Positions 1 to 64,000 of a stretch of DNA of 64,000 bases are shown piece after piece. The DNA lies in contig NZ_CP053707.1 in the NCBI RefSeq assembly GCF_013201035.1, positions 1,364,001 to 1,428,000 of the forward strand, read 5' to 3'. This DNA comes from Arthrobacter sp. NEB 688 (lineage in GTDB: Bacteria > Actinomycetota > Actinomycetes > Actinomycetales > Dermatophilaceae). The notes under the pieces were generated by a model. It saw only the letters and a program-made list of their open reading frames with translations. It was not told where the DNA came from and made no database searches. A program made the position numbers and the translations under genes. Every line of letters starts with the position of its first letter. Position 1 is the stretch's first letter.

Positions 1-99
1 GAGCGCGAGGCCGAGCGCGGCCTCTGGCCGGGCAGCACCCGCGGCCCGCTGCGCCGGTGCGCCGACGCCGTCGTCTCCGTCCTCGGCGAGGCGTCGTGA
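1..99 (+). CDS. C-terminal end of a septum-site-determining (Ssd/CpaE-like) protein, truncated by window edge
   Basis: An open frame enters from the left edge and stops with TGA at 97-99. Only 32 residues are visible, ending in ADAVVSVLGEAS. The stop overlaps the GTG start of the tadA gene by four bases (GTGA), which indicates translational coupling. In actinobacterial Tad clusters the gene directly before tadA usually encodes an Ssd/CpaE-type ParA-like ATPase, so identity is inferred from position. The visible tail has no diagnostic motif, and the start lies outside the window. Confidence 0.5.
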   Translation, partial: EREAERGLWPGSTRGPLRRCADAVVSVLGEAS

Positions 100-1304
100 G
101 GTCCACGGCCCGGCGGGATGCCCCGTCCGTCCCGGGGCCCACCGGCCCGGTCGAGCGGTCCATCGCCGCGGGGGAGGGGCCCAGCCCGGCGCGCATCGCC
201 GCCGTCGCGCGGGCGTCGCTGCCGCTGCTCGGTCGCGAGGGCGGCGTGCGCGCGGGCCGCGAGCTCGAGGCCGGGCTCGTGGGTCTCGGGCCGCTCGCCC
301 CGCTCGTGGAGGACCGGACGGTGACCGATGTCCTCGTCAACGGCGACGGGTCGGTGTGGGTCGACCGGGGTGGTGGCGTGCGGCCCTCGGGGGTGGCCCT
401 GCCCGGGGTCGCGGTGCGCGCGCTGGCGGTCCGCCTGGCCGGCCTCGCCGGCCGGCGCCTCGACGACGCCCAGCCCTGGGTCGACGGGCTCCTCCCGGGC
501 GGGGTGCGGCTGCACGCGGTCCTGCCGCCGCTCGTCGAGGAGGGCGCGCACGTCAGCCTGCGGATCCCCCGGCGGCGGCTCGCCGGGGTGGCGTCGCTCG
601 TCGAGCACGGGATGGCGGACGAGGGCACCGCGGCGGTGCTCGCCGGCCTCGTGGCCGCGCGCCGCAGCCTGCTCGTCACCGGTGGCACCGGCGCCGGCAA
701 GACGACCGTGCTCGGGGCCCTGCTCGCGCAGTGCCCACCCGCCGAGCGGCTCGTCGTCGTCGAGGACGTCCGCGAGCTCGACCCGCTCCACCCTCACGTC
801 GTGCGCCTGCAGGGACGGGCGCCCAACGTCGAGGGCGCCGGCGAGGTGTCGCTCTCCGTCCTCGTGCGGCAGGCACTGCGGATGCGCCCCGACCGCCTCG
901 TCGTCGGGGAGGTGCGGGGTGGGGAGGTTCGCGACCTCCTCGCCGCGCTCAACACGGGTCACGAGGGCGGGGCGGGGACGCTGCACGCCAACGGGCCGCA
1001 GGAGGTCCCGGCCCGGCTCGAGGCCCTCGCCTCGCTCGTCGGGATGCCCCGCGCCGCGGTCCACGCCCAGCTGCGCGGGGCGCTGCACGCGGTCGTCCAC
1101 GTCGTGCGCGACGACGCGGGCCGCCGGATCGGCGGGGTCGGCGTCCTGTGCCCCCGGGCTGACGGCCTCGTCGAGGTCGAGGTCGCCCTGCGCTGCGACG
1201 CCACCGGTGCGGTCGCGACCCCTGCCTGGCCGCGGCTCCTGGCCCTCCTGCCGCCGGGGACGGCGCCGCCGGTGGGCTTCGCGTCGTCGTCGGGAGCGGC
1301 GTGA
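96..1304 (+). CDS. tadA: TadA/CpaF-type pilus assembly ATPase
   Basis: Secretion ATPase that powers Flp/Tad pilus assembly at the inner face of the membrane. The GTG at 96 is chosen because it overlaps the preceding stop as GTGA; an in-frame GTG at 57 would add 13 arginine-rich residues. About 402 residues. Visible motifs are a Walker A GGTGAGKTT at about residues 196-204, the Walker B region RLVVGEVRG, and a His box with GHEGGAGTLHANGP. The order tadA-tadB-tadC-pilin-TadE follows with overlapping stops and starts, so it is one operon. The family is secure; whether the pilus mediates adhesion or DNA uptake cannot be told from sequence. Confidence 0.93.
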   Translation: MRSTARRDAPSVPGPTGPVERSIAAGEGPSPARIAAVARASLPLLGREGGVRAGRELEAGLVGLGPLAPLVEDRTVTDVLVNGDGSVWVDRGGGVRPSGVALPGVAVRALAVRLAGLAGRRLDDAQPWVDGLLPGGVRLHAVLPPLVEEGAHVSLRIPRRRLAGVASLVEHGMADEGTAAVLAGLVAARRSLLVTGGTGAGKTTVLGALLAQCPPAERLVVVEDVRELDPLHPHVVRLQGRAPNVEGAGEVSLSVLVRQALRMRPDRLVVGEVRGGEVRDLLAALNTGHEGGAGTLHANGPQEVPARLEALASLVGMPRAAVHAQLRGALHAVVHVVRDDAGRRIGGVGVLCPRADGLVEVEVALRCDATGAVATPAWPRLLALLPPGTAPPVGFASSSGAA

Positions 1305-2014
1305 TGGCTCTCGTCGCCGCGCTCGTCGTGGCCGGGGTGCTGCTCGCCTGGCCGCGTGGTGGGGCGGCGACCGCCGGGTCCGAGCCGGGGGCCGGGCGGA
1401 CGTCCCTCGTGGCGATCCTGCGTGCGCGCCGGAGAGGGAGCGTCACGGCCGGGTGGGTGGCCGAGCTCGCGGAGGTCACGGCGGTCGCGCTGCGGGCCGG
1501 CGTCCCCCTCGCCGGGGCGGTGCACGTCGCGGCGCGCTCGCCCGGGGTCGCCTCGGCCGCCCCGTGGCTCCGCGACCGGGTCGAGGTCGCCGCCAGCACG
1601 GGGGAGGGCGTGGCCGGCGTGCTCGCCGCGCCCCCGCCGGGCGTCCGGCCGCGGGTCGTCGACGACCTCCGACTGCTCGGTCGGGCCTGGCGGCTGTCCG
1701 AGGAGACCGGTGCGGCCGCGTCGCACACGACGGCCGCGGCCGCCGCGGCCCTGCGGGCACGCAGCGCGGCGCGGGAGCGACGTGAGGCGACCCTCGCCGG
1801 TCCGCGCGCCTCGATGCGCGTCCTCACCCTGCTGCCCGCGGCGGGCCCGGTGGTGGGGCTCGTCCTCGGGCTGTCGCCGACCAGCCTCTACGCCACGTCC
1901 GCGGCCCGGCTGTCCGCCCTCGTGGGCGCGCTCCTCACGCTCGCCGGGTGGTGGTGGGCGCGGCGTCTCGTCGGCGCGGCCGGGCGGCCGGGTCGCACCG
2001 ACGGGCAGGCGTGA
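1301..2014 (+). CDS. tadB: TadB-like type II secretion F-domain membrane protein
   Basis: Inner-membrane platform protein of the Tad pilus, about 237 residues. GTG at 1301 is followed directly by ATG at 1304, and both overlap the tadA stop. The protein has an N-terminal membrane segment (LVAALVVAGVLLAW), a cytoplasmic region resembling the F domain (VTAVALRAGVPLAGAVHVAA), and two C-terminal membrane segments around residues 170-225. It is short compared with proteobacterial TadB, as is usual for actinobacterial Tad clusters. The assignment rests on position and topology more than on strong motifs. Confidence 0.83.
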   Translation: MMALVAALVVAGVLLAWPRGGAATAGSEPGAGRTSLVAILRARRRGSVTAGWVAELAEVTAVALRAGVPLAGAVHVAARSPGVASAAPWLRDRVEVAASTGEGVAGVLAAPPPGVRPRVVDDLRLLGRAWRLSEETGAAASHTTAAAAAALRARSAARERREATLAGPRASMRVLTLLPAAGPVVGLVLGLSPTSLYATSAARLSALVGALLTLAGWWWARRLVGAAGRPGRTDGQA

Positions 2015-2553
2015 TGCTGCTCGTCGCCCTGATGGTGGCGCTCGCCGCCCTGCTGACCGCTCGCGCCCGCGGTGCGCCGTGGCCACGGCGGCCCCGTACC
2101 GGGTCGGGCGAGGTCCCTCGGTCGGCGACCGTCGAGGAGGCCGCGACGGCGCTCGGCCTGCTCGCGGCGGTCGTCCGCGGCGGCGGTGGGGTGCTCGAGG
2201 CCCTCGAGACCGTGGCGCGCGTCGACCACGGGCCCGCGGGGGCCGCGCTCGGTGTCGTCGCCGCCGCTCACCGCTGGGGCGAGCCGACGGACCGGGCGTG
2301 GGCGCGGGTCGGGCCGGGCTGGGCTCCCGCCGCGGCCGCGTGGCACGCAGCGGCGTCGGCCGGCGCTCCCCCCGCCGACCTCGTCGAGCACGCGGCCGGG
2401 CGGATGCGGGCCGCGGAGTCCCGCCGTGTCGAGGCGGCCGGCGCCCGGGCCGGCGTGCTGCTCGTGCTGCCGCTCGGCCTGTGCTTCCTGCCGGGCTTCG
2501 TCGCGACGACGGTCGTGCCGGTCGTGCTCTCCCTGCTCTCGCGCTGGGGCTGA
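2011..2553 (+). CDS. tadC: TadC-like type II secretion F-domain membrane protein
   Basis: Second platform protein of the Tad system, about 180 residues. The start is GTG at 2011 or ATG at 2014, overlapping the tadB stop in the same GTGATG arrangement seen at the tadA-tadB junction. It begins with a membrane segment (MLLVALMVALAALLTARA), has a central F-domain-like helical region (TALGLLAAVVRGGGGVLEAL), and ends with a hydrophobic segment (VLLVLPLGLCFLPGFV). About 165 bases without a gene separate it from the pilin gene that follows. Confidence 0.8.
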   Translation: MMLLVALMVALAALLTARARGAPWPRRPRTGSGEVPRSATVEEAATALGLLAAVVRGGGGVLEALETVARVDHGPAGAALGVVAAAHRWGEPTDRAWARVGPGWAPAAAAWHAAASAGAPPADLVEHAAGRMRAAESRRVEAAGARAGVLLVLPLGLCFLPGFVATTVVPVVLSLLSRWG

Positions 2554-2720
2554 GTGCGCAGTGCCCGCCCTCCCCGGCGCCCGGCCGTCGTCCACAGGCG
2601 GGCCCCGGTGACGCGCTCGTCCACAGATGTTCCGGCGCCCCTCGACCTCGCCGCCGACCGGGCCGACGGTGGGACCAGGAGGGCGCGGGTGGTCGCGCCC
2701 ACGACGCAGGGAGGTTCTCC

Positions 2721-2921
2721 ATGGGAGCACGAGTGGTCCGGTCCGTCAGGGCGGTGGCCCGCCGGGTCCCCCGGCTCGGCGAGGCCGGGATGACGACCGC
2801 GGAGTACGCGGTCGGCACCGTGGCGGCGGTCGCCTTCGCGGCGCTGCTGCTGGTGGTCGTGAAGTCCGGGCCGGTCAAGGGAGCGCTGACGAGCATCATC
2901 GTGTCGGCGCTCGGTACGTGA
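2721..2921 (+). CDS. Small Flp-like pilin (DUF4244 family)
   Basis: A 66-residue protein starting at ATG 2721, nine bases after a GGGAGG-type ribosome-binding site. A basic leader is followed by GEAGMTTAEYAVGTVAAVAF. This fits the Flp prepilin pattern: cleavage after Gly, then Glu-Tyr at mature positions 5-6, then one hydrophobic helix. DUF4244 proteins are known in actinobacterial Tad clusters. I infer that this is the major pilin subunit, cleaved by a prepilin peptidase encoded elsewhere. Its stop overlaps the next GTG. Confidence 0.85.
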   Translation: MGARVVRSVRAVARRVPRLGEAGMTTAEYAVGTVAAVAFAALLLVVVKSGPVKGALTSIIVSALGT

Positions 2922-3289
2922 CGCGTCGTCGTCGCGCGGAGCGGGGGGCGGTGACGGCCGAGCTGGCCGTGGCCGTCCCCTCGCTCCTCCTCGTGCTGGC
3001 GCTCGGGCTCTCGGCCGTGCAGCTGGGCGTCGACCGGGTGCGCTGCGCCGACGCCGCCCAGGTCGGTGTCCGGCTCCTCGCCCGCGGCGAGAGCGAGGCG
3101 GTGGCCCGGGCGGCGGCGCTGCGGGTGGCGCCGGGCGGGGCGGTCGTCGAGGTGGGCGGCGCCGGGGCCCAGGTCGAGGTGACGGTGCGGGCGCCGGCCC
3201 CTCCGCTGCTCGGGACGCTCGGCGCGGTGCCCCGGGTCGAGGCCGTCGTCGTCGCCCGCCGTGAGGACGGCTGGGAGGTCGAGCCATGA
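2918..3289 (+). CDS. tadE: TadE-family minor pilin-like protein
   Basis: A 123-residue protein. GTG at 2918 overlaps the pilin gene stop (GTGA). After a basic leader comes GAVTAELAVAVPSLLLVLAL, a TadE-type pseudopilin signal with Glu at position 5 of the predicted mature protein, then one membrane helix and a predicted outside domain of about 80 residues. TadE proteins are minor pilins or assembly factors of the Tad pilus. It is co-transcribed with its neighbours, and its stop overlaps the next ATG. Confidence 0.87.
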   Translation: MTRRRRAERGAVTAELAVAVPSLLLVLALGLSAVQLGVDRVRCADAAQVGVRLLARGESEAVARAAALRVAPGGAVVEVGGAGAQVEVTVRAPAPPLLGTLGAVPRVEAVVVARREDGWEVEP

Positions 3290-3819
3290 GCGTCGATGGT
3301 CGGACGAGGGGCAGGGGCGGACCGGGTCCTGCGCGCCGCGGGCAGGGGCGCGACCAGAGGGGTCCGTGCGACGCGCGCCGCGAGGAGGGGACCCGTCGGG
3401 GCGGTCCGGGCGCCGGGCGCCGCAACCGGCTGGGCTCACCCGGCCCGGAGCGCCGTGAGCGGGGGAGCGGGACGGTACTCGTGGTCGGCGCGGTGGGCGC
3501 GGTCGTCGCCGTGGTCACCGGCGGCCTCGTGCTCGCCGGCCTCGTCACCGACCTGCACCGCGCCCGCGGCGCCGCGGACCTCGGGGCGCTCGCGGCCGCC
3601 GGGCCGCTCGTCCGGGGCGGCGCCCCCGACTGCGCCGCCGCGGCCGAGGTGGTCCGGCGCAACGGGGCGGTCCTCGTCGCCTGCGCTGGGGGCGGGGACG
3701 GGTCGGTCCTCGTGCGGGTGTCGGTCGTGGTCGACGGCGCCGGGGCGCCGGTGCTGCCCTCGTCCGTCGAGGCCGTGGCGCGCGCCGGCCCCGCGGGCGA
3801 CGAGAACGGGTCGAGGTGA
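3286..3819 (+). CDS. TadE-like protein of the Tad cluster (Rv3654c-like)
   Basis: A 177-residue protein whose ATG at 3286 overlaps the tadE stop as ATGA. The first 58 residues are Arg/Gly-rich and disordered-looking, which is unusual, so a later start is possible. The conserved part begins RGSGTVLVVGAVGAVVAVVT, a pseudopilin-like hydrophobic helix with the RGSGT motif, then a short domain with two cysteines. It matches the family called helicase/secretion neighbourhood TadE-like protein. It ends inside a long hairpin that closes the operon. Confidence 0.78.
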   Translation: MSVDGRTRGRGGPGPARRGQGRDQRGPCDARREEGTRRGGPGAGRRNRLGSPGPERRERGSGTVLVVGAVGAVVAVVTGGLVLAGLVTDLHRARGAADLGALAAAGPLVRGGAPDCAAAAEVVRRNGAVLVACAGGGDGSVLVRVSVVVDGAGAPVLPSSVEAVARAGPAGDENGSR

Positions 3820-3858
3820 CAGGGGGCCCGGAGCGGGTCGTCCGTCACCTCGACCCGT
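3806..3858. terminator. Hairpin at the end of the Tad operon
   Basis: A perfect 15-base inverted repeat (ACGGGTCGAGGTGAC and its complement) at 3806-3820 and 3844-3858 flanks a 23-base loop. The left arm contains the TGA stop of the last tad gene. It lies between convergent genes, so it may stop transcription in both directions. There is no T tract, as is normal in high-GC actinobacteria. Confidence 0.7.
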
Positions 3859-3884
3859 GGGAGCGAGGGGTGGTGGGGGAGCGG

Positions 3885-4367
3885 TCAGTCGCGGCGGACG
3901 TCGGTCGTGGTGCCGTCCGTGCGGGTCTCCGCGACCTCGGCCCGGCGTCGGGCGGTCTCGGTGGCGACGTGCTGCTCCGCGACGCGTTCGTCGGCCTCGC
4001 GGCGCAGCGCGGCGGCCTCCTCCTCGTGGCGGCGACGCTCCTCGGCGAGCTGGCGCTCGCGGGCGTCGACCTCCTCCTTGAGGCGCTTCTGCTCGGCGGC
4101 GCGCTCCTCCTGGGCGGTGCGGTCGGCCTCGCGGGCCTGGACCCGGCGGCGGTGGCCGCGCTTGAGGCCGCTGCGCAGGACGACCCAGCCGAGCCAGAAG
4201 AGGGAGATGACGACCATGCCGGTGACGAGGAAGACGATCGGCGGCAGCTCGACCTGGCCGCCGAGGACGTTCATCACCACCGGGTCGTCGAGGCGGACGG
4301 CGCCGAGGACGAGGAGTGCTCCCACGCCGAGGGCGAGGACGACGAGGACGACACCGAGGAGGACCAT
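3885..4367 (-). CDS. LapA-like membrane protein with C-terminal coiled coil
   Basis: A 160-residue protein with two membrane segments (about residues 2-23 and 45-66) in the arrangement of LapA/DUF1049 proteins, then a highly charged helix of about 75 residues (ADRTAQEERAAEQKRLKEEV and beyond) expected to form a cytoplasmic coiled coil. The start is the ATG at 4367; a TAGCCT hexamer ends seven bases upstream with no ribosome-binding site, suggesting a leaderless mRNA. LapA family membership is inferred from topology. The function is unknown. Confidence 0.7.
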   Translation of the reverse strand: MVLLGVVLVVLALGVGALLVLGAVRLDDPVVMNVLGGQVELPPIVFLVTGMVVISLFWLGWVVLRSGLKRGHRRRVQAREADRTAQEERAAEQKRLKEEVDARERQLAEERRRHEEEAAALRREADERVAEQHVATETARRRAEVAETRTDGTTTDVRRD

Positions 4368-4491
4368 GTCTCGGAGGCTACCGCCCTGACCAGCGGCGGA
4401 GCCCCACGCGTCCCTCCCGACCTGCGGCGTCGAGGGTGTCGCCGCCGGCCGTGCGACGGTGGCCCGAGGAGGCTGCACCGGGACGGTCCCA

Positions 4492-4521
4492 GGACCCGGA
4501 CCCGGACCCGGACCCGGACCC
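4492..4521. repeat. Tandem hexanucleotide GGACCC x5
   Basis: Five perfect consecutive copies of GGACCC lie in the roughly 190-base stretch between the divergently placed LapA-like gene start and the helicase stop. No coding role is visible. Such a microsatellite could vary in length by slippage. Confidence 0.9.
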
Positions 4522-4558
4522 GGGAGTCGGGGGCGGCCGGGTGCGGCGCCCCTCCGGC

Positions 4559-6841
4559 TCAGGCGGTGCCGGCCAGGGCCAGCTCGAGGACGACGACCGC
4601 GCCCGCCTTGTCGAGGGGCTCGTTGCCGTTGCCGCACTTGGGGGACTGCACGCACGCCGGGCAGCCCGCCCGGCACGGGCACCCGAGGACGGCGTCGCGG
4701 GTGGCCCGCACCCACGCCTCGAACGCGACGAACGCCCGCTCGGCGAAGCCCGCCCCGCCGGGGTAGCCGTCGTAGACCATGACCGTCGGCAGGCCCGTGT
4801 CCGGGTGCAGCGCGGTCGAGACGCCGCCGACGTCCCACCGGTCGGAGGTCGCGACGAGGGGGAGCATCCCGATGGCCGCGTGCTCGGCGGCGTGCAGGGC
4901 ACCCGGCACCGCCTCCTCGGCGACGCCGGCGGCCAGGAGGACCTCGGGGTCGACGGTCCACCACACGGCCTTGGTCGTCAGGGAGCGCTCGGGCAGGTCG
5001 AGCGCGTGCCGGCCGATGACCTCGCCGCTCGGCAGCCGCCGGGTGAACGCGGTCACCTGCCCGGTGACCCGCACCGACCCGTACGCCGCCCGGACCCGCG
5101 CCCGGTCGGCGACCCGGTTGGTCGAGAGGACGTCGAAGCGGCTCACCGACTCGGCGAAGGTCGACCAGCCGGGGTCTCCCTTGACGGCATGGGCGACCCG
5201 GGCCTCGAGGTCGAGCCCGGTGACGACCCACGACTCGCCCTGGTGGAGGTGGACCGCCCCGGTGTGGACCTGCGCGTGCGCCGAGGCCTCGTCGACGGTG
5301 CCGATGACCCGGCCGGTGCGCGTCTCGACGACCGCGACGACGTCGCTCGCCCCGCGCAGCGAGATGTGCTCGGCCGGCCGGTCCTCGCGCGCCCAGAACC
5401 ACCCCGTGGGGCGCCGGCGCAGCATGCCGTTGGCGACGAGCACGTCGAGCAGCCGACGGGCGCCGGGCCCGAAGAGCTCGAGGTCGGCGTCCCCGAGCGG
5501 CAGCTCGGCCGCGGCCGCCGCGAGGTGCGGCGCGAGGACGTGCGGGTTCTCGGGGTCGACGACGGTCGCCTCGACGGGCGCCGAGAAGATGGCCTCCGGG
5601 TGGGTCACGAGGTAGCTGTCGAGGGGGTCGTCCGCGGCGACGAGCACCGCGAGGGACTCCCCGCCCGAGCGCCCGGCCCGGCCGGCCTGCTGCCACAGGC
5701 TCGCCCGCCGCCCCGGCCATCCGGCGACGAGCACGGCGTCGAGGCCGCTGACGTCGATGCCGAGCTCGAGCGCGTTCGTCGCGGCCAGCCCGCGCACCGC
5801 GCCGGAGCGCAGCCCGCGCTCGAGCTCGCGGCGGTCCTGGGGGAGGTAGCCGCCGCGGTAGGCGGCCACGGCCGACCCCGAGCCCGGGTCGAGCGCCTCG
5901 AGCCGCCGCCGCGCGCCCGTCGCGAGGGACTCCGCCCCGGCCCGGCTGCGGGCAAACGCCACCGTCTGGACCCCGTGGCCGACGAGGTCGGCGAGCAGCT
6001 CGGCCGCCTCGGTCGTGGCGGAGCGCCGGGTGCCGTCGGCGTCGGTGACCGGCTCCCACAGCGCGAAGGTCATCGCGCCCCGCGGGGAGCCGTCGGTCGT
6101 CACGGCCCGCACCGGCAGCCCGGTGACGCGCGAGGCGTGCGCGGCCGGGTCGCTGACCGTCGCCGACGCGAGGACGAACGTCGGGGACGCGCCGTAGCGG
6201 CCGGCGACCCGCCGCAACCGTCGCAGCACGGCGGCGACGTGCGAGCCGAAGACGCCGCGGTAGACGTGGCACTCGTCGACGACGACGTAGCGCAGGTCCC
6301 GCAGGAAGCGTGACCAGCGCGCGTGCCCCGGCAGGAGGGAGTGGTGCAGGAGGTCGGGGTTGGTGAGGACGACGTTCGCGTGCTCGCGGACCCAGCGGCG
6401 CTCGTCGGGCGGGGTGTCGCCGTCGTACGTGGCGGCCCGCACCCCCGGCACGGCGAAGTCCTCGATCCGCGAGAGCTGGTCGGCGGCCAGGGCCTTCGTC
6501 GGCGCGAGGTACAGCGCGGTCGGTCCCCGCACCCCGCCCCGCGTCGACGCCTCGAGCACCGACGACAGCACCGGCACGAGGTAGCCGAGGCTCTTGCCGG
6601 ACGCGGTGCCGGTGGCGAGCACGACGTGCTGCCCGGCCCGGGCGAGGTCGATCGCCTCGCGCTGGTGGCTCCACGGGTGCTCCAGCCCGCCCGCGAGGAG
6701 GGCGGACAGGACGGCCGGCTCGAGGTCGTCCGGCCACTGCGCGAGACGTGCCGGACGGGCCGGGATCTGCTCGACGTGGACCAGCCGCCCGGGCACCCCG
6801 TCACCGGCGAGCCGGGAGAGGTGCTGCGCGGGGCTGGACAC
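4559..6841 (-). CDS. DEAD/DEAH-box helicase with C-terminal DUF1998 zinc-binding domain (MrfA/YprA-like)
   Basis: Superfamily 2 helicase of about 760 residues. It shows motif I ATGTASGKSLGY, a DEAH-type motif II DECH, motif III SAT, motif VI QQAGRAGRSG, and a C-terminal four-cysteine cluster CPCRAGCPACVQSPKC typical of MrfA-like proteins with DUF1998. MrfA of Bacillus is a repair helicase for mitomycin-type lesions. I choose the GTG at 6841; an upstream in-frame ATG at 6979 would run into the divergent STAS gene. Gene order helicase-STAS-H+-PPase resembles that around bldG in Streptomyces, from memory. Confidence 0.93.
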   Translation of the reverse strand: MSSPAQHLSRLAGDGVPGRLVHVEQIPARPARLAQWPDDLEPAVLSALLAGGLEHPWSHQREAIDLARAGQHVVLATGTASGKSLGYLVPVLSSVLEASTRGGVRGPTALYLAPTKALAADQLSRIEDFAVPGVRAATYDGDTPPDERRWVREHANVVLTNPDLLHHSLLPGHARWSRFLRDLRYVVVDECHVYRGVFGSHVAAVLRRLRRVAGRYGASPTFVLASATVSDPAAHASRVTGLPVRAVTTDGSPRGAMTFALWEPVTDADGTRRSATTEAAELLADLVGHGVQTVAFARSRAGAESLATGARRRLEALDPGSGSAVAAYRGGYLPQDRRELERGLRSGAVRGLAATNALELGIDVSGLDAVLVAGWPGRRASLWQQAGRAGRSGGESLAVLVAADDPLDSYLVTHPEAIFSAPVEATVVDPENPHVLAPHLAAAAAELPLGDADLELFGPGARRLLDVLVANGMLRRRPTGWFWAREDRPAEHISLRGASDVVAVVETRTGRVIGTVDEASAHAQVHTGAVHLHQGESWVVTGLDLEARVAHAVKGDPGWSTFAESVSRFDVLSTNRVADRARVRAAYGSVRVTGQVTAFTRRLPSGEVIGRHALDLPERSLTTKAVWWTVDPEVLLAAGVAEEAVPGALHAAEHAAIGMLPLVATSDRWDVGGVSTALHPDTGLPTVMVYDGYPGGAGFAERAFVAFEAWVRATRDAVLGCPCRAGCPACVQSPKCGNGNEPLDKAGAVVVLELALAGTA

Positions 6842-6929
6842 GCCGGTTACGGTAATCCTTGGTCCCGACGACCCCCGAGGCCGGTGACCAGCACCGACCC
6901 CTGCCTGAGCCACCCGAGGAGCCAGACGC

Positions 6930-7265
6930 GTGGAGCTTTCCCTCACGACGTCCCACCAGGACGACGTCAGTGTCGTCACCGTCGAGGGAGAGGTCGACGT
7001 CTACACGGCGTCGCAGCTCCGCCAGACCCTCGACCAGGAGATCGCCGACGGCCACACGCGCCTCGTCGTCGACCTCGATGCCGTGACCTTCCTCGACTCC
7101 ACCGGCCTCGGTGTGCTCGTCGGCCGGCTGAAGACGGTCCGCAACAACAGCGGCTGGCTGCGCATCGTCTGCACGAGCGACCGCATCCTGCGCGTCTTCC
7201 GGATCACCGGCCTGGACAAGGTCTTCGGCATCCACGGCTCGCTCGACGACGCCCTCGCCGCCTGA
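6930..7265 (+). CDS. STAS-domain anti-anti-sigma factor (BldG-like)
   Basis: A 111-residue single STAS domain. The phosphorylation loop reads FLDSTGLGVLVGR with the expected Ser-Thr, and the N-terminal strand (VVTVEGEVDVYTA) is typical. Such proteins bind an anti-sigma kinase when unphosphorylated and release the sigma factor. GTG at 6930 is preceded by GAGGAG. In Streptomyces the bldG homologue is followed by its anti-sigma factor gene, but here only 224 bases separate it from the pyrophosphatase gene, so the partner must be elsewhere or absent. Confidence 0.92.
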   Translation: MELSLTTSHQDDVSVVTVEGEVDVYTASQLRQTLDQEIADGHTRLVVDLDAVTFLDSTGLGVLVGRLKTVRNNSGWLRIVCTSDRILRVFRITGLDKVFGIHGSLDDALAA

Positions 7266-7279
7266 CCCGACGCCCCTCC

Positions 7280-7353
7280 TCGCGCCGTCCGGCGCGACCT
7301 CCCCGCACCCTCCGTCGGTGCGTCCCCGCGGTCACGCCGCTGACCAGCGGCGT
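7280..7353. terminator. Two short hairpins after the STAS gene
   Basis: A TCGCGCC stem with a GTCC loop lies at 7280-7297, and an ACGCCGCT stem with a GACC loop lies at 7334-7353. Both fall within 90 bases of the STAS stop and before the pyrophosphatase promoter, so they are probably terminators. Confidence 0.5.
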
Positions 7354-7414
7354 CGCCGCCGGGTGTGAAACGCGTCACTTCGTCCTGCGCGGGCGGGCCG
7401 ACGGAGGAGACCGG

Positions 7415-7420
7415 TAGGGT
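7415..7420 (+). promoter_or_regulatory. Candidate -10 element for the H+-pyrophosphatase gene
   Basis: TAGGGT at 7415-7420 fits the actinobacterial TANNNT -10 pattern and would give a 5' leader of about 60 bases before the ATG at 7490. No good -35 element is visible. An inverted repeat GTGA-N6-TCAC lies just upstream at about 7365-7378. Confidence 0.4.
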
Positions 7421-7489
7421 CCGTGCCGTCCGCCCTTGTCGAGGCGCTGTTCGCGCTCGGGGGCGGTCCACGCCGTCAAGGAGGATGGA

Positions 7490-9853
7490 ATGGCACCCCT
7501 CGCACTCGCGACCGCCGAGTCAGGAGGCCTGGAACTCACGGGCTCGAACCTGACGCTGGTGGTGACGGTCGCGGTCATCGCGCTCGTGTCCCTGGCCATG
7601 GGCGTCGTGTTCCGCCGGCAGGTCCTCGCCGCCGACCCGGGCACCGAGAAGATGCAGGAGATCGGCGCTGCCGTGGAGGAGGGGGCCCAGGCGTACCTGA
7701 GCCGCCAGTTCCGCACCCTCGGCATCTTCGTCGTCCTCGTCTTCGGCCTCCTGTTCCTGCTCCCCGCCGACACCTTCGGGGTCCGCGTCGGCCGGTCGGC
7801 GTTCTTCGTCGTCGGCGCGCTGTTCTCGGCGGCCATCGGCTACCTCGGGATGAGCCTCGCGGTCAAGGCGAACGTCCGCGTCGCCTCGGCCGCCCGCCAG
7901 CCCGGCGGCCGCGACCTCGGGATGAAGATCGCCTTCCGCACCGGTGGCGTCGTCGGCATGGCGACCGTGGGCCTGGGCCTGCTCGGCGCCTCGGTCGTCG
8001 TGCTCCTCTACAAGGGCGACGCCCCGAAGGTCCTCGAGGGCTTCGGCTTCGGCGCCGCGCTCCTCGCGATGTTCATGCGCGTCGGCGGCGGCATCTTCAC
8101 GAAGGCCGCCGACGTCGGCGCCGACCTCGTCGGCAAGGTCGAGGCCGGCATCCCCGAGGACGACCCGCGCAACGCGGCGACCATCGCCGACAACGTGGGC
8201 GACAACGTCGGCGACTGCGCCGGCATGGCCGCGGACCTCTTCGAGTCCTACGCGGTCACCCTCGTCGCGGCGCTCATCCTCGGGTCGGTCGCCTTCGGCG
8301 CCTACGGCCTCGTCTTCCCGCTCATCGTGCCGGCGATCGGCGCCCTGACCGCCCTCCTCGGCGTCTACATCACCAAGGCGCGCCCGGGCGAGAACCCGCT
8401 GAGCGCCATCAACCGCGGCTTCTACATCGCCGCCGGCGTCTCGGTCGTCCTCTCGGCCGTCGCCGCCTACGCCTACCTGCCGAGCACCTACGCCGAGCTC
8501 GGCAGCGACAACGCCGGCATCCAGCAGCTCGCCGGCGACCCGCGCCAGGCGGCGGTCCTCGCGGTCGTCATCGGCATCGTGCTCGCCGGGGTCATCCTCT
8601 GGCTGACCGGTCACTTCACCGGCACCGACAAGCGCCCCACGAAGGACGTCGCGCGCACCTCGCTCACCGGTGCGGCCACGGTCGTCCTCTCGGGCATCGG
8701 CGTCGGCCTGGAGTCGGCCGTCTACACCGCGGCGATCATCGGCGGCGCGGTCTACCTCGCCTTCCTCCTCGGCGGCGGCTCGACGGCGCTCGCGCTCTTC
8801 CTCATCGCGCTCGCCGGCTGCGGCCTGCTCACCACCGTCGGCGTCATCGTCGCGATGGACACCTTCGGCCCGGTCTCCGACAACGCGCAGGGCATCGCCG
8901 AGATGTCCGGCGACGTCGACGGCGAGGGCGCGCAGATCCTCACCGAGCTCGACGCGGTCGGCAACACGACGAAGGCGATCACCAAGGGCATCGCCATCGC
9001 GACGGCCGTCCTCGCGGCGACCGCGCTCTTCGGCTCCTACACCGACGCCTGGCAGACCGCGGTCAACGAGGTCCTGCCGGGCCTGCAGCCGCGCTCGATC
9101 GAGGACGCCCAGTGGCTGCAGAACGCCTACGGCCTGGTCACCTCGCCCGGCACCCTCGTCGGCCTCATCATCGGTGCGGCCGTCGTGTTCCTCTTCTCCG
9201 GCCTCGCGATCAACGCGGTCACCCGGGCCGCCGGCGCCATCGTCTTCGAGGTGCGCCGCCAGTTCCGCGAGATCCCCGGGATCATGGAGGGCACGGCCAA
9301 GCCCGAGTACGGCAAGGTCGTCGACATCTGCACGAAGGACTCGCTGCGCGAGCTCGCGACGCCGGGCCTCCTCGCGGCGCTCATGCCGGTCGCCGTGGGC
9401 TTCGGCCTCGGCGTCGGGGCGCTCGCCGGCTTCCTCGCCGGGGCCATCGGCTCCGGTGCCCTCATGGCCGTCTTCCTCGCCAACTCCGGTGGCGCGTGGG
9501 ACAACGCGAAGAAGATCGTCGAGGACGGCGCGCACGGCGGCAAGGGCAGCGAGGCCCACGCGGCCACGGTCATCGGCGACACCGTCGGCGACCCGTTCAA
9601 GGACACCGCCGGCCCGGCGATCAACCCGCTCATCAAGGTGATGAACCTCGTCTCGGTGCTCATCGCACCGGCGATCGTCACCCTGTCGATCGGCCCGGAC
9701 GCCTCCGCGCCGATCCGCTTCGGCATCGCCGCCCTGGCGTTCGTCGTCGTCGTCGCGTCGGTCGCCGTCTCCAAGAGCCGCGACCTCGCCATCGGCGGCG
9801 ACGAGGACCCGGAGGCCGCCCCGGCCGAGCGGCCCCGCCCCGCGCAGGTCTGA
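7490..9853 (+). CDS. hppA: Membrane-bound proton-translocating pyrophosphatase, K+-independent type
   Basis: Hydrolyses cytoplasmic pyrophosphate and pumps protons across the membrane. About 787 residues with some 16 hydrophobic segments. Signature motifs are DVGADLVGK, EDDPRNAATIADNVGDNVGD, and near the end GSEAHAATVIGDTVGDPFKD. The motif GNTTKAITKG has Lys at the position that is Ala in K+-dependent enzymes, indicating the K+-independent class. ATG at 7490 follows a strong AAGGAGG site. A soluble pyrophosphatase (ppa) is also encoded in this window, so the two enzymes share the substrate. Confidence 0.97.
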   Translation: MAPLALATAESGGLELTGSNLTLVVTVAVIALVSLAMGVVFRRQVLAADPGTEKMQEIGAAVEEGAQAYLSRQFRTLGIFVVLVFGLLFLLPADTFGVRVGRSAFFVVGALFSAAIGYLGMSLAVKANVRVASAARQPGGRDLGMKIAFRTGGVVGMATVGLGLLGASVVVLLYKGDAPKVLEGFGFGAALLAMFMRVGGGIFTKAADVGADLVGKVEAGIPEDDPRNAATIADNVGDNVGDCAGMAADLFESYAVTLVAALILGSVAFGAYGLVFPLIVPAIGALTALLGVYITKARPGENPLSAINRGFYIAAGVSVVLSAVAAYAYLPSTYAELGSDNAGIQQLAGDPRQAAVLAVVIGIVLAGVILWLTGHFTGTDKRPTKDVARTSLTGAATVVLSGIGVGLESAVYTAAIIGGAVYLAFLLGGGSTALALFLIALAGCGLLTTVGVIVAMDTFGPVSDNAQGIAEMSGDVDGEGAQILTELDAVGNTTKAITKGIAIATAVLAATALFGSYTDAWQTAVNEVLPGLQPRSIEDAQWLQNAYGLVTSPGTLVGLIIGAAVVFLFSGLAINAVTRAAGAIVFEVRRQFREIPGIMEGTAKPEYGKVVDICTKDSLRELATPGLLAALMPVAVGFGLGVGALAGFLAGAIGSGALMAVFLANSGGAWDNAKKIVEDGAHGGKGSEAHAATVIGDTVGDPFKDTAGPAINPLIKVMNLVSVLIAPAIVTLSIGPDASAPIRFGIAALAFVVVVASVAVSKSRDLAIGGDEDPEAAPAERPRPAQV

Positions 9854-9867
9854 GCACGGCGCACCCC

Positions 9868-9907
9868 CGACGAGGGGCCGGTCCCACCCGGGGCCGGCCC
9901 CTCGTCG
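9868..9907. terminator. Hairpin terminator after hppA
   Basis: A perfect 14-base stem (CGACGAGGGGCCGG and its complement) at 9868-9881 and 9894-9907 with a 12-base loop, starting 15 bases after the hppA stop. Confidence 0.8.
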
Positions 9908-9937
9908 CGTGCGGGGCGACCCCCTAGGCTCGTCCCG

Positions 9938-11446
9938 ATGACCGCGAACCCGCCCCTCGCCGACGCCCGCCTCGTCGAGCGCCTGCGCGACGACCTCACC
10001 GCGACCGGCTTCACCGTCGCCGGCGTGACCGCCCTGCTCGGCCCGATGGCCGCCGCCGCCCTCGACCGCGAGCAGGCGATGCCCGCGCGCCGGGCGACGG
10101 CCGACTCCGACGACCCGCGCGCCGTCCTCGTGCGGCTGTTCACGCTCGGCGACCCCGTCGACGCGGCCGAGGTGGCCGGAGCCCTGCCGACCCTCGGGGT
10201 CGACGGAGCCGTCGCGCTCGGGCTCGTCGCGCCGGAGGGGGACGCCCTCGTCGCGCTCTGCGACCTGCGCCCCTACGCCGCCGACGGCCGCGACCGCTGG
10301 GTGGCCTCGGACCTCGGGGAGCTCGCGCTGGGCCGCCCGCTCGAGCCGGACCACGTCCTCGGCATCGGCGGCGCGTCCGCGACCCTCGCGTCGTGGACCC
10401 CGCGGCCGCACGTCGAGCGCGCCCTCGACCTCGGGACCGGCTGCGGCGTGCAGGCGCTGCACCTCGAGGAGCACGCCGACGAGGTCGTCGTCACGGACCT
10501 GTCCGAGCGGGCCCTCGGCTACGCCCGCTTCAACGCGTTGCTCGACGGCGCCGAGTGGGACGTGCGCGCCGGCTCGATGCTGGCGCCGGTGGCCGACGAG
10601 CGTTTCGGGCTCGTCGTGAGCAACCCGCCCTTCGTCATCACCCCGCGCTCCGGCGACGTCCCGCTCTTCGAGTACCGCGACGGCGGGGCCTCGGGCGACG
10701 ACGTCGTCCGCGACCTCGTGCGCTCCGTCGGCGAGCACCTCGAGCCCGGCGGGATCGCCCAGCTCCTCGGCAACTGGGAGGTGCCGCGCGGCGGCGACTG
10801 GCGCACCCGGGTCGGGGAGTGGCTCGACGGGACCGGGCTCGACGCGTGGGTCGTCCAGCGCGAGGTCCAGGACCCGGCCGAGTACGCCGAGACCTGGTCG
10901 CGCGACGGCGGGCACCATCCCGGCACGGCCGACTTCAACACGATGTACGCCGCCTGGCTCGACGACTTCGCCGCGCGGGACGTCGAGTCCATCGGCTTCG
11001 GCGTCATCACCCTCCAGCGCCCGCGCACCGACCGGGCCCCCTTCCGCGACCTCGTGGAGGTCGGCTGGCCCGTCGCGTCCCCGATGGGACCGACGGTGCT
11101 CGCGGGGCTCGACGCCCGGACGTGGCTCGCCGAGCACGACGACGACGCGCTGCTCGACGTCGCCTGGCGGTGCGCGGCGGACGTCGACGTCGAGACCCAC
11201 CGCGAGCCCGGGGAGGAGGACGCCCTGCTCGTCCTGCTCCGCCAGGGCGGCGGGCTGCGCCGGCAGCTGACCCTGTCGACGGTGACGGCCGCGCTCGTGT
11301 CGGTCTGCGACGGGGACCTCACCGCCCGCGCCGCCGCGGCGGCCATCGGCGGCCTGCTCGGGGCCGACGACGCGGCCGTCCGGACCGAGGTGACGCGCTT
11401 CCTGCGCGACGCCGTCAAGGACGGGCTGCTCGTCGAGACCCGCTGA
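9938..11446 (+). CDS. Class I SAM-dependent methyltransferase with NPPF motif
   Basis: A 502-residue protein. The N-terminal third (about residues 1-140) is an uncharacterised helical domain. The middle holds a Rossmann-type methyltransferase with motif I LDLGTGCGVQALHL (about 163-176) and the catalytic VVSNPPFVI motif (about 226-234), as in HemK/RsmC-like N-methyltransferases. A C-terminal part of about 150 residues follows. The substrate is unknown; the NPPF motif suggests methylation of an amide or exocyclic amine. TAGGCT at 9925-9930 ends seven bases before the ATG, so the mRNA is probably leaderless. Confidence 0.85.
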   Translation: MTANPPLADARLVERLRDDLTATGFTVAGVTALLGPMAAAALDREQAMPARRATADSDDPRAVLVRLFTLGDPVDAAEVAGALPTLGVDGAVALGLVAPEGDALVALCDLRPYAADGRDRWVASDLGELALGRPLEPDHVLGIGGASATLASWTPRPHVERALDLGTGCGVQALHLEEHADEVVVTDLSERALGYARFNALLDGAEWDVRAGSMLAPVADERFGLVVSNPPFVITPRSGDVPLFEYRDGGASGDDVVRDLVRSVGEHLEPGGIAQLLGNWEVPRGGDWRTRVGEWLDGTGLDAWVVQREVQDPAEYAETWSRDGGHHPGTADFNTMYAAWLDDFAARDVESIGFGVITLQRPRTDRAPFRDLVEVGWPVASPMGPTVLAGLDARTWLAEHDDDALLDVAWRCAADVDVETHREPGEEDALLVLLRQGGGLRRQLTLSTVTAALVSVCDGDLTARAAAAAIGGLLGADDAAVRTEVTRFLRDAVKDGLLVETR

Positions 11447-11756
11447 CCTGCGGCTTCGTCCGGTGTGACGCAGGCCACAGCGCCGCGCCGGTCCCGGGGT
11501 CGCCCCGTGGCGCCCAGGACCGACAGGATGAGCGCGCTGCGGTCGGAACCCCCTTGCACGGGAACGTGTTCCCGCCCGACGCGCGGCCCAGGCCCCGCCC
11601 TCCACCCCCTGCTCCGGAGGGCGGGGCCGCCCCGTGCCCGGGGGCGGACGCGCAGATGAGAGGCGTCTCATCCGCCTCTCCCGGGGGCCTCACGGCCGGC
11701 ACCGACAGTGGAGGCATCCGGGCGGCACCCCGCCGCCCCGCCCCGAGGAGGACCCC
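11447..11756. other. 310-base intergenic region with terminator and palindromes
   Basis: This stretch holds no credible gene. It contains a 14-base palindrome-like site, GGGAAC-GT-GTTCCC, at 11560-11573; a strong terminator-like hairpin at 11591-11628; and the inverted repeat GATGAG-N6-CTCATC at 11655-11672. The last may be an operator for the secreted-protein gene that follows. No clear promoter pair is visible. Confidence 0.6.
11591..11628. terminator. Hairpin terminator downstream of the methyltransferase gene
   Basis: A perfect 13-base GC-only-plus-TCC stem (GGCCCCGCCCTCC and its complement) at 11591-11603 and 11616-11628 with a 12-base loop, about 145 bases after the preceding stop codon. 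Confidence 0.7.
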
Positions 11757-12176
11757 GTGCCCACCCTGCCCCGCAAGACCTGGATCATCAGTGGCGCCCT
11801 CGGCGCCGTCGCCGTCGCCGCCTCCGCCGTGGCGGGGGGTGGCGCCGCCGTGGCGGACACCACCCCGTCCCCGTCGGTCTCCGTGCCGGCCTCCTCCTCG
11901 CCCGTCGACGTGAGCCCGGCCCCCTCCGGGACCGCCTCGGACCCGGCCGGCGTCCCCGCGCCGACGACGCCGGTGGCCGACCCGACCGCGGCCACCCCGG
12001 CCTCGCCGCTCACGCCCGCGACCGCCGCCACGGCCGTGACGCCGGCCAGCCCCGTGACGGCCGCGACCCCGGCCTCCCCGGTCACGCCGGCGAGCCCGGC
12101 CACCGCCGTCACCCCGGCCAGCCCGCTGACGCCCGCCACGGCCGCGACCGCCGCCACGGCGCCGAGCGCGGACTGA
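11757..12176 (+). CDS. Secreted Ala/Thr/Pro-rich repeat protein, function unknown
   Basis: A 139-residue protein starting at GTG 11757 after a GAGGAGG site. Residues 1-33 form a signal peptide (basic start, hydrophobic core with AVAVAASAVAGGGAAVA, likely cleavage after AVA). The rest is low-complexity and built almost only of Ala, Thr, Pro, Ser and Val, with repeats of the type VTPASPLTPATAATA. There is no cysteine, membrane anchor or sorting signal. Its composition suits an extended, possibly glycosylated, wall-associated linker. I do not recognise a family. Confidence 0.7.
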   Translation: MPTLPRKTWIISGALGAVAVAASAVAGGGAAVADTTPSPSVSVPASSSPVDVSPAPSGTASDPAGVPAPTTPVADPTAATPASPLTPATAATAVTPASPVTAATPASPVTPASPATAVTPASPLTPATAATAATAPSAD

Positions 12177-12180
12177 CCCC

Positions 12181-13389
12181 GTGACCGGCGGCCCGGACCT
12201 CCTCGGACCGGACGCGGCCGACCTCCTCGCCCTGGCCTGCGCCTCGGCGGGGAGCGAGGTCCTCGAGCACTCCCTCCACGCGGTGCACACGCGCCCGGGG
12301 GACGGCACGAGCGTCGGCTTCCGGGTGCGGGTCCGGGCCGCCGGCGTCGAGCGGGAGGACTACGTCCTGCTCTCGACGAGCCGGGCGCGCGGCGTCGACA
12401 CCGCGCGCCCCGGCGTCGCCGTCCTCGACGGCGACGCCGGCCGGGTGCTCGCCTGGCGCTTCCCCGACGACCCCGCCCTGCCCGCCCTCGCGCGGGCCAC
12501 CGACCCGGTCGCCCTCGCCGCGGCGCTCCCCGGCGAGGGCCCGGTCACCGCCCACGACCTCGTCACCTACCGGCCGCTGCGCCGCGCCGTGGTCCGCGCC
12601 GAGCGCGGGGGCGTCGTGCACTGGGTCAAGGTGCTGCGCCCGCACGGCCGCGGGGGCACCTCTCCGGCCGCCGACGTCGTGGCCCGCCACGGGATGCTCG
12701 CCGCCGCCGGCCTGCCCGTCCCCGAGGTCCTGCGCGCCGACCCCGACGGGCTCGTCGTCCTCGCCGCGGCCACCGGCGAGGGGCTGCTGCACTCCGTGCT
12801 CGCCGACGAGGCGTCCGGCGTCGCGGTGCGCGACCTCGTCGCCCTCCTGGACCGGATGCCGCCCGCCGTCCTCGACCTGCCGGCCCGCCCGGCGTGGTCG
12901 GACCGGGCGGGGGCGCACGCCGCCGCCCTCGACGGCACGGCCTGGGCCGAGCGGGCCCGAACCGTCGCGGACGAGGTCCTCGTCCGGTCGGCGACCCTCG
13001 ACCTCGGCCCGGTCGTCCCGACCCACGGTGACCTGCACGAGGGCCAGCTGACCGTCGTCGGCGAGCCCGGCGACCGTCGGGTCACGGGCCTGCTCGACGT
13101 CGACGGCCTCGGCCCGGGGCACCGCGTCGACGACCTCGCGTGCGTCGTCGCCCACGCGCTCGCGCTCGGGCCCGCCGGGGCGTCCGTCGCCGCGCGCTGG
13201 CGGCAGGAGGCGCTCGACGGTGGCCACGCGGGCGCCGAGGCGCTCGACGTCCGGACGGCCGGCGTGCTCCTCTCGCTCGTGGTGGGGGCGGCCGACCACG
13301 GCCGCGCCGGGGGGAGCGCCGACCCCGGCGAGCTGCTCGCGCTGGCGGAGGGCTGCCTGGCCCGGGCGCCTCAGCCGTCGAGCCGGTAG
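12181..13389 (+). CDS. Aminoglycoside phosphotransferase-fold kinase (APH family)
   Basis: A 402-residue protein starting at GTG, four bases after the previous stop. The kinase-like C-lobe shows the Brenner motif VVPTHGDLHEGQL (about residues 279-291) and the metal-binding DVDGLGPGHRVDDLA segment (about 307-321), where the family usually has D-x-D/E. The N-lobe Lys candidate is in HWVKVLRP. Members phosphorylate small molecules such as aminoglycosides, choline or sugars; the substrate here cannot be told and resistance should not be assumed. Its end overlaps the convergent response-regulator gene by 19 bases. Confidence 0.82.
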   Translation: MTGGPDLLGPDAADLLALACASAGSEVLEHSLHAVHTRPGDGTSVGFRVRVRAAGVEREDYVLLSTSRARGVDTARPGVAVLDGDAGRVLAWRFPDDPALPALARATDPVALAAALPGEGPVTAHDLVTYRPLRRAVVRAERGGVVHWVKVLRPHGRGGTSPAADVVARHGMLAAAGLPVPEVLRADPDGLVVLAAATGEGLLHSVLADEASGVAVRDLVALLDRMPPAVLDLPARPAWSDRAGAHAAALDGTAWAERARTVADEVLVRSATLDLGPVVPTHGDLHEGQLTVVGEPGDRRVTGLLDVDGLGPGHRVDDLACVVAHALALGPAGASVAARWRQEALDGGHAGAEALDVRTAGVLLSLVVGAADHGRAGGSADPGELLALAEGCLARAPQPSSR

Positions 13390-14033
13390 CCCATCCCGCG
13401 GACCGTCGCGATGACCGAGGCGCCGAGCTTGGTGCGCAGGTACCGCACGTAGACGTCGACGACGTTGGAGCCGGGGTCGAAGTCGTAGCCCCAGACCCGC
13501 GACAGCAGCTGCTCGCGCGACAGGACCTGCCCCGGGTGGCGCAGGAAGGTCTCGGCGAGGGCGAACTCGCGCGCCGAGAGGTCGACGTCGCGCCCGTCGA
13601 CGCCCGCCCGTCGGGTCCGCAGGTCGAGGGTGACCCGTCCGTGCGCCAGCACCGAGGTGGTCGCAGGCGCAGCGGACGCGCTGAGCCGCAGCCGGATCCG
13701 CGCGAGGAGCTCCTCGAAGCGGAACGGCTTGCTCATGTAGTCGTCGGCGCCGCCCTCGAGGCCGGCGACGGTGTCCTCGACCGACGAGCGCGCCGTGAGG
13801 ATGATGACCGGCACGGTCGAGCCGCTGCCGCGCAGCCGGTCGAGGACCCCGAAGCCGTCCTGGTCGGGCAGCCCGAGGTCGAGCACGACGAGGTCGACCT
13901 CGCCGGCGAGCACGTGCTCGACCGCCTCGCGGCCGGTGCGCACGGTCGTCGGGACCATCCCGGCGGCGCGCAGGCCCTTGGCGACGAACGCGGCGATGCG
14001 CTGCTCGTCCTCGACGACGAGGATGCGGCTCAC
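13371..14033 (-). CDS. OmpR/PhoB-family response regulator
   Basis: A 220-residue DNA-binding regulator. The receiver domain has acidic residues ED at 8-9, phospho-acceptor Asp52 in VVLDLGLPD, and Lys in MSKPF. The winged-helix effector domain (about residues 130-220) has the typical VWGYDFDPGSNVVDVYVRYL. GTG at 14033 overlaps the kinase stop by four bases, so the pair is co-translated. The regulon is unknown; the neighbouring acidic anchored protein may be part of the same sensing unit. Confidence 0.95.
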   Translation of the reverse strand: MSRILVVEDEQRIAAFVAKGLRAAGMVPTTVRTGREAVEHVLAGEVDLVVLDLGLPDQDGFGVLDRLRGSGSTVPVIILTARSSVEDTVAGLEGGADDYMSKPFRFEELLARIRLRLSASAAPATTSVLAHGRVTLDLRTRRAGVDGRDVDLSAREFALAETFLRHPGQVLSREQLLSRVWGYDFDPGSNVVDVYVRYLRTKLGASVIATVRGMGYRLDG

Positions 14034-15505
14034 GGGACCTCCGGGGTCGACGGCGGTGGCTGGTCGGTGGCGGGCGACGGTGTGCCGGTGGGCAGGTCGA
14101 GCACGACGGTGGTGCCGACGCCGCGCGCCGAGGACAGCTCGACGCGCCCCCCGTGCGCCTCGGCGATGGCCCGGACGATCGCCAGGCCGAGCCCCGAGCC
14201 GGGCGTGCCGGACTCCTGCGCCTCGCGCCCGCGGACGAAGCGCTCGAAGACGGTGTCGAGCTCGTCGGCGGCGATGCCCCGCCCCTCGTCGCGGACCCAG
14301 AGCCGGACGCGGTCGCCGTCGGGGGCCGACCCGAGGGTCACGACGGACCCCGGCTCGGAGTAGCGGACGGCGTTGGCGGCTAGCTGGAGCCACGCCTGCG
14401 TGACCCGCGCCGGGTCGAGGCGGGCGACCGACTCGGTGCGCTCGCCGACGCGCCACACCCGGTCGCCGAGCGTGCGTGCCTTGTCGAGCACCTCGTCGGT
14501 CAGCATCCCGACGTGGGTCTCGGTGGGGCGCACGAAGTCCGGCCGGTCGGCGCGGGCGAGGTCGACGAGGTCGTCGACGAGCAGGCGCATCCGGTCGACC
14601 TCGTCGAGGGCGAGGTCGCGCGCGGCCCGGACGTCGTCCTCGTCGCCGGTGTCCATCAGCTCGAGGTGCCCGCCGATGACGGTGAGCGGGGTGCGCAGCT
14701 CGTGGCCGACGTCGTCGAGGAGGCGGCGCTGCCCGGTGAAGGCGGTCTCGAGGCGGTCGAGCATCGCGTTGACCGTGCGGGTGAGGTCGGCGACGTCGTC
14801 GCGGCCGGTCACGGGGATGCGCCGCGAGAGGTCGGTGTCGTTGATGCGGGTCGCGGTGTCGCGCAGGTGGGTCAGCGGTCGCAGGAGCCGCCCGAGGACG
14901 AGCCATCCCGCGACGCCGACGACGAGGAGCGCGAGGAGCGCCACGAGCGCGTACCCGCGCCAGGCCGCCGCGAGCTCGGCGTGCTCGGCGTCGCGCAGGG
15001 TGGCGACGACGTAGAGGCCGCGCGCCGGGTCGCCCTCGACGCGCACGGGCACGGTGGCCACCCGGTACTCGGCCCGGTCGGTGCGCACGGTCGCGATGCG
15101 CGCGGTGTCGTCGTCGACGCGGGCGAGGGTGGCGACGAGGGCGGGGTCGTCCTCGAGCCGCACGGCGACCGTGCGCGGCGCGTACCAGGCGGGTCGTCCG
15201 TCGCGCAGGGCGAGCATCCCCTCCCGCGGCAGGGGCACGGTGTCGCGCAGCGCCCGGCGCAGCGCCTCGTCGACGCCGCCCTGCGCGGTGGCGCCCGCCG
15301 TGCCGCGCAGCTGCTGGACCGTGCGCGTCAGGGCGGAGTCGATGCGCTCGTCGGTGCTGCGCCGCTGGAGCAGCCAGGTCGTCGTGCCGGCGACGAGCAG
15401 GCCGAGCGCCACGAGGACGACGAGGGCGGTCATGACGCGCGTGCGGACGCTGGCGCCCCGGCGGCCCGCGCGGGGCGCCGGCTCAGCGGACGGGGGTGTC
15501 GTCAT
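14030..15505 (-). CDS. Membrane-bound sensor histidine kinase
   Basis: A 491-residue partner of the adjacent response regulator. Two membrane segments (about residues 25-45 and 184-205) flank an extracellular sensor of about 135 residues. A HAMP linker follows (RPLTHLRDTATRINDTD), then the HisKA domain with His268 in DDVGHELRTPL, and the catalytic domain with N box QLAANAVRYSEP, G1 DEGRGIAADEL, F box FERFVRG and G2 GSGLGLAIV. ATG at 15505 lies inside the end of the upstream acidic-protein gene, supporting an operon. Confidence 0.95.
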   Translation of the reverse strand: MTTPPSAEPAPRAGRRGASVRTRVMTALVVLVALGLLVAGTTTWLLQRRSTDERIDSALTRTVQQLRGTAGATAQGGVDEALRRALRDTVPLPREGMLALRDGRPAWYAPRTVAVRLEDDPALVATLARVDDDTARIATVRTDRAEYRVATVPVRVEGDPARGLYVVATLRDAEHAELAAAWRGYALVALLALLVVGVAGWLVLGRLLRPLTHLRDTATRINDTDLSRRIPVTGRDDVADLTRTVNAMLDRLETAFTGQRRLLDDVGHELRTPLTVIGGHLELMDTGDEDDVRAARDLALDEVDRMRLLVDDLVDLARADRPDFVRPTETHVGMLTDEVLDKARTLGDRVWRVGERTESVARLDPARVTQAWLQLAANAVRYSEPGSVVTLGSAPDGDRVRLWVRDEGRGIAADELDTVFERFVRGREAQESGTPGSGLGLAIVRAIAEAHGGRVELSSARGVGTTVVLDLPTGTPSPATDQPPPSTPEVP

Positions 15506-15818
15506 CGTCGGGGGCGTCGGGGAGGTCGTCGTCGTCGGGGTCGTCCGGGTCGTCGTCCTCGTCGTCCGGGTCCTCGGGCTCGGGCGGCTCGACCGTGGCG
15601 GGCGGCGAGGAGGGGGCCGGGCCCGTGGTGGGGCTCGCGCCGGGACCGGCTGCGGGGGTGCCGGACCCGGTGGGCGCCTGCGTCGGCGTCACGAGCACCG
15701 GCTCCCCGAGGTCGACCGGCGCCGGCCCCTGCGCGGCCCGCGACGCGAGGGTGCTCCCGAGGCCGAGCAGCACGAGGACCGCGGCGACGGCCGCTGCGGC
15801 GGCGAGGGGTCGGGGCAC
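15483..15818 (-). CDS. Small membrane-anchored or secreted protein with Asp-rich tail
   Basis: A 111-residue protein starting at GTG 15818. Residues 1-28 are a signal-anchor-like helix (LAAAAAVAAVLVLLGLGSTL). The middle is a Pro/Ala/Thr/Ser linker. The last 35 residues are strongly acidic, with runs of Asp and Glu such as DPDDEDDDPDDPDDDD. The frame overlaps the histidine kinase gene by 23 bases. An acidic outside tail next to a sensor kinase suggests cation binding or interaction with the sensor domain, but this is inference. No family recognised. Confidence 0.65.
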   Translation of the reverse strand: MPRPLAAAAAVAAVLVLLGLGSTLASRAAQGPAPVDLGEPVLVTPTQAPTGSGTPAAGPGASPTTGPAPSSPPATVEPPEPEDPDDEDDDPDDPDDDDLPDAPDDDDTPVR

Positions 15819-15889
15819 CCGGTCATCGTGTCAGGGGTGGATGAGAGCCGCGTGAGAGTCCGGAGCCGGGACGGTCCCTCCTCCGGGCA

Positions 15890-15933
15890 ACCTGCGCGGG
15901 TCCGCGTGCGACCGCACCCGGACCACCGCAGGT
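15890..15933. repeat. 44-base imperfect palindromic repeat, copy A
   Basis: Starts ACCTGCGCGGGTCCG and ends with ACCGCAGGT. The outer arms ACCTGCG/CGCAGGT and an inner GTGCG-ACC-GCAC can pair. A second copy with the same length and, by eye, 39 of 44 identical bases lies at 41571-41614 in another intergenic region. Neither copy overlaps a gene. Confidence 0.75.
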
Positions 15934-15975
15934 CGCGCGGAGAAGAGGCGGCGCCGGGCGGGTCACGGAAAGCGC

Positions 15976-16004
15976 TTGTGAGTGAGTGCTCACTCACTTA
16001 CGAT
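15976..16004 (+). promoter_or_regulatory. Promoter with embedded TetR-type operator
   Basis: A -35 TTGTGA (15976-15981), a 17-base spacer, and a -10 TACGAT (15999-16004). The spacer and -35 contain the inverted repeat GTGAGTGAG-TG-CTCACTCAC (15978-15997), two 9-base arms two bases apart. It sits immediately before the tetR gene, so a bound repressor would block its own promoter and the exporter genes behind it. Confidence 0.75.
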
Positions 16005-16012
16005 GGCTCCTC

Positions 16013-16615
16013 GTGACCCCCCGTGCGCCCGCCATGAGCCCCGAGGAGCGCCGGACGGCGCTCGTCGAGGTGACGATCCCGCTCCTGCGCGAGCACGGCG
16101 CCGCCCTGACGACCAAGCAGGTCGCCGAGGCCGCCGGCATCGCCGAGGGCACGGTCTTCCGCGCCTTCGGCACCAAGGAGGAGCTCGTCGGGGCCTGCGC
16201 CGCAGCGGTCTTCGACACCACGGCGGCGGTGGCCCGGCTACGCGGCATCGACCGCGACCTCTCGCTCGACGAGCGCCTGGCCGCGGGCGTCGCCGTGATG
16301 CACGCCCACCTCGAGCAGGCCATCGGCCTCATGGCGACCCTCCACCACGCCGGCGTGCCGCCGCACCGCCCCGCGGCCGGCCCGCCGCAGCGCCGCTCGA
16401 TGAGCGACCCGGCCGTCGACGCCGCCTTCGTCGACCTCATCGGCGAGGACGCCCACGAGCTGCGGTTCGACGCCCCGACGGTCGTCAACATCCTCGCCCA
16501 CCTGACGCTCTCGAGCGCCCACCCGATGTTCCCCGTCCGGTCGATGACGCCGGCCGAGATCGTCTCCGTCGTCCTCGACGGCACCCGCCACCACACCGAC
16601 CGAGAGGCCCGCTGA
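16013..16615 (+). CDS. TetR-family transcriptional repressor of the adjacent ABC exporter
   Basis: A 200-residue regulator. The helix-turn-helix is near the N terminus (TTKQVAEAAGIAEGTVFRAF), and the C-terminal ligand-binding domain is helical and variable. I choose GTG at 16013, eight bases after the -10; an earlier in-frame GTG at 15986 lies inside the operator and is unlikely. No ribosome-binding site is visible, so translation may be leaderless. The stop overlaps the ATG of the first ABC gene (TGATG). It probably controls both exporter subunits and senses a substrate. Confidence 0.9.
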   Translation: MTPRAPAMSPEERRTALVEVTIPLLREHGAALTTKQVAEAAGIAEGTVFRAFGTKEELVGACAAAVFDTTAAVARLRGIDRDLSLDERLAAGVAVMHAHLEQAIGLMATLHHAGVPPHRPAAGPPQRRSMSDPAVDAAFVDLIGEDAHELRFDAPTVVNILAHLTLSSAHPMFPVRSMTPAEIVSVVLDGTRHHTDREAR

Positions 16616-18348
16616 TGCTCGTCCGCCTCGTCCGCACCCACCTGCGGCCCTACGCCGGCCCGCTGGCGGTCCTCCTCGTGCTCCAGCTCGCCGGCACGCT
16701 GGCCTCCCTCTACCTGCCGAGCCTCAACGGGCGCATCATCGACGAGGGGGTCGCGGTGGGGGACACCGGCTTCATCCTCCACGCGGGCCTGCTCATGCTC
16801 GGCGTCTCGCTGCTCCAGGTCGTCGCGACGATCGCGGCCACCCGCATCGCCGCCCTGACCGCCGCGTCGATGGGCCGTGACGTCCGGGGCGCGGTGTTCA
16901 GCCGGGTCGGGTCGTTCTCGGCGCGCGAGGTCTCGCAGCTCGGCGCGCCGACCCTCATCAGCCGCTCGACCAACGACGTCACCCAGGTGCAGCAGGTCGT
17001 CTACATGGGGCTGGCGATCATGGTCTCCGCGCCGATCATGATGGTCGGCGGCGTCATCATGGCGCTGCGCGAGGACATCGGCCTCTCGTGGCTCGTGGCC
17101 GTCGCGGTCCCGCTGCTCGGGGCGTCGGTCGGCCTCGTGATCAGCCGGATGATCCCCCACTTCCGCGCGATGCAGAAGGCCGTCGACTCGGTGAACCGCA
17201 TCCTGCGCGAGCAGATCACCGGCATCCGCGTCGTGCGCGCCTTCGTCCGCGAGGACGTCGAGCGGCAGCGCTTCGCCGACGCCAACGACACCTACACGGG
17301 CACGGCGCTCGCGGTCGGCCGGCTCATGGCGCTCGCGTTCCCCATCGTCATGGTCATCTTCAACGCCTCGACCGTGGCCGTCCTGTGGTTCGGCGCGATG
17401 CGCATCGACTCCGGCGCCATGCAGATCGGCGCCCTGACGGCCTTCATGTCCTACCTGATCCAGATCCTCATGTCGGTGATGATGGCGACCTTCATGTCGA
17501 TGATGATCCCGCGCGCCACCGTCTCGGCCGGTCGCATCATGGAGGTCCTCGACACCCGCTCGTCGGTGCACCCGCCCGAGCACCCGGTGGCCCTCCCGGC
17601 CGGCCCCGTGGCCGTCGAGCTGCGGGCCGCGACCTTCGCCTACCCGGGGGCCGACGCCCCCGTGCTGCGCGAGGTGAGCTTCACGGCGCGCCCCGGCACG
17701 ACGACCGCGGTCATCGGCTCGACGGGCTCGGGCAAGACGACGCTCGTCGGCCTCGTCCCGCGCCTGCACGACGCGACGGGGGGCGCCGTGCTCGTCGGCG
17801 GCGTCGACGTGCGCGAGGCCGCCCTCGAGGACCTGTGGTCGCGGATCGGCCTCGTGCCCCAGCGGCCCTACCTCTTCAGCGGGACGGTCGCGAGCAACCT
17901 GCGCCACGGCGACCCGGACGCCACCGACGAGCAGCTCTGGGAGGCGCTGCGCATCGCCCAGGCCGAGGACTTCGTCCGGGCGATGCCCGAGGGCCTCGAC
18001 GCCCCGATCGCCCAGGGCGGCACCAACGTCAGCGGCGGCCAGCGCCAGCGGCTGGCCATCGCCCGGGCGCTCGTGCGCCGCCCGCACGTCTACCTCTTCG
18101 ACGACGCGTTCTCCGCGCTCGACGTCGCGACCGACGCCCGGCTGCGCGCCGCGCTGCGGCCGGTGACGCGCGAGGCGACGGTGGTCGTCGTCGCGCAGCG
18201 CGTCTCGAGCATCCGCCACGCCGACCAGGTCGTCGTCCTCGAGGACGGCGCCGTGGTCGGGGTCGGCACCCACGACGAGCTCGTCGCGTCGTGCCCCACG
18301 TACGTCGAGATCGTCGAGAGCCAGCAGGCGATGGAGGAGGTCGCATGA
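16615..18348 (+). CDS. ABC exporter subunit with degenerate ATPase site (heterodimer half 1)
   Basis: A 577-residue membrane-fused ABC half-transporter with six membrane helices (about residues 15-310) and a C-terminal nucleotide-binding domain. Walker A is GSTGSGKTTL and the signature is VSGGQRQRLAIARAL. Walker B reads YLFDDAFSALD, with Asp where the catalytic Glu should be, and the switch His is Gln (VVVVAQRVSSI). These losses are typical of the subunit that forms the non-catalytic site in heterodimeric exporters. The next gene overlaps as ATGA and supplies the canonical Walker B. Likely a drug or lipid exporter controlled by the TetR protein. Confidence 0.93.
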   Translation: MLVRLVRTHLRPYAGPLAVLLVLQLAGTLASLYLPSLNGRIIDEGVAVGDTGFILHAGLLMLGVSLLQVVATIAATRIAALTAASMGRDVRGAVFSRVGSFSAREVSQLGAPTLISRSTNDVTQVQQVVYMGLAIMVSAPIMMVGGVIMALREDIGLSWLVAVAVPLLGASVGLVISRMIPHFRAMQKAVDSVNRILREQITGIRVVRAFVREDVERQRFADANDTYTGTALAVGRLMALAFPIVMVIFNASTVAVLWFGAMRIDSGAMQIGALTAFMSYLIQILMSVMMATFMSMMIPRATVSAGRIMEVLDTRSSVHPPEHPVALPAGPVAVELRAATFAYPGADAPVLREVSFTARPGTTTAVIGSTGSGKTTLVGLVPRLHDATGGAVLVGGVDVREAALEDLWSRIGLVPQRPYLFSGTVASNLRHGDPDATDEQLWEALRIAQAEDFVRAMPEGLDAPIAQGGTNVSGGQRQRLAIARALVRRPHVYLFDDAFSALDVATDARLRAALRPVTREATVVVVAQRVSSIRHADQVVVLEDGAVVGVGTHDELVASCPTYVEIVESQQAMEEVA

Positions 18349-20351
18349 GCGAGCTGAAGAACGAGGAGGAGAAGGCCGCCGAGGCCCGGCGCGGACCCGC
18401 GGGCTCGCGCCGCGGCGGCCCGCCGCACGCCCAGATCGGCATGCCGACCGAGAAGTCGCAGAACTTCGGCCCGTCCGCGAAGCGCGTGGTCGGGCTGCTG
18501 CGCCCGGAGCGCCCCGTCGTGCTCGGCGCGCTCGGCCTGGCCCTCGGCTCGGTCGTGCTCAACGCCGTCGGCCCGAAGATCCTCGGGCGGGCGACCGACC
18601 TGATCTTCGCCGGCGTCTTCAGCCGGCAGATCCCCGCCGGGGTCACGCAGGAGCAGTTCGTCGAGACGCTGCGGCAGCGCGGCCAGGGCACGGTCGCCGA
18701 CGTCCTCGCGGCGATGGACCACGTCGTGCCCGGGCAGGGCATCGACTTCGGCGCGGTCGGGCAGGTGCTCCTGCTCGTCCTCGGCATCTACGTCGTCGCC
18801 GCCGGGCTCCAGCTCGTCCAGGGACGGCTGCTCGTCAGCGCCGTCAACCGCACGGTGTACCGCCTGCGCCGGGACGTCGAGGACAAGCTCAACCGGCTGC
18901 CGCTGCCGTACTTCGACGCCCAGCCGCGCGGCGAGCTGCTCAGCCGGGTCACCAACGACATCGACAACGTCGCCCAGAGCCTCCAGCAGACCCTCAGCCA
19001 GCTCGTCACCTCGCTGCTCACGGTCGTCGCGATGATCGCGATGATGCTCTACATCTCGCCGCTGCTCGCGGTCATCGCCCTCGTGACGATCCCGGTGACG
19101 ATGGTCGTCACGGCCGTCATCGGCAAGCGCTCGCAGGGGCACTTCGTCCAGCAGTGGAAGAGCACCGGCGAGCTCAACGGCGTCGTCGAGGAGACCTTCA
19201 CCGGGCACGAGCTCGTCAAGGTCTTCGGTCGCCAGGCCGAGGCCGACCGCGAGTTCGCCGTCTCCAACGACGCGCTGCACCACGCGAGCTTCCGGGCGCA
19301 GTTCATCAGCGGCGTCATCATGCCGACGCTCATGTTCATCGGGAACCTCAACTACGTCGCCATCGCGGTCGTCGGCGGCCTGCGGGTCGCGAGCGGCTCG
19401 ATGAGCCTCGGTGACGTGCAGGCGTTCATCCAGTACTCGCGCCAGTTCACCCAGCCGCTGACCCAGGTGGCGTCGATGGCCAACCTCATGCAGAGCGGGG
19501 TCGCCTCCGCGGAGCGGGTGTTCGAGGTCCTCGACGCCCCCGAGCAGGAGCCCGACTCCGGTTCGCCCGCACGCCTGGACGCCGCGCACGGCCGGGTCGC
19601 CTTCGAGGACGTCTCGTTCTCCTACTCGCCGGACGAGCCGCTCATCGAGCACCTCGACCTGCTCGTCGAGCCCGGCCAGACCGTCGCCATCGTGGGGCCC
19701 ACGGGCGCCGGCAAGACGACGCTCGTCAACCTCGTCATGCGCTTCTACGAGCTCGACGGCGGTCGGATCACGCTCGACGGCAAGGACATCCGCGAGCTGA
19801 CGCGGCACGACCTGCGCTCGCGCACCGGGATGGTCCTTCAGGACACCTGGCTCTTCGCCGGCACCATCCGCGACAACATCGCGTACGGCCGCCCCGGCGC
19901 GACCGAGGACGAGATCCTCGAGGCCGCCCGCGCGACCTACGTCGACCGGTTCGTGCACTCGCTGCCCGACGGCTACGACACCGAGCTCAACGCGGAGGCC
20001 GACAACATCAGCGCCGGTGAGCGCCAGCTCATCACGATCGCCCGCGCGTTCCTCGCCGACCCGTCGCTGCTCATCCTCGACGAGGCGACGAGCTCGGTCG
20101 ACACCCGCACCGAGCTCCTCGTCCAGCAGGCGATGGCCGCCCTGCGCAGCGACCGGACGAGCTTCGTCATCGCCCACCGGCTCTCGACCATCCGCGACGC
20201 CGACCTCATCCTCGTCATGGAGGCCGGCCGGATCGTCGAGCGCGGCTCGCACGCCGAGCTGCTCGCCGCCGACGGGGCGTTCGCCCGGCTGCACGCCGCC
20301 CAGTTCGAGGGTGCGCTCACCGACCTCGAGGGGGCGCCGGTCAGCCCCTGA
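18345..20351 (+). CDS. ABC exporter subunit with catalytic ATPase site (heterodimer half 2)
   Basis: A 668-residue half-transporter with a 40-residue charged N-terminal extension, six membrane helices (one extended loop after the first), and a C-terminal ATPase domain. Walker A is GPTGAGKTTL, Walker B LLILDEATSSVD and the switch segment FVIAHRLSTI are canonical, but the signature is NISAGERQL instead of SGGQ. It therefore complements the first subunit: canonical Walker B and His here, canonical signature there. The coding end overlaps the convergent acyltransferase gene by 11 bases. Confidence 0.93.
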   Translation: MSELKNEEEKAAEARRGPAGSRRGGPPHAQIGMPTEKSQNFGPSAKRVVGLLRPERPVVLGALGLALGSVVLNAVGPKILGRATDLIFAGVFSRQIPAGVTQEQFVETLRQRGQGTVADVLAAMDHVVPGQGIDFGAVGQVLLLVLGIYVVAAGLQLVQGRLLVSAVNRTVYRLRRDVEDKLNRLPLPYFDAQPRGELLSRVTNDIDNVAQSLQQTLSQLVTSLLTVVAMIAMMLYISPLLAVIALVTIPVTMVVTAVIGKRSQGHFVQQWKSTGELNGVVEETFTGHELVKVFGRQAEADREFAVSNDALHHASFRAQFISGVIMPTLMFIGNLNYVAIAVVGGLRVASGSMSLGDVQAFIQYSRQFTQPLTQVASMANLMQSGVASAERVFEVLDAPEQEPDSGSPARLDAAHGRVAFEDVSFSYSPDEPLIEHLDLLVEPGQTVAIVGPTGAGKTTLVNLVMRFYELDGGRITLDGKDIRELTRHDLRSRTGMVLQDTWLFAGTIRDNIAYGRPGATEDEILEAARATYVDRFVHSLPDGYDTELNAEADNISAGERQLITIARAFLADPSLLILDEATSSVDTRTELLVQQAMAALRSDRTSFVIAHRLSTIRDADLILVMEAGRIVERGSHAELLAADGAFARLHAAQFEGALTDLEGAPVSP

Positions 20352-22512
20352 GCACCGGCGACACCTCGGCGAGCTCGTCGGCCAGCAGGCGGCGGGTGGC
20401 CTTCGACCACGTCGCGCTCATGTGGCTGTTGTCGCTGTAGACGACCGTCGTGCCGACGACGGCCGGGCAGGTGCGCTTCGTGCAGAACCACGAGGTGGGG
20501 TCGACGGTGCTCGCGCCGGCCTGCCGCGCGGCGCGCAGCGTGGCCGCCCGGCGGGTCGGGTCGCTGAGGGCCTCGGCCCGTGGGACGGCGCACGAGCGGG
20601 CGTCGTCGAGGTGGGCGGCGAGGCACTCGGGGACGTCGCGCCGGGGGTAGGGCGTGTCGGCGAGGACGGTGACGCCGAGCCCCTGCGCGCGCAGGCCCTC
20701 CACCGTGCGCCCGACGCCGTCGGCCCAGCGGCCGGTGAAGGCGGGGTCCTGCCGCTCCGAGCCGGTGAAGGCGCTGAGCAGCACCTGGTCCGGCTTCTCC
20801 GCGGTGATCCGCGCGAGCACCTCGTCGCGCCAGGCGTAGCACTCGCGGTAGTCGCGCTTGAGCAGGGTGTTGACGAGCCGGACGTCGTACAGCGGGCAGC
20901 CCGACTTGGTCATCGACACGACGCGCCAGTGGCGCTGGACCGCGACCGCCTCCAGCGCGGGCAGCCACTGGTAGGCGTGGGAGTCGCCGGCGAGGACGAC
21001 GGTGGTGTCGCCGCGGGGATCGCCGAACACGCAGGTGCCGGCGGGGTCGCGGGCGATGCTCGTGTCGAGCAGGTCGACCATGCACGAGACGCCGTCGCCC
21101 GTCGTCGGCGACGGGGTGTCGTCCGGCACGTCGGCGAGGGCGGGCGAGAGGTTGGCGGGCAGCGCGCGCAGCGTCGTCGCGGCGTCGACCGCCGCGACGA
21201 CCTGCGCGGGGTCCACGCTCGCGGCCTCGGCGCCGGAGCCCTTCGGGTCCGGGATGAGCACCGCCGCGGCGAGGCTCACCGACGCGGTGGCGCCGGCCAC
21301 CCCGAGGCCCGCGACGACGGCCCGCCACGGCAGCCGGGCCAGCGCGCGCATCCGCCGCACGGGGTCCTCGAGGCCGTGGTAGGAGATCGTCGAGAGCCAG
21401 AGGGCGAGGGTGAGGGTGAGGGTGGTCTGCAGGGGGGTGGGGGTGGTGTCGAGGTAGGTGGGGGCGAGGGTGAGCAGGGGCCAGTGCCAGAGGTAGAGGC
21501 CGTAGGAGATGCGACCGAGTCCTTGGGGCAGGGGGGTGTCCAGGAGGTGGGTCTCGAGGGGGGTGGGGCGGTGCAGGCCGGCGGTGAGGGTGGCGGCGGT
21601 GCCCAGGACGGGCAGGAGGGCGGCGGTGCCGGGGAAGGGGGTGGTGTCGGTGTAGAGGATGGCGCTGGTGGTGATGGCGGTCAGGCCGGTGACGGCCAGG
21701 AGGGTGGTGGTGGGGGTGTGGGCCAGGAGGCGGGTGCGGGCCAGGGTGGGGGCGGCGATGGCCAGGAGGCCGCCGATGCCGAGCTCCCAGGCGCGGGCGG
21801 GGGTGGCGAAGTAGGCCAGGGAGCGGGCGATGTCGGTGGTGTGGATGGCGTAGGCGAGGGAGGCGGCGGTGGCCAGGGTGATGGTGGTCAGGAGCAGGGT
21901 GGTGCTGGGGGTGGGGCGGGTGCCGTGGGGGGTGTGGCGGCGGCGCAGCCACAGGAGGGAGGCGGCGGTGATCAGCAGGGGCCAGACGAGGTAGAACTGC
22001 TCCTCGATGGCCAGGGACCAGTAGTGCTGCAGGGGTGAGGGGTCCTGGTTGGCCTGGTAGTCCACGCCGCTGTTGGCGAGGTGGATGTTCATCGCGAAGA
22101 GGGTGGACCAGAGGGCGTCGGTGGCGGTGCGGCGGGCTTGGAGGGGGGAGGCGATGAGCCAGGTGGCGGCGAGGGTGGCCAGGGTGACGAGGGTGGCCAG
22201 GGGTAGCAGGCGGCGGATGCGGCGGGCGTAGAAGTCGGTGAGGCGGATGCGGCCGTGGGTGGTGAGCTCGGTGTGCAGGTGGCGGGTGATGAGGTAGCCG
22301 GAGATGACGAAGAAGACGTCGACGCCGACGTAGCCGCCCTGGAGGAAGGGCACGCCTGCGTGGTAGAGCACGACGAGGACGACGGCCAGGGCGCGCAGGG
22401 CCTCGATGTCGGGGCGGTAGCCGCGCAGCCACCCCCGCCCCAGGTCCGGACCGGGAGAGGTGGCCGGCCGGAGGTGGCGCTGCCGGCGGGGCGGCGGGGC
22501 GATGGTCGTCAC
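20341..22512 (-). CDS. Membrane acyltransferase (OafA/YrhL type) with C-terminal SGNH domain, copy A
   Basis: A 723-residue protein. Residues about 35-385 form an acyltransferase-3 domain with ten or so membrane helices and motifs RALAVVLVVLYHAG and GYVGVDVFFVISGYLI. The C-terminal part is an SGNH hydrolase-like domain with VVLAGDSHAYQWLP (about residue 507) and a closing DNSHMSA. Such proteins move acyl groups across the membrane and O-acylate surface glycans. GTG at 22512 overlaps the stop of copy B as GTGA. Its acyltransferase-coding DNA (21391-22454) is almost identical to that of copy B, while the SGNH part is diverged. Confidence 0.93.
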   Translation of the reverse strand: MTTIAPPPRRQRHLRPATSPGPDLGRGWLRGYRPDIEALRALAVVLVVLYHAGVPFLQGGYVGVDVFFVISGYLITRHLHTELTTHGRIRLTDFYARRIRRLLPLATLVTLATLAATWLIASPLQARRTATDALWSTLFAMNIHLANSGVDYQANQDPSPLQHYWSLAIEEQFYLVWPLLITAASLLWLRRRHTPHGTRPTPSTTLLLTTITLATAASLAYAIHTTDIARSLAYFATPARAWELGIGGLLAIAAPTLARTRLLAHTPTTTLLAVTGLTAITTSAILYTDTTPFPGTAALLPVLGTAATLTAGLHRPTPLETHLLDTPLPQGLGRISYGLYLWHWPLLTLAPTYLDTTPTPLQTTLTLTLALWLSTISYHGLEDPVRRMRALARLPWRAVVAGLGVAGATASVSLAAAVLIPDPKGSGAEAASVDPAQVVAAVDAATTLRALPANLSPALADVPDDTPSPTTGDGVSCMVDLLDTSIARDPAGTCVFGDPRGDTTVVLAGDSHAYQWLPALEAVAVQRHWRVVSMTKSGCPLYDVRLVNTLLKRDYRECYAWRDEVLARITAEKPDQVLLSAFTGSERQDPAFTGRWADGVGRTVEGLRAQGLGVTVLADTPYPRRDVPECLAAHLDDARSCAVPRAEALSDPTRRAATLRAARQAGASTVDPTSWFCTKRTCPAVVGTTVVYSDNSHMSATWSKATRRLLADELAEVSPVLRG
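21391..22454. repeat. 1,064-base duplicated block, copy A
   Basis: This block matches 23559-24622 at a constant offset of 2,168 bases with no gap. Reading the two side by side I find one mismatch (A at 21514, G at 23682), which is silent. The match begins and ends inside the two acyltransferase genes and covers the transmembrane acyltransferase domain only. Confidence 0.95.
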
Positions 22513-24662
22513 GAGGTCCTCCCGGGACCGAAGGGGGCGGGCAGGGCCGCGGCCAGCTGCGGGGCCAGGGCGCGGGCGTAGGTGGCGGTGAGGTGGCTGT
22601 TGTCTCGGTAGACGAGGGTGTCGCCGACGACGACGGCGCACCGGGTGGGGGTGCAGAACCAGGGGACGGGGTCGACGACGACCGCCCCGGCGGCCGCGGC
22701 GCGCTCCCGGGTCGAGGCCCGGCGCACCGGGTCGCTCAGCGCCTCCTCGACGGGGACCGTGCACGCGGTGGCGCGGTCGAGGTGGGCGGCGAGGCACTCC
22801 GGGACGTCCCGTCCGGGGTAGGGCGTGTCCTCGAGCACGACGACCTCGCGACCCCGGGCCCGCAGCCCGGTGACGGTGGTGTCGACGCCGTCGGCCCACG
22901 CGGCGGCGAAGTCGTCCCCGCGCGAGGAGAACACCGCGCCGGTGGTGACGACGAGGTCGGCGTCCTCGGCGGTGATGCGCGCGAGGACGCGCTCGCGCCA
23001 CGTGTAGCACTCGCGGTAGTCGCGGCGCAGCGTCTGGTTCTCCAGCGCCACGTCGTACAGGGGGCAGCCGGACTTGGTCATCGACACGACGCGCCAGTGC
23101 TGCTGACGGGCGAGCAGGTCGAGGGTCGGCAGCCACTGGTAGGCGTGGGAGTCGCCGGCCAGGACGACGGTGGTGTCGGCGCGGGGGTCCCCGAAGACGC
23201 ACGGGCTGCCGTCGTCGCTCAGCGTCGTCGGCAGGAGGTTGGTGTGGCAGTGCGCGGCGGCGGGCAGGCCCCGGGTGGGGTCGTCGTCCGCGGCGGTGTC
23301 GAGGGCGGGCGTGAGGTTCGAGGGCACCTCGACGACCTGGGCGCCGGACGCCACCGAGTCGAGCGCGGTCAGGCCGTCGGTGAGGGAGGCCGCCGCGCGC
23401 CCGGTGCCACGGGCGTCGGGCACCAGGGCGGTGGACCCGACGACGCCGACCGACGTCACCGCCAGGGCGGCGAGCCCGGCCGCCACCGTGCGACGGGCCG
23501 GGAGCCGGAGCCGGGCGACCTCGCGGACCGGTGACTCGACGACGGCGTACGACACGACCGAGAGCCAGAGGGCGAGGGTGAGGGTGAGGGTGGTCTGCAG
23601 GGGGGTGGGGGTGGTGTCGAGGTAGGTGGGGGCGAGGGTGAGCAGGGGCCAGTGCCAGAGGTAGAGGCCGTAGGAGATGCGGCCGAGTCCTTGGGGCAGG
23701 GGGGTGTCCAGGAGGTGGGTCTCGAGGGGGGTGGGGCGGTGCAGGCCGGCGGTGAGGGTGGCGGCGGTGCCCAGGACGGGCAGGAGGGCGGCGGTGCCGG
23801 GGAAGGGGGTGGTGTCGGTGTAGAGGATGGCGCTGGTGGTGATGGCGGTCAGGCCGGTGACGGCCAGGAGGGTGGTGGTGGGGGTGTGGGCCAGGAGGCG
23901 GGTGCGGGCCAGGGTGGGGGCGGCGATGGCCAGGAGGCCGCCGATGCCGAGCTCCCAGGCGCGGGCGGGGGTGGCGAAGTAGGCCAGGGAGCGGGCGATG
24001 TCGGTGGTGTGGATGGCGTAGGCGAGGGAGGCGGCGGTGGCCAGGGTGATGGTGGTCAGGAGCAGGGTGGTGCTGGGGGTGGGGCGGGTGCCGTGGGGGG
24101 TGTGGCGGCGGCGCAGCCACAGGAGGGAGGCGGCGGTGATCAGCAGGGGCCAGACGAGGTAGAACTGCTCCTCGATGGCCAGGGACCAGTAGTGCTGCAG
24201 GGGTGAGGGGTCCTGGTTGGCCTGGTAGTCCACGCCGCTGTTGGCGAGGTGGATGTTCATCGCGAAGAGGGTGGACCAGAGGGCGTCGGTGGCGGTGCGG
24301 CGGGCTTGGAGGGGGGAGGCGATGAGCCAGGTGGCGGCGAGGGTGGCCAGGGTGACGAGGGTGGCCAGGGGTAGCAGGCGGCGGATGCGGCGGGCGTAGA
24401 AGTCGGTGAGGCGGATGCGGCCGTGGGTGGTGAGCTCGGTGTGCAGGTGGCGGGTGATGAGGTAGCCGGAGATGACGAAGAAGACGTCGACGCCGACGTA
24501 GCCGCCCTGGAGGAAGGGCACGCCTGCGTGGTAGAGCACGACGAGGACGACGGCCAGGGCGCGCAGGGCCTCGATGTCGGGGCGGTAGCCGCGCAGCCAC
24601 CCCCGCCCCAGGTCCGGACCGGTCGCCGTGCGGGCGGGGCCGACGAGGTCGATGACGCTCAT
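22509..24662 (-). CDS. Membrane acyltransferase (OafA/YrhL type) with C-terminal SGNH domain, copy B
   Basis: A 717-residue paralogue of the next gene, with the same architecture: acyltransferase-3 domain (about residues 15-365) then a linker and SGNH domain with VVLAGDSHAYQWLP (about residue 500) and DNSHLTA near the end. The N-terminal 15 residues and the whole SGNH region differ from copy A. ATG at 24662 overlaps the stop of the glycosyltransferase gene as ATGA, so glycosyltransferase, copy B and copy A form one operon. Two enzymes with the same membrane domain but different SGNH domains may acylate different positions of one glycan. Confidence 0.93.
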   Translation of the reverse strand: MSVIDLVGPARTATGPDLGRGWLRGYRPDIEALRALAVVLVVLYHAGVPFLQGGYVGVDVFFVISGYLITRHLHTELTTHGRIRLTDFYARRIRRLLPLATLVTLATLAATWLIASPLQARRTATDALWSTLFAMNIHLANSGVDYQANQDPSPLQHYWSLAIEEQFYLVWPLLITAASLLWLRRRHTPHGTRPTPSTTLLLTTITLATAASLAYAIHTTDIARSLAYFATPARAWELGIGGLLAIAAPTLARTRLLAHTPTTTLLAVTGLTAITTSAILYTDTTPFPGTAALLPVLGTAATLTAGLHRPTPLETHLLDTPLPQGLGRISYGLYLWHWPLLTLAPTYLDTTPTPLQTTLTLTLALWLSVVSYAVVESPVREVARLRLPARRTVAAGLAALAVTSVGVVGSTALVPDARGTGRAAASLTDGLTALDSVASGAQVVEVPSNLTPALDTAADDDPTRGLPAAAHCHTNLLPTTLSDDGSPCVFGDPRADTTVVLAGDSHAYQWLPTLDLLARQQHWRVVSMTKSGCPLYDVALENQTLRRDYRECYTWRERVLARITAEDADLVVTTGAVFSSRGDDFAAAWADGVDTTVTGLRARGREVVVLEDTPYPGRDVPECLAAHLDRATACTVPVEEALSDPVRRASTRERAAAAGAVVVDPVPWFCTPTRCAVVVGDTLVYRDNSHLTATYARALAPQLAAALPAPFGPGRTS
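23559..24622. repeat. 1,064-base duplicated block, copy B
   Basis: Partner of 21391-22454. Codons in the part I checked end almost only in C (Thr ACC, Pro CCC, Ala GCC), giving a G-rich plus strand unlike the neighbouring SGNH coding regions, where GCG, CCG and ACG also occur freely. Confidence 0.95.
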
Positions 24663-26035
24663 GCGCCCACCCCCGAGCCGACCGCGGAGGCCTCGAGGCC
24701 TCCGCCCGCCGGGTAGAGGCCGACCTCGACCTTCTTGCGGGTGCCCCACGTGCGCTGCGGCTTCGGCGACGAGACCGCCACGTAGTACAGCGGCAGGAGC
24801 ACGAGCATGCTGAGGACGCTGGCGAGCGGGCTGACCCACCAGACGAGGAGGCGCTGGGAGAGCGGCTCGTCCTGCCGGGCCAGCAGCACGTACCGGAAGT
24901 GCGAGGCGAACGAGATCGCGGCCGCGGTGAGGATGGTCGAGCCGAGCAGCGCCGGGCTGATCGCGCCGAGGAGCACGCCGGGCACCGCGGCGACCATCGC
25001 GACGCCGTACATGACGAGCGCGAGGACCTGCGTGAACGTGAACCAGAAGTCGGCGCTCGTCACCGGCCGGCGCAGCAGCCACAGGGTCCCCCAGCAGAAC
25101 GAGCGGCACCACCGCAGGCGCTGCCGCACGAGGTGCGAGAACCGCGACGGGAGAGCCGAGTACGCCACGGCGTCCGGCTGGTACTCGCAGCGCCCGAGCT
25201 CCTTGGCGAAGAGCGTCATGATGCGGTCGTCGCCGGCGCGGACCGGGCGGCCGAGGAAGCGCTGGCCGAGGAAGCGGTCGAGGTTGCGGCGGGGCACCTC
25301 GCCCCGGTAGGCGGCGATGATGCCGCAGTTGACGCGCACCGACCCGAACGCGCCCTCCGCCATCCGGCCGTGGATGAAGCTCATGACGAACCCGATCTCG
25401 ACGATGCGCGTGAAGAGGCTCTGCGCGTGGTTCTGCCCCACGGCTGTCCCGGCCACGCTCATGACGTCGGGGCGGGCGAAGGGGAGGAGGAGCCGGTCGA
25501 CCGCGTCGTCGCGCAGGACCGTGTCGGAGTCGACCGTCACGAAGACGTCGGCGTCCGAGCGCGCGTACGCGACCGCCTGGGCGTGGCGCTTGCCCTGGTT
25601 GTGGTGGCGGTGCCGGTGCACCGTGAGGCCGGCGAGCTCGAGTTCGGCGGTCGCCTCGCGGACCTCGTCGGACTCGAGGACGAGGAAGGGGACGCCGTCG
25701 CGCTGCGACCCGTCGTCGACGACCCACACGGCCCGGGGCAGACGGGTCTGGCGCGCGATGCTGCGCAGCCCGGCGGCGAGGAGCGCGGGGTCCTCGTTGT
25801 AGACGGGGACGACGACGTCGACGCGCAGGAGCGACAGGTCGACGTCGGGGTCGGCCACGTGCCGCTTGGCGGCGAGGCTCGCGACCGCCTTGAGCGCGAG
25901 GTGGCACCACATGAAGGCGAAGCACAGGGCGAAGTTGGTCAGCTTGGCCGCGTAGGCGAGGTGGTTGACGAGCAGCCCGGTGAGGAGCGCGACCATCGCC
26001 ACGCCGTAGGTGAGGTAGCCGAGTCCGAAGCTCAT
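24659..26035 (-). CDS. Processive family 2 glycosyltransferase, hyaluronan-synthase-like
   Basis: A 458-residue membrane glycosyltransferase. Two N-terminal helices precede a GT-A domain with VDVVVPVYNEDP (about 72-83), VDDGS (106-110), the DSD metal-binding motif (169-171), GDDR (268-271) and the processivity motif QRLRW (305-309), followed by four or so C-terminal helices. This motif set is that of NodC/HasA/chitin-synthase-like enzymes, which polymerise and export beta-linked amino-sugar or uronic chains. The product cannot be fixed from sequence, and no UDP-glucose dehydrogenase is nearby to favour hyaluronan. First large gene of the acyltransferase operon. Confidence 0.88.
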   Translation of the reverse strand: MSFGLGYLTYGVAMVALLTGLLVNHLAYAAKLTNFALCFAFMWCHLALKAVASLAAKRHVADPDVDLSLLRVDVVVPVYNEDPALLAAGLRSIARQTRLPRAVWVVDDGSQRDGVPFLVLESDEVREATAELELAGLTVHRHRHHNQGKRHAQAVAYARSDADVFVTVDSDTVLRDDAVDRLLLPFARPDVMSVAGTAVGQNHAQSLFTRIVEIGFVMSFIHGRMAEGAFGSVRVNCGIIAAYRGEVPRRNLDRFLGQRFLGRPVRAGDDRIMTLFAKELGRCEYQPDAVAYSALPSRFSHLVRQRLRWCRSFCWGTLWLLRRPVTSADFWFTFTQVLALVMYGVAMVAAVPGVLLGAISPALLGSTILTAAAISFASHFRYVLLARQDEPLSQRLLVWWVSPLASVLSMLVLLPLYYVAVSSPKPQRTWGTRKKVEVGLYPAGGGLEASAVGSGVGA

Positions 26036-26081
26036 GGGGGTCCTGTTCCGGCAGAGGGGGTTTCGGGCGTGGACGGGCGCG

Positions 26082-26219
26082 TCAGACGCGCAGCGGCGGG
26101 AGCAGCCGGACGGCGACCGCGAGGCCGACGACGAGGGCGAGCCCCCCGAGGGCGAGCCAGCCGTTGCCGAACACGACGGCGTCGACGAGCGAGTGGATGC
26201 GGGCGAGCGCAGCGGACAT
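26082..26219 (-). CDS. Small single-pass membrane protein, function unknown
   Basis: A 45-residue open frame with ATG at 26219 preceded by AGGAG six bases upstream. It has an amphipathic start (SAALARIHSLVDAVVFGNGW) and one membrane helix (LALGGLALVVGLAVAVRLL). It ends 46 bases before the glycosyltransferase ATG on the same strand, so it is probably the first gene of the operon. A small partner of the synthase is a reasonable guess, but nothing in the sequence proves it is translated beyond the ribosome-binding site and codon pattern. Confidence 0.55.
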   Translation of the reverse strand: MSAALARIHSLVDAVVFGNGWLALGGLALVVGLAVAVRLLPPLRV

Positions 26220-26658
26220 GGACGGCTCCTGGAGGCGGGTGCCCGGTCGACGGGGTGACCCGGGCGAAGAAGAGGGAGGCCGGGCGTGCGTCGTCGCACC
26301 CCACGGTCGAGGACCAGGTGGACGTCCCCCCGAGGGACCGTCCGGCGCGCCGTACGTCACTGGCCGGCGCAGACGTGGCGACCCCGACGACGAAGGCGGA
26401 GCGCTGCTGGTCTGGGGCACACCGTGCCCCGTCGCGCCACCGGGGGGCAAGGCGGGGTCCGAGAATTAACACGACCGAAACACGACGTAACGTCAGCGTC
26501 TTCAAGCGACCTGTTCGATGGTCGTCGCAGGGGACCCGCGCACGGAGCAGCCGGCCGCCGATCCCTCCACGTCAACGGCGACACGCAGACCGAATTCCGG
26601 AAAACTGTTGTGCCGCAGCTGATCCTGCGCGGCGCGGCTCTACCGCAGGGAGCCCTCC
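26220..26658. promoter_or_regulatory. 439-base divergent intergenic region of the polysaccharide locus
   Basis: No gene is visible. The part from about 26460 to 26620 is clearly more AT-rich than its surroundings (for example GAGAATTAACACGACCG and CCGGAAAACTGTTGTG), suggesting promoters. It contains the perfect 11-base palindrome GACGT-A-ACGTC at 26484-26494. This region must carry promoters for both the leftward acyltransferase operon and the rightward glycosyltransferase gene, and would be a natural point of joint regulation. Confidence 0.55.
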
Positions 26659-28968
26659 ATGGACGTGCAGCCCGACCAGACGCGCCGCCCGCGCCCCGAC
26701 GGGCCGGCCGTCGTCGTCCTCGGCGGCGACGTCGACCCCCCGCTCACCCGCGCGCTGAGCGCGCGCCTCGCGCGGCTCGGCGCCCGCGCGGTCCTCTGCC
26801 CGGAGGCCGCCGGAGACGGTGTCCCCGAGGCGGAGGCGTGGCGCGCCGTCGTCGGGCTCGTCCGGGCCGAGGCGGCCGCGGCCGTCGTCTGGGTCGTCGA
26901 CGGGGATGCCGCGCCCGTGCACGTGCTCGGTCGCCGGCTGGCGGCGCTGGGGATGCGCGACCTGCCGGTCGTGGCCGTCCCGGCGGGCACCGGGGACGAC
27001 GACCTCGCCGCCCACGAGCGGGCCCGCCAGGTCGTGTCGTCCGTCGTCCGTCGCGTCGACGAGCGGCCGTCGGTGCGCTCCGGCCGGGTTCTCGTCGGCG
27101 AGGCCGAGCTGCGCGCCGAGGTCGAGCGGGACGCCCGGATGTCGGAGACCGGGCGCCCGCGTGCGGCGGTCGCGGTCATCGACATCGCGGAGCGGGACGC
27201 CCTGCGCCGCAGGCTCGGTGGCGCTGCCGCCGAGGAGGCGCTCCAGGTCGTGGCCCGCGTCGTCGTCGACGCCGCCGTCCACACCGAGCTCGCCGCCCGG
27301 GACGCCCGCGGGCGGGTGCTCCTGCTCGTGGCCGACCGCGACGACCTCTGGGTCGAGCACCGGCTCGGTGAGCTGTCGGCCCGGCTGTCGGCGCTGGAGC
27401 CCGAGGTCGCCGGCGAGACGGTGCACCTGACGCCGGTCGTCGGCTGGGCGCGCTCCGAGCCCGGCCTGCGCCCGGCCGCGCTCGTCGAGCGGGCGGTCGT
27501 CGCGCACGACGCCGCGGGCGACGAGCTCGACCTGCGGCCGCGGGCCTGGCACCCCGGGATGGAGCCCGAGGGTGAGCGGGCCGCGCGCCGTCGTGCGCCC
27601 CGGCGTCGCCGCCGGACCACCGCCACGTTGCAGCTCGCGCTCACGGTCCTGCTCGGGGTCGTGCTGCCGTTCGTCGGGCTCGTCGTCGCGGACCGGCTCG
27701 GCCACCCCGTCGCCGACGTCGTCTTCGCCGTGGTGGTCGTCTTCATGGGCGTGACGACCCTGAGCCTCTGGCTCGAGGGGCTCGCGTCGCTGCGCCGCCC
27801 GCGCCTGCCCGCGCGGCCCGACGGCCCGGCGCCCCGGATGTCGGCGGTCGTCGCCGCGTACCTGCCCAACGAGGCCGCGACCGTCGTCGAGACCCTCCGC
27901 TCGGTCCTCGCGAGCGACCACGCGGACCTCCAGGTCGTCCTCGCCTACAACCGGCCGCATCGCCTGCCCGTCGAGGACCTCCTCGAGGACCTCGCCCGCT
28001 CCGACCCCCGCCTCCTCCTGCTCTGCGTCGAGGGCAGCACCTCGAAGGCGCAGAACGTCAACGCCGCGCTGGCCCACGTCACCGGCGAGGTCGTCGGGGT
28101 CTTCGACGCCGACCACCACCCCGCGCCGGACGCCTTCGACCGGGCGTGGCGGTGGATCGCCGACGGCGCGGACGTCGTCCAGGGACGGTGCGTCGTCCGC
28201 AACGGGGACGCCTCGCTCACCGCACGGCTCGTCGCCGTCGAGTTCGAGGCCATCTACGGTGTCTCGCACCCGGGTCGCTCGCGCCTGCACGGCTTCGCGG
28301 TCTTCGGGGGCTCCAACGGCTACTGGCGCACCTCGGTCCTGCGGCGGGTGCGGCTGCGCTCCACGATGCTCACCGAGGACATCGACTCGAGCGTCCGGCT
28401 GATCTCCGGTGGCGGCCGCATCGTCTACGACGCCGGGCTGCTCTCGCACGAGCTGGCACCGACCAGCCCCGGGGCATTGTGGTGGCAGCGGCTGCGGTGG
28501 GCGCAGGGCTGGTTCCAGGTCACCCGCCGGCACGCCGGCGCCGTGGGCGACGCGGCGGGGCTGACCCGCCGCCAGCGCACGGGCATGTTCTACCTCCTGC
28601 GCTGGCGCGAGATGGCGCCGTGGGTGGGGCAGCTCGGCCTCCCGCTCGCCCTGCACGCGCTCTGGCGCGTCGGCGGCGACGTCTCGCAGGTGCCGGTGAC
28701 CACGCTGCTCGTGCTCGCCGTCCTCGTCCCGCTCTCGACGGCGCCGGCCCAGACCTTCTTCGCCTGGCTCGGGGCGACCCCGGAGCTGCGCCGCCGCCCG
28801 CTGTGGTTCGTCGGCTACCTGCTCGCGGGGATGCTCTTCTACACCGAGTTCCGCAACGCGGTGGCCCGGGTGGCGCACGTCCGCGAGCTGACCGGGGCCC
28901 ACGACTGGATCGTCACGCCGCGCTCGGGCCGCGCCCTGCCGGCGCCCGCCGCCCGCCGGGCGGCCTGA
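26659..28968 (+). CDS. Family 2 glycosyltransferase with N-terminal receiver-like and degenerate GGDEF-like domains
   Basis: A 769-residue protein. Residues 15-150 have an alternating strand-helix pattern like a receiver or Rossmann fold. Residues about 165-290 resemble GGDEF domains (AVAVIDIAERDALRRRLG at the start, LTPVVGWARS where cyclases have TVSIGVA), but the GGDEF loop itself is replaced, so no cyclase activity is expected. Two membrane helices (about 315-365) lead into a GT2 domain with DADHHP (about 482), TEDID (about 572) and QRLRWAQGW (about 610), then further helices. It probably makes or extends a glycan under allosteric control. Divergent from the acyltransferase operon. Confidence 0.85.
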   Translation: MDVQPDQTRRPRPDGPAVVVLGGDVDPPLTRALSARLARLGARAVLCPEAAGDGVPEAEAWRAVVGLVRAEAAAAVVWVVDGDAAPVHVLGRRLAALGMRDLPVVAVPAGTGDDDLAAHERARQVVSSVVRRVDERPSVRSGRVLVGEAELRAEVERDARMSETGRPRAAVAVIDIAERDALRRRLGGAAAEEALQVVARVVVDAAVHTELAARDARGRVLLLVADRDDLWVEHRLGELSARLSALEPEVAGETVHLTPVVGWARSEPGLRPAALVERAVVAHDAAGDELDLRPRAWHPGMEPEGERAARRRAPRRRRRTTATLQLALTVLLGVVLPFVGLVVADRLGHPVADVVFAVVVVFMGVTTLSLWLEGLASLRRPRLPARPDGPAPRMSAVVAAYLPNEAATVVETLRSVLASDHADLQVVLAYNRPHRLPVEDLLEDLARSDPRLLLLCVEGSTSKAQNVNAALAHVTGEVVGVFDADHHPAPDAFDRAWRWIADGADVVQGRCVVRNGDASLTARLVAVEFEAIYGVSHPGRSRLHGFAVFGGSNGYWRTSVLRRVRLRSTMLTEDIDSSVRLISGGGRIVYDAGLLSHELAPTSPGALWWQRLRWAQGWFQVTRRHAGAVGDAAGLTRRQRTGMFYLLRWREMAPWVGQLGLPLALHALWRVGGDVSQVPVTTLLVLAVLVPLSTAPAQTFFAWLGATPELRRRPLWFVGYLLAGMLFYTEFRNAVARVAHVRELTGAHDWIVTPRSGRALPAPAARRAA

Positions 28969-28993
28969 CCCCCGGCCCGACCCTCGACCGCGT

Positions 28994-29023
28994 CCGGTGA
29001 CCGGCGAAACCGCCGGTCACCGG
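28994..29023. terminator. Hairpin terminator after the glycosyltransferase gene
   Basis: A perfect 13-base stem (CCGGTGACCGGCG and its complement) with an AAAC loop, 25 bases after the stop codon. Confidence 0.85.
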
Positions 29024-29100
29024 ACCACCGCACGTCGCACGCAGGCGTTAGCGTGGCGGGCGGCGTCGGGACCGGCGCCACCCTCGACGAGGAGCTGGTG

Positions 29101-30888
29101 GTGGTCGTGGTCGCTGCAGGAGCACAGGCGTTGGTCCAGGGGATGCCGGCGGCGCTGCCCGCGGCCGACACCCTCATCCAGGCGAACGCCGTCGACTACC
29201 TCATCCTCGCGGTCTACTTCGTCTTCGTCCTCGGCATCGGGCTGCTGGCCCGCCGGTCGGTGTCGGACTCGGTCGACTTCTTCCTGTCGGGCCGGTCGCT
29301 GCCGGCGTGGGTGACCGGCCTGGCGTTCATCTCGGCCAACCTCGGCGCCGTCGAGATCATGGGCATGAGCGCCAACGGCGCCCAGTTCGGCATCCCGACC
29401 GTCCACTACTTCTGGGTCGGCGCCATCCCGGCGATGCTCTTCCTCGGCGTCGTGATGATGCCGTTCTACTACGGCTCCAAGGTGCGCTCGGTCCCCGAGT
29501 TCATGTTCCGGCGCTTCGGCACCGGCGCGCATCTCGTCAACGCGCTGTCGTTCGCCGTCGCCCAGCTGCTCATCGCGGGCGTCAACCTCTACCTGCTCGG
29601 CTCGATCGTCCATGCGCTGCTCGGGTGGCCGCTGTGGGTCGCGCTCATCGTCGCCGCGATCATCGTCCTGTCGTACATCACCCTCGGCGGGCTGTCCGCG
29701 GCGATCTACAACGAGGTCCTCCAGTTCTTCGTCATCGTCGCGAGCCTCCTGCCCCTGGTCCTCCTCGGGCTGCACAAGGTCGGCGGCTACGACGGGCTGA
29801 AGCAGAAGATCACCGAGATGGCCGCGGCCAACCCCGACAAGATCGCCCCGGCCGAGCAGCAGCTGAACTCGTGGCCGGGCCAGGCGCTGACCGGGTTCGA
29901 CAACGGCTTCCTGTCGGTCGTCGGCATCGTCTTCGGCCTCGGCTTCGTCCTCTCCTTCGGCTACTGGACGACCAACTTCGTCGAGGTCCAGCGGGCGATG
30001 GCCTCGGAGTCGATCTCGGCCGCGCGCAAGACGCCGGTCATCGGCGCCTTCCCCAAGATGTTCGTCCCCTTCCTCACGATCTTCCCCGGCATGCTCGCCG
30101 CGGTCCTCGTCAAGGAGATCGTCGACCTCAAGAACGGCCAGGTCGTGCCGGGCGGGGCGTCGGGCGAGGGCGTCAAGTACAACGACGCCCTGCTCTACCT
30201 CATGCGCGACCTGCTGCCCAACGGCCTGCTCGGGCTGGCCATCACGGGTCTGCTCGCGGCGTTCATGGCCGGCATGGCGGCCAACATCTCCGCGTTCAAC
30301 ACGGTCTTCAGCTACGACCTGTGGGAGCGCTACATCCGCAAGGACCGCAGCGACGACTACTACCTGCGGATCGGCCGCCTCGCGACGGTGCTCGCCACCT
30401 TCATCGCGATCTTCACCGCCCTCGTGGCCAGCTCGTTCAGCAACGTCATGGACTACCTCCAGACGCTGTTCGGCTTCTTCAACGCGCCCCTGTTCGCCAC
30501 GTTCATCCTCGGCATGTTCTGGAAGCGGATGACCCCGACGGCGGGCTGGTCGGGCCTGGTGTCGGGCACGCTCGCGGCCGTCGTCGTCGCCGTCCTCAGT
30601 GACGGCACGCTGGGCGGGCTGAGCACGGGCGTCATCCCGCTGAGCGGCCAGGGGGCGGCGTTCGTCGCGGCGGCCGCGGCGTTCGTCGTCGACGTCCTCG
30701 TCTCGGTCGTGGTGACGATGAGGACCGAGCCGAAACCCGCGTCCGAGCTCGTCGGTCTCGTCTACTCCGAGACGCCGGTCGAGCAGCGCACCGACCCCAA
30801 CGAGGCGTCCTACCCCTGGTACCGCCGGACCGTCCCGCTCGCGGGGCTGGCCCTGGGCATGGTCGTCGTCCTCAACGTCCTCTTCTGA
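29101..30888 (+). CDS. Sodium:solute symporter family transporter
   Basis: A protein of about 595 residues with 13 to 14 membrane helices of the SSS/SGLT family. Typical stretches are FFLSGRSLPAWVTGLAFISA (helix 1-2 region with the Na+-site neighbourhood) and GLLAAFMAGMAANISAFNT. I choose GTG at 29101, six bases after GAGGAG; earlier in-frame GTGs start at 29053. The substrate is unknown: sugars, acetate-like acids and amino acids are all possible. A small membrane protein follows after 13 bases on the same strand, as is common for this transporter subgroup. Confidence 0.87.
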   Translation: MVVVAAGAQALVQGMPAALPAADTLIQANAVDYLILAVYFVFVLGIGLLARRSVSDSVDFFLSGRSLPAWVTGLAFISANLGAVEIMGMSANGAQFGIPTVHYFWVGAIPAMLFLGVVMMPFYYGSKVRSVPEFMFRRFGTGAHLVNALSFAVAQLLIAGVNLYLLGSIVHALLGWPLWVALIVAAIIVLSYITLGGLSAAIYNEVLQFFVIVASLLPLVLLGLHKVGGYDGLKQKITEMAAANPDKIAPAEQQLNSWPGQALTGFDNGFLSVVGIVFGLGFVLSFGYWTTNFVEVQRAMASESISAARKTPVIGAFPKMFVPFLTIFPGMLAAVLVKEIVDLKNGQVVPGGASGEGVKYNDALLYLMRDLLPNGLLGLAITGLLAAFMAGMAANISAFNTVFSYDLWERYIRKDRSDDYYLRIGRLATVLATFIAIFTALVASSFSNVMDYLQTLFGFFNAPLFATFILGMFWKRMTPTAGWSGLVSGTLAAVVVAVLSDGTLGGLSTGVIPLSGQGAAFVAAAAAFVVDVLVSVVVTMRTEPKPASELVGLVYSETPVEQRTDPNEASYPWYRRTVPLAGLALGMVVVLNVLF

Positions 30889-30901
30889 CGAGGGAGCAGT
30901 C

Positions 30902-31192
30902 ATGGCAGACACGCACAAGGCAGGCGCCTTCGACATCCGCAACGTCATCGGCGGGCTGCTCGCGATCTACGGCGTGATCCTCACGCTCATGGGGCTGTTC
31001 GGCGACCCCGAGACCGAGAAGACCGGCGGCGTCAACGCCAACCTCTGGGCGGGCCTCGGCCTGCTCGTCGTGGGCCTGGGGTTCATCGCGTGGTCGCGGA
31101 TCCGGCCGATCGTCGTGCCTGAGCACGTCGAGCCGGTCGGCGACGACCCCACGCGTCCCGCGCCCAAGAAGCGCCCGCGCAAGGGGCACTGA
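30902..31192 (+). CDS. Small two-helix membrane protein linked to the symporter
   Basis: A 96-residue protein with ATG at 30902 after a GAGGGAG site. Two hydrophobic helices (about residues 15-34 and 47-64) are joined by a short polar loop with DPETEKTGG, and the C terminus is basic (PAPKKRPRKGH). It starts 13 bases after the symporter stop and is surely co-transcribed with it. I do not know a function; an accessory subunit is plausible. Confidence 0.75.
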   Translation: MADTHKAGAFDIRNVIGGLLAIYGVILTLMGLFGDPETEKTGGVNANLWAGLGLLVVGLGFIAWSRIRPIVVPEHVEPVGDDPTRPAPKKRPRKGH

Positions 31193-31195
31193 CCG

Positions 31196-31906
31196 GTGGG
31201 CGGCCCCACGCGGGTCGGCGACCTCGCCGCGCACCTCGCGGTACCGGCGGGCGAGGGCCCCTGGCCGGGGCTCGTGCTGGTCCACGAGGCGTTCGGCCTC
31301 GACGACAACATGCGCGCCCTCGCCGACCGGATGGCCGGGGCCGGGTTCCTCACCCTCGCCCCGGACCTCTTCTCGCGCGGCCGCCGGTCGGCCTGCCTGC
31401 GGGCGACCTTCACCGCGCTGCGGCGCGGGCACGGCGCCGCCTTCGACGACGTCGAGGCCGCGCGGGCGCAGCTGCTCGCCGACGAGCGCTGCTCGGGCCG
31501 GGTCGGGGTCATCGGCTTCTGCATGGGCGGCGCGTTCGCGCTGGCCCTCGCCCCGCGGCCCGGCTGGGACGCCGCGGCCGCCAACTACGGGATGCTCCCG
31601 AGCGCGCCCGACGCGCTCGACGGGGCGTGCCCGGTCGTCGCGAGCTACGGCGGCCGCGACCGCAGCCTCACCGGCGCCGCCGAGAAGCTCGAGGTCGCGC
31701 TGACGGCCCGCGGTGTGCCGCACGACGTCCGCGAGTACCCGGGCGCCGGGCACTCGTTCCTCAACCCCACCGACTCGGCGCCGTGGTGGATGGCGCCGGT
31801 GACCCGCTTCGTCCTGCACGCCGGCCCGGAGCCGGCCGCGGCGGCCGACGCGTGGGGGCGCATCGACTCCTTCCTCGCCGAGCACCTCGGCGCGCGGAGC
31901 GCCTAG
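31196..31906 (+). CDS. Dienelactone hydrolase family protein
   Basis: A 236-residue alpha/beta hydrolase starting at GTG 31196, three bases after the preceding stop. The nucleophile is Cys109 in GFCMGG, with Asp155 (YGGRDRS) and His186 (GAGHSF) completing the Cys-His-Asp triad typical of dienelactone hydrolases, and Glu31 in HEAFG. The family hydrolyses dienelactones in aromatic degradation, but many members act on other esters. A ring-cleaving dioxygenase gene lies 0.9 kb away on the other strand, so a shared aromatic role is possible but not shown. The end overlaps the convergent gene by four bases. Confidence 0.9.
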   Translation: MGGPTRVGDLAAHLAVPAGEGPWPGLVLVHEAFGLDDNMRALADRMAGAGFLTLAPDLFSRGRRSACLRATFTALRRGHGAAFDDVEAARAQLLADERCSGRVGVIGFCMGGAFALALAPRPGWDAAAANYGMLPSAPDALDGACPVVASYGGRDRSLTGAAEKLEVALTARGVPHDVREYPGAGHSFLNPTDSAPWWMAPVTRFVLHAGPEPAAAADAWGRIDSFLAEHLGARSA

Positions 31907-32682
31907 ACCACCGCGCCGCCCACGGCCCAGCGGGGGAGCAGCCCGTCCGGGTCGGTGACGACGCCGCCGCGGTGCCACAGCGCGAGGTGCAGCTCGGTCG
32001 CCGGGCCGACCAGCCGGGCGGCCCCTGCCGGCTCGGGGTCGGACGGCGCGAGCCGCCGGGCGGTCGTCGCGTCACCGGACACGACGACGTGCCAGCGGTC
32101 GCCGCTGTCGCTCGCCGTCACGAGCGCCGCGTACGGGTCGCCGTGTGCGCGAGGGCCCCTCCCGCGCCGCGGCCAGAAGCCGACGAGGAGCTCGTCGACC
32201 GCGTCCACCGCGACGTCGGCTCCCCACCAGGCGTCGGCGGCGCACGGCATCCGGCCCTCCCGGGCGGCGAGGACGTCGAGGGCGTGGACGGCCGTCTCGT
32301 GGTGCTGCCGCCGGGCCCAGAACAGCCGCGCCGGCGGGGCCTCGCGCAGGAAGGTGAACGCCTCGAGGTCGTCCGGGGCGTCGGCGAGGGTCGCGAGGAG
32401 GTCGTCGGCCCCCGCGCGCAGCCACCCGAGGAGGTCCGGGGCGGCGCGCCCCTCGGGCTCGAGGTCGGGGATGTCGAGGGTGCGGGGGTCGCCGCCGCGC
32501 AGCATCGCCGTCGCCCAGCGGTGCACGGCGCCCTGGTGCACGACGAGGTCGCGCACCAGCCACGCCGGGCAGCTCGGCACGGAGGCGTCGGGCCCGGCCT
32601 CCCCGGCCCACCCCACGAGGCGGTCGGTGGCCGCGGCGAGCCCGTCGAGGTGCTGCCCGACGTCGAGGTGCTGCGCGCTCAT
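31903..32682 (-). CDS. Maleylpyruvate isomerase family (mycothiol-dependent type, DinB-like) protein
   Basis: A 259-residue protein. The N-terminal DinB-like four-helix domain has the metal-ligand histidines in LVRDLVVHQGAVHRW and RRQHHETAVHALD, the pattern of MDMPI-N. The C-terminal part (about 180-259) is the small MDMPI-C domain. Members are mycothiol-dependent isomerases or S-transferases; the reaction here is not known. The ATG at 32682 follows a CATGAT hexamer by six bases with no ribosome-binding site, again a leaderless arrangement. Confidence 0.85.
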   Translation of the reverse strand: MSAQHLDVGQHLDGLAAATDRLVGWAGEAGPDASVPSCPAWLVRDLVVHQGAVHRWATAMLRGGDPRTLDIPDLEPEGRAAPDLLGWLRAGADDLLATLADAPDDLEAFTFLREAPPARLFWARRQHHETAVHALDVLAAREGRMPCAADAWWGADVAVDAVDELLVGFWPRRGRGPRAHGDPYAALVTASDSGDRWHVVVSGDATTARRLAPSDPEPAGAARLVGPATELHLALWHRGGVVTDPDGLLPRWAVGGAVV

Positions 32683-32720
32683 CCGCCGATCATGCCGCGA
32701 GGTCCCGGGACGCGAAAGAA

Positions 32721-32762
32721 GGCGGCACGCAGAGCCACGGACGTGTCCGTCTGCGTGTCGCC
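32721..32762. terminator. Hairpin after the dioxygenase gene
   Basis: A 13-base stem with one G-T wobble (32721-32733 and 32750-32762), located 28 bases downstream of the leftward dioxygenase gene. The inner part can pair further. Confidence 0.65.
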
Positions 32763-32790
32763 TCCTCTCGGCGACGGGGAGCGCGACCGC

Positions 32791-33594
32791 TCAGGCGAAC
32801 TGCCAGGAGCGCTTGCTCAGGCCGAACCAGAACCCGTCGATGACGCTGGTGCCGGCGGTGTCGCCGTGGACCGACGCCGCGCCGAGCGCGACGTAGAGCG
32901 GCGCCCAGTGCTCGGTGCGCGGGTGGGCCTCGCGGGCCGCCGGGGCCTTGGCCAGGAAGTCGAGGACGGCGTCGACGTCACCGGCGGCCACGGTCTCGGC
33001 GGCCCAGTGGTCGAACTCGGCCGAGGGGGTGGGCGGGGCGGCGTCGGACCCGGCGTGCGGGTCGAACCAGCCGAGGTTGTGCGTCGTGAAGCCCGAGCCG
33101 ACGATGAGGACGTTCTCGTCGCGCAGCGGGGCGAGCCGCCGGCCGAGGTCGAAGAGGCGGTGCGGGTCGAGCGTCGGCATCGAGAGCTGGACGACGGGCA
33201 CGTCGGCGTCGGGGTACATCTCCTTGAGGGGGACGTACGCGCCGTGGTCGAGGCCGCGGGTGGGGTCCTGGTGCAGGGTCTCGCCGGAGGGGGCGAGCAG
33301 CCGGGCGACCGAGCGGGCGACGTCGGGGGCGCCCGGCGCGTCGTAGGTCACGTCGTAGTAGCGCTGCGGGAAGCCCCAGAAGTCGTAGGTCAGCGGGACG
33401 TCGCCGCTCGTCGCGGAGACCGAGACGGGCGCCTGTTCCCAGTGGGCCGAGACCATGAGGACGGCGTCGGGGCGCGGGAGGTCGCGCGACCAGCCGGCCA
33501 GCTGCGAGGTCCACAGGGCGTCGTCGGCGAGCGGCGGGGCGCCGTGGCTGAGGTACAGGACGGGCGGGCGGCTCGACGTGGCGGTGTCGGTCAC
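32791..33594 (-). CDS. LigB-family extradiol dioxygenase (4,5-DOPA dioxygenase-like)
   Basis: A 267-residue class III ring-cleaving dioxygenase of the YgiD/DODA group. Metal-site histidines are expected in LSHGAPPL, VSAHWEQ, GFTTHNLGW and TEHWAPLY, all present. I choose GTG at 33594, preceded by GAGGAG; an ATG 30 bases upstream lies inside a palindromic operator and is unlikely. The enzyme family opens catecholic rings, and in some bacteria protects from quinones. It stands alone between two-component genes and a mycothiol-family gene. Confidence 0.9.
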   Translation of the reverse strand: MTDTATSSRPPVLYLSHGAPPLADDALWTSQLAGWSRDLPRPDAVLMVSAHWEQAPVSVSATSGDVPLTYDFWGFPQRYYDVTYDAPGAPDVARSVARLLAPSGETLHQDPTRGLDHGAYVPLKEMYPDADVPVVQLSMPTLDPHRLFDLGRRLAPLRDENVLIVGSGFTTHNLGWFDPHAGSDAAPPTPSAEFDHWAAETVAAGDVDAVLDFLAKAPAAREAHPRTEHWAPLYVALGAASVHGDTAGTSVIDGFWFGLSKRSWQFA

Positions 33595-33615
33595 GGTGGT
33601 CTCCTCGGACAAGTT

Positions 33616-33629
33616 GTTGAACATTCAAC
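33616..33629. promoter_or_regulatory. MarR-like operator upstream of the dioxygenase gene
   Basis: The inverted repeat GTTGAA-CA-TTCAAC lies 22 bases upstream of the chosen start codon. TTGAA half sites in this spacing are typical of MarR or HxlR-type operators. No such regulator gene is adjacent. Confidence 0.6.
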
Positions 33630-33652
33630 CACATGCCCCGCGCCGGTGTTCC

Positions 33653-34321
33653 CTACTCCGCGTCGTGGACGAGGATCGCCACCTGCGTGCGGTTCTCGAG
33701 CCCGAGCTTGGTGAGGATGCGCCCGACGTGGGCCTTGACGGTCGCGACGCTCAGGTGCAGCGCCGCCCCGATCTCGAGGTTGCTCCGTCCCCGCCCGAGG
33801 GCCAGCGCCACCTCGCGCTCGCGCTCGGTCAGGAGGGTGAGCGCCCGGCGGGCCTCGCCCCGGCGGCGCGCGACGACGTCGCCGTCGTCCCGCCCGGCGA
33901 CCGCGGCGATGAGCGCCGTCGTCGCGCTCGGCGAGAGGGTCGGCTCGCCGGCCGCGACGGCGTGGACGGCCGCGACGAGGCGGGCCGGCGGGGTGTCCTT
34001 GAGGAGGAACCCGTGCGCGCCGACGCGCAGCGCCCGCAGCACCATCTCGTCGGCGTCGAAGGTCGTGAGGACGAGCACCCGCGGGGCGTCCGGCAGGGCC
34101 AGCAGGTCGCCGGTGGCCGCGATGCCGTCGCGGCGGGGCATCCGGATGTCCATGAGGACGACGTCGGGCCGGGTGCGGCGCACGAGGTCGGCCGCGTCCG
34201 CCCCGTCCGAGGCCTCGCCGACGACCTCGAGCGCGGGGTCGCCGCCGAGGATCATCGTCAGCCCGGCGCGCACGAGCGGGTCGTCGTCGACGAGGGCGAC
34301 CCGGACCGCGGCGGTGCTCAT
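33653..34321 (-). CDS. LuxR/NarL-family response regulator
   Basis: A 222-residue regulator. The receiver has DDD at 12-14, Asp58 in VVLMDIRMP, Thr in LTTFDADE and Lys in FLLKDTPP. The C-terminal HTH is typical (LTEREREVALALGRGRSNLE, then ATVKAHVGRILTKLG). ATG at 34321 overlaps the kinase stop as ATGA. It probably controls the divergent ABC transporter, as DesR/LiaR-like regulators often do. Confidence 0.95.
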   Translation of the reverse strand: MSTAAVRVALVDDDPLVRAGLTMILGGDPALEVVGEASDGADAADLVRRTRPDVVLMDIRMPRRDGIAATGDLLALPDAPRVLVLTTFDADEMVLRALRVGAHGFLLKDTPPARLVAAVHAVAAGEPTLSPSATTALIAAVAGRDDGDVVARRRGEARRALTLLTEREREVALALGRGRSNLEIGAALHLSVATVKAHVGRILTKLGLENRTQVAILVHDAE

Positions 34322-35499
34322 GCCGCCCACGGTAGCGAGGCCCGCACGACGAACCGGTCCTCCTCCGGACCGTGCCGCAGCACGCCGCCGAGGAGGTCGA
34401 CCCGCTCGTGGAGGCCGAGCAGCCCCAGGCCGGCGCCGGGCAGCGTCGCACCCGCGCCGACGGGCAGCGGGTTGGCGACGACGACCTCGACCGCGGCGCC
34501 GGCCCGCCCCTCCACCGAGACGGTGACCGGGCAGCCGGGCGCGTGCTTGCGGGCGTTGGTCAGCGCCTCCTGGACGAGCCGGTAGACCGTGCGGCCCGTC
34601 GTCGGCGGCACGGCGCCGTCGGTGCGGTCCTCGAACCCGAGCCGGGTCCCGGCCGCGCGGGCCTCGGCCACGAGCTGCGGCAGGTCGGCGAGCCCGGGCT
34701 GCGGGCGCTCCGGGGCGGGCGCCGCGTCGACGCCGTCCGCGCGCAGCACCCCGAGCACGTCGCGCAGGTCGCGCAGGGCGAGGTGGGCGTTCTCCTCGAT
34801 GGTCCGCGCCGTCTGCGCCTGCTGCTCGGGGGAGAGGTCGGTGCGGAAGGTCAGGGCCCCCGCGTGCATCGCGACGAGCGAGATGCGGTGCGCGAGGACG
34901 TCGTGCATCTCGCGGGCGATGCGGGTGCGCTCGGCGGCCCGCGCCGCCGCGACCCGCGCCTGCTGCTCGCGCTCGCTCGTCTCGGCCCGCTCCCGGAACG
35001 ACACGAGGCGCTCACGGTCGGCGCCGACCGACCAGCCCACGGCGAGGACGACGGCCACGAAGAGGCTGACGAGCAGGGCGGCGGCCCACAGCGGCAGCGG
35101 GCTGGGCTCGGGGTAGACGGACTCGAAGGCGAGGGCCGCCACGACGGTGGTGCCCCCGGCGAGCAGCAGCTCGCGCGGGCGGCGGCGGGTGGCGAGCGAG
35201 CAGAGGGCCAGCGTCGCCGGGCCGAAGGCCATCGGGGAGAGCGCGGTGAGCAGGGCGGTCGTCAGGGCCACGGCGAGCGGGAGCCGGCGGCGGGCGACGA
35301 CGACGAGCACGAGGAGCAGCAGGCAGAGGAGGGGGTCGCCGACGAGGACCCACAGGGCGAGCGGGTGGTCGGAGAACCCCGCGTCCTCGAGGGACTCCAG
35401 GGTGAGCACCCAGACCGTGAGGCTCGCCAGCAGGGCGACGACGACCCGCCACGCCTGGCCCCACCACGGGAGCCGGGAAGCGGGCGGGGGAGGAGGCAT
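34318..35499 (-). CDS. DesK/LiaS-type sensor histidine kinase
   Basis: A 393-residue kinase with four or five N-terminal membrane helices (about residues 15-160) and no extracellular domain, so it may sense the membrane. The HisKA_3 dimerisation helix contains His199 in RIAREMHDVLAHRISL, and the ATPase domain has EALTNARKHAPG and GLGLLGLHERV. I choose ATG at 35499: TACAGT ends six bases upstream, matching the leaderless pattern seen elsewhere. The divergent ABC operon starts 165 bases away. Confidence 0.92.
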   Translation of the reverse strand: MPPPPPASRLPWWGQAWRVVVALLASLTVWVLTLESLEDAGFSDHPLALWVLVGDPLLCLLLLVLVVVARRRLPLAVALTTALLTALSPMAFGPATLALCSLATRRRPRELLLAGGTTVVAALAFESVYPEPSPLPLWAAALLVSLFVAVVLAVGWSVGADRERLVSFRERAETSEREQQARVAAARAAERTRIAREMHDVLAHRISLVAMHAGALTFRTDLSPEQQAQTARTIEENAHLALRDLRDVLGVLRADGVDAAPAPERPQPGLADLPQLVAEARAAGTRLGFEDRTDGAVPPTTGRTVYRLVQEALTNARKHAPGCPVTVSVEGRAGAAVEVVVANPLPVGAGATLPGAGLGLLGLHERVDLLGGVLRHGPEEDRFVVRASLPWAA

Positions 35500-35663
35500 C
35501 CGGCCACTGTAGGAGCGCGCCCCCGCGTCGCGCGTCGGCCGGAGGTCTCCCTCGGACCGCGCCGGGGGTAGACCTTCGGAGGGGGTGGGTCGAGACATGC
35601 GACGTCCCCGGTGCAGACCGTCGGGCGATGTGCCGCACCCCGGCCCGCGCCGAGGCTGGAGCC

Positions 35664-36557
35664 ATGATCAGAGTCGAGAACCTCACCAAGCGCTACGGTC
35701 GCGTCACGGCCGTCGACGGCGTCACCTTCGAGGTCGGGGCGGGGTCGGTCACCGGCTTCCTCGGCCCGAACGGCGCCGGCAAGTCCACCGTCATGCGGAT
35801 GCTCACCGGCCTCACGCCGCCGACGAGCGGCCGGGCGACCGTCCTCGGCCGCGAGTACCGCGACCTCGTCAACCCCGGCGGCCGGGTCGGCGTCATGCTC
35901 GACGCCTCGGCCCAGCACCCCGGGCGCACCGGCCGCGAGGCGCTCGTCCTCGCGGCGCTGACCGTCGGCGTCCCCCGGGGCCGGGTCGACGAGGTCCTGC
36001 GGATGGTCGGCCTCAGCGACGACGAGGCGGGGCGGCGCGTGCGCACCTACTCCCTCGGGATGCGTCAGCGCCTCGGCCTCGCCGGCGCCTTCCTCGGGGA
36101 CCCGGAGGTGCTCGTCCTCGACGAGCCGGCCAACGGCCTGGACCCGCAGGGCATCCACTGGATGCGCACGCTGCTGCGCGGCTTCGCCGACCGCGGCGGG
36201 GCGGTGCTCCTCTCCTCCCACCTGCTCCACGAGGTGCAGGCCGTCGCCGACGACGTCGTCGTCATCGGGCGCGGCCGGGTCGTCGCGCGCGGCGCGGTGG
36301 CCGAGCTCGTCGCCGGCGAGGGCACGCGGGTGTCGTCCGAGGACGACGCCGCGCTCGCCGGGGCCCTCGAGGCCGCGGGTCACGCCGTGTCCCGGACCGC
36401 GGACGGCGTCGTCGTCGACGTCGAGCCGGCCGTCGTCGGCCGGGCCGCGCTCGCGGCGGGGGTCGTGGTGACCGACCTGCGGCCGCACGGCGCGCAGGGG
36501 CTCGAGGAGCTCTTCCTGCGGTTGACCGCCGACGACGCGCGGGAGGTGGCGGCGTGA
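35664..36557 (+). CDS. ABC transporter ATP-binding protein
   Basis: A 297-residue ATPase with Walker A GPNGAGKSTVM, signature YSLGMRQRLGLA, Walker B VLVLDEPANGLD, and H-loop SSHLLHEV. The C-terminal 80 residues resemble the extension of antibiotic- or lipid-type exporters of the BcrA group. ATG at 35664; a GAGGCT hexamer ends six bases before it. The permease gene overlaps its stop as GTGA. It is divergent from a two-component system that probably regulates it. Confidence 0.93.
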   Translation: MIRVENLTKRYGRVTAVDGVTFEVGAGSVTGFLGPNGAGKSTVMRMLTGLTPPTSGRATVLGREYRDLVNPGGRVGVMLDASAQHPGRTGREALVLAALTVGVPRGRVDEVLRMVGLSDDEAGRRVRTYSLGMRQRLGLAGAFLGDPEVLVLDEPANGLDPQGIHWMRTLLRGFADRGGAVLLSSHLLHEVQAVADDVVVIGRGRVVARGAVAELVAGEGTRVSSEDDAALAGALEAAGHAVSRTADGVVVDVEPAVVGRAALAAGVVVTDLRPHGAQGLEELFLRLTADDAREVAA

Positions 36558-37363
36558 GCACCGCGACCCGGGCCCCCGAGGCCCCGACCGTCCCCGCGTC
36601 CGCCTCCGCACCCCGCGGCGGCCGGCCCGGCGTCCCCCTCGCCCGCCTGCTGCGGGTCGAGCTGCGCAAGCTCGTCGACACCCGGGCGGGGCGCTGGCTG
36701 CTCGGCGTCACGGCCGGCCTGGCCGTCGCCGTCGTCGCCGCCCTGCTCGTCTGGGGGTCGGCGAAGGACTCCTCCTACGTCGGGCTGCTCGGCCTGGCAG
36801 CGCTGCCCCTCTCGGTGCTCCTGCCGATCCTCGGCATCATGGCCGCGACCGCCGAGTGGTCGCAGCGCACCGGTCTCGTGACGTTCGCGCTCGAGCCGCA
36901 CCGGGGCCGGGTCGTCGCGGCCAAGGCGCTGGCGTCGGTCGTCCTCGGCGTCGCCGTCGTCCTCGTGACCGCCGCCGCCGTCGCGCTGGCCCGTCTCGTG
37001 GGCTCGCTCGTCCGGGGCGGCGACACCGTGTGGTCGGTCCCCGCGGCGACGGGCGGCGGCCTCGCGCTCGCGCTGGTCCTCTTCCTCGTCCAGGGCGTCG
37101 GCTTCGGTCTGCTCTTCCTCAACACTCCGTTGGCCATCGTCGCCTCGTTCGCGCTGCCGACCGCCCTGAGCATCGTCGCCGGGCTCGCCGAGGGCGCCCA
37201 GCGGGTCACCGCGTGGCTCGACCTCTCGCTCGTCACCGAGCCGCTCATGACCGGGACGATGCGGGGCGAGGACTGGGCCCATCTCGCCACCTCCGCGCTC
37301 GTCTGGGTCGCCCTGCCCGTGGCCGTCGGCACGTGGCGGGTCACCCGCAAGGAGATCGCCTGA
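36554..37363 (+). CDS. ABC transporter permease (ABC-2 type)
   Basis: A 269-residue membrane protein with about six helices after a 40-residue Pro/Ala-rich N terminus. The segment RLLRVELRKLVDTRAGRWLL before the first helix is typical of ABC-2 permeases paired with BcrA-like ATPases. GTG at 36554 overlaps the preceding stop. The exported substrate is unknown. Confidence 0.88.
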   Translation: MSTATRAPEAPTVPASASAPRGGRPGVPLARLLRVELRKLVDTRAGRWLLGVTAGLAVAVVAALLVWGSAKDSSYVGLLGLAALPLSVLLPILGIMAATAEWSQRTGLVTFALEPHRGRVVAAKALASVVLGVAVVLVTAAAVALARLVGSLVRGGDTVWSVPAATGGGLALALVLFLVQGVGFGLLFLNTPLAIVASFALPTALSIVAGLAEGAQRVTAWLDLSLVTEPLMTGTMRGEDWAHLATSALVWVALPVAVGTWRVTRKEIA

Positions 37364-37369
37364 GGGTCC

Positions 37370-37410
37370 GGCGCCGGTCGTCCCGGGCAATTCCCGGAAC
37401 GACCGGCGCC
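37370..37410. terminator. Long hairpin terminator after the ABC operon
   Basis: A 12-base perfect stem (GGCGCCGGTCGT and its complement) at 37370-37381 and 37399-37410, extended after one mismatch by five more pairs around a CAATT loop. It begins seven bases after the permease stop. Confidence 0.88.
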
Positions 37411-37487
37411 GACCCCCCGACGTCCTCTACCGTGCGGAGTACCGGAAGGGCTTGTAGGGGGCCTTTCCTCGCCGAAAGCGTTGCCAC

Positions 37488-37853
37488 GTGACCGTTCAGC
37501 TGCAGCTGCCTGCTCCGTCCGTCACCACCGACCGCGTCGAGCGCGTCACGCGCGGCCTGGGCCTGGCCCTCGTCGTGGCCGTGTCCGCGGCCACCGCCGC
37601 GCTGACCGCCCGGGGCCTGCCGTCCGTCGTGCCGCTCGTCGCGGTCCTCCTCTCCGTCGGGGCCTGCGTGGCCTACACGCTGGGCGCCGGCACCTCGCCG
37701 CGCCGGGGGCTCCCGGCGCTGCTCGTCGTCATCGGGCTCGGTCTCGCGGCCGCGGCCTGGACGACCGCCAGCCCGGCCCCGCTCTCGCTCCTCGTCATCG
37801 GCCTCGTCGCCACCGCGGCCGTCCTCGCGCAGCTGCACCGCAGCCACCGCTGA
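37488..37853 (+). CDS. Small membrane protein with four predicted helices, function unknown
   Basis: A 121-residue protein starting at GTG 37488. After a polar N terminus of about 20 residues there are four hydrophobic helices separated by very short loops, and a basic C terminus (AQLHRSHR). I recognise no family motif. It has its own upstream region after the ABC terminator and is followed by a hairpin, so it seems to be a single-gene unit before topA. Confidence 0.7.
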   Translation: MTVQLQLPAPSVTTDRVERVTRGLGLALVVAVSAATAALTARGLPSVVPLVAVLLSVGACVAYTLGAGTSPRRGLPALLVVIGLGLAAAAWTTASPAPLSLLVIGLVATAAVLAQLHRSHR

Positions 37854-37860
37854 GCCGCCC

Positions 37861-37883
37861 GGACGGCCCCCGTCGGGCCGTCC
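37861..37883. terminator. Hairpin after the small membrane protein gene
   Basis: A perfect 9-base stem GGACGGCCC / GGGCCGTCC with a five-base loop, eight bases after the stop codon. Confidence 0.7.
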
Positions 37884-38010
37884 CACCGCCGCGCCGCCGA
37901 CGACCCGGGTGTGCGCCGGGCGCCTCCCGAGCGCTACCGTCGGGCCGTCACCACGTCCGAGCAGCGACGAATCCGCTGCACGTGGCCGACGGAACAGGCA
38001 GGTGTGAGGC

Positions 38011-40794
38011 ATGGCATCCGGACGCAAGCTCGTCATCGTGGAGTCCCCGGCGAAGGCGAAGACCATCGCGGGCTACCTCGGCAGCGACTGGGACGTGGAG
38101 GCCTCGGTCGGCCACATCCGCGACATCCCCACCCCGAGCGAGATGCCGGCGGAGATCAAGAAGGGCCCGTTCGGCAAGTTCGGGGTCAACGTCGACGACG
38201 ACTTCGACCCGTACTACGTCGTCGACGCGGACAAGCGGAAGAAGGTCCGCGAGCTCAAGGCCCTCCTGAAGAACGCCGACGAGCTCTACCTCGCCACTGA
38301 TGAGGACCGCGAGGGCGAGGCCATCGCGTGGCACCTGTTCGAGACCCTCCAGCCCAAGGTCCCGGTCAAGCGGATGGTCTTCCACGAGATCACCCGAGAG
38401 GCGATCCAGCGGGCCGCCAACCAGACCCGCGACATCAACGTCGCCCTCGTCGACGCGCAGGAGACCCGCCGCATCCTCGACCGCCTCTACGGCTACGAGG
38501 TGAGCCCGGTCCTGTGGCGCAAGGTCAAGGCCGGCCTGTCCGCCGGGCGCGTGCAGTCCGTCGCCACCCGGCTCGTCGTCGAGCGCGAGCGCGAGCGGAT
38601 GAAGTTCGTCCGCGCCTCGTACTGGGACGTCGACGCCGACGTCACCCCCGGCGCCGCCGAGGACCTCTTCACCGCCCGCCTGACGGGCGTCGACGGCAAG
38701 CGCGTCGCCACCGGCCGCGACTTCGCCGACGACGGCACCCTCAAGGGCGAGCGCTCGGTGCAGCTCGACGAGGAGCGCGCCACCGGCATCGCCGAGGCGC
38801 TGCGCAGCGCGCAGGTCACCGTCGCCGAGGTCTCCGAGAAGCCCTACACGCGCCGCCCCAGCGCCCCCTTCACGACGAGCACCCTCCAGCAGGAGGCCTC
38901 GCGCAAGCTGCGCCTCAACTCGCGCAACGCGATGCGGGTCGCCCAGCGCCTGTACGAGAACGGCTACATCACCTACATGCGGACCGACAGCACCGCGCTG
39001 TCCGACACCGCCCTCACCGCCGCCCGGCAGCAGGCCCGCGAGATGTACGGGGGCGACTCGGTGCCGGACGCGCCGCGCCGCTACGAGAAGAAGGTCAAGA
39101 ACGCCCAGGAGGCCCACGAGGCCATCCGCCCGGCCGGTGACCGCTTCCGTACCCCGGCGCAGGTCGCCGGCGAGCTGCGCGGCGAGGAGTTCCGCCTCTA
39201 CGAGCTCATCTGGATGCGCACCGTCGCCTCGCAGATGGCCGACGCCCGCGGCTCGACCGCGTCGGTGCGGCTCGCGGCGACGCTGCGCGACGGCGCCCCG
39301 GCCCGCGAGGTCGAGCTGTCGGCCAGCGGCACCGTCATCACCTTCCGCGGCTTCCTCGCCGCCTACGAGGAGGGCCGCGACGACGCCCGCACCCGCGACG
39401 ACGACGAGCGCCGCCTGCCGAAGCTCGGCGCGGGGCGCTCGCTCGACGTCAAGCGCGCCGAGGCGAACGGCCACGAGACCTCGCCGCCGGCCCGCTACAC
39501 CGAGGCGACGCTCGTCAAGGCGATGGAGGAACGCGGCATCGGCCGGCCCTCGACCTACGCCTCGACGATCGGCACCATCCAGGACCGCGGCTACGTCTCG
39601 AACCGGGGCTCGGCGCTCGTGCCGTCCTGGCTCGCGTTCGCGGTGACGCGCCTCATGGAGGAGCACTTCGGGCGGCTCGTCGACTACGACTTCACCGCCT
39701 CGATGGAGGAGGACCTCGACGCCATCGCCCGCGGCGACGAGCAGCGCGCGGCGTGGCTGCGCCGCTTCTACTTCGGCGACGAGGCGAGCTCGGCCGAGGG
39801 GCTGCGCTCGCTCGTCGAGGACCTCGGCGACATCGACGCCCGGGCCATCTCGACGATCGACATCGGCGACGGCGTCGTCGTGCGCGTCGGCCGCTACGGT
39901 CCCTACGTCGAGGAGGTCGTGCCCGCCGGCATCGACCCCACGACCGGTGAGGTGACGGATGCCGCTGCCGCGGAGTCCGGTGCGACACAGCCCCGCCGGG
40001 CCACGATCAACGACGACATCGCGCCCGACGAGATGACGCCGGCCATCGCCCGCGAGCTGCTCGAGCGCGCCGCCGACGACGGCCGCGTCCTCGGCCAGGA
40101 CCCGGAGACCGGCCGCGACGTCGTCGCCAAGGCCGGCCGCTACGGCCCCTACGTCACCGAGGTGCTGCCGGAGGAGGAGCAGGGCAAGGGCAAGAACAAG
40201 GTCAAGCCGCGCACCGCCTCCCTCTTCAAGGACATGGACCTCGGCACGATCGAGCTCGACACCGCGCTGCAGCTGCTGTCGCTGCCGCGCGTCGTCGGCA
40301 CGAGCACCGAGGAGGACGGCAGCAGCGTCGAGATCACCGCGCAGAACGGTCGCTACGGGCCCTACCTCAAGAAGGGCACCGACTCGCGCTCGCTGACGAG
40401 CGAGCAGCAGCTGTTCGACATCACGCTCGAGGAGGCGCTCGCGATCTACGCGCAGCCCAAGCAGCGTGGGCGCGCCGCCGCCAAGCCGCCGCTGGCCGAG
40501 CTCGGCACCGACCCGGTGTCCGGCAAGCCGGTCGTCGTCAAGGACGGGCGGTTCGGGCCGTACGTCACCGACGGCGAGACCAACGCGACGCTGCGCAAGG
40601 ACGACGACCCGGAGCAGATCACCCCCGAGCGCGGCTACGAGCTGCTCGCCGACAAGCGCGCCAAGGGCCCGGCGAAGAAGACCGCCCGCAAGACGGTCAA
40701 GAAGGCGACGACGAAGAAGGCCGCCACGAAGAAGACCGCGGCGAAGAAGTCCGTGGCCAAGAAGACGACGACGAAGACCGCCAAGAAGGCCTGA
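38011..40794 (+). CDS. topA: DNA topoisomerase I (type IA)
   Basis: A 927-residue enzyme that relaxes negative supercoils. The Toprim domain begins KLVIVESPAKAKTIAGYLG and has the acidic triad in TDEDREGEAIAWH. Catalytic Tyr322 is in ENGYITYMRTDST. The C-terminal region lacks zinc fingers and instead has repeats with GRYGPYV or GRFGPYV (about residues 630, 710, 780, 850), as in other actinobacterial TopA. It ends in a Lys/Ala/Thr-rich tail of about 40 residues (KKTAAKKSVAKKTTTKTAKK), which is characteristic of actinobacterial enzymes and aids processivity. Confidence 0.98.
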   Translation: MASGRKLVIVESPAKAKTIAGYLGSDWDVEASVGHIRDIPTPSEMPAEIKKGPFGKFGVNVDDDFDPYYVVDADKRKKVRELKALLKNADELYLATDEDREGEAIAWHLFETLQPKVPVKRMVFHEITREAIQRAANQTRDINVALVDAQETRRILDRLYGYEVSPVLWRKVKAGLSAGRVQSVATRLVVERERERMKFVRASYWDVDADVTPGAAEDLFTARLTGVDGKRVATGRDFADDGTLKGERSVQLDEERATGIAEALRSAQVTVAEVSEKPYTRRPSAPFTTSTLQQEASRKLRLNSRNAMRVAQRLYENGYITYMRTDSTALSDTALTAARQQAREMYGGDSVPDAPRRYEKKVKNAQEAHEAIRPAGDRFRTPAQVAGELRGEEFRLYELIWMRTVASQMADARGSTASVRLAATLRDGAPAREVELSASGTVITFRGFLAAYEEGRDDARTRDDDERRLPKLGAGRSLDVKRAEANGHETSPPARYTEATLVKAMEERGIGRPSTYASTIGTIQDRGYVSNRGSALVPSWLAFAVTRLMEEHFGRLVDYDFTASMEEDLDAIARGDEQRAAWLRRFYFGDEASSAEGLRSLVEDLGDIDARAISTIDIGDGVVVRVGRYGPYVEEVVPAGIDPTTGEVTDAAAAESGATQPRRATINDDIAPDEMTPAIARELLERAADDGRVLGQDPETGRDVVAKAGRYGPYVTEVLPEEEQGKGKNKVKPRTASLFKDMDLGTIELDTALQLLSLPRVVGTSTEEDGSSVEITAQNGRYGPYLKKGTDSRSLTSEQQLFDITLEEALAIYAQPKQRGRAAAKPPLAELGTDPVSGKPVVVKDGRFGPYVTDGETNATLRKDDDPEQITPERGYELLADKRAKGPAKKTARKTVKKATTKKAATKKTAAKKSVAKKTTTKTAKKA

Positions 40795-40814
40795 CCCGGC
40801 CACCGGTAGAGCGA

Positions 40815-40858
40815 CGAGGACGTGCCGTCACTGCCCCAGCGCAGGCGGCACGTCCTCG
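40815..40858. terminator. Hairpin terminator after topA
   Basis: A perfect 13-base stem (CGAGGACGTGCCG and its complement) at 40815-40827 and 40846-40858 with an 18-base loop, 20 bases after the topA stop. Confidence 0.82.
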
Positions 40859-40890
40859 CCGTTCGTGGCGCTCCACCGCGACCCGTGGCG

Positions 40891-40919
40891 TTGCGGTGGC
40901 TGTTACCGGCCAGTAGGTT
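40891..40919 (+). promoter_or_regulatory. Promoter of the SCP2-domain gene
   Basis: -35 TTGCGG at 40891-40896, a 17-base spacer, -10 TAGGTT at 40914-40919. The ATG follows six bases later, so transcription probably starts on the start codon. Confidence 0.65.
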
Positions 40920-40925
40920 CGAGGC

Positions 40926-41375
40926 ATGGCCTTCGACCCGCAGACCCTGACCACCGCCTCGCCGGCCGAGTTCGTCGCGGCGGTGAAGCGGGCGTCCGAC
41001 GGCGAGATCCGCGACGCCTTCGCCGGCGAGCACCGCACCGCGATGCTCGACGCCGTCTTCGGCCGCTTCCCCGAGCAGTTCCGGGCCGACAAGGCCGGCG
41101 ACCGCAGCGCCCGCATCGACTTCCGGGTCACCGGCGGGCCGGGGGACACCAGCGACACCTACGCCGTCGTCGTCGACCACGGCACGTGCACCGTCGAGAA
41201 GGCGCCGACCGCCGAGGCGGACCTCTCGCTCATGGCCGGGCCGGTCGAGTTCCTCAAGCTCATCTCGGGCACCGGCAACCCGGCGATGATGTTCATGATG
41301 GGCAGGATCAAGGCCCGCGGCGACCTCGGCCTGGCCACCGCCCTCGCGAACTGGTTCGAGACCCCGAAGGCCTGA
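40926..41375 (+). CDS. SCP2 sterol-binding domain protein
   Basis: A 149-residue single-domain protein of the SCP2 fold, with a characteristic DHGTCTVEKAPTAEADLSLM strand pair and a C-terminal helix bearing MMFMMGRIKARGDLGLA. Such proteins bind lipids in a hydrophobic pocket; the ligand in bacteria is generally unknown. There is no ribosome-binding site, and the promoter places the transcription start at or next to the ATG. It is a single-gene unit after topA. Confidence 0.87.
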   Translation: MAFDPQTLTTASPAEFVAAVKRASDGEIRDAFAGEHRTAMLDAVFGRFPEQFRADKAGDRSARIDFRVTGGPGDTSDTYAVVVDHGTCTVEKAPTAEADLSLMAGPVEFLKLISGTGNPAMMFMMGRIKARGDLGLATALANWFETPKA

Positions 41376-41483
41376 CCCGCGCCGCGGCCCGGCCCGCGGA
41401 CCCGGTCCCGGTCGCCTCACGCGTATCGGGTGACCCGACAACGCTGCGCTCCCCCCGAGAACGGTTCCGGGGTGAGGCGCGCC

Positions 41484-41504
41484 CGTATCGGGTGACCCGA
41501 TACG
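41484..41504. repeat. 21-base palindrome, with partial copy at 41422
   Basis: Arms CGTATCGGGT and ACCCGATACG are perfect complements around a single G. The copy at 41422-41438 keeps the left arm and most of the right arm (ACCCGA, then CAACG). The two lie 62 bases apart in the same orientation, as operators or transcription-ending elements might. Confidence 0.85.
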
Positions 41505-41570
41505 CGAGTGACGTGGGGGCCATCCTTGCCCCGCCCTCGTCTCGCCACGCCGGCCCTCGTCCTGCGGGCG

Positions 41571-41614
41571 ACCTGCGCGGGTCCGGGTGCGACCGCACGC
41601 GCACCGGCGCAGGT
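41571..41614. repeat. 44-base imperfect palindromic repeat, copy B
   Basis: Starts ACCTGCGCGGGTCCG and ends GGCGCAGGT. The outer arms ACCTGCGC/GCGCAGGT pair perfectly, and an inner GTGCG-ACC-GCAC can form a second stem. It matches copy A at 15890-15933 at 39 of 44 positions by eye. Confidence 0.75.
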
Positions 41615-41709
41615 GACACGGAGGACGGGACGCGGCCCTCCCTCGCCCCACCTGCAGGAACGTTGTTGCTCCGGACGATCCCGGCGGTGTCGCGACGTAG
41701 CGTGACGGC

Positions 41710-42141
41710 ATGTCCCTCGTCACGAGCTCCGGCTACGCCCACGTCCGCCTCACCGTCACCGACATCGAGCGCTCGGTCGACTTCTACGACCGCGTCTTCG
41801 GCTGGGAGAAGGCCGTCGACGCCCGCGATCACCAGGGCGAGCCCGGGCTCGAGGACGCCGCCGAGAAGTTCTACGGCGGCGTCGTCTACCAGACCCCGCA
41901 GGGCACCCTCTTCGGCCTGCGCCCGGTCGGGTCGCAGCCCTTCCGCTCCGACGTCACCGGCCTGGACCACGTGAGCTTCGCCGTCGCCGCGCGCGCCGAC
42001 CTCGACGCCGCCGCGCAGGCCCTCGGCGACGCGGGCATCAGCCACGGCGAGGTCGTCGAGCTGACCGACGCCGGCATCGCGATCCTCTCCTTCCAGGACC
42101 CCGACGACGTCAACCTCGAGCTCACCGCACCCCTGTCCTGA
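41710..42141 (+). CDS. VOC (glyoxalase/bleomycin-resistance fold) protein
   Basis: A 143-residue vicinal-oxygen-chelate protein with two beta-alpha-beta repeats: VRLTVTDIERSVDFYDRVFG at the start and LDHVSFAVAARADLDAAAQA in the second half. Candidate metal ligands are His11, His87 and Glu138, in the usual positions. The substrate is unknown. TAGCGT ends six bases before the ATG with no ribosome-binding site, so the mRNA is probably leaderless. Confidence 0.85.
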   Translation: MSLVTSSGYAHVRLTVTDIERSVDFYDRVFGWEKAVDARDHQGEPGLEDAAEKFYGGVVYQTPQGTLFGLRPVGSQPFRSDVTGLDHVSFAVAARADLDAAAQALGDAGISHGEVVELTDAGIAILSFQDPDDVNLELTAPLS

Positions 42142-42159
42142 TGCGGCGGCGCGTCCGGC

Positions 42160-42190
42160 TTGACCCTGACGCGACGTGAGGCCCGACGGT
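42160..42190 (+). promoter_or_regulatory. MerR-type promoter with 19-base spacer and dyad operator
   Basis: -35 TTGACC at 42160-42165 and -10 GACGGT at 42185-42190 are separated by 19 bases. The dyad CCTGACG-CGA-CGTGAGG (one mismatch) at 42165-42181 lies in the spacer. An over-long spacer with a central dyad is the hallmark of promoters activated by MerR-family proteins. The ATG begins six bases after the -10. Confidence 0.7.
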
Positions 42191-42196
42191 GGTGCC

Positions 42197-42994
42197 ATGA
42201 CCACGACGAGCCAGCACACTGCAGGGATGGAGCTCACGGTCGGGCAGGTCGCCGAGACCTTCGGCGTCACGGTGCGCACGCTGCACCACTACGACGCCGT
42301 CGGCCTCGTCGTCCCGTCCGCCCGGACCCGCGCGGGGTACCGCCTCTACACGGACGCGGACCTCCTGCGGCTCTCCACCGTCGTCACCTACCGCCGGCTG
42401 GACCTGCCCCTCGACGAGGTGCGGGCCCTGCTCGACGGCGAGGGCAGCGCGGTGGAGCACCTGCGGCGCCAGCGCGACGTGGTCGTGACCCGGCTGGGCG
42501 AGCTCGAGGAGCTCGTCCACGCCATCGACCGAGCACTGGAGCGAGAGATGACCGAGCAGCCCGCCACGACCGAGGACCTCAAGGAGCTCTTCGGGGACGG
42601 CTTCCGCGAGGAGTACCAGCAGGAGGCGCAGGAGCGCTGGGGCGAGACCGACGCCTGGCGGCAGTCCAAGAGCCGCACCGACGGCTACACGAAGGCCGAC
42701 TGGGAGGCCGTCAAGGCCGAGCAGGACCGGGTCGACGCGGCCTTCGTCGCGGCCCTGCGGGCCGGCGAGCCGCCGACCTCGGCGGCGGCGATGGACGCGG
42801 CCGAGGCGCACCGGGTGCAGATCGAGCGGTGGTTCTACGACCTCGACCACGCCTTCCACCGGGGCCTCGGCGACATGTACGTCACCGACCCGCGCTTCAC
42901 CGCGGGCTACGAGGAGAAGGCCCCGGGCCTCGCGCAGTACGTGCGTGACGCCATCCACGCCAACGCCGACCGGCACGAGCAGCCCACCGGCTGA
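42197..42994 (+). CDS. MerR-family regulator with TipAS-like ligand domain (TipAL-like)
   Basis: A 265-residue regulator. Residues 10-80 are the MerR winged helix (TVGQVAETFGVTVRTLHHYD), residues 80-120 the dimerisation coiled coil, and residues 125-265 a TipAS-like antibiotic-recognition domain (YTKADWEAVKAEQDRVDAAF). TipAL binds thiopeptides covalently through a cysteine; this protein has no cysteine at all, so covalent capture is impossible. The ATG at 42197 is set by the promoter geometry, giving a leaderless mRNA; GTG 42176 lies inside the operator. It probably activates its own transcription. Confidence 0.88.
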   Translation: MTTTSQHTAGMELTVGQVAETFGVTVRTLHHYDAVGLVVPSARTRAGYRLYTDADLLRLSTVVTYRRLDLPLDEVRALLDGEGSAVEHLRRQRDVVVTRLGELEELVHAIDRALEREMTEQPATTEDLKELFGDGFREEYQQEAQERWGETDAWRQSKSRTDGYTKADWEAVKAEQDRVDAAFVAALRAGEPPTSAAAMDAAEAHRVQIERWFYDLDHAFHRGLGDMYVTDPRFTAGYEEKAPGLAQYVRDAIHANADRHEQPTG

Positions 42995-43018
42995 GGCCTT
43001 TCCCGCCTCTCGAGCGAC

Positions 43019-43060
43019 CAGGACACGTCGCGCGCACCTCGGTGCGCGCGGCGTGTCCTG
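43019..43060. terminator. Hairpin terminator after the TipAL-like gene
   Basis: The arms CAGGACACG (43019-43027) and CGTGTCCTG (43052-43060) pair perfectly and continue through GCGCGCAC/GTGCGCGC after a wobble, with a short CTCG-type loop. It starts 25 bases after the stop codon. Confidence 0.82.
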
Positions 43061-43191
43061 CGTCCGTCGGCCCGGGTCGGCGCGGGGGAGGGGTACTAGG
43101 ACCAAAGCCCGATGGTGGGTGTCCACGGGTCACGGGCACCGTTCTCCTCAACGGGCCGACGAGCGGTCCACCTCAGCACCAGGAGCACCCC

Positions 43192-43590
43192 ATGGCCCGT
43201 CGCCAGTCCCTCACCCGAGTCGCCGCCACCGCCGCCGTCGCCGCCGCCCTCGTGGCCGGCGCCGCCCCCGCGACCTTCGCGAAGTCGCCCGTCTCGCAGG
43301 CCAGCGGCACCTGCAGCCAGGGCGCCACCTGGAAGCTCAAGGCCAAGGCCGACAACGGTCGGGTCGAGGTCGAGCTCGAGGTCGACTCCAACCGCGCCGG
43401 CCAGACCTGGGCCTGGACGCTGCGCGACAACGGCACCAAGGTCGGCTCCGGGAGCGCGGTCACGGTCGCGCCGAGCGGCTCCTTCAGCGTCGACCGCCGC
43501 ATCACCAACCGCGCGGGCACCGACACCATCACGGCCGTCGCGACGCACGGCACCCAGACCTGCTCGGCCCGAGTCGTCTTCCGCGGCTGA
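43192..43590 (+). CDS. Small secreted beta-rich protein, function unknown
   Basis: A 132-residue protein with ATG at 43192 after an AGGAG site. Residues 1-30 are a signal peptide (RRQSLTRVAATAAVAAALVA, cleavage likely after TFA). The mature part of about 100 residues alternates short polar strands and has two cysteines (Cys in GTCSQG and QTCSAR) that could form a disulfide tying the ends together, suggesting a small immunoglobulin-like fold. No family recognised. It precedes another secreted-protein gene and a two-component system on the same strand. Confidence 0.75.
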   Translation: MARRQSLTRVAATAAVAAALVAGAAPATFAKSPVSQASGTCSQGATWKLKAKADNGRVEVELEVDSNRAGQTWAWTLRDNGTKVGSGSAVTVAPSGSFSVDRRITNRAGTDTITAVATHGTQTCSARVVFRG

Positions 43591-43626
43591 CCCCACCTGC
43601 CACACTCTCCCGAAAGGACCAGTCCC

Positions 43627-44217
43627 GTGCGACGCATCGCCCTCATCTCCCTCGGAGCCGCCGTGGCCGTCACCCCCGCCCTGCTCGGGGTCCTCGGCAA
43701 CGCCTCCTTCGCCGAGCGGCTGCCCGTCCGGGCCCCCTCGAGCGCCACCTCCAGCCCCTCGCCGTCGGCCACCTCCGACGACCCGGCCGGCCACGACGCC
43801 GGTGACGACCACGGCGGCGACCGCCCCCGCGGCACCTCCGACGACCCGGCCGGCCACGACGCGAACGACGACCACGGCGGGGACCGCCCGCGCGGCACCT
43901 CCGACGACCCGGCCGGCCACGACGCGAACGACGACCACGGCGGCGACCGCGACCGCTCCGGCGACGCCTCGAGCCACTCCGGCTCGGGCCGCGGCTCCGA
44001 CGACAGCGGCTCGCACAGCGGACGCTCGCACGGCGGAGGGTCGGACGACTCCTCCTCCAGCGGCTCCGGCCGCGGCTCCTCGGGCGGCGGGTCCGACGAC
44101 TCCTCCAGCGGCTCCGACGACAGCGGCAGCTCACGGCACGGCGGCGACGACGGCTCCGGCCACGACGCCGGCGACGACCACGGTGGGGACTCGGGTGGGC
44201 ACGGATCCGACGACTGA
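43627..44217 (+). CDS. Secreted Asp/His/Gly/Ser-rich repeat protein
   Basis: A 196-residue protein starting at GTG 43627. Residues 1-29 form a signal peptide. Residues 49-111 are three tandem 21-residue repeats of the type TSDDPAGHDAxDDHGGDRPR, then a Ser/Gly/Asp-rich tail with a final GHDAGDDHGGDS. The many Asp and His residues suggest metal-ion binding outside the cell. It overlaps the histidine kinase start by 23 bases, so the two are co-translated; it may present a ligand to the kinase. No known family. Confidence 0.75.
   Translation: MRRIALISLGAAVAVTPALLGVLGNASFAERLPVRAPSSATSSPSPSATSDDPAGHDAGDDHGGDRPRGTSDDPAGHDANDDHGGDRPRGTSDDPAGHDANDDHGGDRDRSGDASSHSGSGRGSDDSGSHSGRSHGGGSDDSSSSGSGRGSSGGGSDDSSSGSDDSGSSRHGGDDGSGHDAGDDHGGDSGGHGSDD
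43771..43959 (+). repeat. Three tandem 63-base repeats within the Asp/His-rich gene
   Basis: Units start at 43771, 43834 and 43897 and encode 21 residues each. The second and third are nearly identical; the first differs in a few bases (GGTGAC for GAACGAC-type positions). In-frame unit length means copy number can change without breaking the gene. Confidence 0.9.
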
Positions 44218-45646
44218 TCCCACGGTCCCGTCCCCGGTCTGGGTCCCTGCCCCGGCCGGGGGCGCCCCGTGCCCCGAGCCCGCCTGGGTCACCGTCTCGC
44301 GTCCCGCCGAGGTCGACACCGACGACGGACCCGTCCACCCGCGCCGGGTGCTGGCCCAGCTGGGCCTCGGGGTCCTCGCGGCCCTCGTCCTCGTCGGGGT
44401 CCTCGGCTCCCTGGCCGCCCAGCAGCTCGCCGAGCGCGAGGCCGTCAACGACGCCGCCTCGATGGCCGGCGTCATCGCCGAGGCGGTCGTCCAGCCGGCG
44501 ATGACCGAGCAGCTGATGGCCGGCGACCCCGCGGCCGCCGACGCGTTCGGGTCGACCCTGGCCCGCAGCCTCGACCGCGAGACGGTCGTCCGGGTCAAGC
44601 TGTGGCGGCCCGACGGGTACGTCCTGTGGGCCGACGAGCCGCAGCTCGTCGGGCGCACCTTCGCCCTCGACGGCGGCCAGCGCGAGGCCCTCGACGGCCC
44701 GACGACCGTCGCGGAGGTCTCCGAGCTCGACGCCGACGAGAACCAGTTCGAGAAGGGCGACCGGCTCGTCGAGGTCTACCGCCCGGTGTGGATGCCCGAC
44801 GGGCAGACCGCCCTGTTCGAGATCTACGTCTCCTACGACCCCGTCGCCCAGCGCACCGGCCAGCTCTGGCGCGGCTTCGCCGGGGTCACCGCGAGCACCC
44901 TCGTGCTCTTCGTCCTCATCGTCGCCCCGCTCGTCCTCGCCCTGCTGCGGCGCATCCGCAGCGCCGAGGCCCGCCAGGTCGCCCTCCTGCAGCGGGCGGT
45001 CGACGCCTCCGAGGTCGAGCGCCGGCGCCTCGCCGCGACCCTCCACGACGGCCCCGTCCAGGAGCTCGCCGCCACCTCCTTCACCGTCTCGGGTGCGTCC
45101 GCGACGGCCGCGGCCCGTGGCGAGACCGCCCTGGCCCGCGACCTGGACGCCGCCGCGACCGCCGTGCGCGCCAGCATCCGCTCGCTGCGCACCCTGCTCG
45201 TCGACCTCCACCCGCCGAGCCTGTCGCGGGCCGGCGTCGTCGCCGCCCTGACCGACCTCGCGACGTCGGTGCGCGCCGACGGCGTCGTCGTCCGGCTCGA
45301 CACCGACCCCGAGGACGAGCTCGCCCTGACCGACGACGCCCAGCGCCTCGTGCACCGCGTCGCGCAGGAGTGCGTCCGCAACGCCGCCCGGCACGCCGGC
45401 CCGGCCGAGGTCGTCGTGTCGCTGCACCGCACCGGCCCCGGCACGGTCGTGCTCGACGTCCTCGACGACGGGCTCGGCTTCGACGTCGAGGCCGTCCTCG
45501 CCGACCCCGAGCCGGGGCACCTCGGGACCGCGCTGATCGCCGACGCGGCCTCGGTCCCGGGTGCGACACTGCGGGTGGCCAGCTCGCTGGGCGCCGGGAC
45601 GCACTGGCGCCTCGACCTCGAGGGCCCGTTGGGAGCACGTCCATGA
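44195..45646 (+). CDS. NarX/LiaS-type sensor histidine kinase
   Basis: A kinase of about 483 residues. A first membrane helix (about residues 52-72), an outside sensor of about 150 residues, and a second helix (about 227-250) precede the HisKA_3 domain with His284 in LAATLHDGPVQELA and an ATPase domain with ECVRNAARHAG and DDGLGFD. The start is uncertain: GTG 44195 overlaps the secreted-protein gene, and GTG 44183 is an alternative. The response regulator overlaps its stop as ATGA. Confidence 0.9.
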   Translation: MGTDPTTDPTVPSPVWVPAPAGGAPCPEPAWVTVSRPAEVDTDDGPVHPRRVLAQLGLGVLAALVLVGVLGSLAAQQLAEREAVNDAASMAGVIAEAVVQPAMTEQLMAGDPAAADAFGSTLARSLDRETVVRVKLWRPDGYVLWADEPQLVGRTFALDGGQREALDGPTTVAEVSELDADENQFEKGDRLVEVYRPVWMPDGQTALFEIYVSYDPVAQRTGQLWRGFAGVTASTLVLFVLIVAPLVLALLRRIRSAEARQVALLQRAVDASEVERRRLAATLHDGPVQELAATSFTVSGASATAAARGETALARDLDAAATAVRASIRSLRTLLVDLHPPSLSRAGVVAALTDLATSVRADGVVVRLDTDPEDELALTDDAQRLVHRVAQECVRNAARHAGPAEVVVSLHRTGPGTVVLDVLDDGLGFDVEAVLADPEPGHLGTALIADAASVPGATLRVASSLGAGTHWRLDLEGPLGARP

Positions 45647-46275
45647 TCCGGGTCCTCGTGGCGGACGACCACCAGCTCGTCCGGGCGGGGGTCCGCACGC
45701 TGCTCGACGCCGAGGCCGACATCACCGTCGTCGCCGAGGCGCGCGACGGCGCCGAGGCGGTCGAGTCCGCCATCGGCACCGAGCCCGACGTCGTCCTCAT
45801 GGACCTCTCGATGCCCGGCCTCGACGGGGTCGAGGGCACCCGGGGCGTCCTCGCGGCCCGGCCGGGGACCCGCGTCCTCGTCCTCACGAGCTTCTCCGAC
45901 CGCGACCGCGTGCGCGAGGTCCTCGCCGCCGGCGCCATCGGGTACGTCCTCAAGGACTCCGAGCCGGCCGACCTCGTCGCCGCGGTGCGGGCCGCGGCGC
46001 AGGGGCACGTCCCGATCGACCCGCGCGTCGCCGTCGCCCTCCTGCCCGCCACCGGCGACCCGGTGCGCGACGGCGCGGCCGTCGGCCTCTCGCCGCGCGA
46101 GACCGAGGTGCTGCGCCTGGTGTCGCAGGGCCTGGCCAACAAGCAGATCGCCCGCGCCCTCGGCATCACCGAGCGCACCGTCAAGGCGCACCTCGGCCGG
46201 GTGTTCCGCGAGATCGGCGTCGTCGACCGCACGAGCGCGGCCCTCTGGGCGCGCGACCACCTGCCCGCCCCCTGA
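45643..46275 (+). CDS. LuxR/NarL-family response regulator
   Basis: A 210-residue regulator with receiver residues DD at 8-9, Asp54 in VVLMDLSMPG, Thr in LTSFSDRD and Lys in YVLKDSEP, then a LuxR helix-turn-helix (LSPRETEVLRLVSQGLANKQ, ERTVKAHLGRVFREIG). Co-translated with the kinase upstream. It may control the two secreted-protein genes at the start of the cluster, an inference from position. Confidence 0.95.
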   Translation: MIRVLVADDHQLVRAGVRTLLDAEADITVVAEARDGAEAVESAIGTEPDVVLMDLSMPGLDGVEGTRGVLAARPGTRVLVLTSFSDRDRVREVLAAGAIGYVLKDSEPADLVAAVRAAAQGHVPIDPRVAVALLPATGDPVRDGAAVGLSPRETEVLRLVSQGLANKQIARALGITERTVKAHLGRVFREIGVVDRTSAALWARDHLPAP

Positions 46276-46319
46276 CCCGCGCGGGGACGGCCGTCGGGAC
46301 GCTGGCCTAGGCTCGCGGC

Positions 46320-46964
46320 GTGAGCGCACGGGACGGGGTCTTCATCGCCTTCGAGGGCGGCGACGGTGCGGGCAAGTCGACGCAGGTGCGGCTGCTCGCC
46401 GAGGCGCTGCGCGCCCACGGCCGCGAGGTCCTCGTCACCCGGCAGCCCGGGGGCACCGAGCTCGGCGCCGCCATCCGCGACCTCGTCCTGCACGGCGGCC
46501 ACGTCTCGCCGCGCGCCGAGGCCCTCCTCTTCGCCGCCGACAAGGCCCACCACGTCGACCTCGTCATCCGGCCGGCCCTCGCCGCCGGGCAGGTCGTGCT
46601 CACCGACCGCTACACCGACTCCTCGGTCGCCTACCAGGGCGCCGGGCGTGACCTCGGCGCCGCCGAGGTCCACGACCTGCAGATGTGGGCCGTCGACGCC
46701 CTCGTCCCGGACCTCACCGTCGTCGTCGACGTCGACCCCGCCGAGGGCCGCCGGCGCCGCGGCGAGGTGCACGACCGCCTCGAGGCCGAGGCCGACGCCT
46801 TCCACGCCGCGATCCGCGAGCACTTCCTCGCGATGGCCCGCGGCAACCCCGAGCGTTACGTCGTCGTCGACGGCACGCAGCCGCCCGAGGCGCTGCACGC
46901 CGCCGTCCTCGAGCGCGTCGCCACGACCGGGGCGCTCGACCCCGTCGACGGGGGAGCGCCGTGA
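46320..46964 (+). CDS. tmk: Thymidylate kinase
   Basis: Phosphorylates dTMP to dTDP. A 214-residue protein with P-loop FEGGDGAGKSTQ, the DRY motif in LTDRYTDSSVAYQGAGR, and a LID region with RRRRGEVHDRLE. GTG at 46320 follows TAGGCT (46308-46313) by six bases with no ribosome-binding site. The stop overlaps holB as GTGA, a conserved tmk-holB pair. Confidence 0.97.
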   Translation: MSARDGVFIAFEGGDGAGKSTQVRLLAEALRAHGREVLVTRQPGGTELGAAIRDLVLHGGHVSPRAEALLFAADKAHHVDLVIRPALAAGQVVLTDRYTDSSVAYQGAGRDLGAAEVHDLQMWAVDALVPDLTVVVDVDPAEGRRRRGEVHDRLEAEADAFHAAIREHFLAMARGNPERYVVVDGTQPPEALHAAVLERVATTGALDPVDGGAP

Positions 46965-48109
46965 GCGTCTGGCGCGACGTCATCGGCCAGGAGGCGGCGG
47001 TCGGCGTCCTCGAGCGCGCCGTCCGGGACCCCGCCTCGATGACCCACGCGTGGCTCTTCACCGGTCCGCCCGGGTCGGGCCGCTCGGTCGCCGCGCGGGC
47101 CTTCGCGGCGGCGCTGCTCTGCCCGCGGGGCGGCTGCGGCGAGTGCCGCGAGTGCCGCACCGCCCTCGACGGCACCCACGCCGACGTCGACGTCATCGCG
47201 ACCGAGGGGCTCTCGATCAAGGTCGCGGACGTGCGCGACTACGTCACCCTCGCGGGGATGCGGCCGTCCGTCGGCACGTACCGCATCATCATCGTCGAGG
47301 ACGCCGACCGGCTGACCGCCTACTCGGACGCCCCCGCGAACGCGCTGCTCAAGGCCCTCGAGGAGCCGACCCCGCGCACCGTGTGGATGCTCTGCGCGCC
47401 CTCGGTCGAGGACGTCATCATCACGATCCGCTCGCGCTCGCGGCACGTCCGGCTGCGCACCCCGTCGGTCGAGGCGGTCGCCGACCTCCTCGTGCGCCGC
47501 GACGGCGTCGACCACGCGATGGCCCTCTACGCGGCCCGGGCCGCGCAGTCGCACGTCGGCCTCGCCCGCCGCCTGGCCCGCGACGAGCACGCGCGCATCC
47601 GCCGCCACGACGTCGTGTCGATGGCCGGGAAGATCGTCTCGGTCGGCGAGGCCGTCGGCGCCGCCCAGGACATCGTGACGATCGCCCAGGAGGAGGCGGC
47701 CGCGGCCTCGGGGGAGCGCGACGCCGCCGAGCGCGCCCGGCTGCTCGAGGTCCTCGGCGCCGACCCGACCGCCCGCACCCAGCCGCCGCACGTCCGCTCG
47801 CAGGTCTCGGCGCTGGAGAAGGAGCAGAAGACCCGCGCGACCCGCTTCACCCGCGACGTCGTCGACCGCGCGCTCGTCGACCTGCTCTCGGTCTACCGCG
47901 ACGCGCTCGTCCAGCGCACGCGCGCCGGGGCCGCCCTCGTCAACGAGGACAGCCGGGCCGTCGTCACCCGGGTGGCCGAGGCGTTCACCGCCGACCAGCT
48001 GCTGGAGGCGATGGACGCCGTGGGCACCGCGCGCGAGCGCATCGGCGCCAACGTCGCGCCGCTCCTGGCGCTGGAGGCGATGGCGCTCTCCCTCCGCCTG
48101 CCGCGCTGA
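46961..48109 (+). CDS. holB: DNA polymerase III delta' subunit
   Basis: A 382-residue clamp-loader subunit. The AAA+ domain starts WRDVIGQEAAVGVLERAVRD and its P-loop is GPPGSGRSVAA, with Arg instead of the Walker Lys, as is usual for the non-hydrolysing delta' subunit. Zinc-binding cysteines appear in CPRGGCGECRECRTALDG. The conserved Ala-Asn-Ala-Leu-Leu-Lys-Ala-Leu-Glu-Glu stretch is present. It is translationally coupled to tmk. Confidence 0.95.
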   Translation: MSVWRDVIGQEAAVGVLERAVRDPASMTHAWLFTGPPGSGRSVAARAFAAALLCPRGGCGECRECRTALDGTHADVDVIATEGLSIKVADVRDYVTLAGMRPSVGTYRIIIVEDADRLTAYSDAPANALLKALEEPTPRTVWMLCAPSVEDVIITIRSRSRHVRLRTPSVEAVADLLVRRDGVDHAMALYAARAAQSHVGLARRLARDEHARIRRHDVVSMAGKIVSVGEAVGAAQDIVTIAQEEAAAASGERDAAERARLLEVLGADPTARTQPPHVRSQVSALEKEQKTRATRFTRDVVDRALVDLLSVYRDALVQRTRAGAALVNEDSRAVVTRVAEAFTADQLLEAMDAVGTARERIGANVAPLLALEAMALSLRLPR

Positions 48110-48125
48110 GGCGAGGGCCGGCGGG

Positions 48126-48530
48126 TCACCAGGTGCCGGTGGTCCTCGGCGGGGCCGCGGGTCGGGGCTCCCGAGCCGGCGCCGCGGCACCCCGGTCGTC
48201 GTCCTCGCGCAGGTGGGCCGGCACCTCGCCGCGGCCGAGGGCGGCCGCGTCCTCGGCCACCAGTCGCCGCTCCTCGGGGCCGAGCTCGTCCATCCGGCGC
48301 AGGCCCTGCTCGACGAGCGGCGCCGCGAAGGCGCTGAACCGGTCGTCCCCGGCGAGGTCGCGCAGCGTGGCCCGCCCGGCGAGGACGTCCTCGATGCGGC
48401 GCCGGACGCCCGCGTCCTCGGCGCGGTCCCGCAGGACCTCGAGCGAGCGGCGCAGGTGCGTCTGCAGGGCGCCCGACAGCGGGGCCCCGGGCAGCAGCGG
48501 CGGGCCGTCGGTGCGTCCGTCGGTGCTCAC
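48126..48530 (-). CDS. Hypothetical helical protein of a type VII secretion-like gene set
   Basis: A 134-residue protein whose GTG at 48530 overlaps the stop of the upstream gene as GTGA. It is mainly charged helices (LRRSLEVLRDRAEDAGVRRR), with no membrane segment, and the C terminus is Pro/Ala/Arg-rich. No family recognised. As the last gene of the set it might be a chaperone or immunity-like partner for the larger protein before it, but nothing in the sequence shows this. Confidence 0.6.
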   Translation of the reverse strand: MSTDGRTDGPPLLPGAPLSGALQTHLRRSLEVLRDRAEDAGVRRRIEDVLAGRATLRDLAGDDRFSAFAAPLVEQGLRRMDELGPEERRLVAEDAAALGRGEVPAHLREDDDRGAAAPAREPRPAAPPRTTGTW

Positions 48531-49288
48531 GACCGGCTCCCCGCGGGGGCGACGTTGTTGTCGAAGGCGTCCGGGATGTCGATGAGGTGCCAGTCGCCGG
48601 CCGACCCCATCGTCGCCGAGACCGTGTCGACGAGGACGTCGACGATGGTCATGGCGCCCTCGATGAGGCCGATGATCTTCTGGATGTTCGCGATGATCTC
48701 GGTGACGCCCCAGTAGGTGGCCGCCGCTCCGATCGCCCCGCCGACCAGCGTCCACGAGCCGCCGGCCGTCGCGGCCGCGCTGATGCCCGCGGCGATGAGC
48801 AGGTCGATGAGCGTCTGGACGACGTTGCCGACGTCCTTGGCCACGCCGTAGAGGCCGTTCGCGACGTCGTCGTAGCCCGAGGCGGCGATCTCGAGCATCC
48901 CGGCGGCCCTCTCGAGGGCCACGCTCTGGCTGACCATCGTGGCCTGCGCGTCCCGCCAGGCGTTGCCGTCCCAGTGCTGGTCGAGCACCGCGGAGGCGGA
49001 GTCGACGGCGCCGGCCGTGCTCTCGCAGAAGCCCTTGAGGTTGCGCATCGCCGCGGCGGAGGTGGCCACCCGCTGCCAGTCGCCGGCCAGCCACGTCTCG
49101 GCCTTCTCCTGCAGGTCGAACCCGCCGTCGGCCTTGTCGAGGACGACGAGCGCCCAGTGCCCGAGCGAGAGCCAGTCCGCCATCCCCAGCGCGGCGTCGA
49201 AGGTCGACGGGATCGCCTGGGCGGGAACGGGTTCGAACAGCCAGCTCGCCGGGTTGTACCCACCCCCGCCGGTGCTGGCGGTGACCAT
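48527..49288 (-). CDS. WXG-type helical protein with hydrophobic C-terminal region
   Basis: A 253-residue protein. A central helix-turn-helix contains W-D-G in LDQHWDGNAWRDAQATM, resembling the WXG turn of type VII secretion substrates, followed by helices rich in Ala and Gly with hydrophobic stretches (LIDLLIAAGISAAATAGG and IIANIQKIIGLIEGAM) like those at the N terminus of large actinobacterial effectors. It is short and lacks a toxin domain. Overlaps on both sides (TGATG and GTGA) make it the middle gene of a three-gene operon. Confidence 0.65.
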   Translation of the reverse strand: MVTASTGGGGYNPASWLFEPVPAQAIPSTFDAALGMADWLSLGHWALVVLDKADGGFDLQEKAETWLAGDWQRVATSAAAMRNLKGFCESTAGAVDSASAVLDQHWDGNAWRDAQATMVSQSVALERAAGMLEIAASGYDDVANGLYGVAKDVGNVVQTLIDLLIAAGISAAATAGGSWTLVGGAIGAAATYWGVTEIIANIQKIIGLIEGAMTIVDVLVDTVSATMGSAGDWHLIDIPDAFDNNVAPAGSRS

Positions 49289-49638
49289 CAGTGCCCCCAG
49301 TACGTGGTGTCGAGCCGCTGGGCGGCGGCGGCGTCGAGCGCCTCGTAGCGGTCGGCCGACGCCCGCAGCGCCGCTGCCGTGCCGCTCATGACCTGCTGGA
49401 TGTCGGCCATGAGGTCCCGGACGCCGGTGTCCATCCCCGTCGTCACGTCGACGAAGCGCTCGAAGACCGCACCCCCCGAGGGGTCGAAGTCCACCCACCT
49501 CGAGGCGTAGGACATCGCCTCGGTGGCGTCGTCGCCGAGACCGGCGAACTCCGTCGCGGCCTCGCGCAGCCGCGCCGGGTGGACGCGGAACCTCTCGTCC
49601 CGGTCGCTGCTCGGGCTGCTCTCGTCCCGTCGGCTCAT
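49288..49638 (-). CDS. EspC/WXG100-like small secreted protein
   Basis: A 116-residue protein with ATG at 49638 after GAGGAGGGGG. The region FRVHPARLREAATEFAGLGD matches the start of the EspC/DUF2580 family of type VII secretion-associated proteins; a second helix with VRDLMADIQQVMSGTAAAL follows. No canonical WXG turn is seen, but the size, helical pattern and the position before a WXG-type gene support a substrate or pairing partner. No EccC, EccD or mycosin genes are present in the window. Confidence 0.7.
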   Translation of the reverse strand: MSRRDESSPSSDRDERFRVHPARLREAATEFAGLGDDATEAMSYASRWVDFDPSGGAVFERFVDVTTGMDTGVRDLMADIQQVMSGTAAALRASADRYEALDAAAAQRLDTTYWGH

Positions 49639-49761
49639 GTGGCCCCCTCCTCGTGTCGTCCCCCAGCCTCCCGGGAGGGTACGGGGTCGGCAATGGGCAG
49701 CACTCCCCGGTTGCGGCCGATTCGTGACCTCCCCGGGGCGGGGGCTCCCATCCGGCTCGCC

Positions 49762-49767
49762 TAGGGT
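49762..49767 (+). promoter_or_regulatory. -10 element of the secreted peptidase gene
   Basis: TAGGGT at 49762-49767 ends six bases before the ATG at 49774. There is no ribosome-binding site, so a leaderless transcript is likely. The 135-base divergent region also serves the EspC-like gene. Confidence 0.55.
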
Positions 49768-49773
49768 GCGCCC

Positions 49774-51321
49774 ATGACCCTGCGCCGCCTCGCCCTCGTC
49801 GCGGGCGCCGTCGTCGTCTCCACCGCCCTCGCCGGCTGCTCGGTCGTCGACGGCCTGAGCGGCGGGAGCAGCTCGCGGCCGTCGGTGTCGGTCAGCCCGC
49901 AGACCCCGCCGCCGGGGAGCCAGGGGCTGGACCGCTTCTACGCCCAGCAGCTGGACTGGACCGAGTGCTCCGGGGCGGAGTGCGCCCAGCTGACCGTGCC
50001 GGTCGACTACGCGAAGCCGTCGGGCGCGACCCTCGAGGTCGCCGTGCTGCGGGCCCCGGCGAAGAAGTCGGGGAAGCGGATCGGCTCGCTCGTCGTCAAC
50101 CCGGGCGGACCCGGCGGTTCGGGCGTCGACTACGCGCGCGCCGCGGACTTCATCGTCGGTGGCGACGTCCGCGACCGCTACGACGTCGTCGGGTTCGACC
50201 CGCGCGGGGTCGGGCGCTCGTCGCCGGTCGACTGCCTGTCGGACGCGCAGCTCGACGCCTTCCTCGGGTCCGACCCGACCCCGGACGACGCGACCGAGGA
50301 GCAGCAGTTCGCCGCCGGCGCCGCCTCCTTCGCCGCCTCGTGCGCCCAGAACGCCGGCCCGCTCCTCGCGCACGTCTCGACGCAGGACGCCGCCCGCGAC
50401 ATGGACGTCCTGCGGGCCGCCCTCGGCGAGGAGAAGCTCACCTACCTCGGCAAGTCCTACGGCACCTACCTCGGCGCCACCTACGCCGAGCTCTTCCCGC
50501 AGCAGGTCGGCCGCTTCGTCCTCGACGGCGTCGTCGCCCCCGACCTCACCTCCGCCGAGATCAACCTCGGCCAGGCCGAGGGCTTCGAGCGCGCGACCCG
50601 GGCGTGGGCGCAGTACTGCGTCTCCGAGGGCGACTGCCCGCTCGGCGACTCCGTCGACGCCGTGATGACCGGCCTCCAGGGCTTCCTCGCCGACGTCGAC
50701 GCCACCCCGCTGCCGAAGACCGGTGACGGCTCCGTGCCGCGGCTGACCGAGGGCTGGGCCTCCCTCGGCATCGCCGCCGCGATGTACGACCAGGGGGCCT
50801 GGCGCACCCTCGTCGACGCGATGACCGACGCCGTCGACGGCGACGGCACCGCCCTGATGCAGCTCGCGGACCAGTACGCCGACCGCAACCCCGGTGGCGG
50901 CTACGCGGGCAACATCATGGAGGTCATCTACGCGGTCAACTGCCTCGACAAGCCCGAGTCCGACAGCGTCCCCGAGCACCAGGCGCTCGCCGACGCCGCC
51001 GCGGAGAAGGCGCCGACGTGGGGGCGCTACCTCGCGTGGAGCTCGCTGCCGTGCGGGTCGTGGCCGTTCGAGCCGACGAACGAGCCGCACGAGGTGCGGG
51101 CCGAGGGCGCCGAGCCGATCGTCGTCATCGGCACGACGCGCGACCCCGCGACGCCCTACGAGTGGTCGGTGCGCCTGCGCGACCAGCTCGCGAAGGCCTC
51201 GCTCATCTCCTTCGACGGTGACGGGCACACCGCGTACACCCGCTCGAACTCCTGCGTCGACGACGCGGTCGACGGCTGGTACGTCGACGGGAAGCTGCCG
51301 AAGGACGGCCTGCGCTGCTGA
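49774..51321 (+). CDS. Secreted lipoprotein alpha/beta hydrolase (tripeptidyl aminopeptidase-like, TAP)
   Basis: A 515-residue protein with a lipobox TALAGC (Cys22), so it is anchored to the outer face of the membrane. Oxyanion-hole segment VVNPGGPGGSG precedes the nucleophile elbow GKSYGTYLG (Ser228); Asp457 (TTRDPATP) and His485 (GDGHTAY) complete the triad. The C-terminal TAP-like domain has conserved cysteines. The family includes tripeptidyl aminopeptidases and related exopeptidases of Streptomyces and the mycobacterial Hip1-like hydrolases. Single-gene unit. Confidence 0.92.
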   Translation: MTLRRLALVAGAVVVSTALAGCSVVDGLSGGSSSRPSVSVSPQTPPPGSQGLDRFYAQQLDWTECSGAECAQLTVPVDYAKPSGATLEVAVLRAPAKKSGKRIGSLVVNPGGPGGSGVDYARAADFIVGGDVRDRYDVVGFDPRGVGRSSPVDCLSDAQLDAFLGSDPTPDDATEEQQFAAGAASFAASCAQNAGPLLAHVSTQDAARDMDVLRAALGEEKLTYLGKSYGTYLGATYAELFPQQVGRFVLDGVVAPDLTSAEINLGQAEGFERATRAWAQYCVSEGDCPLGDSVDAVMTGLQGFLADVDATPLPKTGDGSVPRLTEGWASLGIAAAMYDQGAWRTLVDAMTDAVDGDGTALMQLADQYADRNPGGGYAGNIMEVIYAVNCLDKPESDSVPEHQALADAAAEKAPTWGRYLAWSSLPCGSWPFEPTNEPHEVRAEGAEPIVVIGTTRDPATPYEWSVRLRDQLAKASLISFDGDGHTAYTRSNSCVDDAVDGWYVDGKLPKDGLRC

Positions 51322-51360
51322 CCTGCGTGGACCGATTCGCGATCGTCGCGCGGATGTCCA

Positions 51361-51366
51361 TATACT
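51361..51366 (+). promoter_or_regulatory. -10 element of the tRNA-Thr gene
   Basis: TATACT lies 32 bases before the tRNA 5' end and is one of the few near-consensus -10 elements in this GC-rich window. A -35 is not clear (TTCGCG at 51336-51341 would give a 19-base spacer). Confidence 0.55.
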
Positions 51367-51398
51367 CGTCCGGCGCGCTCGGTCCGCCGCGTGCGCAC

Positions 51399-51475
51399 GC
51401 CGCCTTAGCTCAGTCGGCCAGAGCGATTCACTCGTAATGAATAGGTCATCGGTTCGATTCCGATAGGCGGCTCCA
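51399..51475 (+). tRNA. tRNA-Thr (anticodon CGT)
   Basis: The acceptor stem GCCGCCT (51399-51405) pairs with AGGCGGC (51465-51471), with discriminator T and an encoded CCA (51473-51475). The anticodon stem ATTCA/TGAAT encloses loop CTCGTAA, giving anticodon CGT at 51433-51435 for the codon ACG. The T loop reads GGTTCGATTCC. ACG is a frequent Thr codon in this GC-rich genome. Confidence 0.97.
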
Positions 51476-51479
51476 CCGC

Positions 51480-51512
51480 ACGGCCCCCTCGACCCCGCGT
51501 CGAGGGGGCCGT
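51480..51512. terminator. Hairpin terminator after tRNA-Thr
   Basis: A perfect 13-base stem (ACGGCCCCCTCGA and its complement) at 51480-51492 and 51500-51512 with a seven-base loop, five bases after the CCA end. Confidence 0.9.
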
Positions 51513-51673
51513 CGTGCATCCCTCGTCCCGACTGGTTGCGACGTCCGCCGATCGACACCCCGTCCGGCGGCGTGTCGAGCGGCGGAACTCGCACCAAGTG
51601 GGGAAAGGGACGGGACTGTCGAAGGTCGGTGGACGGCGGGTCACGGGTCCGCGGTCGCACGTAGCGTGGCGAG

Positions 51674-52171
51674 ATGACCAGACCCGCGCCCCTGCCCACC
51701 GCCCCCGGCCAGGAGTCGGTGTGGGACTACCCCCGCCCGCCCGCCGTCGACGCGAGCGACGAGGAGGTCGAGGTGTGGTTCGGCGGCGTGCTCGTCGCCC
51801 GCTCCACCCGCACGTTGCGCGTCCTCGAGACGAGCCACCCGCCGACCTACTACCTGCCCCGCGCGGACTTCACCGAGGGCGCCCTGCGCCGGGCGCACGG
51901 CTCGTCGTACTGCGAGTGGAAGGGCGAGGCCGTCTACTTCGACGTGGTCGGGCGGCGCGAGGTCGCCGAGTCGGCGGCCTGGACCTACCCGCACCCGAGC
52001 CCCGGCTTCGAGGCGCTGGTCGAGCACATCTCCGTCATGCCGGGCGCGATGGACCGCTGCGTCGTCGCGGGCGAGGTCGTCACGCCGCAGGAGGGCGGGT
52101 TCTACGGCGGCTGGGTGACCAGCCGGGTCGTCGGGCCGTTCAAGGGCGGCCCCGGCACCTGGGGCTGGTGA
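51674..52171 (+). CDS. DUF427 family protein
   Basis: A 165-residue single-domain protein of the DUF427 beta-barrel family, recognised by VWFGGVLVARSTRTLRVLET, the PTYYLPRADF segment and the SSYCEWKGEAVYFDV stretch. The biochemical role is unknown. TAGCGT at 51662-51667 ends six bases before the ATG, with no ribosome-binding site, so the mRNA is probably leaderless. Confidence 0.88.
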   Translation: MTRPAPLPTAPGQESVWDYPRPPAVDASDEEVEVWFGGVLVARSTRTLRVLETSHPPTYYLPRADFTEGALRRAHGSSYCEWKGEAVYFDVVGRREVAESAAWTYPHPSPGFEALVEHISVMPGAMDRCVVAGEVVTPQEGGFYGGWVTSRVVGPFKGGPGTWGW

Positions 52172-52199
52172 CCCCGGCGCCACCGACCACGGGGGACGA

Positions 52200-52241
52200 C
52201 GAGACCCCCGGTCGCACCAGGTCGGTGCGCCGGGGGTCTCG
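52200..52241. terminator. Bidirectional hairpin between DUF427 and ppa genes
   Basis: A 12-base stem (CGAGACCCCCGG and its complement) at 52200-52211 and 52230-52241, extended after one unpaired base by CGCACC/GGTGCG. It lies between convergent genes. Confidence 0.85.
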
Positions 52242-52248
52242 TGCCGGT

Positions 52249-52269
52249 GGGCCCGCGCGCGGCGGGCCC
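52249..52269. terminator. Short hairpin just downstream of ppa
   Basis: An 8-base stem GGGCCCGC/GCGGGCCC with a five-base loop, seven bases beyond the ppa stop on the minus strand. Confidence 0.6.
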
Positions 52270-52276
52270 GACGGGG

Positions 52277-52909
52277 TCAGTCGTCGCTGAGCGGCTTGTC
52301 CTTGGTGGCCAGCTCGGCGCGGGCGCGCTCGGAGGCCTCGGCCAGCTCCTGGGTCGTGTGGGCCGAGCTCGGCGAGGTCGCGGGGACCTCGGCGTGCGGG
52401 GGCATCCGCCAGCGGGCCGTGGTCAGGCCGGCCGCGCGGGCCCGCTCGATGGCGTCGGTGATGCACGCCTCGGCCTCCTCGCGCCCCGCCCAGTGCGCGC
52501 CCTCGACCGACTTGCCCGGCTCGAGGTCCTTGTAGGTCTCGAAGAAGTGCTGGATCTCGAGGCGGTCGAACTCGGTGATGTGCTCGAGCTCGCTGATGTG
52601 CGCCTTGCGCGGGTCGCCCGCCGGGATGCAGAGGATCTTGTCGTCGCCGCCGGCCTCGTCGCGCATGTGGAACATCCCGATGGGACGGGCGCGCACGACG
52701 CAGCCGGGGAAGGTCGGCTCGTCGAGGAGCACGAGCGCGTCGAGCGGGTCGCCGTCCTCGCCGAGCGAGTCCTCGATGTACCCGTAGTCCGACGGGTACG
52801 ACATCGCCGTGAAGAGCATCCGGTCCAGCCGGATGCGGCCCGACTCGTGGTCGACCTCGTACTTGTTGCGGTGACCCTTGGGGATCTCGATGGTGACGTC
52901 GAACTCCAC
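52277..52909 (-). CDS. ppa: Inorganic pyrophosphatase (family I)
   Basis: Soluble enzyme that hydrolyses pyrophosphate. Residues 1-165 hold the family I core: [17 protein letters not shown], the [20 protein letters not shown] motif, and D-P-L-D-A-L-V. At 210 residues it is longer than the usual 160-175; the extra C-terminal 40 residues are Ser/Ala/Glu-rich ([20 protein letters not shown]) and probably not catalytic. GTG at 52909 is used, with GGGAG upstream. It is divergent from dacB. Confidence 0.97.
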
Positions 52910-52993
52910 GGTGGAAAGACTCCCTCTGCTGCGTGACCTAGGCTCGTCCGACAGTCTGGCGCATGGAGGGCCCAGGGGACGAAGGGAGGCCGG

Positions 52994-54445
52994 GTGAGAC
53001 GTGTCATGCTCGCCGGCGCGAGCGCCCTGGTCCTCCTCGGGGGCGCCGGCTACGTGACCGCCGACGTGTACGACGTCGTCCCCGGCGTGCTGACCCGCGA
53101 CCGCGAGGCGCTGCCCGCCACCGGCCCGGACACGAGCGACGACGCGGCCCCCTCGCTGCTGCCGACCCCGTCCGCCCCGGGCGCCCCGCGCGAGGCGTCC
53201 GACGCGCCGGTGCCCTCGCGCGACGAGCTGGCCGCCGCGGTCGCCGGCGCCTCCGACGACCCGGCGCTGCGCCGGGGCCTCGGGGTGAGCATCCGCGACG
53301 GCGTGACCGGCGAGGAGCTGTGGTCGCGCGCCGCCGACGTCCCGCGCGCGCCGGCCTCGACGGCCAAGCTGCTCGCGGCCTTCGCCGTCGCCGACACCCT
53401 CGACCTCGCCGAGCGCGTGCCGACGAGCGTCGTCGCCGCCCCGGGCTCGCGCGACCTCGTGCTCGTCGTGCGCGGCGACATGCTGCTCGCCCCGGGCCGT
53501 GGGGACGCCGACGCCGTCGCCGGCCGGGCCGGGCTCGCCGACCTGGCGCGCCGGGTGGCCCGCACGCTCGTGGCCGACGGCCGCACCGACGTCACGCTGC
53601 GCCTCGACACCTCGTTCGCCCCCGGGCCCCGCGTGCCCCCGACGTGGAACCCGAACGACGTCCGCGACGGGTTCGCCGGGCCGGTGGTCATGACCGGCCT
53701 GACGACGACGCGGGCCACCCCGGTCCGCCCGGCCCCGACCCGGCCCGAGGACGTCGTCGCCCGCGCCCTCGTGCAGCGGCTGCGCGCCGAGGGCGTCACG
53801 GCCCGCCTGCGCCCGACCTCCACGTGGTCGCGCCCGGCGCCCGACGACGCCGTCGCGCTCGGCACCGTCGAGTCCGCCACCTACGGCGAGCTCCTCGGGC
53901 TGGCGCTCGCCGAGAGCGACAACTCCCTCGCGGAGAGCCTCGTCCGCCAGGCCGCCGCGAGCCTCGGCCGGCCGACGACGGGCGCCGACGCCAACGCCGA
54001 CCTCGTCCGCGCGCGCCTCGAGGCGGCCGACGTGCCGACCTCCGGCCTGCGCCTGAAGGACGCGAGCGGGCTGAGCCCGGGCCAGGCCGTCGCCCCCGCG
54101 ACGCTCTCGGCGGTGCTCGGGCTCGCCGTGCGCGGCGAGCCGGCCCAGCTGCGGGGCGTCGTCGCCGGGCTGCCGGTCTCGGGGCTGTCCGGCACGCTCC
54201 TGCACCGCTTCTCGTCCGACGCGACGCGCGACGTGCGGGGCCTGCCGCGGGCCAAGACCGGCACCCTGCGCGCCGGCTCGTCGCTGGCCGGCACGACCGT
54301 CGACGCCGACGGCCGGCCGCTCACCTTCGTCGTCCAGGTCGACGGGTTCCCCCGCACCTACGACGGCACGCTGCGCGCCCGCGCGGCGATGGACCGCGTC
54401 GTCGCCGCCGTGACCCGGTGCGGCTGCGACGACGCCGCAGGCTGA
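52994..54445 (+). CDS. dacB: D-alanyl-D-alanine carboxypeptidase/endopeptidase (PBP4/DacB family, peptidase S13)
   Basis: A 483-residue exported penicillin-binding protein. A signal-anchor ([20 protein letters not shown]) and a Pro/Ala linker precede the transpeptidase-fold domain with SxxK at Ser122-Lys125 (PASTAKLL), SxN in SDNSLAE (about 310) and KTG in AKTGTL (about 420). It trims or cleaves peptidoglycan peptides outside the membrane. It has a GTG start and lies 21 bases before the zincin gene, so these genes form an operon running into tilS and hpt. Confidence 0.95.
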
Positions 54446-54466
54446 CGCGGATGAGAGGGTGAACCC

Positions 54467-55507
54467 GTGGGATACGTCGACTGGGAGTTCGCGAAGACCA
54501 CCGGCCGCACGCTCGTGCCCGCCGGTCCCGTGGTGTCGCCGGCCGAGGCGAGGGCCGAGGTCGAGGCCATCCGCGCCGCGGCCCGGGCGGCCCGGCAGCC
54601 GGTCGCCGAGACCGCGCGGATGCAGACCCCCGACGACGCGCCCGACGCCCTCGTCGTCGACCGCGCGACGTGGATCGCCGTCAACGCCGACTCGATGTCG
54701 GCCCTGCTCGACCCCGCCGTCGAGGCGATCGTCGGCAAGCGCGGCGTGACGCCGGGCGCGACCGCGCAGGCCATCGGCGGCAAGGTCACCGGCGCCGAGG
54801 CCGGCGCCCTCCTCGCGTTCATGGCGAGCAAGGTCCTCGGGCAGTACGACATCGCCCCGGCGGGCACCCCGGCCCTCCTGCTGGTCGCGCCCAACCTCGT
54901 CGCCACCGCGCGCGAGCTCGACGTCGACGCGGCCGACTTCCGCTCCTGGGTCTGCATGCACGAGGAGACCCACCGCGTGCAGTTCACCGCCAACCCGTGG
55001 CTGCGCGAGCACCTCATCGCCCAGGCCCGCCACCTCGCGGTCGACCTCGCCCCCGACACCGAGCGTGTCCAGGAGATCGTCTCGCGGGTCACCGAGCGCC
55101 TGCCGGAGGTCTTCTCCGAGGGCGGCACCGGCATCACCGAGCTCTTCGCCACGCCCGAGCAGCGCGAGCAGCTGGCCCGCGTCACCGCCGTCATGTCGCT
55201 CCTCGAGGGGCACGCCGACGTCGTCATGGACGACGTGGGCCCCGCGCACATCCCGACCGTCGCCCACATCCGCTCGCGCTTCTCGGCCCGACGCCGCGGC
55301 TCCGGCGCGCCCGACCGCCTGCTGCGCCGCCTCCTCGGCCTCGAGGCCAAGATGCGCCAGTACCGCGACGGCGCCGCGTTCGTCCGTGGCGTGCAGGAGC
55401 AGGTCGGCGTCGACGGCTTCAACGCCGTCTGGACCTCGGCCGAGACGCTGCCGCTGCCCCAGGAGATCGCCGACCCCGCCGCGTGGGTCCGGCGCGTCCA
55501 CGCCTGA
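54467..55507 (+). CDS. Zinc-dependent metalloprotease-like protein (DUF2342, zincin fold)
   Basis: A 346-residue protein of the actinobacterial family once annotated as coenzyme F420-associated. The zinc motif is HEETH at residues 165-169 ([11 protein letters not shown]), with a downstream acidic ligand likely in [12 protein letters not shown]. No signal peptide is visible, so it acts in the cytoplasm. Its real substrate is not known to me, and a link to F420 is not supported here because no F420 genes are near. It sits between dacB and tilS as in other actinobacteria. Confidence 0.88.
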
Positions 55508-55549
55508 CGCCACCGCCGCTCCCCGCCCGGGCTGCGGCACACTGCCCGG

Positions 55550-56548
55550 ATGACGGAGCGCGCGTGGGGACGGCCGCACCCGGCCGTGGCCGCGGTGCGC
55601 TCCGCCGTGCGGGCCGTGCTCGGGGAGTGCGACCCCGGTGACCTCGTCCTCGTCGCGTGCAGCGGCGGGGCCGACTCGACCGCGCTCGCGGACGCGGCGC
55701 GGTTCGAGGGTGCGAGGGCCGGGGTGCGGGTCGGGGCGGTCGTCGTCGACCACGGCCTGCAGGACGGTTCGCGCGCGCTCGCCGAGGAGGTCGCCGCGCG
55801 GCTGCGCGCCCGGGGGCTCGACCCCGTCGACGTCGCGTCCACGTGGGTGACGGCCGAGCGCCCGGACGGGCTCGAGGCGATGGCCCGCGCCGCCCGCTAC
55901 CGCGTCCTCGACGACGCCGTCGCCCACCGCGGCGCACGCCTGGTCCTGCTCGGCCACACCCGTGACGACCAGGCCGAGCAGGTGCTCCTCGGGCTCGCCC
56001 GGGGCTCCGGGGCCCGCAGCCTCGCCGGGATGCCGTCCGCCCGCGGGCCCTACCGACGGCCGCTGCTCGGGGTCACCCGCGAGCAGACCCGCGCCGCCTG
56101 CACCGCCGAGGGCCTGTCGTGGTGGGAGGACCCGATGAACGAGGACCCGGCCTTCGCGCGGGTGCGCGCCCGGCGGGCCCTGCGCGACCTCGAGGCCGAC
56201 CTCGGGCCGGGCCTGGCCGCCGCCCTGGCCCGCAGCGCCGACCGGCTGCGCGAGGACGCCGACCACCTCGACGCCCTCGCCGACGCCGCCGTCGCCGCGC
56301 TCGGACCCGGGCCGTGGGCCGTCGACGCCCTCGAGGCCGCGCCGCGCGCCGTCCGGACGCGGGTCTGGCGCCGGCTCGTGCTGCGGGCCGGCGCCCCGCC
56401 CGGGCAGGTCTCGGCCCGCCACGTCGAGGCCTGCGACCGGCTGCTCACGCACTGGCGCGGGCAGGGGGCGGTCCACGTGCCGGGGGGCCTGCGGGTGCAT
56501 CGCTCCGGCGGCCGGGTGTCCATCGGTCGCCCCGCTCGGGTTGAATAG
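55550..56548 (+). CDS. tilS: tRNA(Ile)-lysidine synthetase
   Basis: Converts C34 of the tRNA-Ile CAT anticodon to lysidine. A 332-residue protein with the PP-loop ATPase motif [12 protein letters not shown] and the conserved [20 protein letters not shown]. The C-terminal third is a reduced substrate-binding region, as in short actinobacterial TilS. CACACT ends six bases before the ATG at 55550, suggesting a leaderless start. It is followed by hpt. Confidence 0.95.
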
Positions 56549-56584
56549 GCCCCGACCCACCCACCCCCTTCACCAGGAGCCGAC

Positions 56585-57136
56585 GTGGACGCTGCCCACA
56601 TGGGAGCCGACCTCGAACGAGTCCTCATCACCGAGGACGAGATCCACGCCAAGCTCGAGGAGCTGGCCGGCCTCATCGCCGACGAGTACGCGGGCAAGGA
56701 CCTCCTCCTCGTCGGGGTCCTCAAGGGCGCCGTCATGGTGATGGCCGACCTCATGCGCGCGCTGCCGATGACCGCGCCGGTCGACTGGATGGCCGTCTCG
56801 TCGTACGGCTCGGGGACCAAGAGCAGCGGGGTCGTGCGCATCCTCAAGGACCTCGACACCGACATCAGCGGCCGGCACGTCCTCATCGTCGAGGACATCG
56901 TCGACTCGGGCCTGACCCTGTCGTGGATCAAGTCCAACCTCGAGTCGCGCAGCCCCGCCTCGGTCGAGATCTGCACCCTCCTGCGCAAGCCGGAGGCCGC
57001 CAAGGTCGAGGTCGACGTCAAGTGGGTCGGCTTCGACATCCCCAACGAGTTCGTCGTCGGCTACGGCCTGGACTACGCGGAGGCCTACCGCGGGCTGCGC
57101 GTCGTCGGCACCCTCGCGCCGCACGTCTACAGCTGA
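56585..57136 (+). CDS. hpt: Hypoxanthine phosphoribosyltransferase
   Basis: Purine salvage enzyme making IMP or GMP from the free base and PRPP. A 183-residue protein with the flexible-loop region [11 protein letters not shown], the PRPP motif [14 protein letters not shown] (about residues 99-112), and a base-recognition tail with [22 protein letters not shown] at 56585 follows AGGAG. The tilS-hpt-ftsH order is widely conserved. Confidence 0.97.
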
Positions 57137-57212
57137 GCCGACCTCCGCCGCGGACCCTCGGCCGAGCGGCCCGGGTTCGACAGCGGAACACGAGCGCCGA
57201 CGGGCTCGTTGC

Positions 57213-57218
57213 TAGCGT
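57213..57218 (+). promoter_or_regulatory. Candidate -10 element for ftsH
   Basis: TAGCGT in the 158-base gap before ftsH; it would give a 5' leader of about 70 bases. No good -35 element is seen. An AGGAGG-type sequence at about 57264 is too far from the ATG to act directly. Confidence 0.4.
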
Positions 57219-57294
57219 GTACCAGTCCCGGACGGACCGCCCGGGCCAGCCTCGACGAGCACCAGGAGGGTGGGGCCCCGCGCCCCGCGACCAG

Positions 57295-59394
57295 ATGGAC
57301 TTCAAACGCATTCTCCGGGCCCCGGTGTTCTGGGTGCTGGCCGCCCTCGTCCTGCTCCTCCTCGTGTTCACGGTGGGCGGGAACGGCAGCTACACGACGA
57401 TCACGACGGCGCAGGCCGAGAAGCTCATCACCGACAAGAAGGTCGAGTCGGCGGTGATGAGCACCGACAACGTGCTCACCCTCGACCTCAAGAGCGGCCA
57501 GACCTTCTCCGACCCCGCGAAGAAGATCTCGGGGGCCACGCAGGTGCGCGCCGAGTACGTCGACGCCCGCGCCGAGAGCCTCGTCACCGAGCTCAAGACC
57601 AACCTCCCCGAGGGCTACGACGACAAGGTCGAGGGCGACAGCGCCTTCTGGACCCTGTTCATCAGCTTCTTCCCGGTGCTCCTGCTCGTCGGCCTCTTCT
57701 GGTTCCTCATGACCCAGGCGCAGGGCGGTGGCTCGCGCGTCATGCAGTTCGGCAAGTCCCGCGCGAAGCTCGCGACGAAGGACACCCCGAAGGTCACCTT
57801 CGCCGACGTCGCCGGCGCCGACGAGGCCGTCGAGGAGCTCCACGAGATCGTCGAGTTCCTCCGCGAGCCGGCCAAGTTCCTCGCCGTCGGGGCGAAGATC
57901 CCCAAGGGCGTGCTGCTCTACGGCCAGCCCGGTACCGGCAAGACGCTCCTCGCGCGCGCCGTCGCCGGCGAGGCGGGCGTGCCGTTCTACTCGATCTCCG
58001 GCTCGGACTTCGTCGAGATGTTCGTCGGTGTCGGCGCCAGCCGCGTCCGCGACCTCTTCGAGCAGGCCAAGGCCAACGCCCCGGCCATCGTCTTCGTCGA
58101 CGAGATCGACGCCGTCGGCCGCCACCGCGGCGCCGGCCTCGGCGGTGGGCACGACGAGCGCGAGCAGACGCTCAACCAGCTGCTCGTCGAGATGGACGGC
58201 TTCGACGTCAAGACCAGCGTCATCCTCATCGCGGCGACCAACCGCCCCGACATCCTCGACCCGGCGCTCCTGCGCCCGGGCCGCTTCGACCGCCAGATCG
58301 CCGTCGAGAACCCCGACATGATCGGGCGCCACCGCATCCTCCAGGTCCACTCGGCGGGCAAGCCGATGGCCGCCGACGTCGACCTGCTCGCCGTCGCGCG
58401 CCGCACCCCCGGGATGACCGGCGCCGACCTCGCGAACGTCCTCAACGAGGCGGCGCTGCTCACCGCCCGCGGTGACAAGAAGCTCATCGACGACGAGATG
58501 CTCGACGAGGCGATCGACCGCGTCATCGCCGGCCCGCAGAAGCGCACGCGCATCATGTCGGCCAAGGAGCGCAAGATCACGGCCTACCACGAGGGCGGCC
58601 ACGCCCTCGTCGCGGCGGGGATGAACCACCTCGACCCGGTGACCAAGGTGACGATCCTGCCGCGCGGTCGCGCCCTCGGCTACACGATGGTCATGCCCGT
58701 CGACGACAAGTACTCGACGACCCGCAACGAGATCCTCGACCAGCTGGCGTACGCGCTCGGTGGCCGTGTCGCGGAGGAGATCATCTTCCACGACCCGACG
58801 ACCGGCGCCGCGAACGACATCGAGAAGGCCACCGCGATGGCCCGCAAGATGGTCACCGAGTTCGGGATGAGCGAGCGCGTCGGCGCGATCAAGCTCGGCC
58901 AGACCGCGGGCGAGCCGTTCCTGGGCCGCGACATGGGCCACCAGCGCGACTACTCCGAGCAGGTCGCCGCCGTCGTCGACGAGGAGGTGCGCAAGCTCAT
59001 CGACTCCGCGCACGACGAGGCGTGGCACGTCGTCAACGACAACCGCGACATCCTCGACCGCCTCGTGCTCGAGCTCCTCGAGAAGGAGACGCTCAACGCG
59101 GCCGAGCTCGCGGCGATCTTCGCCGACATCCACCGGCGCCCCCGGCGCCCGCTGTGGCTCTCGAGCGAGCACCGCACGCTGTCCGACATCCCGCCGGTGC
59201 TGACGCCGGCCGAGGAGGCCGCCCTCGCCGGGCGCGCGAACGGCTCCGGCGCCCCCGCCGGCGCCGTCGTCACCCCCGGCGACCCGGCGACCGAGGCGGC
59301 CATCGACGCGCGGGCGCAGGACGGGGCCGGCCGGGCCGAGCACCCCGCGTCCCAGACCGTCGAGGTGCCGGAGGGTGGGCGTGTCGAACCCTGA
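57295..59394 (+). CDS. ftsH: ATP-dependent membrane zinc protease FtsH
   Basis: Membrane-anchored AAA+ protease for quality control. 699 residues. Two membrane helices (about 11-28 and 119-140) flank an outside segment of about 90 residues. The AAA domain has Walker A GQPGTGKT (210-217), Walker B IVFVDEID (265-272) and the second region of homology [20 protein letters not shown]. The zinc site is HEGGH (432-436), with Gly for the more common Ala, as in many actinobacteria. The last 80 residues are an Ala/Glu-rich tail. It leads directly into the folate operon. Confidence 0.98.
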
Positions 59395-59407
59395 CCAGGA
59401 GGTCGTC

Positions 59408-60007
59408 ATGACGCAGGACACGGGCACGACGCGACCTCCGGTCGACGTCCCGCGCGCCGAGGCCGCGGTCCGGGAGTTCCTCTACGCCATCGGCGAGGAC
59501 CCCGACCGTGACGGTCTCCTCGAGACCCCGAAGCGGGTGGCCAAGGCCGCGCACGAGCTCTACGCCGGCCTCTGGCAGGACCCTGCCGAGATCCTCAGCA
59601 AGACCTTCCCGATCGAGCACGAGGAGCTCGTCATCGTCCGGGACATCCCGATGTACTCGACGTGCGAGCACCACCTGCTGCCCTTCCACGGGGTGGCGCA
59701 CATCGGGTACATCCCGGGCCCGGACGGCACGGTGACCGGGCTGTCCAAGCTCGGGCGCCTCGTCGACGTCTACGCCCGCCGGCCCCAGGTGCAGGAGCAG
59801 ATCACGACGCAGGTCGCCGACGCGCTCGTCGAGCACCTCGGGGCCCAGGGCGTCATCGTCGTCGTCGAGGCCGAGCACCTGTGCATGTCGATGCGCGGCG
59901 TGCAGAAGCCGGGCTCGCGGACCATCACCTCGGCGGTGCGCGGGCAGCTGCGCGACGTCGCCACCCGGGCAGAGGCGATGTCGCTGCTGCTCGGCGGGAA
60001 GCGGTGA
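59408..60007 (+). CDS. folE: GTP cyclohydrolase I
   Basis: First enzyme of folate synthesis (GTP to dihydroneopterin triphosphate). 199 residues. Zinc ligands are in [12 protein letters not shown] and [14 protein letters not shown]. The ATG at 59408 follows AGGAGG; an upstream in-frame start at 59375 lies within the ftsH end. The stop overlaps folP as GTGA. Confidence 0.97.
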
Positions 60008-60855
60008 CCGGGGCGCTGACCCTGCCCACCGGCCGGCCCGGCCGGCCGGTGGTCCTCGGCGTCGTCAACGTCACGCCGGACTCCTTCAGCGACGGCGGCG
60101 AGTGGTTCCAGCCCGCCGACGCCGTCGCGCACGGGCGACTCCTGCGCGCGCAGGGCGCCGACGTCCTCGACGTCGGCGGCGAGTCGACGCGCCCCGGCGC
60201 GCAGCGGCCCTCGGAGGCCGAGGAGCTGCGCCGCGTCCTGCCGGTCGTCGAGGCCCTGGCGGCCGACGGTCCGGTCTCGGTCGACACGATGCGTGCCTCC
60301 GTCGCCGCGGCCGCGCTCGACGCCGGCGCGACCCTCGTCAACGACGTCTCGGGCGGCCTCGCCGACTCCGGGATGCTGCCGCTCGTCGCCGAGCGCGGCG
60401 TGCCCTACGTCGCGATGCACTGGCGCGGCCACAGCGCGGGGATGCAGGACCGCGCCCGCTACGACGACGTCGTCGCCGACGTCGGCCGCGAGCTGCGGGG
60501 GCGCCTGGACGCCGCGCTGGCCGCCGGGGTCGACCCCTCGCGGCTCGTCCTCGACCCGGGCTTCGGGTTCGCGAAGCTCGCCGCCCACAACTGGGAGCTC
60601 CTGCGCCGCCTCGACGAGGTGATGGACCTCGGCCAGCCGGTGCTCGTCGGCACCTCGCGCAAGAAGTTCCTCGGCCTCGTCGGGCGCGAGGGCCGCGAGG
60701 AGCGCGCGCCGCTCGAGCGCGACGTCGCGACCGCGGTGACCACCGCGCACGCCGCCGCCCACGGGGCGTGGGGCGTGCGGGTGCACGACGTCGTCGCGGC
60801 CGTCGACGCCCTCGACGTCGCGCAGGCCCTGCGCGGCCCGGGGGCCGACGCGTGA
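60004..60855 (+). CDS. folP: Dihydropteroate synthase
   Basis: Joins 6-hydroxymethyl-dihydropterin diphosphate to p-aminobenzoate; the target of sulfonamides. 283 residues. The TIM-barrel motifs are all present: [42 protein letters not shown] and GTSRKKFLG. The GTG start overlaps folE, and the stop overlaps folB-folK as GTGA, so this is one tightly coupled operon. Confidence 0.97.
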
Positions 60856-61760
60856 CGCCGGCCGGGACCTCGCGCGACCGCGTCACCCTCAGCGGGGTGC
60901 GCGGGCGCGGCTTCCACGGTGTCTTCGAGCACGAGAAGCGCGAGGGGCAGGAGTTCGTCGTCGACGTCGAGATCGCCGTCGACCTCGCGCCGGCCGGTCG
61001 CACCGACGACCTCGTCGACACCGTCAACTACGGCGAGATCGGGGCCGCGGCGCTCGCGCGCATCGAGGGCGAGCCCTTCGACCTCATCGAGCGCCTGGCC
61101 GAGGTCATCGCCGAGGACGCGTTGCAGCACACCGCGGTCGACGAGGTCGTCGTCACGGTCCACAAGCCGCAGGCCCCGGTGGGCGTCCCGTTCGGGGACG
61201 TCACCGTCCGGGTCGTCCGCCACCGCGAGCCGGTGCCCGTCGTCGTCGCGGTCGGGGCCAACCTGCCGCACGGGTCGAGCTCGCCGGCCGACACGGTGCG
61301 CTCGGCGCTCGAGGCGCTGGCGCACCATCCCGCCGTCCACGGCCTGCGCGCCTCGGGCGTCGTCGGCACCGACCCCGTCGGGGGTCCTGAGCAGCCGCGC
61401 TACGCCAACGCCGTCGCGACGCTGCGCACCTCACTCTCGCCGTCGTCCCTCCTGCGCGAGCTGCACCGGCTCGAGGCCGCCTTCGACCGGGTGCGCGAGG
61501 TCCGCTGGGGCGCGCGCACGCTCGACCTCGACCTCGTCCAGTACGGCGACCCGGCCGACGGCACCGACGTCGTCTCGGACCGGCCGCACCTGCTGCTGCC
61601 CCACCCGCGGGCGCACGAGCGCGGCTTCGTCCTCGCGCCCTGGCACGACGTCGACCCCGACGCGGTGCTGCGCCACGAGGGCGCCGTCGCCGCCGTGGCC
61701 GACCTCCTCGCGGGCGTGGACACCACCGACATCACGCCGCTGCCCGAGGAGACCCCGTGA
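60852..61760 (+). CDS. folBK: Bifunctional dihydroneopterin aldolase / hydroxymethyldihydropterin pyrophosphokinase (FolB-FolK fusion)
   Basis: A 302-residue fusion. Residues about 8-125 are FolB, with GFHGVFEHEKREGQEF, Tyr in TVNYGEIG and the catalytic Lys in VHKPQAPVG. Residues about 130-290 are FolK, starting VVVAVGANL and containing the HPPK signature WGARTLDLDLVQYGD and LLLPHPRAHERGFVLAPW. The frame is continuous with no linker stop. It performs two consecutive steps: dihydroneopterin to hydroxymethyldihydropterin, then its diphosphorylation for FolP. GTG start overlaps folP. Confidence 0.95.
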   Translation: MTPAGTSRDRVTLSGVRGRGFHGVFEHEKREGQEFVVDVEIAVDLAPAGRTDDLVDTVNYGEIGAAALARIEGEPFDLIERLAEVIAEDALQHTAVDEVVVTVHKPQAPVGVPFGDVTVRVVRHREPVPVVVAVGANLPHGSSSPADTVRSALEALAHHPAVHGLRASGVVGTDPVGGPEQPRYANAVATLRTSLSPSSLLRELHRLEAAFDRVREVRWGARTLDLDLVQYGDPADGTDVVSDRPHLLLPHPRAHERGFVLAPWHDVDPDAVLRHEGAVAAVADLLAGVDTTDITPLPEETP

Positions 61761-62251
61761 CCCACCACGGCATCCGCGCCCAGGCGCTGCTCCTCGTCGC
61801 GCTCGTCACGGCGGTGCTCGGCTGGCTCGTGGCCTTCGTCGTCACCCGGGACGGGACGCTGCTGCAGCGCCCCCCGTGGGCGGCGGGCGTCCTGCTCGTC
61901 GTCATGGGCGGGCTCGTGCTGTGGCTCGCCCGCCCCGTGCGCCGGCACCTGCGCAGCGGCCGCCGCACCTCCGTCGAGGGGCTTCGTGCGGCGCGCACGG
62001 TCGTGCTCGCGCAGGCCGCCGCGCTCACCGGGGCCGCGGCCTCGGGCTGGTACCTCGGGCAGCTGGCCAGCCTCCTCGGCGACCTCTCGCTCGTCGCCAA
62101 CCGCGACCGGCTGCTCGTCTTCGGGCTGATGCTCCTCGCGTCGGTGCTGCTCGCCGTCGCCGGGATGGTCGCGCAGGCCTGGTGCCGCATCGACCGCGAC
62201 GACGACGAGGACCGGCCCGGGCGCGCGGACGAGGCCGCACCCCGCCCCTGA
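61757..62251 (+). CDS. DUF3180 membrane protein
   Basis: A 164-residue protein with four membrane helices in two pairs (about residues 9-30, 42-60, 78-100, 120-142) and a charged C terminus rich in Asp/Glu/Arg. It belongs to the DUF3180 family that follows folK in many actinobacteria. The function is unknown. GTG at 61757 overlaps the folB-folK stop. It is the last gene of the operon and is followed by the hairpin repeats. Confidence 0.9.
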   Translation: MTHHGIRAQALLLVALVTAVLGWLVAFVVTRDGTLLQRPPWAAGVLLVVMGGLVLWLARPVRRHLRSGRRTSVEGLRAARTVVLAQAAALTGAAASGWYLGQLASLLGDLSLVANRDRLLVFGLMLLASVLLAVAGMVAQAWCRIDRDDDEDRPGRADEAAPRP

Positions 62252-62275
62252 CCCGCCCGGATAGGGCGCCGGAGC

Positions 62276-62489
62276 GTGCACGAACTGACGGATGTGTCGA
62301 TTCCTGCACACCCCCTGACGGCTGACCGTGCATCAATCGTCGAAAGCGACGATTGATGCACGCCCGGGTGCTCCGGGTGCTGGAGGGGTGCGTGCACGAA
62401 TCGTCGAAAGCGTCGACTGATGCACGCCCGGGTGCTCCGGGTGCTGGAGAGGTGCGTGCACGAATCGTCGAAAGCGACGATTGATGCAC
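62276..62489. repeat. Array of three 64-base hairpin repeats plus a degenerate unit
   Basis: Units start at 62328, 62392 and 62456, exactly 64 bases apart. Each begins with a 34-base hairpin: GTGCATCAATCGTCG, loop AAAG, then the complementary arm. The stem is perfect over 15 bases in unit 1, has one mismatch near the base in unit 3, and several in unit 2. The 30 bases between hairpins (starting GCCCGGGTGCTCCGGG) are nearly the same in both gaps. A degenerate relative lies at 62276-62309. The array lies between convergent operons and may end transcription from both. Confidence 0.9.
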
Positions 62490-62521
62490 GCCCGGGTGAC
62501 CGGTCCGGAGCGTGCCGGCGG

Positions 62522-63709
62522 CTACTTGTCGACGTCGCCGACGACGAAGAACATCGAGCCGAGCACGGCGACCATGTCGGCGACGAGGCAGCCGGGCAGC
62601 ACCTCGGTCAACACCTGGACGTTGTTGAACGACGCCGAGCGCAGCTTGAGTCGCCACGGCGTCTTCTCGCCGCGCGAGACGAGGTGGTACCCGTTGAGCC
62701 CCAACGGGTTCTCGGTCGCGGTGTAGCGCTCGCCCTCGGGCACCTTGAGCACCTTCGGCAGCCGCTGGTTGACCGGCCCGGGGGGCAGCGTCCGCAGGCG
62801 GTCCAGGCAGGCGTCGGCGAGGTCGAGGCTGACGTGCACCTGCTCGAGCAGAACCTCTAGCCGGGCGAGGCAGTCGCCCTCGGTGCGGGTGACGACGCGG
62901 CCGGGGCCGCCGGGGCCGAAGAGCTCGGCGTACGCGAGGTACGGGTCGTCGCGCCGCAGGTCGAGGTCGACACCGCTGGCGCGGGCGATCGGGCCGGAGA
63001 CGCCGTACGCGAGGACCGTCGCGGGGTCGAGCACCCCGACGCCGCGGGTGCGGGCGAGGAGGATCTCGTTGCCGACGAGCAGCGACTCGAGCTCGGGCAG
63101 GCGGCGGCGCACGGCATCCACGGCGTCGCCGACCCGCCCGAGCCACCCCGCGGGCACGTCCTCCTTGAGGCCGCCGACGCGGTTGAACATGTAGTGCATC
63201 CGGCCGCCGGAGGCCTCCTCCATGACGGCCTGCAGCTCCTCGCGCTCGCGGAACGCGTAGAACACCGGCGTGATGGCGCCGAGCTCCAGGGGGTAGGAGC
63301 CGAGGAACATCAGGTGGTTGAGCACCCGGTTGAGCTCGGCGAGGAGCGTGCGGAGCCAGACGGCGCGCTCGGGCACCTCCATCCCGAGCATCGCCTCGAC
63401 GCCGAGCACGACTCCGAGCTCGTTGGAGAAGGCCGAGAGCCAGTCGTGGCGGTTGGCGAGGACGGTGATCTGCCGGTAGTCGCGCACCTCGAAGAGCTTC
63501 TCGGCGCCCCGGTGCATGTAGCCGACGACCGGTTCGGCGGCGACGATGCGCTCGCCGTCGAGGACGACCTTGAGCCGGAGCACGCCGTGCGTCGCCGGGT
63601 GCTGCGGGCCGATGTTGAGGACCATGTCGGCCGTGGCGAGCCCGCCGGCCCCGACGGCGACGTCGAGGGCACGGGGCGCGTGCGGCTCGGTGGGGGCGTC
63701 GTGGCTCAC
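62522..63709 (-). CDS. NADH-quinone oxidoreductase subunit D-like protein (stand-alone NuoD paralogue)
   Basis: A 395-residue member of the complex I 49-kDa family. The N-terminal motif [15 protein letters not shown] has the quinone-site His (His41), and the HRG motif with the Arg that is methylated in mitochondria is present (MHRGAEKL, Arg67). At the position of the quinone-binding Tyr there is Trp90 ([10 protein letters not shown]), which is unusual. No other nuo gene is in the window. GTG at 63709 is chosen; an in-frame start at 63742 would overlap the gene upstream. From memory, similar stand-alone genes occur in Streptomyces. Whether it enters complex I is unknown. Confidence 0.9.
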
Positions 63710-63738
63710 GCGGCCAGTCTGCCGCACGGCCCGCGAGG

Positions 63739-64000
63739 TCACCCGGGGCGCACGCGGGCGAGGACCCAGCGGAACCCGCCGAGGCCGGCCGGGTCGGTGA
63801 GCGCGGTGAGCGCCGAGGTGTCCGCCAGCGCCGCGAGGTAGCCCGCGGGGTCGGTACGGGCGAGGGCGTGGTCGGGCAGGCCGGTGCGGCCGAGCAGCCG
63901 GTGCAGGGCCTCGCGCTGCGTCGTCAGCTCGTCGTGCCGCAGCGAGTCGACGGCGACGTGGGCGGTGAGGTCGCGGGAGCCGTCGGGCAGCGGGTCGACG
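63739..64000 (-). CDS. C-terminal end of a MidA-like (NDUFAF7 family) SAM-dependent methyltransferase, truncated by window edge
   Basis: An open frame enters from the right edge on the minus strand and stops at 63739-63741, giving 86 visible residues. It includes [20 protein letters not shown], which resembles the DITAHVDF-type motif of the MidA family, then [20 protein letters not shown] and the ending [15 protein letters not shown]. MidA/NDUFAF7 enzymes methylate an Arg of complex I subunit NDUFS2/NuoD. It lies 29 bases upstream of the NuoD-like gene on the same strand, so the two are probably co-transcribed. The catalytic domain is outside the window, so this is tentative. Confidence 0.55.

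Follow-up and report, generated by a model that had tools for sequence, protein, structure and literature searches.

The complex I literature describes a quinone-site tyrosine and a histidine as the two required proton donors (PMC7434922, PMC9120487), the tyrosine, Tyr87, being called conserved and essential (PMC7434922). In Thermus, the quinone histidine pairs with Asp139. A further position, the arginine of an HRG motif, is dimethylated by NDUFAF7 in human (PMC3829151), and in the NuoCD protein of Escherichia coli is present but reported to be unmethylated (PMC3750175). In Thermus, Nqo4 has threonine at this position and the space is filled by an arginine of NuoB (Nqo6 R83); in Yarrowia, NDUFS2 R121 takes this role instead (PMC8042128). 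A nuo2 operon that lacks the N-module, with nuoD2 located elsewhere, has already been described in Streptomyces (PMC3765725, PMC8388888).

Here, we report the analysis of a stand-alone nuoD paralogue, nuoD2, at the edge of a stretch of 64,000 nucleotides (the window) from Arthrobacter sp. NEB 688, the genome of which is a single contig of 4.08 Mb. NuoD2 is very likely the missing D (49-kDa) subunit of a second complex I-like proton pump without an NADH module in this Phycicoccus-like actinobacterium. The observations are sequence-based and comprise paralogy, gene neighbours, a nuo cluster that lacks D, residue states, an inter-subunit switch, phylogeny and co-occurrence; from these, we infer complex formation, methylation, the electron donor and quinone reduction. 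The relevant features of the window are as follows.

62522..63709, minus strand: nuoD2, encoding a 395-aa NuoD/49-kDa paralogue (open reading frame, PF00346, solved NuoD homologues)
63440..63442, minus strand: Trp90 codon, at the position of the quinone-headgroup tyrosine, Thermus Nqo4 Tyr87 (alignments)
63509..63511, minus strand: Arg67 codon, in the HRG motif, equivalent to NDUFS2 Arg85, the NDUFAF7 target in human (alignments; PMC3829151, PMC3750175)
63587..63589, minus strand: codon of the conserved His41, Thermus Nqo4 His38 (alignments)
63739..64000, minus strand: 3' end of a MidA/NDUFAF7-like methyltransferase gene that runs past the window edge (PF02636, match to 1zkd)

The nuoD2 gene and its quinone-site residues

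The last minus-strand gene of the window, nuoD2, starts at GTG 63709, and the resulting 395-aa form provides the numbering of His41, Arg67 and Trp90; an alternative GTG at 63742 adds 11 residues (406 aa; open reading frame 62522-63742, minus strand). The protein matches Complex1_49kDa (PF00346) with 233.5 bits in Pfam and PRK06075.1 of NCBIfam with 369 bits, above the cut-off of 360; against TIGR01962, the NuoD equivalog model, it scores 370.5 bits, below the cut-off of 459. NuoD models far outscore NiFe models, which rules out identity as a hydrogenase or formate-hydrogenlyase-type subunit. A recent duplication of the canonical NuoD of the same genome is ruled out by the 42% identity between the two proteins and by their different positions in the tree. 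Among the named loci, the closest relative is that of Phycicoccus jejuensis (98%). The AlphaFold model of NuoD2 has a mean pLDDT of 63, with residues 62-92 under 50, so that it gives fold support only; the top Foldseek match of this weak model is the mycobacterial NuoD 8e9g_D.

Just 3' of nuoD2, at 62327-62518, lie three 64-bp direct repeats, each of which begins with a near-perfect palindrome, CGTGCATCAATCGTCG ... CGACGATTGATGCACG. They represent a REP-like element, the core of which has no further match in the window at up to three mismatches; judged by eye, a similar stretch apparently lies near L005:3350.

Close relatives of NuoD2 (78-100% identity) were found in 13 of the 99 genomes surveyed in the order, 12 of which also encode a canonical NuoD. 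Across the phylum, 72 of 198 genomes encode a NuoD2-like protein (E 1e-90), and 60 of these are deep-branching. Forty loci were fetched, namely, 38 of the 60 deep-branching ones (44-60% identity) and those of the order genomes G045 and G013.

A phmmer alignment of NuoD2 with Thermus thermophilus Nqo4 (2fug_4) is ungapped across the active-site region, with query residue 34 of the 406-aa form on chain residue 20, and places His41 on His38, Arg67 on Thr64 and Trp90 on Tyr87. The original prediction, that this paralogue keeps the quinone-site histidine and the HRG arginine and has tryptophan in place of the headgroup tyrosine, is thus confirmed: aligned with NuoDs of solved structure, the protein has Trp, and not Tyr, at the quinone site. 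The substitution is fixed in the subfamily, with Trp at position 90 in all 102 NuoD2 rows (L007-L019 and L037-L125, some organisms being entered twice: L009/L052, L012/L093). His41 and Asp89 are invariant in these rows, and Arg87 is found in every aligned row examined, forming an R-x-D-(Y/W) motif. Residue 142 (63284-63286), at the position of Thermus Asp139, is Glu both in NuoD2 and in canonical actinobacterial NuoD; Gln is found there in 10 of the 38 deep-branching rows.

Canonical NuoDs carry Tyr at the equivalent of Trp90, both in an actinobacterial sample (18/18) and at the canonical loci of NuoD2-bearing genomes (25/25). Among the deep-branching loci, 37 of 38 have Trp; the sole Tyr belongs to L177, which is also the one deep-branching locus where nuoF and nuoG adjoin the NuoD gene. 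By alignment, the quinone-site residue is Tyr at L031 and L243 and Trp at L181. Tyr is present in a Prevotella set without E, F or G in its stretch, in a Haladaptatus plasmid copy and, by phmmer alignment, in cyanobacterial NdhH. These counterexamples rule out Trp as a marker of every N-module-less complex I, and the Trp rule is therefore claimed for this actinobacterial clade only.

Two plasmid-borne genes fall outside this clade. A plasmid of the haloarchaeon Halalkalicoccus jeotgali encodes a NuoD in which Trp takes the place of the quinone Tyr (L238:7467-9113), with no other annotated nuo gene in the 17-kb stretch. A Sphingobium yanoikuyae plasmid encodes a Tyr-type NuoD (L242:2974-4155), likewise with no other annotated nuo gene in its 7-kb stretch.

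MidA and the HRG arginine

The gene directly upstream of nuoD2 had been taken for a MidA-like methyltransferase on the strength of its 3' end, and reading of the full gene (G000:C1:1427739-1428698; L004:3240-4199, minus strand) bears this out. The 319-aa product matches Methyltransf_28 (PF02636) with a modest 63.5 bits (cut-off 23.3) over model positions 75-235 of 249, has 1zkd (DUF185) as its nearest solved structure, and contains a SAM-binding motif, VDVGAGRG, two Gly positions of which are kept in 97-99% of those MidA rows that have a letter at them. No other PF02636 gene is present in the genome. Its stop codon (63739-63741) overlaps the alternative nuoD2 start or, if translation begins at GTG 63709, lies 29 nt ahead of the start.

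The pairing of midA with nuoD2, on which the prediction relied, turned out to be conserved across relatives, with MidA encoded within the fetched DNA at 72 of the 80 named NuoD2 loci; of the other eight, seven have less than 5 kb of upstream DNA and one has no more than 609 bases downstream. In 65 of the 80, midA lies upstream on the same strand, with a median gap of 2.3 kb and a distance within 100 bases in 15; 7 named Streptomyces loci have it downstream of nuoD2, convergent and still adjacent.

In the order survey, MidA exceeds the Pfam cut-off in 12 of 99 genomes, comprising 11 of the 13 with NuoD2 and a single one of the 86 without it, G059; the two NuoD2-bearing genomes missed by Pfam have MidA upstream of nuoD2 according to a family profile. 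In G059, which encodes a NuoH of the second type (NuoH2), the contig breaks off about 1 kb from midA, in the place expected for nuoD2. None of the 37 order genomes with canonical NuoD but without NuoD2 and NuoH2 has MidA above the Pfam cut-off; in order genomes without nuo2 parts MidA was sought by Pfam, with a sub-cut-off match in G056 (and likewise in G271 in the class survey). In the class, MidA is present in 9/9 genomes with NuoD2 and in 0/7 without. In its genomic distribution, MidA follows the putative second complex and not canonical complex I.

The HRG arginine is present in all 102 NuoD2 rows and in all 38 deep-branching rows, and Thr replaces it in 18/18 canonical rows. The canonical NuoDs of NuoD2-bearing genomes have HTG at 24 of 25 loci, the pattern having matched a wrong stretch at the other one (L187), so that NuoD2 is the Arg-type NuoD in these genomes. 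On the basis of the genomics and the mitochondrial precedent, MidA probably methylates Arg67 of NuoD2.

Among the deep-branching genomes, 21 of 38 encode MidA (PF02636); the NuoD gene stands alone in 4 of these and is part of an operon in 17. From these 17, the 12 with both genes on one contig were fetched: in 8, midA comes after the nuo operon on the same strand, no more than 2.4 kb from the last antiporter-type gene identified, and in a ninth genome, G288, it adjoins the operon by Pfam coordinates. In the remaining 8 of the 17, midA is farther off or on another contig. The other 17 of the 38 deep-branching genomes, all with an Arg-type NuoD, have no PF02636 match; methylation therefore cannot be universal in the wider group, and neither Arg nor Trp requires MidA.

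The latter genomes fit an alternative that we consider unlikely, namely, that midA and nuoD2 belong to an old conserved housekeeping block, with MidA acting on another substrate and NuoD2 working unmethylated. The neighbours of midA indeed look like housekeeping genes (DUF3180 and DUF2520 by Pfam, fol-type genes by eye), and the E. coli arginine is reported to stay unmethylated (PMC3750175). Evidence against this alternative comes from the convergent yet adjacent midA of the 7 Streptomyces loci, from its position after the nuo operon in 8 deep-branching loci (9 with G288), from its lack above the cut-off in the 37 order genomes that have canonical NuoD but neither NuoD2 nor NuoH2, and from the restriction of the Arg-type NuoD to NuoD2 in the genomes concerned.

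The nuo2 cluster without a D gene

The window encodes no NuoB, NuoH or other NuoD, and all three are found elsewhere in the genome. The supposed absence of other nuo genes, which had been read as a mark of this locus, thus results from the window's edge and does not hold for the genome, where two further nuo clusters lie about 60 kb and 93 kb away. A search for a complete nuo operon identified the nearer one as the canonical, 14-subunit-type operon, in which A, B, F, G and H were confirmed by Pfam.

The second cluster, about 93 kb from nuoD2, consists of A2-B2, about 14 kb of other genes, C2-H2-I2-J2-K2-L2-M2-N2 and a gene for an M48 (HtpX-like) peptidase. A2, B2, C2, H2, I2, J2, K2 and L2 were identified by Pfam; M2 is above an NCBIfam subfamily cut-off, and the best match of N2 is NuoN, below the NCBIfam cut-off. 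C2 abuts H2, with no D gene between them, and queries with NuoD2, NuoF and NuoG had no match in the eight nuo2 clusters fetched (from this and seven other genomes). NuoB and NuoH each occur twice in the genome, and there are no more than two NuoD proteins, of which NuoD2 is the second. We infer that the A, B, C, D and H-N set of the 11-subunit, N-module-less type is present here, the distant nuoD2 providing its D subunit.

Long stretches of other genes interrupt nuo2 in this genome (about 14 kb between B2 and C2, L214:7760 to L215:7951) and in G254 (L222). The HtpX-like M48 membrane peptidase gene comes directly after nuo2 in all six clusters read to the end (L215:15713-16600, L216, L217, L219, L220, L221), and in the reduced cluster of G001 it follows nuoI2.

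The partnership is best illustrated by G045, where the canonical B, D and H are gone and the single NuoB, NuoH and NuoD are all of the second type. A nuo2 cluster lacking D is on one contig and midA-nuoD2 on another; unless NuoD2 serves as the D subunit of nuo2, this nuo set would be incomplete, which supports the assignment. NuoH2 is encoded in 13 of the 99 order genomes, 12 of the 13 with NuoD2 plus G059. Among 26 genomes with NuoD2, 25 (all but G045) gave two or more NuoB and two or more NuoH matches, some of them hydrogenase-like and the nuoH2 of G001 a remnant.

The wider relationships point in the same direction. In 33 of the 38 deep-branching loci, the NuoD gene lies with nuoB and nuoH, with no nuoF or nuoG match nearby; in four others, all from one family, the stretch contains no nuo gene but does contain midA, and for two of these four genomes with a stand-alone NuoD a nuo2 cluster lacking D was read as well (L220, L221). 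In a maximum-likelihood tree of 56 NuoD rows, NuoD2 forms one clade (100/100) inside the NuoDs of operons without F and G, and canonical NuoD lies elsewhere; the canonical and the Sphingobium outgroup rows are long branches that meet, a grouping flagged by the program as possibly false. Against 33/33 operons without F and G, NuoB2 scores 224-295 bits and NuoH2 216-347 bits, above the scores that the canonical B1 and H1 of the same genome reach there and also above those of NuoB2 and NuoH2 against B1 and H1 themselves (167 and 163 bits). NuoL2 does not share this affinity: in deep-branching operons, it is outscored by the NuoL1 of its own genome.

A reciprocal exchange between NuoD and NuoB provides a further test of partnership. 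R76 of the canonical NuoB1 aligns with Thermus Nqo6 R83, and NuoB2 has Thr there. At operon-linked loci with NuoB inside the stretch, Thr in NuoD goes with Arg in NuoB in 21/21 readable genomes and Arg in NuoD with Thr in NuoB in 38/38, the pairs falling into few large clades and not being independent events; the NuoB2 of clusters lacking D has Thr in 8/8. By this Arg/Thr switch, NuoD2 is predicted to match NuoB2, not NuoB1.

These data bear on a rival view, in which the canonical 14-subunit complex I would take up NuoD2 as an alternative isoform of its D subunit and thereby tune its quinone chemistry. Canonical NuoD accompanies NuoD2 in 12 of 13 order genomes, swapping of NuoL2/M2 has been proposed for Streptomyces (PMC3765725, PMC8388888), and G001 retains NuoD2 with hydrophilic nuo2 subunits only, for which the canonical membrane arm could serve as a docking site. 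Such a swap nevertheless appears improbable: the arginine of canonical NuoB would fill the space of NuoD2 Arg67, where NuoB2 has Thr; G045 has NuoD2 without canonical NuoB, D and H; and nuo2 would be left without a D subunit.

G001, a one-contig genome, has kept NuoD2, MidA, NuoB2, C2 and I2, with A2 and H2 reduced to remnants (L218:6200-9000) and J2-N2 not found in its nuo2 stretch, so that NuoD2 has been retained there and its membrane arm has not. Possibly, either nuo2 is decaying in this genome or a hydrophilic Q module works without a membrane arm of its own. NuoD2 itself might be viewed as a relic without function or as moonlighting, given its separation from the other nuo genes and the decay around it in G001, but this is very improbable in view of the 79% mean column identity of 31 NuoD2 sequences, the invariant quinone-site and N2-side residues, and its occurrence together with nuo genes of the second type in genomes from seven families.

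Because G045 keeps only NuoD2 and a cluster lacking D, NuoD2 nests among NuoDs from operons without NuoF and NuoG, and the Arg/Thr switch pairs it with NuoB2, we regard the membership of NuoD2 in the second complex as highly likely. The original prediction had left the choice between a modified subunit with altered quinone chemistry and a separate complex; the separate complex is now well supported, NuoD2 belonging to a nuo set without NuoF and NuoG, and altered quinone chemistry in NuoD2 is plausible.

The proposed second complex and known systems

Under the reading that we favour, NuoD2 as the D subunit of a separate complex, the D gene would have left the nuo2 operon and now sits with midA. 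MidA would probably dimethylate Arg67 of NuoD2 symmetrically. This residue would lie beside N2, the terminal Fe-S cluster bound by NuoB2, and its methylation may be what allows NuoD2 to dock on NuoB2 and the Q module to be assembled. NuoI2 would be the entry point for electrons, their most likely source being reduced ferredoxin or another low-potential carrier of this kind, and from there they would pass via N2 on NuoB2 to menaquinone; we take this actinobacterial lineage to be a menaquinone lineage. The predicted menaquinone pocket retains His41 and has Trp90 instead of the proton-donating Tyr, so that quinone reduction would have to use His41 without the Tyr hydroxyl. Protons would be pumped via NuoH2, L2, M2 and N2.

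As to the donor, genes for KorAB, a 2-oxoacid:ferredoxin oxidoreductase, adjoin nuo2 here and in G119, a 9.2-Mb genome of the class, and POR_N is found in 13 of the 14 nuo2 genomes of the order and in 19 of the 85 others. The position of KorAB beside nuo2 is suggestive of ferredoxin, which remains a tentative candidate for the electron donor of the second complex. The exception, G045, has no POR_N match; KorAB therefore cannot be an obligate donor, and Kor is ruled out as the universal one.

More tentatively still, we propose that this actinobacterial clade possesses an NADH-module-free complex I that reduces menaquinone without the Tyr, in which the pairing of dimethylated Arg67 with the NuoB2 Thr might serve as a key preventing the mixing of subunits, and the joint locus of the D subunit and its methylase might gate assembly. 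A clade with a fixed Trp amounts to a natural experiment on the need for the Tyr proton donor in coupling. Tyr/Thr-type and Trp/Arg-type enzymes are encoded in the same genomes, so that a single cell offers a comparison of the effects of the arginine position and of its methylation. For annotation, the results connect a nuo cluster that lacks D with an orphan nuoD and with a 'SAM-dependent methyltransferase'.

Among the matches listed in a search of the open-access literature, to which most subscription papers do not belong, we found nothing on MidA with nuoD2, on Trp at the actinobacterial quinone site or on a switch within one genome; no open-access paper was found on MidA in actinobacteria or on nuoA2.

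The methylation targets of mitochondria and Paracoccus are NADH-oxidising enzymes with the quinone-site Tyr. The pair of NDUFAF7/MidA and NDUFS2 Arg85 resembles the one proposed here in the enzyme family and in the HRG arginine beside N2 (PMC3829151, PMC3750175); in contrast to mitochondrial NDUFS2, NuoD2 belongs to a Trp-type enzyme. The 11-subunit nuoABCDHIJKLMN set of Desulfitobacterium hafniense likewise lacks NuoE, F and G, and ferredoxin is its suspected donor; there, according to the account of the operon, the D gene lies inside it (PMC11238625), whereas here it is relocated and carries Trp. The Streptomyces nuo2 set is similar in lacking the N-module and in having nuoD2 away from the cluster, but the passages on nuo2 in the published accounts mention no methyltransferase, Trp or Arg/Thr switch and list no nuoC2 (PMC3765725, PMC8388888); here, nuoC2 is present, several families share the arrangement, and midA adjoins nuoD2. 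Finally, the arginine switch of Thermus and Yarrowia involves the same two positions and the same reciprocal exchange but, as described, lies between species (PMC8042128), whereas here both states occur in one genome and point to the partner of an orphan subunit.
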